Part shown: one piece after another, positions 1 to 43,531 of the stretch
Layout: each line of letters begins with the position of its first letter
Numbering within the stretch: the stretch's first letter is position 1
IMG/VR virus record: IMGVR_UViG_3300008448_000186
Location: 1-43,531 of that record
Length of the DNA: 43,531 nt
Source of the DNA: a virus
Strand: one strand, 5' to 3'
Notes under the pieces: generated by a model
Database searches by the model: none
Told to the model about the DNA's origin: nothing
What the model saw: the letters and a program-made list of their open reading frames with translations, nothing else
Translations under genes and position numbers: made by a program

Positions 1-1137
1 TTGGCGAAGGAGGGAGGTTGCCGCTTTAGAGTGGCCGCCGATAAGGTGGATAAGTCCGAAATAATAGAAGCCAAAGCCGGGGATATACCCGTAATGCACA
101 AAGTGCTGTCGCTTCTGCTTGAGTTTGTCATCTTCTTTCCAATTCCGCCGTATGGCTAGAATCGTTCCCGTCCCCTTCTCAATCGTCACTACGTACGGTA
201 GTGCAATGCCCGTCTCATTATTGTCTTTATCAACGTCCGGATATCCCGGCAGATCAATGTTGACGTGCATCTCAAGCAACTGGAACCGATCGTCCATGCT
301 GGCTGAGAAGCCTTGATCCTCTGCTTTTTGCTTCTCTACCTCGTCCATGACCCGCATGGGTTCGCCTAGGTCCACATCGCGGTAGAAGCCTGCGTACTGC
401 AGTTTGATCAGTTCGTTCTTCGTCTTCCGCATCCGGTGCGTTACGCGGTCTGCGGTCTCAAGGTTCGGTGCGCCATAGGGCACGATGATGTCTTCGGCTG
501 GGATGTACACCGCCGTCTGACGATCAAGCGAAGGATCGAAATACACCTTCTTGAATGCGTTACCTGCAAGAGCAAGGCTAAGCAGAAGCCGCTCGTGTTC
601 CGGGCGATACTCCTTCATCACCTCGGTCAACTGGTAGTTCATGTCATCCGCAACGCGGATAGCCGAGTCACGCTTGTCTTGGGTCTCCTTGCCGATGATC
701 TTCGTCTTGACCGGCCCCATCGCGGGGAAAGTCTCCATGATCGTCTCGGACTGGAACTTGACCGCTGATTCCATCAGAAGCGGATGAAAGACTCCGCAAG
801 CACCGGGCCACGGCTCGGTACGTTCCTCGTACCGAATACCCAAAATCTTCAAGCCTTTAATGTACGTATCAAGCCAATCCTTACGTGAGGAGAGGTCTTG
901 CTCATAGTTACCGATCAACTCACCCGCAAGCGAGCCTAGTTCGTTCTCGCTCATGTACTCTGCAAGGTTGGCGTCGAAGTCTTCGGCACGAGGTTCCTCT
1001 TTGCCGAGTTCAATCATCATGCCATCAACGCCTATGCGGACCTCTTCAGGGTCCACAATTTCAATCTCAATCGGCTCTTGGGGAGCAAGTGCTTCTAAAC
1101 CCAACGGAGCCTCGTACAAACTTTTATCGACGGCCAT
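1..1137 (-). CDS. Portal protein, P22-like (3' part missing)
   Basis: The frame is open from an ATG at 1137 to the window edge and gives 379 codons, so the C-terminal part is missing. A clear AGGAG lies 8 nt before the ATG. The N-terminus is acidic. It is followed by a conserved portal-like core with segments EPWPGACGVFHPLLMES and MNYQLTEVMKEYRPEHE, and the last visible residues include GFGFYYFGLIHLIGGHSKAA, typical of P22 gp1-type portals in environmental phages. Portals form the dodecameric ring through which DNA enters and leaves the capsid and on which the terminase docks. It starts 10 bp after the terL stop, in the normal terS-terL-portal order. Family assignment is by recall of conserved segments; the role is well supported by context. 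Confidence 0.85.
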   Translation of the reverse strand, partial: MAVDKSLYEAPLGLEALAPQEPIEIEIVDPEEVRIGVDGMMIELGKEEPRAEDFDANLAEYMSENELGSLAGELIGNYEQDLSSRKDWLDTYIKGLKILGIRYEERTEPWPGACGVFHPLLMESAVKFQSETIMETFPAMGPVKTKIIGKETQDKRDSAIRVADDMNYQLTEVMKEYRPEHERLLLSLALAGNAFKKVYFDPSLDRQTAVYIPAEDIIVPYGAPNLETADRVTHRMRKTKNELIKLQYAGFYRDVDLGEPMRVMDEVEKQKAEDQGFSASMDDRFQLLEMHVNIDLPGYPDVDKDNNETGIALPYVVTIEKGTGTILAIRRNWKEDDKLKQKRQHFVHYGYIPGFGFYYFGLIHLIGGHSKAATSLLRQ

Positions 1138-1147
1138 CTAAATTCTC

Positions 1148-2662
1148 CTAGTAATACCCTTCTCGCTTACGCTTGAAGTACCGTGTCGGTTCTGGCTCAT
1201 CGCTCGCCAATCTCAAGAAGCCGCCCTGCCGATACCGCAGCAACGCTTGGGTCATCGAGTCTACCAAGTCATCGTGCTCGCCAGAGGGAAAACTCGCTAC
1301 TTCCTCGACCAGTTCTTCAGCCCAGTGAGTATTAGGAACCCAAACGCGCCCAGATGCAAACATGTCTGAAACAGCATTCAAACGGGCAATTTTGTCGTTT
1401 CCCCTGCTTGGGGTGAACTCCTGTACCGGGATGCCCATGGCACGCAGTTCAAATATGAGGGGGCTGCCTGCTGCTTTAGCCTCAATGATCATGCTGTCAG
1501 GGTTCCAGTACTTGTACTCCTCAAACGCCGTTTCCTTTAGTTCCGGAAACTCCATGCGCTTCTTAAAAGCGTTGAGAAGGATGATGTTGGACTGGTTTTT
1601 CCCGGTGTCATCCGGGTGTTCAAACACTCCCCACGTGGTGCAGGCTGAGTAGTCAGCCCGTTCTGACTTGAGAAACGCCGTATCCCACGACTGGATGATG
1701 TAACTACAGAAAGGTACGTTGTCTGCGTCCCAAACTCGCCACCAATCACGTTTGATGATGGCCGATACGTCAGAAGTAGGCTCCTGCTGGTACTGAGCCA
1801 TCCACTTGCCATTGGGCAGTTCCTGCCGCAAGGCTTCCAGTTCCTCGATGCTCCAAAACTCGGGCCAAAGTGCCTTATTTGACGGCAAAATAGCCGGAAA
1901 TTCGATGACTTCCCACTCTTCTCCACTACGCTGAGCGGCTGCTTTGAGCACTTGACCCGTCAAATCCTTCTTGGACCAGCGAGTCATAACAACCACAATA
2001 GCCCCACCCGGCTGGAGACGCTGCCGAGGCCCGGAGGTGTACCATTCGTACGTCTTGTCGTAGACTTCGGGGTTAGTTTCAGCGAGAGTAGCCTCCTGCT
2101 CGCTGTGCGGGTCGTCAATAATGAGCAAATCCGCGCCTTTACCGGTCACGGCACCGCCTACACCGATAGCAAAGTACTCTCCAGCGTAGTTTGTAGCCCA
2201 TCTACCGGCTGCTTTTGAGTCCGCTTGCAGCGCAACTTGCGGAAAAATGTCTTTATAGCGGTCAGAATCGACCAAATTACGCACTTTTCGGCCAAAACCC
2301 ACCGCTAATTCGGCTGTATGGGAGGTCTGGATGATCTTTTTGTCCGGATATTTGCCTAAAAACCAACTAGGCAGCAGGTAAGACGCAAATTCCGACTTGG
2401 TATGCCGTGGCGGCATGTTAATAATGAGGCGTTTTGTCTCGCCAGAAGCCACTCGCTCAAACGCACGGGCCATTTTCTCGTGATGCCGCCCATGAATGAA
2501 ATTAGGCCACACGTATTTGACGTAGGCCATGAAGTCCGTCTTGGCTTTTTCTTGCGTTCCTGCCTTTCTTGCTTCAGCCACCAACTGTCCAACGCGCTGC
2601 TGGAGTTCTGGGGGCATGTTCGGAAGCCGTTTTTCAACGTCACGGAGCAGGTTCTGATCCAT
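1148..2662 (-). CDS. terL: Terminase large subunit (packaging ATPase and nuclease)
   Basis: This is a full-length 504-residue large terminase, the motor that pumps DNA into the prohead and cuts the concatemer. The ATPase half has a Walker A-like loop MPPRHTKSE (residues 83-91), with Thr where many relatives have Gly, and a Walker B LLIIDD ending at Asp183-Asp184. The nuclease half has the three acidic sites of the RNase H-like fold: SWDTAF (Asp327), IIEAK (Glu394) and HDDLVDS (Asp464/465). The ATG overlaps the end of the small-subunit gene by 23 bp, and the portal gene begins 10 bp downstream. Length and motif order match the TerL family. Confidence 0.95.
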   Translation of the reverse strand: MDQNLLRDVEKRLPNMPPELQQRVGQLVAEARKAGTQEKAKTDFMAYVKYVWPNFIHGRHHEKMARAFERVASGETKRLIINMPPRHTKSEFASYLLPSWFLGKYPDKKIIQTSHTAELAVGFGRKVRNLVDSDRYKDIFPQVALQADSKAAGRWATNYAGEYFAIGVGGAVTGKGADLLIIDDPHSEQEATLAETNPEVYDKTYEWYTSGPRQRLQPGGAIVVVMTRWSKKDLTGQVLKAAAQRSGEEWEVIEFPAILPSNKALWPEFWSIEELEALRQELPNGKWMAQYQQEPTSDVSAIIKRDWWRVWDADNVPFCSYIIQSWDTAFLKSERADYSACTTWGVFEHPDDTGKNQSNIILLNAFKKRMEFPELKETAFEEYKYWNPDSMIIEAKAAGSPLIFELRAMGIPVQEFTPSRGNDKIARLNAVSDMFASGRVWVPNTHWAEELVEEVASFPSGEHDDLVDSMTQALLRYRQGGFLRLASDEPEPTRYFKRKREGYY

Positions 2663-3245
2663 CTTCCGAGTCTGCTTCGTTGTTGTTTAGTCCAAGTTCT
2701 TCATCCAAATCAAGTTCGGCTAGCGAAACAGGCTGATCCTCACTTACAACCGCATAATCCCCGTCGTACAACTCAAGAGTTTTGCGCAGTTCCGTCTCGA
2801 TATCCTTAACCGTACGTTGTGTGACGGTGACATCTACACGCTCGGAGAAAAGCCCAACTCCCGACACCTTGCCAAGCAGTTCTAGTGCCTTCAAACGGGT
2901 GCGGGCATCCGGGTCTTCAGCCTCAAGTATCAACTTGTTGGTGACGTAATTACGCAGGCGACGATGTACGTCCAGAACTTCCCGGTCGTATTCAGACAGG
3001 ATCGAATTAATGTGCTTAATTGCACCGGGGGTTGTTGTTTTTGCGGGAGGTAACTCGCCGCTATTTACCGCCAAATGAGACTCGATCCGGTCGCTGTCCG
3101 TGACTTCGACCTCAAGCCCCTGCCTCTCCAACTCCTCAACTGTGTTGAGTAGAGCCTCGGCTTTTGCACGGAAGTCTTCTAGTTCTTCCGGTGATGTATC
3201 AAAAGGGAACGGAATCCCCAGTTCTGGCGTTGCAACAACCGGCAT
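2640..3245 (-). CDS. terS: Probable terminase small subunit
   Basis: The product is a 201-residue acidic protein directly upstream of terL, overlapping it by 23 bp. Small terminases recognise phage DNA and hand it to TerL. I chose the ATG at 3245 (MPVVATPELGIPFPF); the frame stays open to 3482, but the extra 79 residues are low-complexity and run into the divergent control region. The N-terminal half has a helical, coiled-coil-like stretch SPEELEDFRAKAEALLNTVE, the middle has a helix-rich segment around DVHRRLRNYVTNKLI, and the C-terminus is strongly acidic (LDLDEELGLNNNEADSED). The ribosome site is weak (ATAGGCACCAAT). The call rests on position and size more than on a decisive motif. Confidence 0.65.
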   Translation of the reverse strand: MPVVATPELGIPFPFDTSPEELEDFRAKAEALLNTVEELERQGLEVEVTDSDRIESHLAVNSGELPPAKTTTPGAIKHINSILSEYDREVLDVHRRLRNYVTNKLILEAEDPDARTRLKALELLGKVSGVGLFSERVDVTVTQRTVKDIETELRKTLELYDGDYAVVSEDQPVSLAELDLDEELGLNNNEADSEDGSEPAP

Positions 3246-3272
3246 ATTGGTGCCTATGGTGTCGTTGCGCGG

Positions 3273-3301
3273 AGTATACAGAACATTTCTAAAAATAGAA
3301 G
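3273..3301 (-). promoter_or_regulatory. Weak candidate late promoter upstream of terS
   Basis: On the minus strand a -10-like TATACT lies at 3278-3273, with predicted transcription start near 3266, about 21 nt before the terS ATG. No good -35 is found at 16-18 nt (CTTCTA at 17 nt). If real, it would suit a late promoter that needs an activator. This is the best candidate I can see in the 3246-3500 gap. Confidence 0.3.
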
Positions 3302-3444
3302 TATCCGTGTGGTGGGCAGGGGGCCCAAATGAATGACGGGGGGTGTTCCTATAAACATGGGGTGGGGGGTCTTGTGCCAAAAAATGGTGATTGGCTGCGC
3401 AGATCATAGAGTACAGAAGATGCGCGGGACTCCTAAATACATTT

Positions 3445-3472
3445 GGGCTGGTACGGGTACGGTGGGGTCGGG
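3445..3472 (+). other. Potential G-quadruplex in the divergent control region
   Basis: Four G runs (3445-3447, 3455-3457, 364-67 offset i.e. 3464-3467, and 3470-3472) are separated by loops of 7, 6 and 2 nt on the plus strand. This satisfies the usual G3+N1-7 rule. It sits 13 bp upstream of the first palindrome and about 30 bp upstream of the first early promoter. Further G tracts occur at 3318-3323, 3338-3343 and 3359-3370. The rest of the 3246-3500 stretch holds no gene that I can support. Confidence 0.4.
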
Positions 3473-3484
3473 CTGCGCCCATTT

Positions 3485-3502
3485 TGTAAACACGTGTTTA
3501 TA
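3485..3502 (+). promoter_or_regulatory. Palindrome 1 (TGTAAACA-CG-TGTTTATA)
   Basis: Two 8-bp half-sites are arranged as an inverted repeat with a 2-bp centre, matching at 7 of 8 positions. It ends one base before the -35 hexamer of the first early promoter, a natural position for an operator or activator site. It belongs to a family of seven in the window. Confidence 0.7.
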
Positions 3503-3503
3503 C

Positions 3504-3532
3504 TTGACATTCCTACAATAATTTGAGATACT
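3504..3532 (+). promoter_or_regulatory. Early promoter 1 (TTGACA-17-GATACT)
   Basis: A perfect sigma70 -35 TTGACA (3504-3509) is followed after 17 bp by GATACT (3527-3532, 4 of 6). The predicted start is near 3539, giving a leader of about 56 nt before the ATG at 3595. The block ATACTTGACATT is shared with the second early promoter. It drives the first plus-strand gene after the divergent junction. Confidence 0.75.
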
Positions 3533-3560
3533 ATAGGCGTCGAGTGAGTGATGACCCACA

Positions 3561-3578
3561 CATAAACAACTGTTTACA
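3561..3578 (+). promoter_or_regulatory. Palindrome 2 (CATAAACA-AC-TGTTTACA), leader of the 3595 gene
   Basis: An inverted repeat in the transcribed leader, at about +23 to +40 from the predicted start, ends 3 nt before the AGGAG of the 3595 gene. It is the same family as the elements at 3485, 4575, 4819, 6033, 7125 and 10804. Confidence 0.7.
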
Positions 3579-3594
3579 ACTAGGAGTGCAAAAA

Positions 3595-4104
3595 ATGATT
3601 CAGTCAAACATCAAAAAGGCCGTAACCGACGCGATCCGCGCTGAGGGTACAGTCGCTAAAAAATGGGCCGAGGTTGGTTCGGTTGTCCGTGGTGAATATG
3701 AGACACGTGAGGCCGTCGAAGCAATCCGCGCCGAGTTCCTTGACGAGGTTATATATCCCGCGATGGGCGATGATTCGCTCCGAGTGATCCGCGCCGAGTT
3801 ACCGCGCAAAGGCACGAAAGATTGGAACGCTGCCAGCAGCGAACAACAGGCCGCGTGGTCGCAGTTGAACGACGCCAAGAAAACGGTTCGCGGTAAGGGT
3901 TCGGTCTACTTTGGTCGCGTGGTTGAGTACGCATTCCCGAGCGATACCGACAAGGGGCCGACTCAGGCGCGTGATCTTAAAACACGTTTGAACGAGGAAC
4001 TCGCCGCGCTCGTGAAGGCCTGCCAGAAAACCGAGTCCGCGTCGTTCGATATTGGTGCGACAATCCGCGCCCTCGAAGCAACCCTCGCCGTGGTCAACAA
4101 GTAA
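3595..4104 (+). CDS. Early monocistronic protein of unknown function
   Basis: I do not recognise this 169-residue protein. The start is the ATG at 3595, preceded by TAGGAGTGCAAAA; the frame is open back to 3523 but that part is the leader. It is mainly helical and charged. A short motif recurs: AIRAEG (residue 13), AIRAEF (43), VIRAEL (64) and a degenerate TIRALE near the end, matching repeats of RATCCGCGCYGAG in the DNA. The gene has its own sigma70 promoter, palindromes both before the promoter and in the leader, and a strong terminator immediately after, so it is a one-gene transcript at the head of the early region. Such placement suits an abundant early regulator or host-takeover protein. 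That role is inferred, not shown. Confidence 0.75.
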   Translation: MIQSNIKKAVTDAIRAEGTVAKKWAEVGSVVRGEYETREAVEAIRAEFLDEVIYPAMGDDSLRVIRAELPRKGTKDWNAASSEQQAAWSQLNDAKKTVRGKGSVYFGRVVEYAFPSDTDKGPTQARDLKTRLNEELAALVKACQKTESASFDIGATIRALEATLAVVNK

Positions 4105-4121
4105 TCCGACCCGCTCCGTAC

Positions 4122-4156
4122 CGCTAGGCTGCAAGGGCAGCCTAGCGCTTTTTTTT
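4122..4156 (+). terminator. Strong intrinsic terminator after the first early gene
   Basis: A perfect 11-bp stem CGCTAGGCTGC / GCAGCCTAGCG with a 4-nt AAGG loop is followed after one C by eight T residues (4149-4156). It begins 17 bp after the stop codon at 4104 and ends the one-gene transcript. Confidence 0.95.
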
Positions 4157-4157
4157 G

Positions 4158-4574
4158 CGCGAGTCAAGCGTGTTTTTGCTCTTTTTTTATCGCAACTATC
4201 ATCGCAGAGGCTCAGCATCCGCAGAGTGGTCATGCTTTGTTTCATTTGTTTCGTTTTGTAGCAGCATGAAGATACAAGCCTAAGTCATTGATTTTATTAG
4301 GAATACATATCCTTTTTTATATATTGTTTCAATGTTTCATAAAATAATACCCCCTAAGGAAATTTTACTTTTTTCGCTCAGGGAACTGCGACCGGCTGCG
4401 CCTTCCTGCAAGTTCGGTAAGACCGTGAAAAACGTGAAACAATGCAACAAACGGAAATTTAACGTCCTAACACATTGATTCAAAAGGCGTCTGCACGAAA
4501 ATCCTACTCCAAAACAATGCATTACAAGTGAAACAAGCAGCCCAAAACGCCCACTAATTCACCAAATCCCAACA
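4158..4574. other. Gene-free AT-rich region with iteron-like TGTTTCR repeats
   Basis: No supportable gene was seen here. The stretch is markedly AT-rich, especially 4270-4375. The 7-mer TGTTTCA or TGTTTCG occurs forward at 4238, 4247, 4325 and 4333, and in reverse (TGAAACA) at 4435 and 4529. Two copies form a tandem 9-bp pair at 4236-4253. The 9-mer at 4323-4331 is the exact reverse complement of 4435-4443. Repeats plus an AT-rich core in a non-coding gap make this a candidate replication origin or regulatory region. No DnaA box was seen, so the function is inference. Confidence 0.45.
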
Positions 4575-4592
4575 TGTAAACACATGTTTATA
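4575..4592 (+). promoter_or_regulatory. Palindrome 3 (TGTAAACA-CA-TGTTTATA), leader of the 4611 gene
   Basis: An inverted repeat of the same family ends 8 nt before the GGAG of the 4611 gene. No convincing sigma70 promoter is visible immediately upstream, so how this gene is transcribed beyond the terminator at 4122 is unclear. Confidence 0.7.
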
Positions 4593-4610
4593 CAACCCAC
4601 GGAGTGCAAC

Positions 4611-4823
4611 ATGACAAACGACTACCAATGCGACCGCTGCCAAGCCCCACTAAACCGGCACCGCTACGAGATCGGCTACACCACGTGTATGCCATGCGGC
4701 GAGAAAGCCGCGAAGCGGCGAAGGCACACCATCATTCCTCTACATAAATCCTGCTACATGGCAGTCAGTCCGGAGGCTGCGCGGGACTTGGTGAAGCATC
4801 TGAATAAACGAGCCAACACATAA
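4611..4823 (+). CDS. Small CxxC-CxxC zinc-ribbon-like protein
   Basis: The product is a 70-residue basic protein. Two cysteine pairs, Cys7-Cys10 and Cys26-Cys29, are spaced like a small zinc ribbon. A basic stretch KAAKRRRHT follows, then a helical tail around SPEAARDLVKHLNKR. Such microproteins are common in phage early regions and often bind nucleic acid or a host protein; the target here is unknown. The ATG at 4611 follows CGGAGTGCAAC. The stop codon TAA (4821-4823) lies inside palindrome 4. Confidence 0.75.
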   Translation: MTNDYQCDRCQAPLNRHRYEIGYTTCMPCGEKAAKRRRHTIIPLHKSCYMAVSPEAARDLVKHLNKRANT

Positions 4824-4836
4824 ACAACTGTTTACG
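4819..4836 (+). promoter_or_regulatory. Palindrome 4 (CATAAACA-AC-TGTTTACG), leader of the 4852 gene
   Basis: An inverted repeat contains the stop codon of the upstream gene in its left arm and ends 4 nt before the AGGAG of the next gene. Confidence 0.65.
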
Positions 4837-4851
4837 AAACAGGAGAACACC

Positions 4852-5133
4852 ATGAACTACATAAACCAAGACGACGAACTGGAGAACGAGTCAGGACTGC
4901 CTGAGCCAGACGAGTTCGACATCCTGCAAGAACTTTATACGCAGGAACGGATGGCTAACGACTTCCTGATTGAAAGACTCAAAGCCCTAGCCTCTGCCCA
5001 ACCCGAGGAAGCCCTGCAAGGCATCCGAGACATCCTGACCGATGGCTATGCGTACTTTGGGGAGCAGCGACCTTGGGATCGCCCGAGCATCACATCCCTA
5101 CTGCCAAACAACCAACAACTTGACCTGTTCTAG
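4852..5133 (+). CDS. Acidic early protein ending in a beta-clamp-binding motif
   Basis: The product is a 93-residue acidic protein, Asp/Glu-rich at the N-terminus and helical in the middle. The last five residues are QLDLF, the canonical pentapeptide that binds the pocket of the bacterial DNA polymerase III beta clamp. It is preceded by a loose, Pro-rich tail (RPWDRPSITSLLPNNQ), as expected for an exposed clamp-binding peptide. The rest matches no family I recognise. The ATG follows ACAGGAGAACACC. A reasonable hypothesis is that it contacts the host clamp to divert or inhibit host replication, or to recruit the clamp to phage DNA. The peptide is seen; the role is inferred. Confidence 0.75.
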   Translation: MNYINQDDELENESGLPEPDEFDILQELYTQERMANDFLIERLKALASAQPEEALQGIRDILTDGYAYFGEQRPWDRPSITSLLPNNQQLDLF

Positions 5134-5142
5134 GAGAGCAAC

Positions 5143-5964
5143 ATGTCCGCGACTTGTACGTACCAACAAATCAAAGAGCAATACGACACCACCAAACCCA
5201 TTCGAGGACGCAGCGATGATGTCCGACCTGCGGGTAAGCGCCGACGAGATTGGGAACGTGTAGTCAAGACCGAGCATGGCTACGCCTACCAGATGCATGG
5301 GACTAACTGCGTCGAATTCACGGAGGAAAAACTAATACTCCGCTCAGGTGGATGGACGACAGTCGGTACGGGTAAGTTCATCAACGACTATGCACCCGTT
5401 GCTTGTGGCAAGAGATACAACGCACTCTGGGTTGGGATTGATAAGACTTGGGCGTGGGCTAATCCGCCGACGCACGACCACCCGACAGAACAATGGCTAT
5501 GGATTCCCATCCCTGCCAAGGGCGAGATCACATTCACATGGGACGAGACACGGCAAAGATACGTGCTAGATCCCACAAAGATACAAGTGCGTACCGTCAA
5601 CCGGAAACGGGCGAACGAGTCCCGCAAGCGCGTGAAACCCCTGCTCGACTACTGCAAAGCCATACTCAAACTGAGCGACGGCGAGGTGCGACGGGAAGAT
5701 ATCTACGGGAGACGAGATGACCTGCGCCCGCACGACATATTAAAAGCCCACACCGACGAGCAGATGCTGACGGCGTTCTACGCCTTGCTACGTGCAACCC
5801 AAGCGACATGGCAGGACTGGCAGCGCGGGGTGTATGCATACGGAATCGCATCAGTACAGAGAACTTTGTACAAGATGCACGATGCGGGATCACCGGAGAT
5901 CTACGACCACGAGTGGGTGGATCCAAGCAGCAAGATGCCAACCAACCATGTCGGATATACTTGA
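5143..5964 (+). CDS. Conserved-looking phage protein of unknown function
   Basis: This 273-residue protein starts at an ATG preceded by TAGGAGAGCAAC. The N-terminus has a DDVRPAGKRRRDWERV stretch. A beta-rich part follows with HGYAYQMHGTNCVEF and LRSGGWTTVGTGKFIN, with many aromatics (WAWANPP, QWLWIPIP), then a basic helical C-terminal half. Similar unnamed proteins occur in environmental podovirus-like genomes, but I cannot assign a biochemical role. The stop codon TGA (5962-5964) lies inside the -35 hexamer of the next promoter. It is downstream of the clamp-motif gene and is probably co-transcribed with it. Confidence 0.75.
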   Translation: MSATCTYQQIKEQYDTTKPIRGRSDDVRPAGKRRRDWERVVKTEHGYAYQMHGTNCVEFTEEKLILRSGGWTTVGTGKFINDYAPVACGKRYNALWVGIDKTWAWANPPTHDHPTEQWLWIPIPAKGEITFTWDETRQRYVLDPTKIQVRTVNRKRANESRKRVKPLLDYCKAILKLSDGEVRREDIYGRRDDLRPHDILKAHTDEQMLTAFYALLRATQATWQDWQRGVYAYGIASVQRTLYKMHDAGSPEIYDHEWVDPSSKMPTNHVGYT

Positions 5965-5989
5965 CATTGTTGTAATAGTTTGGTATCAT
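5961..5989 (+). promoter_or_regulatory. Early promoter 2 (TTGACA-17-TATCAT)
   Basis: A perfect -35 TTGACA (5961-5966), a 17-bp spacer and TATCAT (5984-5989, 5 of 6) give a predicted start near 5996. The -35 includes the stop codon of the upstream gene. It drives the MoxR module and shares the block ATACTTGACATT with early promoter 1. Confidence 0.85.
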
Positions 5990-5999
5990 ATAACAAATG

Positions 6000-6018
6000 G
6001 GGCTAAGTGAGTTAGCCC
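6000..6018 (+). promoter_or_regulatory. Leader hairpin GGGCTAA-GTGAG-TTAGCCC
   Basis: A perfect 7-bp stem with a 5-nt loop starts about 4 nt into the predicted transcript of early promoter 2. It has no T tract, so it is not an intrinsic terminator. A GTGAGT followed by a CCCAC block is also found at the matching place downstream of early promoter 1 (3544-3559). It could stabilise the 5' end of the mRNA or be a regulator target. Confidence 0.5.
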
Positions 6019-6032
6019 ACCGACGAGAGACC

Positions 6033-6050
6033 TATAAACAACTGTTTACA
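6033..6050 (+). promoter_or_regulatory. Palindrome 5 (TATAAACA-AC-TGTTTACA), leader of the MoxR gene
   Basis: An inverted repeat at about +38 to +55 from promoter 2 ends 4 nt before the GAGGAG of the MoxR gene. It is the best-defined member of the family, with 7 of 8 half-site positions matched. Confidence 0.75.
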
Positions 6051-6067
6051 AGAGAGGAGAGTGCATT

Positions 6068-7129
6068 ATGTTAACCAGTTCCGTATCGCTTGAAGAGTTT
6101 GCATTGAGTGTCGCCACGGCAGGTAACAAGGTCTGCTTCATTGGCGAGGGTGAGATGGGCATTGGCAAGTCAGCCATGCTCTACAAGATTGCCGAGATGT
6201 TACCGACACATCTCCCTGCGTACATCGACTGTACGTTGCTAGACCTAGGTGACTTTGCCCTGCCGTTCACGGTCGAGGAGAACGGTATGAAGGTGACTAG
6301 GTTCGCGCCGAATGCGCGGTTCAAGTTCCACATGGGTAAGCCAGTCATCATCATGCTCGATGAGATCGGCAAGGCTATGAAGTCGGTGAAGAATGTCTTG
6401 CTCACTCTGATGAACGAGGGGCGCATCGGTGATCACTACCTGCCCAAAGGTAGCATCGTGTTCGGCACCACTAACTTGATGGGCGAGGGTGTCGGAGACT
6501 TGTTGGAGAGGCATGCTCGCAATCGTGTCTGCATGGTACGCATCAGGAAGCCAAGTGCCGACGAGTGGATCGAGAACTACGCTATCCCGAAGGGTCTGTT
6601 GCCCGAGGTCATCGCATGGGTCAAGCAGTTCCCGCATTGCATGTCATCGTTCGATGACCCGTCACAACGTGACAATCCGTATATCAACCAACCGACCAAG
6701 GCAGGGCAGGGTGCGTGTGTGACTCCAAGATCTTTGGAGAAAGCGTGTTACATCGCACAACACAGATCGACTCTGGGTAATAACGTGACCATCGCAGCAC
6801 TAGCCGGTGTGATCGGTGAGAGCGCAGCCCGAGACATGCAAGCGTTCTTCACAGTCGCAGACAAGTTGCCAACGTGGGAGGCCATCATCCACTCGCCTGA
6901 CACGGCGAAACTCCCCGACGATGCAGTAGCCAAGTGCATCTGTGTGTATGGCGCACTTACACGTGTCGAGCGAGACACACTCAGTAAGTGGATGGCGTAC
7001 GTCAGTCGCATGGACAAGGAGTGGCAAGCCCTGTTCGCCAAGTCGGTGATGAAGTCCCCCAAGCAATCGTTCTGTGTGATGAACAAAGACTTCAAGGACT
7101 GGGCGTTGGCTAACGAGTGGCTTTTCTAA
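6068..7129 (+). CDS. MoxR/CobS-like AAA+ ATPase
   Basis: This 353-residue AAA+ ATPase has Walker A GEGEMGIGKS (residues 26-35), Walker B VIIMLDEIGKA (93-103) and sensor-1 GTTN (133-136). MoxR-type ATPases act as remodelling chaperones, usually with a VWA-domain partner encoded next door; here that partner is the following gene. The ATG at 6068 follows GAGGAGAGTGCATT. The stop codon TAA (7127-7129) forms part of palindrome 6. Typical substrates are metal-dependent enzymes or envelope complexes, but which host or phage protein this one acts on cannot be told from sequence. Confidence 0.9.
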   Translation: MLTSSVSLEEFALSVATAGNKVCFIGEGEMGIGKSAMLYKIAEMLPTHLPAYIDCTLLDLGDFALPFTVEENGMKVTRFAPNARFKFHMGKPVIIMLDEIGKAMKSVKNVLLTLMNEGRIGDHYLPKGSIVFGTTNLMGEGVGDLLERHARNRVCMVRIRKPSADEWIENYAIPKGLLPEVIAWVKQFPHCMSSFDDPSQRDNPYINQPTKAGQGACVTPRSLEKACYIAQHRSTLGNNVTIAALAGVIGESAARDMQAFFTVADKLPTWEAIIHSPDTAKLPDDAVAKCICVYGALTRVERDTLSKWMAYVSRMDKEWQALFAKSVMKSPKQSFCVMNKDFKDWALANEWLF

Positions 7130-7141
7130 ACAATGTTTACA
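7125..7141 (+). promoter_or_regulatory. Palindrome 6 (TCTAAACA-A-TGTTTACA), leader of the VWA gene
   Basis: An inverted repeat with a 1-bp centre contains the stop of the MoxR gene and lies 3 nt before the GAGGAG of the VWA gene. It is internal to the operon with no promoter beside it, which argues for a post-transcriptional or roadblock role at this copy. Confidence 0.65.
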
Positions 7142-7158
7142 AAAGAGGAGAGTGCAAC

Positions 7159-8328
7159 GTGAACAAACTAACAGCCGAGCAGCGCGTACAACGAGCGCAC
7201 GTAGCGTTGATGAACGATCCAAAATATTGCCTGTTCTCTGGGATATTTATGATCGGTAAGGTCGAGGTGCGTGACGACATTCCGACAGCATGCACTAACG
7301 GACGAGATGTTTTATACGGGCGCAAGTTCGTGGACAAACTCACCGAGCCAGAGTTGCGTGGGTTGGTGCTGCATGAGGCCAAGCACAAATCGTTCAGGCA
7401 TCTGACCATTTGGAAACATCTGTACGAGCAGGACGCACGACGGGCGAACATGGCCTGTGACTACGTGATCAATCTCATGATCCATGACTCCGACCCCGAG
7501 GGTAAGTTCGTCAAGTTGCCCGAGGGTGGGTTGCTCGACGAGAAGTACCGAGGCATGGATGCAGCGACGGTGTTCAAGTTGTTGGAGAACAAGAGCGGAG
7601 GTGGCGGGGGAGACCAAGGCGACGGTGAGTCGGGTGGTGGGTTCGACGAGCATGACTGGACGGGTGCCGAGGAGATGTCGCAGTCCGAGCGTGAAGCACT
7701 GGGTAACGAGATCGACCAAGCACTACGACAAGGCGCAATACTGGCAGGGAAAATGAGCGGCAATGTGCCACGTGAGATCACCGATGCACTGACACCGAGA
7801 GTGGACTGGCGTGAAGCGTTGCGTGACTTTGTGACTTCACATTGCGCGGATCGTGACGAGAGTACATGGCGTAGACCAGCCCGTAGGTGGATCGCACAAG
7901 ACGTTTACATGCCATCAAGTATCAGCGAGACCATCGGGCGCATCGTGGTGGGCATCGACATGTCTGGGTCTATCGGAGCGAACGAGATCGGTCAGTTCTT
8001 GGGTGAGTTGCGGTCTATCTGCGAGACAGTCAAGCCCGACGGCATAGACATACTGTATTGGGACACACAAGTGTGTCGGCATGAGCCATACGAGCGTGAC
8101 CAGTTGGACTCACTCTTGCAATCCACTAAACCCATGGGTGGTGGCGGCACTGACCCGCAGTGCATACCCGATTACATCAAGGCTAAAAGTATTACGGCTG
8201 AGTGCGCGGTAATACTTACTGACGGTTACGTGCATCGGTGGGGCGAGGGTTGGTCGGTGCCTGTGTTGTGGGCCATCACTACTCCAAACATCACGGCAGA
8301 TGTCGGCAAGTCGGTGACGGTGCAATGA
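7159..8328 (+). CDS. VWA-domain protein with N-terminal HExxH (DUF2201-like), MoxR partner
   Basis: This 389-residue protein starts at GTG 7159, preceded by GAGGAGAGTGCAAC; the frame extends upstream to 7117 but that overlaps the MoxR gene and lacks a ribosome site. The N-terminal domain has HEAKH (72-76), an HExxH zinc-peptidase signature. A Gly/Asp-rich linker spans about residues 145-165. The C-terminal VWA domain has MIDAS DMSGS (267-271), the Thr in GGGGTDP (331) and the Asp in LTDGY (355). This matches the putative-metallopeptidase plus VWA architecture found with MoxR/CobS-type ATPases. It overlaps the next gene by ATGA. Confidence 0.88.
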   Translation: MNKLTAEQRVQRAHVALMNDPKYCLFSGIFMIGKVEVRDDIPTACTNGRDVLYGRKFVDKLTEPELRGLVLHEAKHKSFRHLTIWKHLYEQDARRANMACDYVINLMIHDSDPEGKFVKLPEGGLLDEKYRGMDAATVFKLLENKSGGGGGDQGDGESGGGFDEHDWTGAEEMSQSEREALGNEIDQALRQGAILAGKMSGNVPREITDALTPRVDWREALRDFVTSHCADRDESTWRRPARRWIAQDVYMPSSISETIGRIVVGIDMSGSIGANEIGQFLGELRSICETVKPDGIDILYWDTQVCRHEPYERDQLDSLLQSTKPMGGGGTDPQCIPDYIKAKSITAECAVILTDGYVHRWGEGWSVPVLWAITTPNITADVGKSVTVQ

Positions 8329-8522
8329 GCCGAGGATATGTCAAGTGGAAGCACGAGAAGATTTGGTATGTGATTGAGTCGTCAGACAAGCGGTATACGG
8401 TTAGAACAAGCATATACGTCAAGTACGATTTGAGGGATGACGAGAGAACAATTAATGAGGAGCCACTAACGTGGCACGAGGCTGAAGTGTTCAGAAAACT
8501 ACTAACAGGAGTGCAATCATGA
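8325..8522 (+). CDS. Small protein inside the MoxR-VWA operon
   Basis: This 65-residue basic protein is linked on both sides by ATGA overlaps (start at 8325 in the VWA stop; stop at 8520-8522 in the next ATG), so translation is probably coupled. It contains aromatic-rich strands KIWYVIESSDKRYTVRTSIYV and a short C-terminal helix. I recognise no family. The tight linkage suggests it works with the ATPase module. Confidence 0.75.
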   Translation: MSRGYVKWKHEKIWYVIESSDKRYTVRTSIYVKYDLRDDERTINEEPLTWHEAEVFRKLLTGVQS

Positions 8523-9340
8523 TTCAGAACAGTGCTGTATTAACTGACCTTCACATCAGCGTGTGGACGGGTCGCAAGATGGACAAGCGTGTGTCCGAGC
8601 AGGTGGATGCGAGTAACAACACCAAGGCACGTGCGGGTAACTACCACAAGAAGTTACTGGCAGGAACCGAGGCGTTGGATGGGCTGCACAAAGTAGTGAG
8701 CAGTATCCGTCAGTGGCACTACGACAACACGCTACCTTGGGCTGACAACGGACAACGACTGCTGCCGATGGCTAACTTCTTTGAGTACAAGGCCATGATG
8801 GGGGAGTTCAATCGCCAGTTCGACGACGCAGCGGAGAACTTCTACGCACAGTACGACAACCTCGTGACGGCATCTGCGTTCACGTTGGGCGACTTGTTCA
8901 ATCCGGATGATTACCCGAGTGTCGAGCAGATCAGAACCAAGAACAAGTTTAGGGTTGTGTTCAGTCCGGTGCCGGACGCTGGTGACTTCCGCGTGGATAT
9001 TCCGAACGAGTACCGCGAGGAGTTGCAGAAGATCTCCGACGAGCGTGTGACACATGCCATGAAAGATGCGTGGGATCGGTTGCACGAATGCCTGAGCCGC
9101 ATCTCTGAGAAGTTATCGGGTACCGATAAACAGATATTCAGAGACTCGTTGGTGAATAACGCCGTAGAACTGTGCGCTACCCTGACCAAGTTGAACGTGA
9201 CCAACGACCCGAAGTTGGAAGATGCGCGACAGAAGTTGGAACGTGCGTTGGTCGGTATCGACGCCAAGGAACTACGTAAGAGCGAGGACACCCGCAAGGA
9301 TGTCAAGGCACGTGTCGATGAAATCTTGGGCATGTTTTAA
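8519..9340 (+). CDS. DUF3150-like helical protein, third partner of the MoxR-VWA module
   Basis: This 273-residue, mainly helical protein starts at 8519 after ACAGGAGTGCAATC. The N-terminal LTDLHISVWTGRKMDKRVSE and the overall size resemble DUF3150 proteins, which are found beside CobS/MoxR ATPases and CobT/VWA proteins in bacteria and phages. Helices around residues 75-125 and 170-270 contain heptad-like leucines. It ends 11 bp before the next gene. The DUF3150 assignment is from memory of its N-terminal pattern and operon context, so treat it as probable. Confidence 0.7.
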   Translation: MIQNSAVLTDLHISVWTGRKMDKRVSEQVDASNNTKARAGNYHKKLLAGTEALDGLHKVVSSIRQWHYDNTLPWADNGQRLLPMANFFEYKAMMGEFNRQFDDAAENFYAQYDNLVTASAFTLGDLFNPDDYPSVEQIRTKNKFRVVFSPVPDAGDFRVDIPNEYREELQKISDERVTHAMKDAWDRLHECLSRISEKLSGTDKQIFRDSLVNNAVELCATLTKLNVTNDPKLEDARQKLERALVGIDAKELRKSEDTRKDVKARVDEILGMF

Positions 9341-9351
9341 GGAGGTGTGAG

Positions 9352-9567
9352 ATGACAACGGTAAAGGTAACAAGAAGCGACATGATCGCAGCGTTGACGC
9401 GTCATGAGTTGGAGTGGATTTACGGAGGCGTATGCAGAGAAGAATTAGATGGAGCGGTGGAGTTCTTTGCAAAGGGTGGCTTCATTGATTGGTCAGATGA
9501 TAAATTGATTCGCAAGTACCGCGAGGACATTGCCCCCGAAGATGCCGAAGTAGTTTTGGAGGTGTGA
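9352..9567 (+). CDS. Small acidic hypothetical protein
   Basis: This 71-residue protein starts after GGAGGTGTGAG and ends 1 bp before the next gene. Its start signal is the same 15 bp (GGAGGTGTGAGATGA) as that of the next gene, which suggests that the start region was copied. The middle, RHELEWIYGGVCREELDGAV, looks like two helices. No family was recognised. Confidence 0.65.
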   Translation: MTTVKVTRSDMIAALTRHELEWIYGGVCREELDGAVEFFAKGGFIDWSDDKLIRKYREDIAPEDAEVVLEV

Positions 9568-9568
9568 G

Positions 9569-9820
9569 ATGAAAGTTACATTCGTGGTCTACGACCATCA
9601 GAACAATTCAATAAGTTTGGTAAAGAGTGAGGTGAAGGGTAACAAACCTAGCGAGGAGGCGTGGGAACACGCAGCGAAAGAAGCAAAAGATAAAATCGCA
9701 CACATAGGAGATAAGAGACTCTCCGCATGGGTGGGTAAGAAGTATCGCGGTACGTATTCAATCTCATCTGTGCTGAAAGGTTGGGTGGACTTTGAAGAAC
9801 GCGCCCCGGTAGGGTTGTGA
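9569..9820 (+). CDS. Small hypothetical protein
   Basis: This 83-residue protein has an N-terminal beta strand (MKVTFVVYDHQNN), a central charged helix (SEEAWEHAAKEAKDKIA) and a C-terminal strand region. The start uses the duplicated GGAGGTGTGAGATGA signal. No family was recognised. A 36-bp spacer with AACAGGAGAACTAGAG separates it from the next gene. Confidence 0.65.
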   Translation: MKVTFVVYDHQNNSISLVKSEVKGNKPSEEAWEHAAKEAKDKIAHIGDKRLSAWVGKKYRGTYSISSVLKGWVDFEERAPVGL

Positions 9821-9856
9821 TGACGGGTAATTAATCTAAAAACAGGAGAACTAGAG

Positions 9857-10657
9857 ATGCTTATCGGTGACGTATACGGGAAAAACCCCCGACACCCTAC
9901 CCTGCAAGGATTGCTAGATGGACTTGCCCCCGCGCATGTCAGTCGGTATCCGGTCGAGGTAGTATCACTTGACTACGACAGACTGATGTTTCGAGACACG
10001 AGGTTTCGTGCTCAGATGTTGGCGAAACTGTTCGTAGACTCGACGGATGGCAAAGTTACGATCGACAGTGAACGCATAGCCAATAACAAGTTTAACAAGC
10101 ATAACCCCGACTACACTACCCGCACGACGAACGACCTAGCCAAGATGCGTAAGTGGTTGCGGGAATACACGCAGCCATTCAACCATGCCGAGGTTGCTAA
10201 CATCACACTTGGCGACATGCGTAAGGCGTTTGCACAGTGGGCCGATGCATACCAGTCCGTGTGGCGGGATGCGTACATGCATATCAATACGCTAGATGTC
10301 TTGAAAGACTTGGTGAACTACCTTGGTGGGGCTGCGCCGTACTCGACGGGGAGGTTGGCTAATTACGCAACCCAAGAGTTCCGTTTGCAGGTGCTTGAGC
10401 ATGAGCGGCGCCAGAAGTGTGAAACACCAAAGATCAACATGTGCGTCAATCCTGATGGCGAAGTGTGGGTTACGCACATGAGGGCGGGACAGATATCCGA
10501 CTACACAGTACACAACAAAGATGTATTCCCGTCCACCGAGTACGTTCCGGGCAACATCAAGGAAAAGTTTTCCATGCTGAAGTTGGTGGATGACGGTACT
10601 TATTTAGACAACATTGGCGTGAGGCTATCCTACAATAACTTCTGGATTTACGAATGA
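9857..10657 (+). CDS. Hypothetical protein, 266 residues
   Basis: I do not recognise this protein. It starts after ACAGGAGAACTAGAG. The N-terminal part has MLIGDVYGKNPRHPTLQGLL. A central helical part with many aromatics (QWADAYQSVWRDAYMHIN) follows, then a beta-rich C-terminus with CVNPDGEVWVTHM. No catalytic motif stands out. It is the last gene before a possible internal promoter at 10658. Confidence 0.7.
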   Translation: MLIGDVYGKNPRHPTLQGLLDGLAPAHVSRYPVEVVSLDYDRLMFRDTRFRAQMLAKLFVDSTDGKVTIDSERIANNKFNKHNPDYTTRTTNDLAKMRKWLREYTQPFNHAEVANITLGDMRKAFAQWADAYQSVWRDAYMHINTLDVLKDLVNYLGGAAPYSTGRLANYATQEFRLQVLEHERRQKCETPKINMCVNPDGEVWVTHMRAGQISDYTVHNKDVFPSTEYVPGNIKEKFSMLKLVDDGTYLDNIGVRLSYNNFWIYE

Positions 10658-10686
10658 TTGCTATTGACGTAAGCATACAGTAGACT
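10658..10686 (+). promoter_or_regulatory. Possible promoter abutting the ATG at 10693
   Basis: TTGCTA (10658-10663) and TAGACT (10681-10686), each 4 of 6, are separated by 17 bp. The predicted start falls on the A of the ATG at 10693, which has no Shine-Dalgarno. A second -35-like TTGACG lies at 10664 without a good -10 at the right distance. The hexamers are only moderate. Confidence 0.35.
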
Positions 10687-10692
10687 AGTAAG

Positions 10693-11016
10693 ATGGTAAG
10701 CAGCCAATGGCTATTGAGTGTCAGTCTAAAACGCAACGGAGATATCTACCCGCACTACACGCTAATCGACCGACGCAAGCAGAGATCGACGAAGTTCAGC
10801 ATTTATAAACACTGTTTACAAAAGTCTGTGGCAGAGAAATTAGCCATGCTCCGCTTGATGCGGGGCGACTTCAAAGATCACTTCTTTGGTTCGTGGATTG
10901 GCGATAGGCACATGGTGGTTGCGTTAGACAAAGACGAGTACAACGACATACTGGAGCGCATCAGTGGCAACACCGGAAAGCAGGGTAAAGACCCGAGTAA
11001 AAAAGATACTCGATAA
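10693..11016 (+). CDS. Hypothetical protein with an intragenic palindrome
   Basis: This 107-residue protein starts at an ATG without a ribosome site, possibly leaderless from the promoter candidate ending at 10686. It has beta strands in the N-terminal half (WLLSVSLKRNGDIYPHYTLI) and a helix AEKLAMLRLMRGDF, then a charged C-terminus. The sixth to seventh tens of codons contain palindrome 7. It overlaps the VRR-NUC gene by 53 bp. No family was recognised. An alternative is a shorter protein from GTG 10831 or nearby, but no ribosome site supports that. Confidence 0.55.
   Translation: MVSSQWLLSVSLKRNGDIYPHYTLIDRRKQRSTKFSIYKHCLQKSVAEKLAMLRLMRGDFKDHFFGSWIGDRHMVVALDKDEYNDILERISGNTGKQGKDPSKKDTR
10804..10820 (+). 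promoter_or_regulatory. Palindrome 7 (TATAAACA-C-TGTTTACA), inside a coding region
   Basis: An inverted repeat with a 1-bp centre belongs to the same family, but here it lies within the 10693-11016 frame and no AGGAG follows. It is the one family member apart from the copy at 3485 that is not next to a Shine-Dalgarno. Confidence 0.6.
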
Positions 11017-11320
11017 GTACCCATTGACATACAAGTTCATGCCAGCAACCGGCGGCTACGGCAAGTCGGGGGTGCCTGATATCGTGGCGTGTATCGACGG
11101 CAAGTTCGTGTGCGTGGAGTGCAAAGCCAACGGTAACAAGCCAACTGCGCTACAGAAAAAGAATTTAGAGGAGATTGCCAAGTCAGGTGGGTATGCGTTC
11201 GTCGTGGATGATTCATCCATTGGGGTGTTCATACTAACTTTGGATAACGTAGTAAACGGCAGGTTGGATCCTTCTGTATTTGACTTTACCGATGAAGAAG
11301 TCCCGAGCAAAAACAAGTGA
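10964..11320 (+). CDS. VRR-NUC type PD-(D/E)XK nuclease
   Basis: This 118-residue single-domain nuclease starts at GTG 10964, with GGAG 7 nt upstream. The core GVPDIVACIDGKFVCVECKA gives Asp39 and the ExK pair Glu52-Lys54; an Arg/Lys-rich helix precedes it and a conserved Gln follows in LQKKN. Phage VRR-NUC proteins cut branched DNA such as Holliday junctions and help clear recombination intermediates before packaging. It overlaps both neighbours (53 and 29 bp). Confidence 0.88.
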   Translation: MATPESRVKTRVKKILDKYPLTYKFMPATGGYGKSGVPDIVACIDGKFVCVECKANGNKPTALQKKNLEEIAKSGGYAFVVDDSSIGVFILTLDNVVNGRLDPSVFDFTDEEVPSKNK

Positions 11321-11534
11321 AGGTAAACTCAAGCGCATTATGCGTTACGCCGAGAGCGTGTTTGCCATCAGCACAAGAGAGATTGCCCGACGCTACAGGA
11401 TGACCCCGAGACAGGCACTGCGATACATAGACAAGTTATACAACGACGGGCGGTTGTACATGCGGTACAAGGTTGGCCCCCGTTACTACTATTCGGTTGT
11501 CAGGAGGAAGCATGAAATTAGAAAAGTTCAATGA
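11292..11534 (+). CDS. Small helix-turn-helix protein
   Basis: The product is an 80-residue, very basic protein. I chose the ATG at 11292; an upstream in-frame TTG at 11280 is less likely. The segment ISTREIARRYRMTPRQALRY followed by IDKLYNDGRLYMRY reads as a winged-helix or HTH core. It probably binds DNA and is a candidate early regulator. It overlaps its neighbours by 29 and 23 bp. Confidence 0.7.
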   Translation: MKKSRAKTSEGKLKRIMRYAESVFAISTREIARRYRMTPRQALRYIDKLYNDGRLYMRYKVGPRYYYSVVRRKHEIRKVQ

Positions 11535-11811
11535 AGCGTTGAGCGTGGCACAGGAGTTCGGTCTGGATGGGACTGACGTTGCCATTCTCTTTGCGATAGC
11601 GAAGAAGCGCAGGGATGAGGGGGCGGCAACTATCATGCAATTCTCTTCTGGCGCGGAGTTTGCGTGTTTTGGAACCATCCATGCGCGAGTCAAACGCATG
11701 GTGAAGAATGGGATTTTGAAGAAAGAAATAAAAGAAGAGAATCAGCGGGTCAAAGTATTGCAAGATGGCCCTGCATTGGGTAAATTCCTAGACCGATTGA
11801 ATGAAGTGTGA
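11512..11811 (+). CDS. Winged-helix-like regulator
   Basis: The product is a 99-residue protein whose ATG at 11512 follows CAGGAGGAAGC. Residues about 20-80 look like a MarR-type winged helix: DVAILFAIAKKRRDEG, then FGTIHARVKRMVKNGILKKE as recognition helix and wing, then RVKVLQ. It overlaps the HTH gene by 23 bp. Together the two are the best candidates here for proteins that read the palindrome family; there is no direct evidence of this. Confidence 0.65.
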   Translation: MKLEKFNEALSVAQEFGLDGTDVAILFAIAKKRRDEGAATIMQFSSGAEFACFGTIHARVKRMVKNGILKKEIKEENQRVKVLQDGPALGKFLDRLNEV

Positions 11812-11833
11812 CTAATCAATAAAGGAGAGTGCT

Positions 11834-12328
11834 ATGACTAAGAGTGCAAAGATCCGTAGGCTACTGAACCTAAAGGTCAAGCCGAAGGAGATCGCAGAGA
11901 AGTTGAAGGTGAAGCCGAATCTCGTGTACCAAGTTGCTTGGCATGCGAAGAAGGCGAAGAAGAAAAAGCCGCTGAAGGCTACGTTCAAAAGCCCACGGTC
12001 GAAGTTGATTCAGGCCGTGTTCCAAGCAAACCGCGAAGTTGAGGCGATCAAGTCGAAGCCGACAAAGTTAATCATCCAACCACAATACAAAGATGCTGCG
12101 CTCAAACTGATCAAAGGCATAGATGTGGTGAACAACCCGCCGCACTACACGGATGGTGGTGTGGAAACGCTCGACTTCATCGAGGCCAAAGATCTCAACT
12201 ACAGATTGGGCAACGTGGTGAAGTACGTCAGTCGTGCCGGTAAGAAGATCAACTCTGATCCTGTGCAGGATCTGGAAAAGGCTGCGTTTTACTTGCAACG
12301 TGAGATCGAAGCGAGGAAGCAAGCATGA
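11834..12328 (+). CDS. HTH-DUF3310 fusion protein
   Basis: This 164-residue protein starts after AAAGGAGAGTGCT. The N-terminal HTH-like part is KPKEIAEKLKVKPNLVYQVA (about residues 16-35), followed by a Lys-rich linker KKAKKKKPLK. The C-terminal part, from VNNPPHYTDGGVETLDFIEA through LGNVVKYVSRAGKK to DLEKAAFYLQREI, is the DUF3310 domain common in phages. In other phages DUF3310 stands alone or is attached to nucleotide-metabolism proteins; its reaction is not settled. The stop overlaps the next ATG by ATGA. Confidence 0.82.
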   Translation: MTKSAKIRRLLNLKVKPKEIAEKLKVKPNLVYQVAWHAKKAKKKKPLKATFKSPRSKLIQAVFQANREVEAIKSKPTKLIIQPQYKDAALKLIKGIDVVNNPPHYTDGGVETLDFIEAKDLNYRLGNVVKYVSRAGKKINSDPVQDLEKAAFYLQREIEARKQA

Positions 12329-12963
12329 ACCCAGTACAAATAGGCCGCAAGCGATTTAGCGGTATTTTTTGGAACATCATCGACGAGAAGGTGAGTGAGT
12401 ACCCGTACGAGAAGATCGAGCGGATCGTGGAGCAGCAACAAGAGTTGCGTAGTCAGGCGAGTTACAACACAGGCTCAGTGCCGTACGACGATGCCTTGGA
12501 CTTGTACAAGATCACCAAGTTCTTTCAGCCCAACGTCATTGCCGAGGTAGGTACGTTTATTGGTGTGTCTGCCATGACCATGAACTTGGCTATGGAGAGG
12601 TTGGTAGATATCTATACCTGTGATCATTCAAATGCAGTCGATCTAAATGTGCCGAATATCTTCCAATACCCCATGCGAGCATCCCACGAAATGTTTGCAG
12701 ACATGGCTGAGAAGAACGTCAAGGTTGACCTGATGTATCTGGATGGGCGGTTGTCTCAACAGGACTTTGAGCCGCTTGGCAAGATCGTCACTGATCAGAC
12801 CATCTTTGTCTTGGACGACTTTGAAGGAGTCGAGAAGGGTGTGACCAACGCCCTGATCCTTGAGAACGCAAGGCGGGTGCTGATCTACCCGCGTGAGGAT
12901 CATCGGACGGCGGTCTCGTTCCCGTTGCCGTTGTTGCAGTTCGTTCCGCAGGAGGCCACATGA
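12325..12963 (+). CDS. Class I SAM-dependent methyltransferase (Methyltransf_24-like)
   Basis: The product has 212 residues. SAM motif I is IAEVGTFIGVSAMTM (residues 72-86), an acidic strand end follows in DIYTCDHS, and the motif VDLMYLDGRLS and VLDDFEG come later, as in the Methyltransf_24 group that often acts on sugars or small molecules. It opens the sugar-transfer cassette, so O-methylation of a surface or DNA-linked sugar is plausible. Substrate identity is inference. The start is an ATGA overlap with DUF3310; the stop is an ATGA overlap with the 39-residue gene. Confidence 0.82.
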   Translation: MNPVQIGRKRFSGIFWNIIDEKVSEYPYEKIERIVEQQQELRSQASYNTGSVPYDDALDLYKITKFFQPNVIAEVGTFIGVSAMTMNLAMERLVDIYTCDHSNAVDLNVPNIFQYPMRASHEMFADMAEKNVKVDLMYLDGRLSQQDFEPLGKIVTDQTIFVLDDFEGVEKGVTNALILENARRVLIYPREDHRTAVSFPLPLLQFVPQEAT

Positions 12964-13079
12964 TCAGGTGGATGCATGATGTATGGCGGCGGTGGAGATG
13001 GGAGAGATACCAAGCATGGGCGCATGTACCACCCCCGCAGTGGGCAGCGAAACGAGGAACGGGGAGGGAGTACTGGTGA
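12960..13079 (+). CDS. Trp-rich 39-residue microprotein
   Basis: A short frame begins MIRWMHDVWRRWRW and ends GREYW, with 7 Trp in 39 residues (at 4, 9, 12, 14, 20, 28, 39) and many Arg. Its ATG overlaps the methyltransferase stop (ATGA) and its TGA overlaps the GTG start of the glycosyltransferase (GTGA), exactly filling the gap between two sure genes. Such coupling on both sides is strong evidence that it is translated, at least to deliver ribosomes to the next start. The ribosome site GCAGGAGGCC lies just upstream. The function is unknown; an amphipathic Trp/Arg peptide could bind membranes or nucleic acid. Confidence 0.65.
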   Translation: MIRWMHDVWRRWRWERYQAWAHVPPPQWAAKRGTGREYW

Positions 13080-14935
13080 GCAAAAATAAGCAGCAGACTT
13101 TACCCGAATTCGCACAACACGTTTACAAGACGGGGTTTGCCAAGGCCGAGGAAGGCAAGTACGACGAAGCCATTGGTATTCTCAACAACGTCCACGTCGC
13201 GCTACCCATAATGACGGCGGTACAGTTGCAGATGGGCCGGTGTCACTGGGAGATGCATCGTTGGGAGGCCGCACGACAACACTTTGACATTGCGGCGCGG
13301 CTTGAGCCTCATAACGACGATGCGGGGTGGACGGTGGGTCTGCTTGCTCTTCAGATGGGCGACTTTCTGAATGGGTGGAAGGGCTACGAGCGGCGATGGG
13401 GGAGCAAGGCGTTCAAGTCTCCCAAACTACACACTAAGCACCCGCAGTGGGAAAGATATAAAAATCTGAAGAAGCCTTTGGTCTGGTGCGAGCAAGGCAT
13501 CGGTGATCAGATTCTGTACGGGTCGCTCATTGAAGCGTTGGCAAGGGAAGTGGAACACGTGACGGTCATGATCGACCTGCGTGTGGCGAATCTCTTTCAG
13601 CGTGGGTGCAAAGCCAAGAACGTCACGTTTGTATCTCACAACTCGCGGATCAAAATGAGTGAGCATGATTCGCACATTCCCATAGCGTCATTGGGCAAGT
13701 ACTTTATCCGTGAGGTCAAAGACATTGTGCCGAACGTAGCATCTGGCTACATCAAGGCCGACCCCGAGCGGGTGAAGATGTTGCGTGATGAGTATGGACT
13801 GCGCGAGGGTGAGTTCGTAGTTGGGCTGACATGGCGAAGCACGGCTCCGGTGATTGGGCAGCACAAGTCCATTCCGCTTGAAGCCCTGCGTCCGATCCTC
13901 GACACCCCCGGCGTGAAGTTCTTGAACCTGCAATACGGTGACGCGCAGGAAGAGGGGCGTGACTTCCACCCAAGCATCATCACCACACATATTGATACGT
14001 TCTTGGATTTGGAGAACGTGGCTGCGCTCATGGAGATTTGCAACGTCATCATCTCGCCCTCATGCGCCAACGTGCATCTGGCGGGGGCTATGGGCAAGGA
14101 CGTGCTGCTCCTCGATGCCAACAAACTTTGGTATTGGAATAACCGCGAGGGCAATCAGAGCCTTTGGTATTCCGGTGTCAAGATCTTCCAACGTGAGAAC
14201 ATGAACGCGCCGTGGGATTTGCAGTTGGGACAGGTCAAGGAAGAACTGGAGATTATGTTGGGGCAGCGGCAGCGAGACTGTCAGACCTTTGTGTTCTTCC
14301 ACGTGGGGCAGGATATTTCTTACCCACAACGTGTGGTGAAGTCCATCTTGCGGCACAACCCCGACGCTAAAATCATCATGTGTACGGATCACTCCACGCC
14401 AGATGTGATGGGGATCACGCAGCGGTTTGAGATTGAAGTAGACCCGAAAGAGTTTCTGTATGCACGGATCAGAGCATACGCACAGTTGAAGTTGGACGGC
14501 CCTGCGTTGTTCATCGACAACGACATGCTTGTACAGGGCAAGATCGACGTTGAGAGCATGTTGAGCGGCACCGAGGTGGCGTTTTGCCGAAGGACGTTCA
14601 ACCGTGATGATGGGTTCAACATCAATATGCGCGGTCTAGTATTTGAAGAGCATGATGGTAAGACGATGGATCAGGTGTATCCGTACGTTGCCTGTGCCGT
14701 GGCAGTCCGAGACGTGAAGATTTGGCAGGATATCTTGAAGATATACGACTCACTGCATCCGAAGTACCGTGGGTGGTACGGCGATCAGGAAGCAATGCGC
14801 ATCTATGCAGAGAAGTATGGCGTTGCAGAGTTTGATGAATCCATCTACGGGTGTCTGCCCGAGCACAAGACGGATGCTGCCAAGATCCTGCACTTCAAGG
14901 GGCCGAGTCGGAAACAACTGTTTGAGAGGATGTGA
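13076..14935 (+). CDS. TPR / GT-B (GT9/GT41-like) / GT-A fusion glycosyltransferase
   Basis: This 619-residue protein starts at GTG 13076 with GGGGAGGGAG upstream; an in-frame start at 12983 would overlap the microprotein and lacks a ribosome site. Three parts are visible. TPR-like helical repeats span about residues 10-105. A GT-B domain from about 130 to 385 has WCEQGIGDQILYGSL, VGLTWRST and SPSCANVHLAGAMGKDVLLL, as in heptosyltransferase/OGT-like enzymes. The C-terminal GT-A-like domain has a DxD-type motif FIDNDMLV and a conserved end (AKILHFKGP). It could add one or two sugars to LPS, capsule, a virion protein or modified DNA. A TGATG overlap links it to the next gene. Confidence 0.82.
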   Translation: MSKNKQQTLPEFAQHVYKTGFAKAEEGKYDEAIGILNNVHVALPIMTAVQLQMGRCHWEMHRWEAARQHFDIAARLEPHNDDAGWTVGLLALQMGDFLNGWKGYERRWGSKAFKSPKLHTKHPQWERYKNLKKPLVWCEQGIGDQILYGSLIEALAREVEHVTVMIDLRVANLFQRGCKAKNVTFVSHNSRIKMSEHDSHIPIASLGKYFIREVKDIVPNVASGYIKADPERVKMLRDEYGLREGEFVVGLTWRSTAPVIGQHKSIPLEALRPILDTPGVKFLNLQYGDAQEEGRDFHPSIITTHIDTFLDLENVAALMEICNVIISPSCANVHLAGAMGKDVLLLDANKLWYWNNREGNQSLWYSGVKIFQRENMNAPWDLQLGQVKEELEIMLGQRQRDCQTFVFFHVGQDISYPQRVVKSILRHNPDAKIIMCTDHSTPDVMGITQRFEIEVDPKEFLYARIRAYAQLKLDGPALFIDNDMLVQGKIDVESMLSGTEVAFCRRTFNRDDGFNINMRGLVFEEHDGKTMDQVYPYVACAVAVRDVKIWQDILKIYDSLHPKYRGWYGDQEAMRIYAEKYGVAEFDESIYGCLPEHKTDAAKILHFKGPSRKQLFERM

Positions 14936-15612
14936 TGAAAATCTTTATCGGTTGGGATAGCCGCGAGGACATCGCGTATCAAGTCTGCAAAAGATCTCTG
15001 GAGAAGCATACGTCTGTGCCGTTGGAGATTACTCCGATCAAGCAGCAGGAGATGCGCGACCGTAACTTGTACTGGCGTGAGCATGACCCGCTCTCGTCTA
15101 CGGAGTTCTCTTTCACCCGCTTCTTGGTTCCATACCTTGCAGGATACAAAGGTTGGGCGGTGTTCATGGACTGTGACTTCATGTGGCGAGGTGACATCGC
15201 TGCGCTTGAGGACTACATGAACCCGTACTACGGCGTGGTTGTGGTCAAGCATGACTACAAACCGAAGGAGTCCACCAAGATGGACGGCAAAGTGCAGCAT
15301 CAGTACCCACGCAAGAACTGGAGCAGCATGATCCTGTGGAATTGTGAGCACCTGCATATCAAGGCGTTGACCCCCGAGGTCGTGAACCGCGAATCAGGCA
15401 TGTATCTGCATCAACTCAGATTCCTGTGGGACGCATGTATCGGGGATCTGCCCATCGCCTATAACTACTTGGAGGGATGGCATACAAAGGACGACTGCCC
15501 AAACCCGCAAGCCGTCCACTTCACCCGAGGTGGGCCATGGTTCAAGGATTGGGTAGACGTTGAGTACGGTAAAGAATGGATGAACGTAGCCAAAGAGGTG
15601 GTACATGAGTGA
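14935..15612 (+). CDS. GT-A (GT8-like) glycosyltransferase
   Basis: The product has 225 residues from the ATG at 14935 (TGATG overlap; a GTG one codon earlier is possible). KIFIGWDSREDIAYQVCKRS at the N-terminus and the DxD motif FMDCDFMW (about residues 78-85) are typical of a nucleotide-sugar transferase, with a C-terminal AVHFTRGGPW. It resembles the GT-A part of the preceding protein in its Asp-box and histidine-ending layout. It overlaps the next gene by 8 bp. Confidence 0.82.
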   Translation: MKIFIGWDSREDIAYQVCKRSLEKHTSVPLEITPIKQQEMRDRNLYWREHDPLSSTEFSFTRFLVPYLAGYKGWAVFMDCDFMWRGDIAALEDYMNPYYGVVVVKHDYKPKESTKMDGKVQHQYPRKNWSSMILWNCEHLHIKALTPEVVNRESGMYLHQLRFLWDACIGDLPIAYNYLEGWHTKDDCPNPQAVHFTRGGPWFKDWVDVEYGKEWMNVAKEVVHE

Positions 15613-15880
15613 GATCAACAAAGAAATTCTGGAAGACGATGAGGCGTATCTCATCGTGCCGCAGGAACACGCCAAGGTAATCGCTACACCCGAAACACCG
15701 TGGGCCAAGATTGATGACGAGGGGCAACTGGAACTGCTGCGATGGGACATCGTGGAGATGTACGCCATGGAATACGACTCGCTAGGACGCAACGGCAAAA
15801 CCAAGTCGCAGACACACGTTATCTGTAAGTTGTTGGTGTTGGTGCGCGACCAAGTGAGGAAAGAGTATGCCAGTCGATAA
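15605..15880 (+). CDS. Small acidic hypothetical protein
   Basis: This 91-residue protein begins inside the glycosyltransferase end and overlaps the next gene by 14 bp. It is acidic at the N-terminus (NKEILEDDEAYLIVPQEHA), with a helical C-terminus ending in basic residues. I recognise no family. Its position hints at a link with the sugar cassette, or simply at a compact operon. Confidence 0.6.
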   Translation: MSEINKEILEDDEAYLIVPQEHAKVIATPETPWAKIDDEGQLELLRWDIVEMYAMEYDSLGRNGKTKSQTHVICKLLVLVRDQVRKEYASR

Positions 15881-16076
15881 CGAATCCGAGCCGGGGGCAT
15901 GGGAGCGCGAGATCGAGCGCATGCCTTGGAAGTTTCAGCAGGAGCAGAAAGTAGGTTGGGCGTTGTCCCAGATGCGGCTGCGTGGGATGTTCAAGGAAGC
16001 CGAGATCCTGACTCAAGAGATTGTTACGTTAAAAACTGAACTAGAAAGCCTACGTAAGCCTAAGATTGGCCCATGA
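15867..16076 (+). CDS. Small coiled-coil hypothetical protein
   Basis: This 69-residue helical protein ends in a coiled-coil-like segment EAEILTQEIVTLKTELESLR. It starts within the previous gene, with a ribosome site-like GAGGAAAGAGT. No family was recognised. The similar 74-residue protein at 16910 also ends in a short E/L/K coiled coil. Confidence 0.6.
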   Translation: MPVDNESEPGAWEREIERMPWKFQQEQKVGWALSQMRLRGMFKEAEILTQEIVTLKTELESLRKPKIGP

Positions 16077-16084
16077 TTGAAACA

Positions 16085-16113
16085 ATAACACCGCCTTTTT
16101 GGTTTCTTATAAT
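16085..16113 (+). promoter_or_regulatory. Possible promoter with perfect -10, almost abutting the GNAT start
   Basis: ATAACA (16085-16090, 4 of 6) and a perfect TATAAT (16108-16113) are separated by 17 bp. The predicted start near 16120 leaves at most two bases before the ATG at 16122, which has no Shine-Dalgarno. This would give an essentially leaderless message. Confidence 0.5.
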
Positions 16114-16121
16114 CCCCGATC

Positions 16122-16547
16122 ATGGGGGTTACGTACCAGCAAATAGATCTGGAGGAGCGGGGCGTCAAGCGACGTTTGACCCTGCTTCAGAAGGCTTGCT
16201 TGCCGAACGACAAACTCTACTTCCCGCAAGACGGCGTGTGGTGGATGGCGTATCATCGAACGACACCTGTGGGCTTCGGGTGCGTCAGTCCGTCCAAGCA
16301 GTTGGCAGACGGGGTGTACCTAGGCAGGTGTGGGGTTCTTCCTGCGTATCGGGGTCGCGGGATACAACGTCAGATGATTCGTCTGCGCGTGGCTTGGGCA
16401 AGGCGGCACGGCTACAAGTGGGCCGTATCGGACACGACAGACAACATCCCAAGCGCCAACAATCTGATCTCGTGTGGCTTCAGACTTTATGTTCCCGAGG
16501 TGCAGTACTCGTTTGCCCGAGCATTGTACTGGAGGAAGAAGTTGTAG
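16122..16547 (+). CDS. GNAT-family N-acetyltransferase
   Basis: The product has 141 residues. The acetyl-CoA loop GVLPAYRGRGIQRQM (residues 71-85) is a textbook GNAT motif A, preceded by a beta strand WWMAYHRTTPVGFGCV and followed by SDTTDNIPSANNLISCGF, typical of motif B. The substrate is unknown; next to a sugar cassette, an amino-sugar or a virion or host protein is possible. The start is uncertain because no ribosome site precedes the ATG. A longer overlapping frame in another phase (16073-16888) is a shadow. Confidence 0.85.
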   Translation: MGVTYQQIDLEERGVKRRLTLLQKACLPNDKLYFPQDGVWWMAYHRTTPVGFGCVSPSKQLADGVYLGRCGVLPAYRGRGIQRQMIRLRVAWARRHGYKWAVSDTTDNIPSANNLISCGFRLYVPEVQYSFARALYWRKKL

Positions 16548-16934
16548 GTGCCGATCAAAGACCCAGTACTACGCCGCGAGATGCAAAAGATCTATTCGCA
16601 GCGTTGGTATCAACGGAACCAAAAACAACAAGTTGCCAAGAATCTAAAACGCAAAGACAGCGTTCGGAAACTGTGGAACGAATACAAGGCTGCTCAGAAA
16701 TGCAGTCATTGCGGGTTTCAGCACCCCGCCGTCATCGACTTCCATCACATCATCAAAGAAGGCAAGAAATCAGTCAACAAACTTGCCACTCAGAGAAACA
16801 ACTTAAAAGCGGCAATCCGCGAAGCCGAAGAGAAGTGCATCCCCCTTTGCTCGAACTGCCACCGCATACTGCACTGGCAAGAACATAAACAACGTAGGAA
16901 AAAACGAAAGTGGAAATCGAAGATGACATCCTAG
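16548..16934 (+). CDS. HNH endonuclease-like zinc protein
   Basis: This 128-residue, very basic protein starts at GTG directly after the GNAT stop, with GGAGGAAGAAG upstream. Zinc ligands are Cys52-Cys55 (CSHC) and Cys101-Cys104 (CSNCHRILHW), and the catalytic-like core is VIDFHH (64-67). This is the standard arrangement of small phage HNH nucleases, which may be free-standing homing nucleases or packaging-related nicking enzymes. The C-terminus is a Lys/Arg tail overlapping the next gene by 25 bp. Confidence 0.78.
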   Translation: MPIKDPVLRREMQKIYSQRWYQRNQKQQVAKNLKRKDSVRKLWNEYKAAQKCSHCGFQHPAVIDFHHIIKEGKKSVNKLATQRNNLKAAIREAEEKCIPLCSNCHRILHWQEHKQRRKKRKWKSKMTS

Positions 16935-17134
16935 ACTTGATCCGTGAATTGCCGCATGAGATAAACGACGCTTCTACCACTACGGAGATGAAGTTTTTAA
17001 CAGTAGGTGGAGTGTTGTGGGCGTGCCACGATGAGATCAAATACTTACGAGCAGAACTGGAGAAACTGAAAAATGGCAATCGTAAAAAAAGTCCGTACGT
17101 GCGCCGAGTGCAAAAGAACATTCGCCAACCCTGA
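16910..17134 (+). CDS. Small hypothetical protein
   Basis: This 74-residue protein starts at GTG 16910, within the end of the HNH gene. The N-terminal half is acidic (MEIEDDILDLIRELPHEI), the middle is hydrophobic (FLTVGGVLWACHDEI), and a short coiled-coil-like segment and a basic tail follow. It overlaps the next small zinc-finger gene by 62 bp, so one of the two ends may be shorter in reality. No family was recognised. Confidence 0.5.
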   Translation: MEIEDDILDLIRELPHEINDASTTTEMKFLTVGGVLWACHDEIKYLRAELEKLKNGNRKKSPYVRRVQKNIRQP

Positions 17135-17252
17135 GTCGTTCAGGTCGCACAAGTACAAATTCGGTGACTGCAGGAGCGTGGAATCGTTGCTTGTTGCAGG
17201 GTACACCGAGACCCCTTCAGGTTGGAAGCACAAGAAGACGGCGAAGAAATGA
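17073..17252 (+). CDS. 59-residue C2HC zinc-finger-like microprotein
   Basis: The gene starts at ATG 17073, with GGAG about 10 nt upstream, and stops in an ATGA overlap with the DNA polymerase start. Ligands Cys10-x2-Cys13, His26 and Cys33 form a C2HC-type finger (TCAECKRTFANPESFRSHK). The rest is basic, ending KHKKTAKK. The overlap with polA suggests coupled translation and perhaps a replication-associated DNA-binding role, which is inference. Confidence 0.65.
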   Translation: MAIVKKVRTCAECKRTFANPESFRSHKYKFGDCRSVESLLVAGYTETPSGWKHKKTAKK

Positions 17253-19063
17253 AGTTACTTACAGTAGACTTTGAGACGTACTATGACAAGGCGTTCTCGT
17301 TGTCGAAATTAACCACGGAGGAATACATCCGTGACGACCGCTTTGAGGTTATAGGCGTAGCGGTTCAAGTGGATGATGATCCTCCCGAGTGGTTCAGTGG
17401 CACACAGAAAGAAACAGCTGCGTGGTTGAATCAATTTGATTGGGGCAACTCATTTGTGCTCGCGCACAACACGCAGTTTGACGGGCCTATCTTGTCTTGG
17501 CTCTTCGGCATCAAACCGAAAGGATGGCTAGATACGCTCTGCATGGCGCGAGCGATACACGGGGTGGAAGCAGGGGGGAGCCTCAAGGCTCTAGCCGAGC
17601 GGTATAAGTTGGGAGCAAAAGGCGATGAAGTCATTAACGCGCTTGGTAAACGCCGTGTGGATTTTTCTGGAGAAGATCTTGATCGGTATGGTGCTTATTG
17701 CCGCAATGATGTTCGTCTTACTTATGATTTATTTACCAAGTTGGTTAACGGATTCCCTCAGAAAGAACTGAAGGTCATCGACCTGACCCTACGCATGTTT
17801 GTCGAGCCGGTGCTTGAACTGAACCTGCCGTTATTGGAAGCCCACCTTGAAACAGTAAAGGAGAAAAAGGCCAAACTTCTTGCAGCGGCTGAAGCCGACC
17901 GTGACTCGTTGATGAGCAACGACAAGTTCGCAGATTTGCTAACTAGGCTTGGGGTAGACCCACCGAAGAAGATAAGCCCACGCACACAGAAAGAAACATG
18001 GGCGTTTGCCAAGACAGACGAGGAGTTCAAGGAACTACTGACCCATCCTGACCCGCGAGTCCAAACCCTCGTCGGTGCTAGGCTTGGCACTAAGACCACC
18101 TTGGAGGAGACCCGCACTCAGAGGTTTATGGATATCGCTTTGCGGGGCAACCTGCCGGTACCGATTAGATACTACGCCGCTCACACCGGCAGATGGGGCG
18201 GGGACGACAAGATCAACCTTCAGAACCTGCCGCGAGAAAGCAAACTGAAGCATGCGATTGTGGCCCCCGAGGGGTATGTCATGATCGACTGCGACTCCTC
18301 GCAGATTGAAGCCCGTACCGTGGCGTGGATTGCAGGGCAGCAGGACTTGGTTAATGCGTTCGACAAGGGTGAGGACGTATACAAGATCATGGCGTCGGCT
18401 ATTTACAACGTGCCGATTGACGAAGTAAACAAGACCCAAAGATTTGTCGGAAAAACGACCATCCTTGGTGCCGGGTACGGCATGGGGGCCATCAAGTTCC
18501 AGACGCAGTTGAAGGCGTTTAACGTAGATGTTGATCTCGATGAGTGCCAGAAGATCATTACCGTCTATCGTGAGACCTACCCGAACATCCCCGCACTTTG
18601 GCGGCAAGGGCAACGCTGCTTGGAAGCCATCCTGATCAAGAAGGCTTGCGAGTTTGGTGTGGTCGATGCGGTGCAGTTTGACCCACGCGAGAGCGGCTTT
18701 TTGCTACCGAGCGGGTTGTGGCAGCGGTATGAAGGGCTGCGCAAAGTAGATGACGGTGATAAGACCCAGTACGAGTACGTCACTCGCAAAGGCGCGGTTA
18801 AGATCTATGGTGGGAAGGTAGTTGAAAATCTTTGTCAGGCCGTGGCAAGATGCGTGATCGCTGAGCAAATGTTGAAGATTTCTAAACGCTACCGGGTTGT
18901 GTTGACCGTGCATGACGCTATTGCTTGTATCGCACCAGAAGCCGAGGCTGAAGAAGCGCAACGGTATGTTGAGGAGTGCATGAGGTGGCGTCCTGCGTGG
19001 GCTTCCGCACTGCCGTTGAACTGCGAGTCAGGTATGGGCAAGAGTTACGGTGACTGTCAATGA
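17249..19063 (+). CDS. polA: Family A DNA polymerase with 3'-5' exonuclease, Leu762 type
   Basis: This 604-residue replicative polymerase starts at the ATG at 17249 in the ATGA overlap. Exonuclease motifs: DFET (Asp7, Glu9), AHNTQFDG (Asn74, Asp78) and YCRND (Tyr150, Asp154). Polymerase motif A is DSSQIEAR (Asp349-Arg356), motif B runs from Arg398 and Lys402 to Tyr410-Gly411, and motif C is VHD (554-556). There is no 5' nuclease domain. At the place equivalent to E. coli Pol I Phe762 (Arg+8) this enzyme has Leu406. Leu-type viral PolA proteins have been linked to slower or temperate replication styles. Stop and next start overlap by ATGA. Confidence 0.95.
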   Translation: MKLLTVDFETYYDKAFSLSKLTTEEYIRDDRFEVIGVAVQVDDDPPEWFSGTQKETAAWLNQFDWGNSFVLAHNTQFDGPILSWLFGIKPKGWLDTLCMARAIHGVEAGGSLKALAERYKLGAKGDEVINALGKRRVDFSGEDLDRYGAYCRNDVRLTYDLFTKLVNGFPQKELKVIDLTLRMFVEPVLELNLPLLEAHLETVKEKKAKLLAAAEADRDSLMSNDKFADLLTRLGVDPPKKISPRTQKETWAFAKTDEEFKELLTHPDPRVQTLVGARLGTKTTLEETRTQRFMDIALRGNLPVPIRYYAAHTGRWGGDDKINLQNLPRESKLKHAIVAPEGYVMIDCDSSQIEARTVAWIAGQQDLVNAFDKGEDVYKIMASAIYNVPIDEVNKTQRFVGKTTILGAGYGMGAIKFQTQLKAFNVDVDLDECQKIITVYRETYPNIPALWRQGQRCLEAILIKKACEFGVVDAVQFDPRESGFLLPSGLWQRYEGLRKVDDGDKTQYEYVTRKGAVKIYGGKVVENLCQAVARCVIAEQMLKISKRYRVVLTVHDAIACIAPEAEAEEAQRYVEECMRWRPAWASALPLNCESGMGKSYGDCQ

Positions 19064-19722
19064 CTTCTTACAGTTGGTCTTATTCGTCCTTGGACTTGTT
19101 CCAACAATGCCCTCACAAGTACTACCGGCTGAAAGTCAAGAAGGACATCAAGGAGCCGCTCAGTGACCATCTTGTATACGGGCTAGACGTTCACAAGGCT
19201 GCTGAAAACTACATCAAAGACGGCACTGCGGTGCCGGAAAAATTTGCCTTTCTTGTACCAATCCTAGAGAAGTTGAAGGAGTACGAGGGCGAGAAGTTAT
19301 GCGAGTACCGCATGGGGCTGACCAAGAATCTGGAGCCGTGCGGCTTCTTTGATCGGGGGGTCTGGTGGCGGGGCGTGGCTGACCTGATCATCTTGAACGG
19401 GGACTCCGCGAAGATCGTTGACTACAAGACTGGCAAGTCTGCCAAACATGCCGATACCAAGCAGTTGGAGATCCTGTCGCTGGCGGTGTTCAAACACTTC
19501 CCACAGATTAAGCGCGTCAAGGGTGGGCTGCTGTTTGTGATATCGAATGAGTTCGTGAAAGGGGACTTTGACACAGACCAGAGCCACATCTACTGGCAAC
19601 GATGGCTGACCGGAACGGCGCAGTTGGAGAAAGCGTTTGAAGTGAACGTCTGGAACCCGCGCCCCAACTTCACATGTAGGAAATGGTGTCCTGTTAAGGA
19701 CTGCACACACAACGGGAGATGA
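19060..19722 (+). CDS. Cas4/RecB-like exonuclease with Fe-S cysteines
   Basis: This 220-residue PD-(D/E)XK nuclease has a RecB/Cas4 layout: N-terminal YSSLDLFQQCPHKYY with Cys17, His45 in GLDVHKA, Asp108 in GVADLI, Asp121-Lys123 in VDYKTGK and Gln135 in TKQLEIL. Three C-terminal cysteines (206, 210, 215, in FTCRKWCPVKDC) with Cys17 make a probable 4Fe-4S site, as in Cas4 and AddB. In phages such enzymes process DNA ends for recombination or replication. No cas1 or cas2 is present, so a CRISPR role is not implied. It is co-translated with polA. Confidence 0.88.
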   Translation: MTSYSWSYSSLDLFQQCPHKYYRLKVKKDIKEPLSDHLVYGLDVHKAAENYIKDGTAVPEKFAFLVPILEKLKEYEGEKLCEYRMGLTKNLEPCGFFDRGVWWRGVADLIILNGDSAKIVDYKTGKSAKHADTKQLEILSLAVFKHFPQIKRVKGGLLFVISNEFVKGDFDTDQSHIYWQRWLTGTAQLEKAFEVNVWNPRPNFTCRKWCPVKDCTHNGR

Positions 19723-19724
19723 AC

Positions 19725-19976
19725 ATGGCTAGGAACTACAAGCACGAGTACGAGACGTACCAAGGAAAACCTGAACAGAAAAAGAACCGCGCCAAGCGAA
19801 ACGCAGCACGTGCCGAGATGATGCGGGCTGGCCGCGTACGTAAAGGCGACGGTAAAGATGTTGATCACAAGCAGCCACTGAGCAAAGGCGGCTCCACGAG
19901 TAAGGCCAACCTGCGAGTGACCAGCATTCACGCCAACCGCGCATACAAACGACAAAAGGATCGGAAACCTGCCTAA
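19725..19976 (+). CDS. Small HNH-type endonuclease
   Basis: The product is an 83-residue basic protein. I prefer the ATG at 19725 (7 nt after GGGAG) to the one at 19719, which touches the ribosome site. DVDHKQPLSKGGS followed by ANLRV and SIHANR is the compact HNH core (Asp-His, Asn, His). Proteins of this kind in replication operons may nick DNA or act in packaging. The stop TAA overlaps the next ATG (TAATG). Confidence 0.8.
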   Translation: MARNYKHEYETYQGKPEQKKNRAKRNAARAEMMRAGRVRKGDGKDVDHKQPLSKGGSTSKANLRVTSIHANRAYKRQKDRKPA

Positions 19977-21526
19977 TGCAGATCATCGAGAACAAAGCGT
20001 TGCTGATCAAGGTGCGGGAACCGGGGCGCATAACCTCTGTCATACGCACGGCAAAGCAATTGAACGACACCGACGTGCTTGTCAGATGGGGCGTGGAAGA
20101 AGCGCAGATCCTCAAGAACCTGCGGCTCAAGGACGTACCGTCCCCGATTATGCGAGATTACGCATGGCCCGGTTTGCAAAAGCCGTTCAAGCACCAGTAC
20201 GACACGGCGTCGTTCTTAACTCTGCACCGACGGGCGTTTTGCTTCAACGAGCAAGGTACTGGTAAGACTGCATCGGCTATCTGGGCTGCGGATTACCTGC
20301 TTGAACAAGGGCTTATCCGAAGAGTATTGGTGCTATGCCCACTGTCCATCATGCAGTCGGCATGGGAGACGGATCTATTCAAGTTTGCAACCCACCGGAC
20401 GTGTGCGATTGCGCACAGTTACTCCAAGGAGAAGCGCATCAAGGCGGTTGAAAGCGATGCCGAGTTCGTGATCTGTAACTACGACGGTCTTGACATCGTG
20501 AAAGATGCTGTCGCAAAGGGCGGCTTTGATTTGATAATCATCGACGAGGCGAACGCCTACAAAAACGTCAGCACGAAACGCTGGAAGGTACTGAACTACA
20601 TCATTAATCCTACAACATGGATATGGATGATGACGGGCACCCCTGCAGCGCAGACTCCGACAGATGCCTACGGGCTAGCCAAGATCGTCAACCCAAATGG
20701 GGTACCAAAATTTTTTGGGTCGTTTCGTGATCAGGTGTTGTTCAAAGTATCGCAGTTCCGCTGGGTGCCTAAGCCTTCGGCACAACAAACTGTACACAAC
20801 GCGCTACAACCAGCAATACGTTTTACCAAAGACGAATGCTTGGATTTGCCTGAGATGACGTACGTCATGCGCGATGTGCCGTTGACTACCCAGCAGAAAA
20901 CGTACTACGAAGAGATTCGTAAACAGATGCTTACGATTGCTGCGGGGGAGGAGATTACCGCCGTGAACGCAGCGGCTAGTCTAAACAAACTGTTACAACT
21001 TTCATGTGGCGCGGTCTACTCGGATAGTGGAGAGATCATTGCGTTCGATGCCAAGAACCGCATGGCTGCACTCATGGAGGTCATTGAGGAAGCCAGTCAA
21101 AAGGTGATCATATTTGCCCCCTTCCGGCACGCCATTGAGATAATTGCGGAAGAACTAAAAAACAACAAGATCACCTGCGAGATTATCAACGGCGCAGTAC
21201 CCGCCAGTAGGCGCACGGAGATCTTCAAGAAGTTTCAAGAGAACCCAGACCCCCGCGTACTTGTGATCCAGCCACAGGCTGCGGCGCATGGCGTGACGTT
21301 GCATGCTGCCAACGTGGTTGTCTGGTGGGGGCCGATAACGTCTATTGAGACTTATTTACAGGCCAACGCCCGTGTCCATCGTGCGGGCCAACATCACCCT
21401 TGCACAGTAGTACACTTGCAGGGCAGCCCTGTTGAAAAACGTATCTACAAGATGCTATCGCAAAAGTTGGATGTGCATACCAAGTTGATCGAGTTGTACA
21501 ACAATTTAGTAGCGGAGGTTGCTTGA
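19976..21526 (+). CDS. SNF2-family helicase
   Basis: The product is a 516-residue SF2 ATPase. Motifs: HQYDTASF (Q-like region), Walker A NEQGTGKT (91-98), DEAN box IIIDEANAYKN (Asp190), motif III MMTGTP, then in the second RecA domain IIFAPFRHAI, QPQAAAHGVTLHAANVVVWWGP (motif V) and ANARVHRAGQ (motif VI). This is the compact phage SNF2-like type with no chromatin-related additions. It probably translocates on duplex DNA during replication or recombination, beside polA and the Cas4-like nuclease. Confidence 0.93.
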   Translation: MQIIENKALLIKVREPGRITSVIRTAKQLNDTDVLVRWGVEEAQILKNLRLKDVPSPIMRDYAWPGLQKPFKHQYDTASFLTLHRRAFCFNEQGTGKTASAIWAADYLLEQGLIRRVLVLCPLSIMQSAWETDLFKFATHRTCAIAHSYSKEKRIKAVESDAEFVICNYDGLDIVKDAVAKGGFDLIIIDEANAYKNVSTKRWKVLNYIINPTTWIWMMTGTPAAQTPTDAYGLAKIVNPNGVPKFFGSFRDQVLFKVSQFRWVPKPSAQQTVHNALQPAIRFTKDECLDLPEMTYVMRDVPLTTQQKTYYEEIRKQMLTIAAGEEITAVNAAASLNKLLQLSCGAVYSDSGEIIAFDAKNRMAALMEVIEEASQKVIIFAPFRHAIEIIAEELKNNKITCEIINGAVPASRRTEIFKKFQENPDPRVLVIQPQAAAHGVTLHAANVVVWWGPITSIETYLQANARVHRAGQHHPCTVVHLQGSPVEKRIYKMLSQKLDVHTKLIELYNNLVAEVA

Positions 21527-21551
21527 CAGAGTAAAGTTAGAGGAATAAGGT
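21523..21551 (+). promoter_or_regulatory. Possible internal promoter before the SSB operon
   Basis: A perfect TTGACA (21523-21528, overlapping the helicase stop) is followed after 17 bp by TAAGGT (3 of 6, but matching the most conserved T, A and final T). A TATTAG lies 5 bp further on. It would drive the SSB-like gene and its upstream partner at high level. Confidence 0.45.
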
Positions 21552-21574
21552 ATTAGACCCACGAGGAGAAAACT

Positions 21575-21955
21575 ATGAGTGCAATGAACGCAGAAAAACT
21601 TGCGGCGGTCTACGTGAAGATCCGTGAAGCACGTAGGGAACTCGCCAAGAAAGACGAAAAACTCAAGGCGCAAATCGACGTTGTGTCTGAGCAATTGTTG
21701 GAGATATGTAAAGAGCAGGGTGCGCAAACCATACGTACTCCGCACGGCACCATTTCGCGCAGACTAGGTAAACATTACTGGACGAGTGATTGGGATTCGT
21801 TCTTCAAGTTCATCAAAGAAAACGACGCCTTCTCGCTCATGCAGCATCGCATCAACAACGCGAATATGGAGCAGTTCCTTGAAGAGAACCCAAACCTTCA
21901 CCCGCCGGGGTTACAGGCAGACATCAACCAAACAATCGTTATTGTAAAACGCTAA
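21575..21955 (+). CDS. Conserved-looking coiled-coil protein before the SSB gene
   Basis: This 126-residue protein starts after ACGAGGAGAAAACT. The first 50 residues form a charged coiled-coil helix (VYVKIREARRELAKKDEKLK). The rest, from TIRTPHGTISRRLGKHYWTS to NPNLHPPGLQADINQTIVIV, looks like a small folded domain found in many phage replication regions but without a named role that I can confirm. Its pairing with the SSB-like gene suggests it binds DNA or inhibits a host nuclease (Gam-like); this is a guess. Confidence 0.7.
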   Translation: MSAMNAEKLAAVYVKIREARRELAKKDEKLKAQIDVVSEQLLEICKEQGAQTIRTPHGTISRRLGKHYWTSDWDSFFKFIKENDAFSLMQHRINNANMEQFLEENPNLHPPGLQADINQTIVIVKR

Positions 21956-21965
21956 GGAGCGCATC

Positions 21966-22853
21966 ATGAGCAATGATCTTGCTATTCTGGATTCAGGGTT
22001 GCCAGACTACTTAAAGTCCCTGAACGTAGACGCCACAACCAAAGCCCTCATGGGCGGCAGCGGCGCTTCGCAATCCAAGCGCATCTCTATCAAGGGCGGC
22101 GTGTGGAGATTGATGATCAACGGAAAGGAAGTTGCACAGAACGAAGATCGCCACATGAACGTGGTTATCGTTGCCGCTTCTCCGAAAGTCTCCCGCACTT
22201 ACTACGCTCAGCAGTATCAGGAAGGTGGCGACGTATCTGCACCTGATTGCTGGTCTGCCGATGGTGAGGTGCCTGATGCCAAGGCTGCATCCCCGCAGTC
22301 GAAGCGATGTGTGGACTGCCCACAGAACGTACAGGGTTCGGGTCAGGGTAACAGCCGTGCTTGCCGATACAGCCAGCGACTCGCCGTCGTGTTGGCGAAT
22401 GATATCGGTGGCGACGTGTTCCAGTTGACTCTTCCGGCTACGTCAATCTTTGGTGAGGGTAGTGCGGGCAAGTGGCCCCTGCAGGCGTATGCCAAGATGC
22501 TTGGCAGCAAGGGCATTCCAGTTACTGCCGTCATTACCGAGATGCGGTTCGACACGAATAGCGCAACGCCGAAGATCAACTTCAAGGCGATTGGTTTCTT
22601 GGAGAACGCGCAGCACGAACTCGCTATCCGACAGGGCGAGACGGACTCTGCCAAGCGTGCGATTACCATGACGGTAGCCGAGGCTGACGGGGCCAAGCCG
22701 AAAGCGATTGCTGCTCCGAAACCCGAAGCCCCGAAAGCAGAGGCGAAGCCGGAACCTACACCTGAACCAGTCAAGCGCGTTTCCAAGAAGGTTGAAGAAG
22801 CCGACGCAGCGAAGCCGGATCTGTCCAAGATTCTTGCGGATTGGGACGACTGA
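21966..22853 (+). CDS. Probable single-stranded DNA-binding protein
   Basis: This 295-residue protein starts after AAGGAGCGCATC. A beta-rich core (about residues 35-215) resembles an OB fold and holds cysteines in DCWSADG, RCVDCPQN and RACRYS that could bind zinc, as in T4 gp32. A disordered Ala/Pro/Lys/Glu linker (about 235-275) leads to an acidic C-terminal tip LADWDD, the hallmark of SSBs that recruit partners. The location between helicase and primase fits. The assignment is inferred from architecture, not from a decisive motif. A TGATG overlap leads into the HTH gene. Confidence 0.65.
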   Translation: MSNDLAILDSGLPDYLKSLNVDATTKALMGGSGASQSKRISIKGGVWRLMINGKEVAQNEDRHMNVVIVAASPKVSRTYYAQQYQEGGDVSAPDCWSADGEVPDAKAASPQSKRCVDCPQNVQGSGQGNSRACRYSQRLAVVLANDIGGDVFQLTLPATSIFGEGSAGKWPLQAYAKMLGSKGIPVTAVITEMRFDTNSATPKINFKAIGFLENAQHELAIRQGETDSAKRAITMTVAEADGAKPKAIAAPKPEAPKAEAKPEPTPEPVKRVSKKVEEADAAKPDLSKILADWDD

Positions 22854-23089
22854 TGGCGACCGTCAAGGGCTACACAACGTTGTTTGTACAGGCCGTCAAC
22901 GATGCACCTCCTTTTTATCTTGGCGTCAAACTCGCCAAGATCTGCATCAAATTAGACATACCTGTTGTCGATGTTGCGGAGTACCTTGGTGTGAGCCGTC
23001 CTACCGTTTACTCATGGTTTATGGGCAAGCGGGATGTCGCTCCGAAGTACGCGGAACAGGTACAGAAGTTAATTAACAAATTGGCGTAA
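22853..23089 (+). CDS. Cro-like helix-turn-helix protein
   Basis: The product is a 78-residue protein from the ATG at 22853 (TGATG overlap with the SSB-like gene). The segment VDVAEYLGVSRPTVYSWFMG followed by KRDVAPKY is a clear HTH of the lambda-repressor/Cro type, flanked by short helices. It could regulate phage transcription or mark an origin. An 83-bp structured gap separates it from the primase gene. Confidence 0.8.
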   Translation: MATVKGYTTLFVQAVNDAPPFYLGVKLAKICIKLDIPVVDVAEYLGVSRPTVYSWFMGKRDVAPKYAEQVQKLINKLA

Positions 23090-23090
23090 C

Positions 23091-23151
23091 AATAGATGGG
23101 CTAGGTTCGCTACCGAAGAGGGCATCGCCGTCTGCCCCTGCCCATTCTATT
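23091..23151 (+). other. Possible three-way-junction structure upstream of the primase gene
   Basis: An outer stem pairs AATAGA-TGGGC (23091-23101) with GCCCA-T-TCTATT (23140-23151), 11 bp with one bulged T. Inside are a 3-bp hairpin (GGT/ACC, 23104-23114) and a 5-bp hairpin (GGGCA/TGCCC, 23120-23137). It begins 2 bp after the HTH stop and ends 21 bp before the primase ATG. It lacks a T tract, so it is not a terminator. It could be an RNA leader element or a priming or origin structure. The internal hairpins are short. Confidence 0.4.
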
Positions 23152-23172
23152 TGACGGCTTTTGAGGACGGCT

Positions 23173-26046
23173 ATGCTTTCACGTAAGGACTTTCTTGCCC
23201 TCGTACTTCCACCTTTGGAAGAGGGGGAGTCCTACTGCACTGTTGGCATCAAGGAAGATGGGGAGGACAAGGATGTCCGCCAACGCTTTGTCAGTAGCAT
23301 CGACGAGATTTCTCAACACGCGGATGAGTTCGTAACTAGTCAGTATAACGCTTTCTACGGCGTGGCTAAGTACGGGCCGGAAGGGCGTCGTACCACCAAG
23401 AATGCCATTGCTCTCAAGTCGTTTTATATAGATCTTGACTGCGGCCCCGGTAAGCCTTTTGCGGATCTGAACGAGGGGCTCGTAGCCCTCAAGGCGTTCT
23501 GCAAAGTCACAAACTTGCCGCGTCCGACCATCGTCAAGTCGGGTATGGGTGCCCATGTCTACTGGATATGCACCGAGGCGCTTCCCCGTGAGCGGTGGTC
23601 GTTGTATGCGGAACAGTTGAAGGCGCTATGCGCCCAGCACAAGTTTGAAGTAGACCCGGTGGTGACTGGTGAGGCGGCACGCATCCTGCGTATCCCTGAG
23701 ACCTACCACGTAAAAGATCCTACCAATCCGTTGTTGGTTGAGGTTTTAAGTTCAGGTTCTACTTTAACTCCTGAAGAGATCCATAAACTTCTTGAGCCAA
23801 GTATTGATGTACTGAACTCCAACACGCCAGTCAAACGGCAACTGGATGCCACGACCCTAGCCCTGATGGGCAACAGCCAGTCGCGGTTCAAGACCATACT
23901 GGTCAAGTCGTTGGAAGGCACGGGGTGTGCGCAACTCGCCTATATCTTCAACAACCAAACCACGTTGGAAGAACCCATGTGGCGAGCGGGGCTCAGCATT
24001 GCACAGGTCTGTGTGGATCGGGACAAGGCCATCCACGTACTGTCTAACCAGCACCCAGAGTACTCGCCGGAGGCTACCGAGAAGAAAGCCAATGAGACCA
24101 AGGGGCCGTATACCTGCGAGACGTTCAAGAAACTGAAGCCCGCATTGTGCGAGGGGTGCCCGCACAAGTTCACATCCCCAGTCCAACTTAGCAAAGAGAT
24201 CGTTGAAGCGACCGAGGAAGACAACAAGGTTGTTGAAGTCGAAGAAGTTACCAAAGAGGAGCGGGAGTACGTCATCCCCAAGTACCCATTCCCGTACTTC
24301 CGTGGGCGCAACGGCGGCATCTACCGCAAGGTCAAGAGCAAGGAAGACGACACGGAAATTGACGAACTGGTCTATCCGTACGATCTGTATGTAGTCAAAC
24401 GCATCATAGACCCTGACTTGGGGGACGCCTTGCTACTGCGGTTCCACACCCCCAGAGATGGCGTGCGCGACATCATCCTTCCGAACACGGCTACGGTGTC
24501 TAGGGAACGGTTCATGACGATTGTGTCGTTCAACGGAATCATGGTGCTTGGCAAGAAGCAGGAAACGCTGATGAATTACATAGAGGTTTGGAACAACCAA
24601 TTGATGCACGAAAAGGCGGAAAAGGCGCACCGGCAGTTTGGTTGGACGGACGACGAATCGTCCATCATTATTGGTGATCGGGAGATCAAGGCCACGGAAG
24701 TGGTCTACAGCCCTCCGTCTAGTCCGACGTTACCGAACGTACCGTTCTTCCAACCCAAGGGCGACTTCCATACGTGGAAGGAGATCATCAATCACTATGC
24801 CAAACCCGGTCTGGAGTACCGTGCCTTTGCTTTCTTCTTGGGGTTTGGCGTGCCTCTCATGCGCTTCACCGCATTGGATGGTTTCCTCGTAAACCTGTTC
24901 AGCCGCGATTCAGGCACGGGTAAGACCACTATTCTCCACGCCGTCAATAGCATTTACGGCAAGCCCAAGGAACTGACTCTTTCTCCGAAGGATACATACA
25001 ACTCACGTATGAACCGGTTTGGCGTCATGCAGAGCCTTGCCGTGACGATGGACGAGATCACGAACATGGATCCTGAGCAGATGTCGCAGCAGATCTATGA
25101 CGTTACGTCCGGTCGCGGCAAAAACAGGATGAAGCAGCATGAGAATAGCGAGCGCAAAAACGACACGAAGTTTCAGACCGGCGTTATCTCGTCGTCTAAT
25201 AGATCTGTTATGGACGCACTGCTATCCATAAAGGGGTTCCCAGATGGTGAGTTAAAGCGCGTTCTTGAGATTCCGATAGAGCCTGAGCCGGATGCAGATG
25301 CTATCTGGTCGCGTACTCACTTTGAGCGGCTAGTCAATCACTACGGGCATGCGATCCAGCCCTATGCTCAAGGAATTATTGCGCAACTTCCTGCAGTCAG
25401 AGAACTTGTTAACAAGACCCGCGACAAGGTAGACAAGCATGCGCATATTCGTCCAGCCGAGCGGTACTGGAGCCTGATCGTATCTCTGTCAGTAGCGGGG
25501 GGCATGATCGCCAAGAAGATGGGACTGCACGATATCCCCATCCAGCCGGTGTTTGATTTTGGCATTCAGTTGATCAAGACCAGCCGTGACAAGGGCAAGG
25601 AGTACATGTTCGATGCCGATGAGTTCTTGAGCCTATTCATGCGAAACAAGTACCACGAGGTGCTGATCATCAACGGCAAGAACGACAAGCGCACTGGACT
25701 TGAGCAGGGGCCGATACGAGAACCCCGCAACGCGCTGAGCATGCGGTATGAGCCAGACACCAAGATGTTGTACGTATCTGTGGCTGCTTATCGTAACGAG
25801 TGCAACCGGCTCAACATGAACTTCGATGAGACGCTGAAGCCGTACATCAAGGCCAAAGCCCTCATCATGCACCCCGGCAATACGCCTATAAAAATCAAGC
25901 GCATGTTTGTCGGCACGGCGGCTAGCAACACGGCTGGGGCTCGGTGTCTGTGGTTCGACACAACCAAACTGGGATTCTTCAATGAAGAGTTTTTGCTAAG
26001 CGGAGATGAAGATATTCAATCTGCCGATAGTGGTGGAGTGGAATAA
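23173..26046 (+). CDS. AEP primase fused to DUF927-type helicase
   Basis: This 957-residue replication protein starts at the ATG at 23173 with GAGGACGG upstream; an in-frame TTG at 23161 is less likely. The N-terminal archaeo-eukaryotic primase domain has FYIDLD (Asp87, Asp89), SGMGAHVYW (His128) and VDPVV (Asp161) with ARILRIP. A cysteine group follows (Cys280, 315, 326, 329; TCETFKKLKPALCEGCPHK), likely metal or Fe-S binding. The C-terminal ATPase has Walker A DSGTGKTT (579-586) and Walker B VTMDEIT (Asp627-Glu628), as in DUF927 helicases. It probably opens and primes phage DNA for the family A polymerase. No separate DnaB-like helicase was seen. Confidence 0.9.
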   Translation: MLSRKDFLALVLPPLEEGESYCTVGIKEDGEDKDVRQRFVSSIDEISQHADEFVTSQYNAFYGVAKYGPEGRRTTKNAIALKSFYIDLDCGPGKPFADLNEGLVALKAFCKVTNLPRPTIVKSGMGAHVYWICTEALPRERWSLYAEQLKALCAQHKFEVDPVVTGEAARILRIPETYHVKDPTNPLLVEVLSSGSTLTPEEIHKLLEPSIDVLNSNTPVKRQLDATTLALMGNSQSRFKTILVKSLEGTGCAQLAYIFNNQTTLEEPMWRAGLSIAQVCVDRDKAIHVLSNQHPEYSPEATEKKANETKGPYTCETFKKLKPALCEGCPHKFTSPVQLSKEIVEATEEDNKVVEVEEVTKEEREYVIPKYPFPYFRGRNGGIYRKVKSKEDDTEIDELVYPYDLYVVKRIIDPDLGDALLLRFHTPRDGVRDIILPNTATVSRERFMTIVSFNGIMVLGKKQETLMNYIEVWNNQLMHEKAEKAHRQFGWTDDESSIIIGDREIKATEVVYSPPSSPTLPNVPFFQPKGDFHTWKEIINHYAKPGLEYRAFAFFLGFGVPLMRFTALDGFLVNLFSRDSGTGKTTILHAVNSIYGKPKELTLSPKDTYNSRMNRFGVMQSLAVTMDEITNMDPEQMSQQIYDVTSGRGKNRMKQHENSERKNDTKFQTGVISSSNRSVMDALLSIKGFPDGELKRVLEIPIEPEPDADAIWSRTHFERLVNHYGHAIQPYAQGIIAQLPAVRELVNKTRDKVDKHAHIRPAERYWSLIVSLSVAGGMIAKKMGLHDIPIQPVFDFGIQLIKTSRDKGKEYMFDADEFLSLFMRNKYHEVLIINGKNDKRTGLEQGPIREPRNALSMRYEPDTKMLYVSVAAYRNECNRLNMNFDETLKPYIKAKALIMHPGNTPIKIKRMFVGTAASNTAGARCLWFDTTKLGFFNEEFLLSGDEDIQSADSGGVE

Positions 26047-26245
26047 GTTCCAACCCGGCACATCTTTTTTTATCCCTTGCATCGACCGCAAACCAGTCGA
26101 GAAATGGGTGTTGTCAGAAGCCCGGCGGATGCGGTTAGAAGTCTTGTGCAAACAAGTTGTGGAAGACGGGGTATACGGTTTGCGTGTATGGCGGGTTGTG
26201 CCTAGAATGCCCCTGCACTCTAGTTCTCCTCTCTCGGAGACTTGA
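26006..26245 (+). CDS. Small hypothetical protein, last gene of the early operon
   Basis: This 79-residue protein overlaps the end of the primase gene by 41 bp. The sequence MKIFNLPIVVEWNKFQPGTS through VVEDGVYGLRVWRVV looks like a real small domain with strands and one helix. The GGAG directly touching the ATG is unusually close, so the start is uncertain. Its stop codon overlaps the first stem base of the terminator. No family was recognised. Confidence 0.6.
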   Translation: MKIFNLPIVVEWNKFQPGTSFFIPCIDRKPVEKWVLSEARRMRLEVLCKQVVEDGVYGLRVWRVVPRMPLHSSSPLSET

Positions 26246-26274
26246 CCCCCGACGTTCTGTCGGGGGTCTTTTTT
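26244..26274 (+). terminator. Intrinsic terminator at the convergence of early and late units
   Basis: A perfect 10-bp stem GACCCCCGAC / GTCGGGGGTC with loop GTTCT is followed by six T residues (26269-26274). It ends plus-strand early transcription. The T tract overlaps the stop codon of the convergent 2100-residue gene. On the minus strand the same hairpin has no T tract, so it should stop late transcription poorly. Confidence 0.95.
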
Positions 26275-29200
26275 ACTCAACTTCGTCTGTTACGCCGAGT
26301 TCTTCGTAGATACCACGAGCCACTTTGGGGTTTACCGTTACGCCGTTGACGGATGTCGCCAACTTCTTGGTGCGTCGCTGGACGGCTTCGTAAAGCGTAT
26401 CGTATGTAATTCCAAGACTTGGATACTTACGGCTGAACTGCACCGCCTCCTCAACGGATTCTCGGAACCCATCCACATCCCCACTCATTCGCGCTACGGC
26501 AGCACGGGCGATAATTGCATTGCGGCGCTGGAAGATCTTGCTCTCCATACGCTTAGTTGCACCGGCAATATCTCCTGCTTCGGCTACATCGCTCGGACGG
26601 AATCCGAATATCTGCATGAAAGCATTGTAGGCATTGACATCTTCTACCAGCGGAACGCCCTTCGCGGTCAACGCACCTTCGGTAGCGTATCGGAATCCTT
26701 TGGAAACATTGGAGACAGCGCGGGGCATCAACTGCTCAAACGCCCGCTGATAGTTCCCATCTTCTATGTATTCAGCCACTCGCGGCAAACCAACCGCGTA
26801 AGAGTACGCAGGGCCAAGAGCCTGCTCCACTGCGTAAGTTATGGGCCCAACTTCAGCCATGCGCTTAGGATCTTCGCGCCAGAACATACCCGTCCAACCC
26901 GTGCGGCTAGCGATGTCGATTCCAAACAAGTAGTTGATCGGGCCCTTGTATGCAAACAACCCGACGGCTTCTCGTAGCGCAAAGTCTGCATCGTACGGCT
27001 CGTCATCGTCGCCCAATATACCGTTCAATACCGTGACAAGCGCGGCACCCGCACCGACTAGGGGCATGCCCTGCACGCCCGCCGATACAAACGCGGTGGC
27101 GAAATACCCAATAATCTCCTTGCGCGCAGCATCCCGAATGACTTTTGAGTCCGGATCGTTGGGGTCAAGGTCTCTCGTAGCCTCTTTGTATGCAGCCTGC
27201 AAGAGGTTGATGCGCTTGATACCAAACCGCTTGAACGTCAATGCCGTCTTGGCGATATCGCTTCCCATGATGGGTGCGGTAGCCTTGGGGAAAGACGATC
27301 CATAAACATCCGCTACAACGCTTTGGGCTACATCAAAAGCGGCTTGGTCAAAGACATCTGGCGGAGTTTTGTTTTTGGCTTTCTGCAGGTCGTATGCAGC
27401 AATCAACCCCACTTCACGGTTGAACATATCGGACTTCGCAAACGCCCAAGAAGTAATACGGTCAACGTTGGCTTTTAGTTTTTCCCATCTGGAACTGAGA
27501 TTCTTGAACTCCGCGATGTCTTGCAGGCGTTGCTCACGGATGATGCCACTGTCCAACCCACGCTGGATCAACTCCTGCATCTCAGGAGACTTTTGCTTGC
27601 TGAAAAATATGCTGCCCGCTTTTACTAACGAGTTGCCTATGCTGCCAATCTTGTGGCCCTTACCCAGCAGGCGACTCAACAGCACCGTGGGCGTATCAAT
27701 CACGTTGGTAACAGCAGTCGAGATGTTGGCTCCCAAATATAATTGGAAACTCGCGTAGCCAAGTTGCGCCCCTATACCACTGAGGTTGGGATTCTGCACG
27801 AAATCTATGTATCGGGTTGCGTAGTAATTCAAATCTTCAGCGACATCAGAACTTATGACTCCTCTGTCCCGCGCATTGGCGGTAGCCACTTTCAGTTCTT
27901 CCTGAAGTTCAAAGTACTTGGGCTGGAACTCCATCTTCACTATACGACGTGCGTAACTGTCCGATACGTTTGCGTACGCTTTCAGCACGTCATTTGAGTA
28001 CCCAGCGGGAGTCACTTCCTGCCTTCGACGCCCACGCTGCAATACGGAATCGGTGGGCAGGTAATCCAAGTAATGCTCAATCACATCCGCTACGATGTCG
28101 TCATTTACCCCCGCTTCCTTCATATCTCCAACGATATCGGCAAGGAAACTGGACGGCGGGATATCTTGAATCCTACGTTCTTCTACGCGGGACTCGATGA
28201 TTGAATTGGGGTCTACCCCTTCACGGAGTATTTCTTGTCGTGCGGCGCTTCGCTCTGCAGATGATTCAAACTGCAACGCCACGGGGTTGCCCGCTCTGTC
28301 TGTGTAAGAGAGTTTGAAGTTACCTTGACGGAACAACGGCAGGTACACACGCACGCGCTGCTCGTTGAGTTTGCTTAAAATCTTTTGCCACTGGGCGGGA
28401 GTCAGGTACTGCTGCAACTGTTTTTCAACAGCCAAAGCGTTATCGACGTACCCAAGGCGCAATCCCTTGTACACACCTTTTAATGCGGGGTCACGGTTAA
28501 AGATTGCAGAAAGTTGTTTGTAGAGCGGATGGTCTACATCTGCCTTCCAATTGATGTTACGAGCCGGGTCTACAAGATCTAGCACCTCGACGCCAAATAC
28601 TTCTTTCTCTTTAACCTTGCCTTTGGCAGTAACTACCTGCACCTTTGTCTTGGTAGTAGTCGTAGCCATGAACAGGTCACGAATTTTGTTTTGTTCGGCC
28701 TCGGAATACTTCTCCATGACCTTTCCCCATTTGGTCATGTTATCCATGAGCGTGTCTTGCATCTTGCGGAGTTCAGTGCCTTCTTGATTGGCGTTCTTCC
28801 ACAATTTTTCTAACACGTCGGATTTGAGATCCTTGCTGTAAATGCGTCCCATTTCGTGCGGGTCATACAGGGTATACAGCACACGGCGCATGCCAGTCGG
28901 TAGGTTAGATGCCGCATTTCGCGCCGCTTCATACGTTTCCTTGGTCGCCGCAGGCAGACTTTGCGAGATTTTACCGACGGCATTGACGAAGGCACGATCT
29001 CCCTTGCGCTGCGCTTCCGGGCTACGCTGGTAACGAACCGCTGGATTGAACGGATCGTAGGGGGCTTTCTTGCCTTTGATTACGCGGCGATGCGCCTGCT
29101 TCAAGATCTGATTAACGTCGTTATCGGAATAAGTCGAGACCAACCCGCGCTGCCGCATGAAGTTGCGGATATATGCAGCCACCCGACCGTACGCAGCGCG

Positions 29201-32200
29201 CAGCCAAGACTCTTTAATTGGCCCTGTTTCAGAACGCTCTGCAAGAACTTCCTCAACTGCAGTCGCTGCGTCAAGGCCAAACTTCTCCATGCGCGTTTTA
29301 GCCGCAGCCTGCATCTTGGGGTTGGTATCGTAGATACCCTGCATGACATCCTGCAGCCCACCTTGGAACTCTTGCTCAAGGCCGTAGTGCCCAAGGCTTT
29401 CATGGAACACAGTGCCGCGCACGGTGGCCTCGTCCTTGGCCCGGTCGGCTAGAACGTAAGTAGTTTCGTTTACGTAAAAGCCCGGCGCGTCTTCAGGAAT
29501 TTGTTTGCGGATGTTCTCCGGAATAACCGGATCGTTCACACTGCTTGCAACAACTACTTTGGGGGCGTTAGTCCAAGTACGGACGGCATCGTCGGCTACG
29601 GCACGAGCACGATCAATTGGAAGGCCAGCACCAATTTTGCCACGTTGGGCAAGAATGCTTTCTTTGGTTGTATCAAACGCACCTACGTTACCAACGGCAG
29701 ATTTTACCGAAGTTCCTTTTCCCCAAGCGTAGATATCAGATGGATAGGAATAAAGTCGTTCTGGATCTGTTTCTACATTTGCTCTTGGTCCGTAATCAAT
29801 AACTTGTCTAGCAACTAAAACTTCGCCGGGACGAAGCCTTTGTGCCTGTCTGTCAAATTCAAATTTGTCAAAACGACGATACCCTTCTTTGTTTATTTGA
29901 ACAGGAAATTCGATTAATTTGTTTGCCTTTACATAAAGCGGAGTAACAGCCCCAGCCTCTCCTTCAAACTCAGGTTGCCCGTACGTAGCAGCAAGTTGTG
30001 GGGATGTGCTTGCAAATGTGGCGTAACCCTCTCTTGCTTTTCCTTCTAAGGCTCCTTCCGGAATATTTTTTGCGCCAACGGCTCCTCGATAAAGCACCAG
30101 TGGCTTACCTTCTTGATCAACAGCCTTGCTGTCCCCAAACCAGTTTTTAAACTGCGGCGTGCCCACTTGCGGGTTGTACGTACGCTGGAACTTAATCCCT
30201 TTACGCCCCGGCTTAACCTCGCCAGAAAGAACTTTCTCCACCACGCCAAAGTTAGGCACCGGGCGCTTCAACTGCTCCGTGATCTGGGTGTACGTTCTTT
30301 CATCAATCTGGTCGTTATCAAACGCATCAATGGCTTGCGTACGTAACGCGCTTCTACGATCCGTGACTTGATTAATGGCCTGTTGAGAAACTTGTTGTTG
30401 AATATCACGACGTTCTTGATTTACAGGCAGGCCCGCAGCCCTTAGCGTTTCCTGTCGAATTTCTTGCCTACGCTTGTCGTCCCACGCTCGTTTGAGAGAA
30501 TCAAGTTGCTGTTTTAGCGCATCAAACTGCTCACGTTTAGGACTGCCAATAGCAGGTAATTTTCCGTCTTTGCTCAACAAAGACAGCGCTTGATTTTTAA
30601 CCGCTTCGGCTTCATCAAAAATTTGATCTGACGTTTTTTCTGTCAGTGTAGGTTCGACCGTCCCCGCTCCAACATCAGTTCGTGTAACAGTCTCGCCAGC
30701 ATCAGCCATTCCCTGTTCTCCAACTCCAGCAGTTGGGGGTGCTTTGGTTCTTGGCTGCTGTACAGACACTCCAGCCCCTCTTCGAGGGCGGGCAGGCTTA
30801 ACTTCTGGGCCACTTCGTACACGTTCCGCTCCTACGGGAGTCAACTCCCATTCATTTACTCGATTATTGAACGCTATCGCACCTTCCTTTTTGAGGTCGC
30901 CTATTGCTTTTTGCAACTCCATCGGGCGCAACTGAGTCGCAAACTTGAGGTTCGGAATGTTCTTCTTGTCTTCCGTAATCGCCATGGCCCGCAACACACG
31001 GTCACGAGGAGCAAGCCTCTCCATGGGCATGCCGGGAAGATTGAGCGCCATTTGCTCTTTGGGTACTTCTATTGTTGGCACTTCAACCGTAGGCTCTTGC
31101 CGTGTAAACGGTACAGTGGACCCCGCTGGTATCGGCTCTTGAGCAAACAGGTCTCCTTGCCCTTCAAATGTCGAGGGCAGCGTAAGTGGCAACTGCTGTT
31201 GCGACTCAAACTCAAAGCGTTCCTGATCAGGCGATACCTGTGCAGTTATATCCGGCACAAACTGATTGGGTTTGAGATTGCCCTTGCGGTCCAGTTTTAG
31301 CCCAAGGTCTTTGGCTTCTTCTTTGTACGCACGTGAGCGCGGGCGCAAATCAGCAAGTGCTTCTTCTGCGGGACGATAAACGCCCGGTATAGCCTCGCCG
31401 GGTTCAGTCGGAGCCAACAAGTCTAACTGAGCAGCACCCCCAACGAGTGGTAGGCCCATCTGGTCTTCTTCGCCAAGAGGACGACGACGTGCTTCATCAC
31501 GTGCGCGAAGTGCAGCATCGTATTGGGCTAGATAATCTAAATCATCCTTGCTGGCTTCATCTTGCTCTTGCTTTTCAATAGCCGCACGCAAACGGTCATC
31601 TTGAGTGGCAAGGAAACGTAGTTCACGGGCACGTCGTTCTATTTCCTCACGGCGGTCAATCGCAGAGACCGGCTCTTCCTCAGTAACTGCAGGAGCCTCA
31701 GCAACGGGAGTCTCGGCAGGAGGTGCAGGTTCTTCTTCACGCCTTTCAGGTGCCGACTCAACGCCGCGTAAACGGCGGCCCAATGCAAGGTCGGCAATCG
31801 CGCTAACTATTGCACCGGCTCCGCCACCTGTTGCAGCGGCTTCGCCCACACCACCAAACACTTCCTCATCAGGCGCATATACGCCCTTGGCAATAAGGTT
31901 CTGCAGGACTTGACTGCTGGCTTCTTGGAGTGCTTCTTCACCACCCGCTTGGGCTGCACGACGCAGCGCCGGAGCAAATCCAGCGACTTCTTCAATAGCC
32001 TCATCACCAAATCCAAGGCGACGGAGAATACGTATGGGGGGCAGTGCTTCTAACGCGCCTACCGGCGCTCCCAATGCTGTGGCCGCAGCCCGTTCGCCTT
32101 CGGTGGCCTCCTCTTCTTCGGCTCTTTGACGGGCTTCACCAGCACCTGCGCTTACGCCTAGCCCTGTAGCAGCGATCCGTCCAGCCGCGCCCAATGCACC

Positions 32201-32575
32201 TAGTGGAAGAAACGGCAGGGTTGAGCCTACGGCTTCACTCAATTTACGTACCGTAGTGTCTTCATAACCCGGTGCTGGAGCAAACCGCTCACGTACGCTT
32301 TCAGCAAACTCACTAACTGGGCGGCGTATGGCTTCTTCAGCCTCATCTGGCAGAAGTGCAGCGGCACCCGTAATAGCGGTTTCGCCCAGTCCTACGGCAC
32401 CGGGGACAAGCCCTTTCAGGGCTTCCTTGGCGTAGCCACCGAAGGTACGTTCTTCAGGTTCTTCAAACCCACTAACGTCATACCCACCAGCCCGAAGTTT
32501 GCTCATCAATTGAGCACGGGTAGTGCCTTCAGGAACGTTCCTGATTATGGTGCCATCAGGCAGTCTTACGTCCAT
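26273..32575 (-). CDS. Giant polyvalent virion protein (ART-like and metallopeptidase-like domains)
   Basis: This 2100-residue protein is probably packaged and ejected into the host. A short N-terminal domain and an Ala/Gly-rich amphipathic region (about 45-270) are followed by a disordered Glu/Pro linker with several QxxLxL/QxDLF peptides (372-513). Residues about 805-970 resemble the ART-PolyVal domain: FKNWFGDSKAVD, LVLYRG and TFASTSPQLAATYG. Residues about 1000-1145 hold HESLGHYGL (1058-1066) and EEVLAE, like the polyvalent-protein metallopeptidase. The C-terminal 900 residues look like the conserved core of internal virion proteins. No good ribosome site precedes its ATG, so coupling to the gene 8 bp upstream is likely. 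Confidence 0.8.
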   Translation of the reverse strand: MDVRLPDGTIIRNVPEGTTRAQLMSKLRAGGYDVSGFEEPEERTFGGYAKEALKGLVPGAVGLGETAITGAAALLPDEAEEAIRRPVSEFAESVRERFAPAPGYEDTTVRKLSEAVGSTLPFLPLGALGAAGRIAATGLGVSAGAGEARQRAEEEEATEGERAAATALGAPVGALEALPPIRILRRLGFGDEAIEEVAGFAPALRRAAQAGGEEALQEASSQVLQNLIAKGVYAPDEEVFGGVGEAAATGGGAGAIVSAIADLALGRRLRGVESAPERREEEPAPPAETPVAEAPAVTEEEPVSAIDRREEIERRARELRFLATQDDRLRAAIEKQEQDEASKDDLDYLAQYDAALRARDEARRRPLGEEDQMGLPLVGGAAQLDLLAPTEPGEAIPGVYRPAEEALADLRPRSRAYKEEAKDLGLKLDRKGNLKPNQFVPDITAQVSPDQERFEFESQQQLPLTLPSTFEGQGDLFAQEPIPAGSTVPFTRQEPTVEVPTIEVPKEQMALNLPGMPMERLAPRDRVLRAMAITEDKKNIPNLKFATQLRPMELQKAIGDLKKEGAIAFNNRVNEWELTPVGAERVRSGPEVKPARPRRGAGVSVQQPRTKAPPTAGVGEQGMADAGETVTRTDVGAGTVEPTLTEKTSDQIFDEAEAVKNQALSLLSKDGKLPAIGSPKREQFDALKQQLDSLKRAWDDKRRQEIRQETLRAAGLPVNQERRDIQQQVSQQAINQVTDRRSALRTQAIDAFDNDQIDERTYTQITEQLKRPVPNFGVVEKVLSGEVKPGRKGIKFQRTYNPQVGTPQFKNWFGDSKAVDQEGKPLVLYRGAVGAKNIPEGALEGKAREGYATFASTSPQLAATYGQPEFEGEAGAVTPLYVKANKLIEFPVQINKEGYRRFDKFEFDRQAQRLRPGEVLVARQVIDYGPRANVETDPERLYSYPSDIYAWGKGTSVKSAVGNVGAFDTTKESILAQRGKIGAGLPIDRARAVADDAVRTWTNAPKVVVASSVNDPVIPENIRKQIPEDAPGFYVNETTYVLADRAKDEATVRGTVFHESLGHYGLEQEFQGGLQDVMQGIYDTNPKMQAAAKTRMEKFGLDAATAVEEVLAERSETGPIKESWLRAAYGRVAAYIRNFMRQRGLVSTYSDNDVNQILKQAHRRVIKGKKAPYDPFNPAVRYQRSPEAQRKGDRAFVNAVGKISQSLPAATKETYEAARNAASNLPTGMRRVLYTLYDPHEMGRIYSKDLKSDVLEKLWKNANQEGTELRKMQDTLMDNMTKWGKVMEKYSEAEQNKIRDLFMATTTTKTKVQVVTAKGKVKEKEVFGVEVLDLVDPARNINWKADVDHPLYKQLSAIFNRDPALKGVYKGLRLGYVDNALAVEKQLQQYLTPAQWQKILSKLNEQRVRVYLPLFRQGNFKLSYTDRAGNPVALQFESSAERSAARQEILREGVDPNSIIESRVEERRIQDIPPSSFLADIVGDMKEAGVNDDIVADVIEHYLDYLPTDSVLQRGRRRQEVTPAGYSNDVLKAYANVSDSYARRIVKMEFQPKYFELQEELKVATANARDRGVISSDVAEDLNYYATRYIDFVQNPNLSGIGAQLGYASFQLYLGANISTAVTNVIDTPTVLLSRLLGKGHKIGSIGNSLVKAGSIFFSKQKSPEMQELIQRGLDSGIIREQRLQDIAEFKNLSSRWEKLKANVDRITSWAFAKSDMFNREVGLIAAYDLQKAKNKTPPDVFDQAAFDVAQSVVADVYGSSFPKATAPIMGSDIAKTALTFKRFGIKRINLLQAAYKEATRDLDPNDPDSKVIRDAARKEIIGYFATAFVSAGVQGMPLVGAGAALVTVLNGILGDDDEPYDADFALREAVGLFAYKGPINYLFGIDIASRTGWTGMFWREDPKRMAEVGPITYAVEQALGPAYSYAVGLPRVAEYIEDGNYQRAFEQLMPRAVSNVSKGFRYATEGALTAKGVPLVEDVNAYNAFMQIFGFRPSDVAEAGDIAGATKRMESKIFQRRNAIIARAAVARMSGDVDGFRESVEEAVQFSRKYPSLGITYDTLYEAVQRRTKKLATSVNGVTVNPKVARGIYEELGVTDEVE

Positions 32576-32583
32576 TTGTGCGT

Positions 32584-34266
32584 TTACGGCAGGCTGTTGA
32601 AGTCGATAATATTACCCGCTCCCGCTCCCGCGTAAGAGGTTGTTCCCCCAAGTTCCGCAATCTGCTTGTTGTAGAAAGCGATCTCTCGTTCGATCTCAGC
32701 CACTTTGGCTGCTGCATCAGGTTCAAGCGATTTAGCCGCCTGCGCAAGACGACTCTTGGCATTGTCAATCTGCGCTTGCAAACTTTGCAGTTGAAAGCCT
32801 TTGCCCGCAAGAGCACGACTCTCTGCACGATCTCCTGCCGCAATCAAAGCGTTTTCCCTACTAGCCTCTAACTGCATGTTGAGCATGGTGATATCTTTAT
32901 TCAATTCCATATTGTACTTCTGGGCCTGCTCGTACTGTTCCTTGGCCTTTTCAGACAGGATAGTCGCGTCCCGCATATTGCCCAGTTTGCGCTGTTCAGC
33001 GGCTTCAGCAAGTTGGAAACGCGCCTCGTCCATAGCACGCCTACTGGCTCTCTGTTCCTTGTTCAAAGCGCGAAGGGCTTGCGTGCCGGACATAGCGCCT
33101 TCAGACAACGCTCCCAAGAACGTAGCACCGGGGCGACTTGCAGCCCCAGCCATCTTAAACCCGGCTTCAGCAAACGCCAACATCTTGTCAGAACCGTATT
33201 CTTTCTTGAGCCGAGCCTCTTCGCTTGTGAGGTACTCCTCGCGCTTTCTGGCTGCTTCGCCAATCCCTTCCTTCTGCTGCGCGGCTTTAAGTTCTTCGTA
33301 GAACTGCTCTCGTGACTTAGCCACAGGCAGTTCCATACGCTGGAAGCCGCTCATGCTGGGCATCGGTGCCTCACGTCTTGGAGGCGCTGCATTTTCTTGG
33401 CGCACTCCTGTTCTGGCATTGGCAGCCATGAGATCAAACGCGCTACCTGCCGCAGCCGGATTTGCATACGGGTTATCTGCGCTCATACCGGGCATCGCGC
33501 TTTGTGTTGTCGCTACTTCAGGGGTAGCCGCCGGAGGCGCTCCACGAGGAACCATTCCTTCCGTGAAAGATGCGGTAACGCCGGGGGCTCCGGCTTCGGT
33601 TGCAGGGGTGCGGATCCTGCCCTGCGCATCCTTCATATACTCCGGTGCGCCACCAACAAGTCGGGTATTAGCAAAGAATTCAGATACTCCAGTACCAATG
33701 TCAGACGCGAGTTCGCCGGGTGAGCGGTATCCTGAACGCCGCAAATACTCTCGATACGCCGCTTTGGCGACTTCCTTATCTTCATCTTGCATGAGCATTT
33801 GCAACTGCTCGGAAGCCATCTTTGAAAAATCAATTTCAGCCGTACCACCTTCTTGGAATGCCACGATTCCGCCGCCCGCAAAAGACGGATTCTCCATGGC
33901 ACCTGCATTCATACTGCCCAACCCTTGAGTCATCGGCGGGGGCATCTGGGGCCCACCACCTCCACCACCCGGCATCTGAGGCGCACCCCCCATCATCTGC
34001 GGCGGCATCCCGCCCTGTGCCTGCATCTGCTCGGCCATGTTCAGTTCGTCGCGGATGGTCGGCGGCGTCTGAGGAGGCTTGACAGGCTGCTGCTTCAGCC
34101 GCTGAAACTGGTTCATCATGGCGTACAAATCCGCAAGCGGCGCAATGCCCTGCGTAGCCATGGACTTCACATACTGAATAGCCTGATCAGGCGGCATGCC
34201 TTTAGACATAGCCTGCTGGAGCGATGCCATCATTGCGCGGCCAGTGCCGCTTACGGGACCGATCAT
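32584..34266 (-). CDS. Internal virion protein, coiled-coil rich
   Basis: This 560-residue protein starts after CGAGGTGGTGCA. The N-terminal helical part is followed by a Met/Pro/Gly-rich low-complexity zone (about residues 85-125, with a GGGGGG run), an Ala/Pro-rich disordered centre, and a long charged coiled coil from about residue 310 to 540 (EARLKKEYGSDKMLAFAEAG, NKDITMLNMQLEASREN). Position and composition match core or ejection proteins of podovirus-like phages. No enzymatic motif was seen. The gene order suggests it is assembled with the 735- and 2100-residue proteins. Confidence 0.72.
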   Translation of the reverse strand: MIGPVSGTGRAMMASLQQAMSKGMPPDQAIQYVKSMATQGIAPLADLYAMMNQFQRLKQQPVKPPQTPPTIRDELNMAEQMQAQGGMPPQMMGGAPQMPGGGGGGPQMPPPMTQGLGSMNAGAMENPSFAGGGIVAFQEGGTAEIDFSKMASEQLQMLMQDEDKEVAKAAYREYLRRSGYRSPGELASDIGTGVSEFFANTRLVGGAPEYMKDAQGRIRTPATEAGAPGVTASFTEGMVPRGAPPAATPEVATTQSAMPGMSADNPYANPAAAGSAFDLMAANARTGVRQENAAPPRREAPMPSMSGFQRMELPVAKSREQFYEELKAAQQKEGIGEAARKREEYLTSEEARLKKEYGSDKMLAFAEAGFKMAGAASRPGATFLGALSEGAMSGTQALRALNKEQRASRRAMDEARFQLAEAAEQRKLGNMRDATILSEKAKEQYEQAQKYNMELNKDITMLNMQLEASRENALIAAGDRAESRALAGKGFQLQSLQAQIDNAKSRLAQAAKSLEPDAAAKVAEIEREIAFYNKQIAELGGTTSYAGAGAGNIIDFNSLP

Positions 34267-34277
34267 TGCACCACCTC

Positions 34278-34290
34278 GTTAATTATTAAC
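34278..34290. repeat. 13-bp perfect palindrome at a late gene junction
   Basis: GTTAAT-T-ATTAAC spans the stop codon of the 735-residue gene. It is too small to call a terminator, and no T tract follows on the minus strand. It may be chance in an AT-rich 19-bp junction. Confidence 0.35.
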
Positions 34291-36493
34291 CGCCACCGCC
34301 CAACGCACCAAACAGCCCGCCGATACCCGCCGTAGCGCCAGCAATCTGTCCAAAGAGACTACCCGGTTGCTGATACATGGTCGAGGTCTGGCCCGTTGCC
34401 GGGAGCCCACGCAGGATACCCATTGCAAACTCTGCCTGCTTGTACGGGAACTGCTGCTGATTGATGAAGTCCTGATACTGCTGGTTGAGCAACTGCTGGT
34501 TAAGCGCCTGCTGCTGACCGCCTGCACCCATCTGGCCTTGGGCGATACCCATCATCTGCTGGTAGTTCTGCATGCCAAGACCGCCCAATCCTTGAGCCGC
34601 AGCCAACTGCTGTTGCAGCCCCTGCATACCAAGCCCCGCACCAAACTGCCGAGACTGCTCCGCCAGATTCGCCCCCGAGAGGCCATACTGCGCCCGCATC
34701 GCTGCGTTTTGTTGGTTGAACTGGTTCTGTGCGGCCAATTGAGCAAGTTGTTGCTGCTGTCTTTGTAGCATCGCCGCTTGGTTAAGTTGCTGCGCCTGCA
34801 TGCCCTGACCCGCACCAAACTGGCGCTGATTGATAAGAGCCTGCAAGTTCGACTGGCCGACGTTGTAGCCCATCTGCTGGTTAGCCAACTGCGCCCGCAT
34901 TGCCTGATCGCTCAAGAACTGCTGACGAGTCTGCTCCATCGAAGCGCCCTGCTCACCAAACCGCTGCATCGCAGCCTGATTAGCAAGACCTGCTTGAAGC
35001 CCTGACTGCGTTCCCAACTGCTGCACCTGAAGCGCAGCCTGCTGATTGGCCTGTTCCGCCGTCATGCCAGCGGCTTGATTCGCCTTGGCAATTTCTGCTC
35101 GCAGTTGTTCCGTCGAGAGTTGACCCTGCTGGTTAAGACGCGCAATCTCAAGCGCCTGCTGCGAAGACAAGCCCTGCGTCTGCAACTGCGCCGCGAGGTT
35201 TTGCTGGCCCACCGTGAGCCCTGCAGCCTGATTGAGCCGCTGCGCTTCCATTTCTTGTTGCGCCCGCAACTGCTGTCTTTGCTGCTCAGCACCCACGTTA
35301 AACGCGCCGACGTTATAGCCCATCTGCTGATTAGCCAGCGCAGCACGCATCGCTTGTTCGGCAGAAAGCCCTTGAGTCTGCAGTTGGGCAGCAAGGTTCT
35401 GTTGGCCTGCCGTCATTCCGACTTGCTGATTAGCAAGCGCAGCCTGCATCTGGGCCGCACGATCTGCACCAAACTGTTGAGCCGCTTGCTGGTACGCTGA
35501 CTGAAGCCCCGTGGCCTCAATGTCACTTAATTTTTCAGAAAGCCCACGACGCGCCTCGGCCTGAAGCAACGCCTCACGAGTACCGCCCTTAGCCCCTGCA
35601 CGGGCTGCGGCAGCCCCCATCCCCGGCAATTGTCGAAGGTAATCTTGGGTAGCGGCACGCTTCTGTGCCCCGACAACGCCCTGCATGTAGGGCGACATGT
35701 ACTCCTGCATCGCCCCAAGACCAAATTTCTCGGCACCGACACGCTCTGGGGCTTCCATGCGGAACTGCTGGAGTTCAGGAGCCGCAACATCTCGCGGGCC
35801 CACCATGCCAATACGCTCAAGTTCTGCAGCACGCACTTGTTGAGCAGGCGACATCTGATAGTCGCGCAGTTGGGTTCCCGTAACCCGCTCTGGGCCAGCA
35901 GGGCCCGCAACACGCTCAGGAGCCCCGACACGATACTGCTGCAACGCGCCAATGCCGACACGCTCTGGAGCCGCCATGTTAATCGGGCCATACTCCCGTG
36001 CAGTGACATCTTGCGGACCCGTCATCTGGGCTTCGCCAAGCGCGGGCGCAGTTACTTTGTCGTAGCCCGTCTCCATGCTACGAAATTCAGGAGACGTATA
36101 AAAATCTCTCTCCGCAGCAGGATCATAAGTACCTACTTTTTCTGCGCGAGCCCCGGCTTCTCTAGCCAAGCGGCTGGCTTCCGTCATATCCGCACTGGGC
36201 CTCATCCCCGCATAGGCTTCAAAGGCTTGCCGCTGCAATGGGCTAAATTCTGCAACGCGCTGCCCCGGACGCATGACCGGGTTGCCTTTCTCGTCACGGA
36301 CAATGTTTCCCTGCGCATCCCGTTGCGGGACCATGTAGGGCTGATAGCCCTGACCGATCAACCCCGGCATGAACTGCCCAGTCGTAGGGTCTTGCCCACC
36401 AAAAATACTGCCTAGCAACTGCTGGGCATACGGCTGCATCCACGCCGGAATGTTGGACTGGACTTGTTCTATATAAGTAGGATCTGTAGCCAT
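34286..36493 (-). CDS. Gln/Ala-rich repetitive internal virion protein
   Basis: This 735-residue protein starts after GGGAGCGATC. After a folded-looking start, residues about 165-275 carry repeats of a GAPERVG / GPRDV motif, and about 300-650 are an extremely Gln/Ala/Leu-rich helical region in which units such as LANQQMGYNVG and AAQLQTQGLS recur. The C-terminus is a conserved-looking block (QQFPYKQAEFAMGILRGLP) and a Gly-rich tail that may insert in membranes. This fits a DNA-ejection or internal core protein. A perfect palindrome GTTAATTATTAAC (34278-34290) overlaps its stop codon. Confidence 0.72.
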   Translation of the reverse strand: MATDPTYIEQVQSNIPAWMQPYAQQLLGSIFGGQDPTTGQFMPGLIGQGYQPYMVPQRDAQGNIVRDEKGNPVMRPGQRVAEFSPLQRQAFEAYAGMRPSADMTEASRLAREAGARAEKVGTYDPAAERDFYTSPEFRSMETGYDKVTAPALGEAQMTGPQDVTAREYGPINMAAPERVGIGALQQYRVGAPERVAGPAGPERVTGTQLRDYQMSPAQQVRAAELERIGMVGPRDVAAPELQQFRMEAPERVGAEKFGLGAMQEYMSPYMQGVVGAQKRAATQDYLRQLPGMGAAAARAGAKGGTREALLQAEARRGLSEKLSDIEATGLQSAYQQAAQQFGADRAAQMQAALANQQVGMTAGQQNLAAQLQTQGLSAEQAMRAALANQQMGYNVGAFNVGAEQQRQQLRAQQEMEAQRLNQAAGLTVGQQNLAAQLQTQGLSSQQALEIARLNQQGQLSTEQLRAEIAKANQAAGMTAEQANQQAALQVQQLGTQSGLQAGLANQAAMQRFGEQGASMEQTRQQFLSDQAMRAQLANQQMGYNVGQSNLQALINQRQFGAGQGMQAQQLNQAAMLQRQQQQLAQLAAQNQFNQQNAAMRAQYGLSGANLAEQSRQFGAGLGMQGLQQQLAAAQGLGGLGMQNYQQMMGIAQGQMGAGGQQQALNQQLLNQQYQDFINQQQFPYKQAEFAMGILRGLPATGQTSTMYQQPGSLFGQIAGATAGIGGLFGALGGGG

Positions 36494-36505
36494 GATCGCT
36501 CCCGA

Positions 36506-39500
36506 TTAAACCGGCAAATATTTGTCAACTTTCACGGCAGGGGCTTGGTTAGTTTTGCCCGTCCGCGCTTGACGTATCTGCGACATCATTTTGTAGAGTT
36601 TCTTGGCTCCCGCATTGGTCGAGCCGTTACCGAGATGCGATACCACATCGGCAGGGATGACAAACTCACCATCCGCCAGTGCAGCACGTTGTACCCCCTT
36701 GCCGCGAATTACAGCCGGGATATCGTCTGACATACCATCGCCGGGGCCGTTCAGCAGTTTACCACCCGCCTGATACTCACCGGGCATGCCCCCGCTATTG
36801 AATCCAAAGTTGTAGTCCTCGCCTATCGCCCCACCTTGGTTTTTTCCGCGCCCCTTACGAACAGGTGGTTCTTCTTCCGCAAACGGATTGACTTCTGGTT
36901 CCCCACGCGGACGCTTCCGTTCTTGGTCACGTGCTGCTTCGGCTTCACGTTCTTGAGCGATACGTGCCTGCTCAGCGGCAATACGTTCTTGTTCAGCCTT
37001 TGCAGCCGCTGCCTGCCTGCGCGTTCTGGCTTCCTCTTCCGCAATACGAGCGGCTTCCGCCTCACGTGCCAAGGCTTCTTCACGAGCGAGTCTTGCCCGT
37101 TCTGCACGAGTAAGTTCTTCCTGCTCCGCAAACGGATTTACGGCTTTGATCGGCACCGCTTCACCCACCGGCATGGTTGTCTCACGCTCGGGTTCAGCAA
37201 ACGGATTGGCTGCAGGCGGAGCCGTCGTCGTGACGGGCGGAGCCGTTGTTACAGGCGGAGCCGTCGTCGTGACGGGCGGAGCCGTTGTTACAGGAGTTGT
37301 AACCGCAACCGGTTCTTGCTGCGGTTTTGGCTTGGGTTTGGCACCAGCCGGAGGCTTTCCTGCCGGTTCAGCAAACGGGTTCTTCGCCTCAAACAAATTG
37401 GCTTTTTTGATCTGATCTTCCGTAGTCTCAGGCTGCGCCCGCACAGCAACTTCCGGCTCCCCACCATACACGGGCTTCTGGCTAACAATTTTGAATTTCT
37501 TGTCGCCCTTAACTTGCGCGTTACTGATCGGTTTCCCTTGCATGAAACTGTTGATCAGGTCGGTCATCATGAAGTCTTGGATAGCCCGCGCTTCCTCGTT
37601 CTTCGGACCAGACCCCATGCTATCTAGCCACGGTTGCACGACCTGCTTGTACATGGTCGCCGCATCAACGTTTTTGGGGATTTTGCCGTCTTTAATGGCT
37701 TGATTGATGACTTGCGTCATGTCATACACGAACTCTTCGTTGCCCGTGCGACCGTACTTGGCTTGCCCCGCAAACTCGTTCTTGTTGGTTCGGTAGAAAT
37801 TGATGAAGCCTTGAGCCAGTTCATCTGCAGGGGTTTCGCCAATTCCACGACCTTGATCGACTGCGTTCCAATAGTTACGCAGGGCTACGTCACCAAATTC
37901 TTTGGTGTTGACCATGGACGCGCCAATCGCGGCAAGTGCGGCGGCAGCAAGACCAACCGGACCAAACCCAGCAAGCGTGGCCAAGTTCGCACCGCCTAAC
38001 AGTGCGGGAGCCGTACCTCCAATAAGCGCCGCACCACCTGCACCTGCCAAAGCGCCGCCTAGTGCAGCCTGACCTTCTCTACCTTTGCTAATACCTTCAT
38101 AGGCTTGTTGAGCGCCGACCAACGTAGCCAATCCTGCGCCTGCTGCACCACCGGGGAACCCTGCGCCACCAATACCCGCACCGGCTCCAGTCCCTGCTCC
38201 AGCACCCGTGGTAGCGCCCGTCGTTCCGGCCCCTGCGCCCGTCGCACCAGTTCCTGCAGCGGCACCCGTACCTGCAGCGGCACCAGCACCAGCGCCAGCA
38301 GCCGCGCCCACGCCTGTAGAGACATAGAGAGGAATAGTTACGCCATCAACTATAATAGCCGTAGCAAACTTTTGAGCAGCCAAAGCCTTAGCCGCTGCAA
38401 TAGCCGCCGCACCACTACCTGCTGCAATTACAACATTTCTGGCAGCGTCATAAATAGGTGTGCCTTCTACTCCAGCCGCCTGCCCACTGGGTTGGGTTTG
38501 TCCCTGCCCTTCAGTTCCGGTCTGCCCTTGACCTTCAGTTCCGGTTTGGCCCTGACCTTCGGTTCCGGTTTGTCCCTGACCCTCACCACCGGTCTGACCT
38601 TGACCTTCGCCACCGGTCTGACCTTGACCTTCGCCACCGGTCTTGCCGCCCGATTCGCCACCTGTACCGCCCGTTCCAGTTCCAGTTCCAGTACCCGCCC
38701 CCGGCGCATTTTGCCCAGCATTAAAGAACGGACGCTTATCCCACGGCATGCCTTCTGCAATCCACTTCTGCAAGGCCGCCGCGTTACCGGGCTGCGTCAT
38801 CCAATTGATACCAACTTGCGTGGCTAGGAAGGCAGCCAAATCTGCTGCAGAACTTCCTCCGGCTTCTCCGCCTCCTGCAGGGGGACGAGTATCAAGCGAT
38901 CCGCCATACGGATTTTTGCCCGTCCACGGAGTATTGACCCCGCCCAAACCTCCACCACCCGTGCCTGTGCCAAACAAAGCACCGTACGGATTGAATTCAG
39001 GGTTTAATGCCCTGCGGTTCAACTCTTCAACGTATGCACGATTGGCGATAACGTTGGGGTCTAAATCAAGCGGGTTAGTAACTACGCCACCTTCAGCAAA
39101 CCCTCTGCCACCCGGTGCAGGTTGATAGGGGTTATAAGGCACAAGACCCTGCTTGGTACGCTTGTAGTACTTGCCCGGCAACTGATAAGGCTGATTCGCA
39201 CCCGTGCCATATTGCGGGTTAAACCCGCCCGGAATGTAGACAATATCTTCGCCCATACCGGGCACATTCAACGGTTTGGGTTCTTCAGCAAAGGTGCCCA
39301 TCGCACCCATCAGCGTGGCGTACTTACCCATCGGGCCGCCCAACGCCTTCATAAAGGCATCCGAAGCGCCTTCTTGTCCGGTAAAGATGTTGCTGGCTCC
39401 TCGGCCCATTGTGCCAAAAAGTCCTTGCGGAGGCTTGACCGTAGTGCCTGCTTGGGCTGCGGAGGCTCCAACCGGAGAAACAGCGGGAATAGGTGCGGAA

Positions 39501-39994
39501 GTATCCGGTATGCTAACTCCTAGCAGGTCTTTGGAACTATCTGCAAACGGAGAAATAAGTTCGCTTTCTTTCAGCCCAAGTTGGGCTGCTAGAGTTGCAG
39601 GGGGTTCGGTGCTAACTTGTCCCGCCCCCGCCGCTGCCTTCAACCCAGCCCCAATAGAAGAGCCGCTATAGGCACTCAACCCCGCCATCAGGCCCTTCTT
39701 GAGATCCCCCTCGATTAAGCCGTAACCCAGTCCCACCGTGGCTGCCGCCCCAAATGACGACATGCCCATACCCCCCAACAACGCCCCCGCAACCATCGGC
39801 AGGATCTTCTTGAGGAAGGAGAATCGGGGTTCGCCCGTTATCGGGTCGTACAGGTCGTCCTGATTAGCCCCGTAGGACATGGCAAGTTGTTGCAGGCCCG
39901 CGACTTCTCGGGGGGTCATCTGCACGCGCATGACATCCATATCCCGATAAGGGGAGTTTACAAGGGATGCCAGACCGGTTGCATTGTTATACAT
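36506..39994 (-). CDS. Large virion structural protein with collagen-like and NPFAE repeats
   Basis: This 1162-residue protein starts after GGGGGGCTT. The N-terminal part includes a hydrophobic Gly-rich zone (MVAGALLGGMGMSSFGAAA), then a Gly-rich region with six copies of an 8-residue unit of the type GTEGQGQT, a long Gly/Ala/Thr-rich stretch, a folded domain (about 700-860) and a Thr/Pro linker (VTTTAPPVTTAPP, twice). A charged coiled coil follows, with four NPFAE motifs. The C-terminus, LNGPGDGMSDDIPAVIRGKG and LADGEFVIPADVVSHLGNG, is a conserved block of virion proteins in environmental podoviruses. The role is probably internal or tail-associated; no enzyme motif was seen. Confidence 0.75.
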   Translation of the reverse strand: MYNNATGLASLVNSPYRDMDVMRVQMTPREVAGLQQLAMSYGANQDDLYDPITGEPRFSFLKKILPMVAGALLGGMGMSSFGAAATVGLGYGLIEGDLKKGLMAGLSAYSGSSIGAGLKAAAGAGQVSTEPPATLAAQLGLKESELISPFADSSKDLLGVSIPDTSAPIPAVSPVGASAAQAGTTVKPPQGLFGTMGRGASNIFTGQEGASDAFMKALGGPMGKYATLMGAMGTFAEEPKPLNVPGMGEDIVYIPGGFNPQYGTGANQPYQLPGKYYKRTKQGLVPYNPYQPAPGGRGFAEGGVVTNPLDLDPNVIANRAYVEELNRRALNPEFNPYGALFGTGTGGGGLGGVNTPWTGKNPYGGSLDTRPPAGGGEAGGSSAADLAAFLATQVGINWMTQPGNAAALQKWIAEGMPWDKRPFFNAGQNAPGAGTGTGTGTGGTGGESGGKTGGEGQGQTGGEGQGQTGGEGQGQTGTEGQGQTGTEGQGQTGTEGQGQTQPSGQAAGVEGTPIYDAARNVVIAAGSGAAAIAAAKALAAQKFATAIIVDGVTIPLYVSTGVGAAAGAGAGAAAGTGAAAGTGATGAGAGTTGATTGAGAGTGAGAGIGGAGFPGGAAGAGLATLVGAQQAYEGISKGREGQAALGGALAGAGGAALIGGTAPALLGGANLATLAGFGPVGLAAAALAAIGASMVNTKEFGDVALRNYWNAVDQGRGIGETPADELAQGFINFYRTNKNEFAGQAKYGRTGNEEFVYDMTQVINQAIKDGKIPKNVDAATMYKQVVQPWLDSMGSGPKNEEARAIQDFMMTDLINSFMQGKPISNAQVKGDKKFKIVSQKPVYGGEPEVAVRAQPETTEDQIKKANLFEAKNPFAEPAGKPPAGAKPKPKPQQEPVAVTTPVTTAPPVTTTAPPVTTAPPVTTTAPPAANPFAEPERETTMPVGEAVPIKAVNPFAEQEELTRAERARLAREEALAREAEAARIAEEEARTRRQAAAAKAEQERIAAEQARIAQEREAEAARDQERKRPRGEPEVNPFAEEEPPVRKGRGKNQGGAIGEDYNFGFNSGGMPGEYQAGGKLLNGPGDGMSDDIPAVIRGKGVQRAALADGEFVIPADVVSHLGNGSTNAGAKKLYKMMSQIRQARTGKTNQAPAVKVDKYLPV
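37215..37292 (-). repeat. Two tandem 39-bp repeats in coding sequence
   Basis: Units at 37215-37253 and 37254-37292 are almost identical and encode the Thr/Pro linker VTTTAPPVTTAPP of the 1162-residue virion protein. Near identity of codons suggests recent duplication. Confidence 0.9.
38500..38643 (-). repeat. Six tandem 24-bp repeats in coding sequence
   Basis: Six degenerate 24-bp units encode GEGQGQTG or GTEGQGQT in the 1162-residue virion protein. The frame is kept throughout and there are no spacers, so it is not a CRISPR array. Boundaries are approximate to a few bases. Confidence 0.85.
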
Positions 39995-40027
39995 AAGCCC
40001 CCCACGGGGTAAATTTACTAAATAGTA

Positions 40028-40642
40028 TCATGTACGCGCCTGATAAATAGCCGCGCCGTAGTTCGATACCCACACCACCGACAGGATGATGGATGGGATA
40101 GCAGGGATATTGCCGCTTGCTGTTACGTAAGGAATAACTACGTTCGTATCTGAGGACTGCCAAGCCAACTCAAAGTAGTCATTGGCTTCCAAAACCAGCA
40201 CAAAGTTCCAAGCCGCTACGATCTCACTGTTCGGGCCGTCTATGGTTACTTTAGTGGCTGAGTTCGGCAGGTTTACCCCGTTGATCCTAGGCCATATATA
40301 AACGGCACTAGCACTACCGCCGGTCTTGTCCAACTGAGCAGAGAACTGAAAGTTGTAGACCCCAGTGTTGGCAACAATAATCTTGGAGGTCGGCGTCCCG
40401 CGAGTGACCTCGTAATCTGAAACTACCGAGTTGTACGTAAACAAATTAACCGCATCGGCTACAGGGTTTGGCTGCGTCGTCGTATCAAAATACGAAGCGT
40501 GCGGAGTCGGCGCGTTGATCCGGTTCGATACTTGGTTAAAGTACAGGCGCAGCACATTGTTGAACTGCTCCATGCCACGCTGGTCATACTCTTTGAGCGC
40601 AATCGGCAAATTCGGCGGTACTACACCACGAGGAGTTGTCAT
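40028..40642 (-). CDS. Fibre-like virion protein with probable jelly-roll C-terminus
   Basis: This 204-residue protein has an ATG that overlaps the stop of the tail protein (TAATG). The N-terminal helix (IALKEYDQRGMEQFNNVLRL) is followed by a beta-rich domain with TGVYNFQFSAQLDKTGGSAS, VYIWPRINGVNLPNS and NDYFELAWQSSDTNV, a pattern like C1q/TNF-type jelly-rolls on bacterial and phage surface fibres. This suggests a trimeric decoration or receptor-contact protein. The fold is inferred from pattern only. A 33-bp gap to the next gene contains its probable ribosome site. Confidence 0.68.
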   Translation of the reverse strand: MTTPRGVVPPNLPIALKEYDQRGMEQFNNVLRLYFNQVSNRINAPTPHASYFDTTTQPNPVADAVNLFTYNSVVSDYEVTRGTPTSKIIVANTGVYNFQFSAQLDKTGGSASAVYIWPRINGVNLPNSATKVTIDGPNSEIVAAWNFVLVLEANDYFELAWQSSDTNVVIPYVTASGNIPAIPSIILSVVWVSNYGAAIYQART

Positions 40643-42945
40643 TACCTGCGACCGTCCTGTCTGATATCAAGACGCAACGCGCCCATCTGCCACGCCACAC
40701 CGAGCCCCGTGGATCCCACCCGCACCGCCATCTGGCGTCCTCTCACACGAGTGAATAACTGCTCGGTATAGACCTCGTAAGGCAGCACTGCCGTCGCATT
40801 GACTTGCTCCACATCGGGCGTGCCGTAAGCCGAGCCGGGGTAGTTGCGTGGATAGACCGATATGGTCAGTGACGGGTTGGTAGCCGTCGAACCCAAGAAC
40901 TTGATGTCCGGAATAATGCGCGAGACGAAGCCAAAGTTATGCCCATCCCCGATGTCAAAGTCGGACGACTCAATGAAGCAGTCGATGGGTTGCGGCGTAC
41001 CGGTTGAGACATCATCCCAACCCACCTCATGAAACAGCACCTGATTGGGCGCAGTCAGTGTTACCGCAGCATACTGAGCATGCGAAGCAGCCACCGTCCC
41101 ATTCGCACCCCGCACGCATCCCGTGAGGTTGTTGTTGGTCACGCCCGTGTAAGTGATCTGCTCTGACCCAATCTGTACCGCACCGGCACGCGGATAAGAT
41201 GCTGCGTTAATCAATGTGAGCGTGGTTTCCGTGCTGTTGATCGCAACGTCCAGATACGAACTCTGGATACTAAAGGCCATCTGCGGGTTATCACGAATGG
41301 TCTGCGGGCAAAACGCCGTACGGGTCAAATTGCCATACGACCATGAATTCTCAAGGTAGTTGTAGATCACAAACCGGTCATTAAGCGTGCTGCCCGTACC
41401 CGGATAGAACCACCAGATCTCACTGAACGGCTCGTTGTTACCGCACATGACTTGGTTGATTTGATCTTTATTGAGCGTGCTGTACACATGTTGCCGGATC
41501 GTGCAGGGGAGCGTATTCACACGACCGTCGTAGACGTAGAACTTATCCGTTCCCATCCAGTAGACGGCGTTGTTGACGTTGATCACCGCATTCTGCGAAG
41601 CGATGGAGATGTCTTGGTCAAGAAGTGTGAAGCCGAACACGAACGGCGGCCCGAGGTACTGCATGGAATAGACGGAAGTATCCGTCCAGACGATGATCTC
41701 CTGACGCGCACTGGTTGCCGCAACGATCTTGGAACCGCTCGCAAGGCGCTGCTCGCCTGATTGGTTGGTTACTTCAGGCACCCATTCATACGGGTTATCG
41801 GCATCCGACCAACGCACAAGCAGCGGGTCAAACGTCGTAGCAAAGTCTGTCGGATCGTACGGATTCGCTCCAAAACAAATCGTAAAGTCATCAACTGGCG
41901 AGTCGGCTACAAGGTTGGTCTCGTTCGGGACGTGCCGCCCTGCGTAACTGAAGGACACCGCTGTTGCAGTGAGAGATGATGTGGTGGCTACTGAAATCGT
42001 TACCGAAGTGCTGCCATCCCACGTATCCAACACGTAAGCACCGGAAACAATCCCACTACCCGACACAACCGCGCCTGTATTGATCCCCGTGGCATCGGCA
42101 ACGACCAGCGTGACCGAACCTGAAGCGGCTGTAGCAACCGTCGTGGTTTTGGGTACGGAGTTGGCTTTCTCTTCAAGTGTGATGGCCCTAGCCCACGTGG
42201 AGGTGTCAGCAGTCCAGTAATAAACCTCTCCACCGTTTTCGGCAAAGATAAGGTCATCGCCGTAATTAAACTGCGACCACAGACGCAGCGGCACGCCAGC
42301 CGGAATGTTTGACCCCCAGCCGCCCAGCCCCCACGGAGGACCACCCCAACCCACACCGGTCGTATAGACCGCGTTACCGGCGTCAATGTCGTACTGCCCG
42401 ACAACGAGAGAACCGCCACCAATCACTGAAGAAGTCGCCACACTTGGCGCAAATACCACGAACGAATTAGCACTTGTAACCGAAATGACTTCAAACTCGC
42501 CGTTCATGACGAGGCTCATGCCCCCACCGGTTATGACCGTGGCACCAGAAAACTCTACATACGTACCGATAGTCGTGCCGTGCCCAGTCGATGTCACCTC
42601 GACCAGTTTGCTGCCACTTGTTGTACGGAACGGGTTATCAGAAATAGTTCCAGAAAAAGCCAGAGGCGTGATGTCGTTGTAGGTACCGCCCGATTCCACG
42701 TAAAACTTTTGGCTAGTTCCAACGCCAAGCAGGTTAAGCCCGCTACGCAGGGCGTAGTTCCACAGACTCCGGCAAACCCCTTGGAACGCGCTAGCAGCCG
42801 AGGCGATGTTGACCCAGCCTCCGATCTTTTGGGCAAAGCCCCCACGGAAACGCACCTTGTCTACGGTGAAAAAGCCACCTTCGTTTGCGTAGTTCGTGGT
42901 TTCACGATTGACACCCGGACGAAATTCAACTTTTTGGAGGGGCAC
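40642..42945 (-). CDS. P22 gp10-like tail / DNA-stabilisation protein
   Basis: This 767-residue, beta-rich protein starts at GTG 42945 with GCGGAGAGTAAC upstream and overlaps the endolysin by 20 bp. It opens with PLQKVEFRPGVNRETTNYAN and KVRFRGGFAQKIGGW, typical of phage tail-hub proteins of the P22 gp10 class, and continues with propeller-like repeats (IVWTDTSVYSMQYLG, VYWMGTDKFYVYDGRVNTLP, NDRFVIYNYLENSWSYGNL). A Ser/Thr/Gly-rich insertion is present near residues 105-185. Such proteins plug the portal after packaging and connect to the tail. Confidence 0.78.
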   Translation of the reverse strand: MPLQKVEFRPGVNRETTNYANEGGFFTVDKVRFRGGFAQKIGGWVNIASAASAFQGVCRSLWNYALRSGLNLLGVGTSQKFYVESGGTYNDITPLAFSGTISDNPFRTTSGSKLVEVTSTGHGTTIGTYVEFSGATVITGGGMSLVMNGEFEVISVTSANSFVVFAPSVATSSVIGGGSLVVGQYDIDAGNAVYTTGVGWGGPPWGLGGWGSNIPAGVPLRLWSQFNYGDDLIFAENGGEVYYWTADTSTWARAITLEEKANSVPKTTTVATAASGSVTLVVADATGINTGAVVSGSGIVSGAYVLDTWDGSTSVTISVATTSSLTATAVSFSYAGRHVPNETNLVADSPVDDFTICFGANPYDPTDFATTFDPLLVRWSDADNPYEWVPEVTNQSGEQRLASGSKIVAATSARQEIIVWTDTSVYSMQYLGPPFVFGFTLLDQDISIASQNAVINVNNAVYWMGTDKFYVYDGRVNTLPCTIRQHVYSTLNKDQINQVMCGNNEPFSEIWWFYPGTGSTLNDRFVIYNYLENSWSYGNLTRTAFCPQTIRDNPQMAFSIQSSYLDVAINSTETTLTLINAASYPRAGAVQIGSEQITYTGVTNNNLTGCVRGANGTVAASHAQYAAVTLTAPNQVLFHEVGWDDVSTGTPQPIDCFIESSDFDIGDGHNFGFVSRIIPDIKFLGSTATNPSLTISVYPRNYPGSAYGTPDVEQVNATAVLPYEVYTEQLFTRVRGRQMAVRVGSTGLGVAWQMGALRLDIRQDGRR

Positions 42946-43309
42946 CGGTTACTCTCCGCCATTCAGGTTTATCCACGCCACGACTGAAATGTGGCGTATC
43001 GACAAGTTTAACGCCGTTCCCTCCCCATGAATTAAGCGGATGCAGTGATTCCCAATAAGCACCAAGGGGTGCCAATACGGCTTTGTCGTAGGTCAGTTTC
43101 CCGTCCTTAAAGAAGTTCAAGTCCACGGCCCGACGGCTCAAGTGCAGGCTGTTCATCGTCTTACTGCGACCGGCCTTGACGTGGATCTGCTGCTGCTCGG
43201 GGCTGCGGTACAACTCGCCGCCTGTGACGACAAAACCCATCTCGGTCGCCTTCTGGATCAGTTTGCACATGTCCAGCAAAAACGCAGCCTGTTCGGAGGC
43301 ATTACTCAT
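42926..43309 (-). CDS. Endolysin, M15-type peptidase
   Basis: This 127-residue enzyme resembles D-Ala-D-Ala or L-Ala-D-Glu peptidases of the M15 family, which cut the peptide stems of peptidoglycan. Probable zinc ligands are His56 and Asp63 in SLHLSRRAVDL and His107 in DTPHFSRG, with Glu87 in AYWESLH as possible catalytic base. The usual Gly of the SxHxxGxAxD signature is Arg here. There is no signal peptide, so it needs the holin encoded just upstream; the two overlap by ATGA. Confidence 0.85.
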   Translation of the reverse strand: MSNASEQAAFLLDMCKLIQKATEMGFVVTGGELYRSPEQQQIHVKAGRSKTMNSLHLSRRAVDLNFFKDGKLTYDKAVLAPLGAYWESLHPLNSWGGNGVKLVDTPHFSRGVDKPEWRRVTGAPPKS

Positions 43310-43531
43310 TTCATCGCCTCCTTAAGGGCTTCGGTCTTGTCCTTGCTGCTCTGGCTAGAACCAAAGTAGTACGAGACGATCTGGCTCGCAATAGCCGAAA
43401 GCACACCCAGCACGTAAATGAGGATGTCCTTACGGGTCGCTTCAACCGGGCTGTTGTCGAACATGACGACGCCGAACAGCACAAAGGTCAAAAGCAGAAT
43501 AGACAGCGCAAGGACTGGGGTGACGATTTTG
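43306..43531 (-). CDS. Holin (5' end missing)
   Basis: The frame is open to the window edge, giving at least 74 residues; the start lies outside. Two hydrophobic segments are visible: VLALSILLLTFVLFGVVMF and, after a charged loop (DNSPVEATRKD), ILIYVLGVLSAIASQIVSYY, then a short charged tail FGSSQSSKDKTEALKEAMK. This resembles the 3TM/GTA-type phage holins. An internal TTG at 43491 is in frame but would remove most of the first membrane segment, so I take the gene as truncated. It sits directly before the endolysin. Confidence 0.78.
   Translation of the reverse strand, partial: KIVTPVLALSILLLTFVLFGVVMFDNSPVEATRKDILIYVLGVLSAIASQIVSYYFGSSQSSKDKTEALKEAMK

Follow-up and report, generated by a model that had tools for sequence, protein, structure and literature searches.

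Gene content of the window and the large polyvalent protein

The window, i.e., the whole stretch of DNA analysed, comprises the 43,531 bases of the IMG/VR record IMGVR_UViG_3300008448_000186 and comes from a freshwater virus of bacteria. No end repeats were detected, and the record is probably a fragment of the genome, as it showed no portal or capsid genes. The plus strand half holds replication genes (family A DNA polymerase, exonuclease, SNF2-type helicase and DUF927 primase-helicase) and the minus strand half the late genes, coding for a terminase, an endolysin, a virion structural protein, three large proteins and a protein of 2100 amino acids (26273-32575). The gene of the latter adjoins those of the 560-, 735- and 1162-residue proteins and of the virion structural protein (phrog_3287), all on the same strand, and the 735-residue neighbour gives a weak match to a DNA-ejection protein. 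A search with part of the window found no close DNA relative in the phage collection, and the contigs of bacterial species genomes contained no relatives of the N-terminal or C-terminal alignment of the large protein. Elsewhere in the window, an Arg/Ser/Gln-rich ORF of 271 amino acids (16073-16888) shares its DNA with other reading frames and is unlikely to be a true gene.

The 2100-residue product, a member of a DarB-like PHROG family, combines several disparate domains, as polyvalent proteins do. All of its features lie on the minus strand. The C-terminal LPD38/LPD39-type region (residues 1381-2086, 26318-28435) matches phrog_10089 with an E-value of 3.7e-48, LPD39 being weak in the homologues. 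A putative ADP-ribosyltransferase (ART) domain occupies residues 820-967 (29675-30118), with a weak match to the Pfam ART-PolyVal family (PF18760, E 2.2e-4, under the curated cut-off), and is replaced in homologues. It is followed by the sequence HESLGH (residues 1058-1063, 29387-29404), which has the HEXXXH form of the zincin metallopeptidase motif, a set reported in polyvalent proteins (PMC5512222). At the other end, a Gly/Ala-rich helical region (residues 50-270, 31766-32428) is 60-80% identical in relatives and was modelled by AlphaFold with low confidence (13 sequences, mean pLDDT 55 for the model). The model contains two disordered pieces with pLDDT below 50, residues 368-396 (31388-31474) and 446-514 (31034-31240), separated by a small confident module (residues 400-441, 31253-31378, pLDDT about 85), and immediately beyond them a predicted winged-helix domain (residues 520-590, 30806-31018, pLDDT about 87). 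The top Foldseek matches of this last domain were mostly winged-helix DNA-binding domains, the best at a non-significant E of 0.13, i.e., a hint at the level of the fold, and the search with the N-terminal model returned no significant match. Given the gene position and the general argument put forward for polyvalent proteins (PMC5512222), the protein is probably packaged in the virion and ejected into the cell with the DNA; a homologue in Pseudomonas phage 8P carries the annotation "structural protein" (annotation only).

Five clamp-like peptides in the disordered linker

A preliminary description of this DNA had pointed to five peptides resembling the motifs that bind the bacterial beta sliding clamp (DnaN), and all five were found exactly at the residues given. 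The first disordered piece holds QMGLPL (residues 372-377, 31445-31462) and QLDLL (383-387, 31415-31429), and the second QLPLTL (461-466, 31178-31195), QGDLF (473-477, 31145-31159) and QMALNL (508-513, 31037-31054). The predicted disorder thus coincides with the two motif-bearing stretches, with a pLDDT below 50 at all five motifs, which would leave them accessible. At the third site, QLPLTL overlaps a second peptide, QQQLPL, starting at residue 459 (31184-31201), and the comparison with homologues suggests that Q..LPL is the conserved register. The claim that all five fit the clamp consensus stood in part: under the strict form, Q(L/I/V/A)x(L/M)(F/L) or Q(L/I/V/A)x(L/M)x(F/L) (PMC13254535), QLDLL and QLPLTL agree fully, but two of the others have Met and one has Gly at position 2.

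When non-overlapping matches to Q..[LMI]F, Q[LMI].L[LF] and Q..L.L were counted, the linker (residues 270-520) held five, whereas composition-matched shuffles averaged 0.21 and none of 50,000 reached five. The resulting p-value is optimistic, since the patterns were selected so that all five peptides would match, and for the same reason the counts made on other sequences are the fair tests. One alternative is that linkers rich in Q, L and E yield such peptides by themselves, and the window taken alone is compatible with it as far as the pentapeptide Q..[LMI]F is concerned, with one occurrence against 0.20 expected and no significant excess; the shuffles for the whole motif set speak against it, as do the conservation and the independent counts described below.

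The proteins listed for the window gave just two other matches. One is the QLDLF that ends a 93-residue protein, described below, and the other a QLELL at residue 41 of a 91-residue ORF (15605-15880), a possible further clamp-like peptide.

Conservation among close homologues

Four homologues from other viral contigs (L013, L014, L019 and L024), 41-64% identical over their full length to the window protein or to one another, carry arrays of four or five motifs at matching sites: QIGLPL, QLDLL, QQQLPL, QGDLF and QFSLDL in L013; QMELPL, QIPMF, QPELPL, QMDIF and QFALNL in L014; QMELPL, QIPMF, QPDLPM, QMDMF and QYALNL in L024; and QQELPL, QPELDL, QQELPL and QGDLF in L019. The motif count of each of these linkers was reached by 0 or 1 of 20,000 shuffles. 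The letters change from one protein to another, staying inside the motif rules: QGDLF becomes QMDIF or QMDMF at the fourth site, with Q, D and F invariant in five homologues, QLDLL gives way to QIPMF or QPELDL at the second, and QMALNL to QFALNL, QYALNL or QFSLDL at the fifth. A motif number no higher than in shuffles, or poor conservation of the Q and L/F positions, would have spoken against the proposal, and the opposite was found on both counts: for conservation, the mean majority fraction is 0.92 in the anchor columns versus 0.68 in the remaining linker columns (p 0.0003 by permutation). In the first motif the Q and the leucines at positions 4 and 6 are invariant in ten homologues over synonymously varying codons; Leu375 and Leu377 are each encoded by five different Leu codons (CTA, CTG, TTG, CTT and TTA for Leu375).

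Five relatives (L015-L018 and L026) have lost the segment with the third and fourth motifs, keeping the first together with a degenerate fifth (QMGFDL or QTGFNL). The array is absent from L020-L023, even though they share the N-terminal region at 72-84%. The contig of L021 (G019) has two further peculiarities. A 594-residue protein encoded just upstream of its array-free polyvalent gene (L235, 1850-3631) has a QGDMF in a linker, as if the motif had moved to this neighbour, and family A DNA polymerase matches fall in two pieces about 1 kb apart (17910-20788, L021/L235-L236 contig), suggesting an inserted element.

The middle of the polyvalent protein (residues 800-1170 in the window) is swapped among close homologues, ART-like in the window and matching HATPase_c in L024, with both ends conserved. 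The region of the ART-like domain and HESLGH is just 10-30% identical among homologues and L024 has a HATPase_c match in its place; the array is therefore part of a stable chassis whose payload is exchanged.

Recurrence in distant polyvalent proteins

Alignments of the C-terminal region led to more than 140 further loci in viral contigs. We examined the low-hydrophobicity stretches of 27 distinct clusters of polyvalent proteins from uncultured phages (<50% identity), using local shuffles, and found Q..[LMI]F 21 times against 4.1 expected (about 5-fold, 0 of 300 shuffles) and Q..L.L 15 times against 6.0 (0 of 300). A refined pattern, Q.[DE][LM]F, occurred 19 times where 0.40 was expected; because it had been read off this same set, it was re-tested on a hold-out of 12 clusters with <50% identity to every earlier cluster. 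This set gave 12 occurrences, with 0.25 expected, and no match to any of nine control patterns obtained by permutation or substitution. Other patterns were weaker in the hold-out: 7 versus 3.06 for Q..L.L (8 of 200 shuffles), 5 versus 1.56 for the strict pentapeptide (5 of 200) and 3 versus 1.46 for the strict hexapeptide, which was not significant (35 of 200). The 239 other proteins of the same contigs were not enriched (1 versus 0.47 for Q.[DE][LM]F and 3 versus 8 for Q..[LMI]F), and neither were nine polyvalent-type proteins of cultured phages (0 versus 0.21). Shuffles, hold-out, anchor conservation and synonymous codon variation together refute an artefact of composition, and we regard a chance origin of the peptides as extremely improbable.

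At least one motif was present in 23 of the 39 clusters and at least two in 17, with a maximum of six (L109), while 16 had none in their low-hydrophobicity stretches. Kinship limits how these figures should be read, since the site QGEMFGPRGG is common by descent to 8 clusters and the 39 sites reduce to 28 flank groups. The sequence Q.E[LM]FGPRGG(V/I), shared by eight otherwise distant polyvalent proteins (L059, L105, L166, L169, L180, L187, L195 and L207), stands out as the most highly conserved individual motif in the wider family. In the parts that were read, arrays were absent from the C-terminal relatives Pavtok, Skulduggery, Parlo, Atu_ph08, 8P, F116, douglas and RHph_TM3, from DarB of P1 and from the terminase relatives HTVC023P, HTVC027P, DSL-LC04, 023Pt_psg01 and Pag-Yong1. 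The array is optional because it is missing from these cultured relatives, from L020-L023 and from the 16 motif-free clusters. When the whole viral collection was scanned for pairs of neighbouring QG[DE]LF or Q.[DE]LF sites, 12 contigs came up. Their in-frame long ORFs included five clear polyvalent relatives and two large proteins that had no such match; what remained were small proteins or chance. Judged on the sequences, the candidate clamp-peptide array characterises a whole group of related uncultured phages, though as an optional feature.

Peptides of the form Q(G/L)DLF, one or two per protein, also terminate some unrelated small phage proteins (L270, an ORF of 248 amino acids; L279, 166; L272/L274, 416), which are possible further clamp binders.

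Small proteins with clamp motifs and a probable use of the host clamp

The window also codes, on the plus strand with the replication genes, for an early protein of 93 amino acids (4852-5133) whose last five residues are QLDLF (residues 89-93, 5116-5130), in a tail that AlphaFold predicts as disordered (pLDDT < 50). This motif, already noticed in the preliminary description, is confirmed and is kept as QL[DE]LF in 14 of 14 homologues, while the residues preceding it vary. Small clamp-motif proteins unrelated to this family were found in three further array phages: in two of them, proteins of 62-63 residues ending in QLNLFK lie between a PHROG-27714 protein and the DUF927 primase-helicase, and in the third a 90-residue protein begins with MEQMELF. 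Another contig codes for an HTH-like protein of 84 residues with QLELDL near its end. Among 662 small ORFs, four had a terminal Q[LM][DESN][LM]F, against 0.03 expected. The PHROG-27714 proteins are neighbours in the replication module with an acidic C-terminus, and possibly bind single-stranded DNA; two of them (L076, 11589-12575, and L084, 10005-10961) carry QIDIF/QQDLF in their tails, in phages whose polyvalent proteins are array-free.

Neither the N-terminal nor the C-terminal domain of DnaN was detected in 20 contigs including the window, mostly fragments, in searches whose controls responded, and a phage-encoded clamp was rejected as partner on these grounds. The small clamp-motif proteins, the PHROG-27714 tails and the lack of a detected DnaN together suggest that replication in these phages makes use of the host clamp.

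The partner of the peptides

The exact textbook peptides QLDLF, QLSLF, QLGLF and QLNLF occur in the arrays or in the companion proteins. So does QLSLPL, the motif of Hda in E. coli. The conserved anchors of clamp-binding motifs (Q, L/M and L/F) are present both in the array and in the 93-residue protein. The peptides fit the published rules, which ask for Q at position 1, an aliphatic residue preferred but with tolerance at 2, L/M at 4, F/L at 5 or 6, and acidic surroundings, and which go with QLDLF as the strongest peptide (PMC11139829, PMC13254535). The phage peptides resemble the motifs of Pol III alpha, Pol II, Pol IV, Pol V, Hda and RecB in their form, Q-x-x-(L/M)-(F/L) or Q-x-x-L-x-L, in their disordered and often acidic surroundings, and in the exact QLNLF and QLDLF of arrays and companions (PMC11139829). 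They differ in that one phage polyvalent protein holds two to six copies and in that position 2 is most often Gly across the wider family.

This glycine, present in 22 of the 39 wider-family sites, is the misfit with the rules and weakens binding to the E. coli clamp (PMC11139829). Combined with the near-obligatory Asp/Glu at position 3 it makes a pattern narrower than the clamp consensus, and raises the main rival concerning the identity of the partner: the peptides could dock on a scaffold, portal or ejection protein by which the polyvalent protein is loaded into the capsid, or on another host protein with a similar pocket. The QGDMF in the 594-residue neighbour of the polyvalent gene of L021's contig would agree with this. 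However, the same peptide ends small non-structural proteins whose genes accompany those for replication on the opposite strand, and capsid loading does not need the array because relatives with the same chassis lack it. Furthermore, the QG[DE][LM]F sites sit in the same arrays as QLDLF, QLSLF, QLGLF and QADLF, which argues for a single partner, perhaps bound by weak single sites working through avidity. We consider a different partner quite unlikely, and the motifs probably are clamp-binding peptides under selection. The proposal of repeated targeting of the clamp or a related pocket is supported in part: the motifs are not due to chance, conserve their anchors and recur in distant linkers including the hold-out, and a related pocket stays a candidate because of the predominance of Gly at position 2 in the wider family.

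A proposed docking region for the host clamp

The reading that we favour, and hold as a whole to be somewhat probable, is that the linker provides multivalent docking on the host beta sliding clamp, with tethering as its purpose. The large polyvalent protein would enter the cell together with the phage DNA, and the five peptides of the two disordered stretches would dock on DnaN, followed along the chain by the winged helix and the enzymatic payload (ART-like domain and HEXXXH motif). Single peptides would be weak, and avidity and rebinding would hold the protein, or a fragment freed by its own peptidase, on DNA-loaded clamps near the phage DNA and the host forks. This docking would precede the synthesis of the early small clamp-motif protein. 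The most likely gain would be that the payload reaches sites of replication and repair and that the phage replisome (family A polymerase and DUF927 primase-helicase) acquires the clamp.

The main functional rival keeps the same partner, and the same motif evidence, and makes the array an inhibitor: by filling the hydrophobic pockets of beta it would block Pol III, the clamp loader or RecBCD, stopping host replication or repair early. There are precedents, since Gp168 of phage Twort shows that phages inhibit beta, through the DNA channel (PMC11139829), a clamp-binding motif is the means by which the SocB toxin inhibits replication (PMC9690074) and RecB has a validated clamp motif (PMC13254535). 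Nevertheless, the phages themselves appear to depend on the host clamp, having no clamp of their own that we could find and clamp motifs on early or replication-module proteins; the few ejected copies could hardly titrate the clamps of a cell, and peptides of the QGDLF type are expected to be weak. Titration of the clamp appears unlikely to us.

The phage-type polyvalent proteins described by Iyer et al. (2017, PMC5512222), whose C-termini are LPD38/39 and DarB-like, share with the 2100-residue protein the C-terminal region, the ART-like domain, the HEXXXH motif and a gene located beside late or virion genes, but the cultured DarB-like members examined have no arrays, and the word "clamp" does not occur in that paper. 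Like Twort Gp168 it would be a phage protein aimed at the host clamp, although Gp168 binds the DNA channel and not the peptide pocket (PMC11139829). A further parallel comes from PCNA-binding proteins with several PIP/APIM motifs, where several clamp peptides also lie in one disordered partner and avidity has been discussed (PMC11139829), for a eukaryotic clamp and a different consensus. Our literature search, which covered few subscription papers, yielded no paper that mentions both a polyvalent protein and a clamp-binding motif. Motif and protein class had each been described before; multi-copy arrays that unite the two did not turn up in that literature.

Polyvalent proteins are known by their enzymatic domains, and a clamp-docking array, if true, would give them a concrete cellular address, the DNA-loaded beta clamps. 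It would also provide natural proteins with up to six clamp motifs, when the effect of several motifs per protein has been named as not understood for the bacterial clamp in a recent review (PMC11139829), and natural multivalent ligands of an antibiotic target. More tentatively, it is possible that for a broad group of clamp-less, uncultured aquatic podovirus-like phages the host clamp is the landing site of ejected effectors, where arrays would carry a swappable payload to host and phage forks before any phage expression, and small early proteins would then take over the same pocket.
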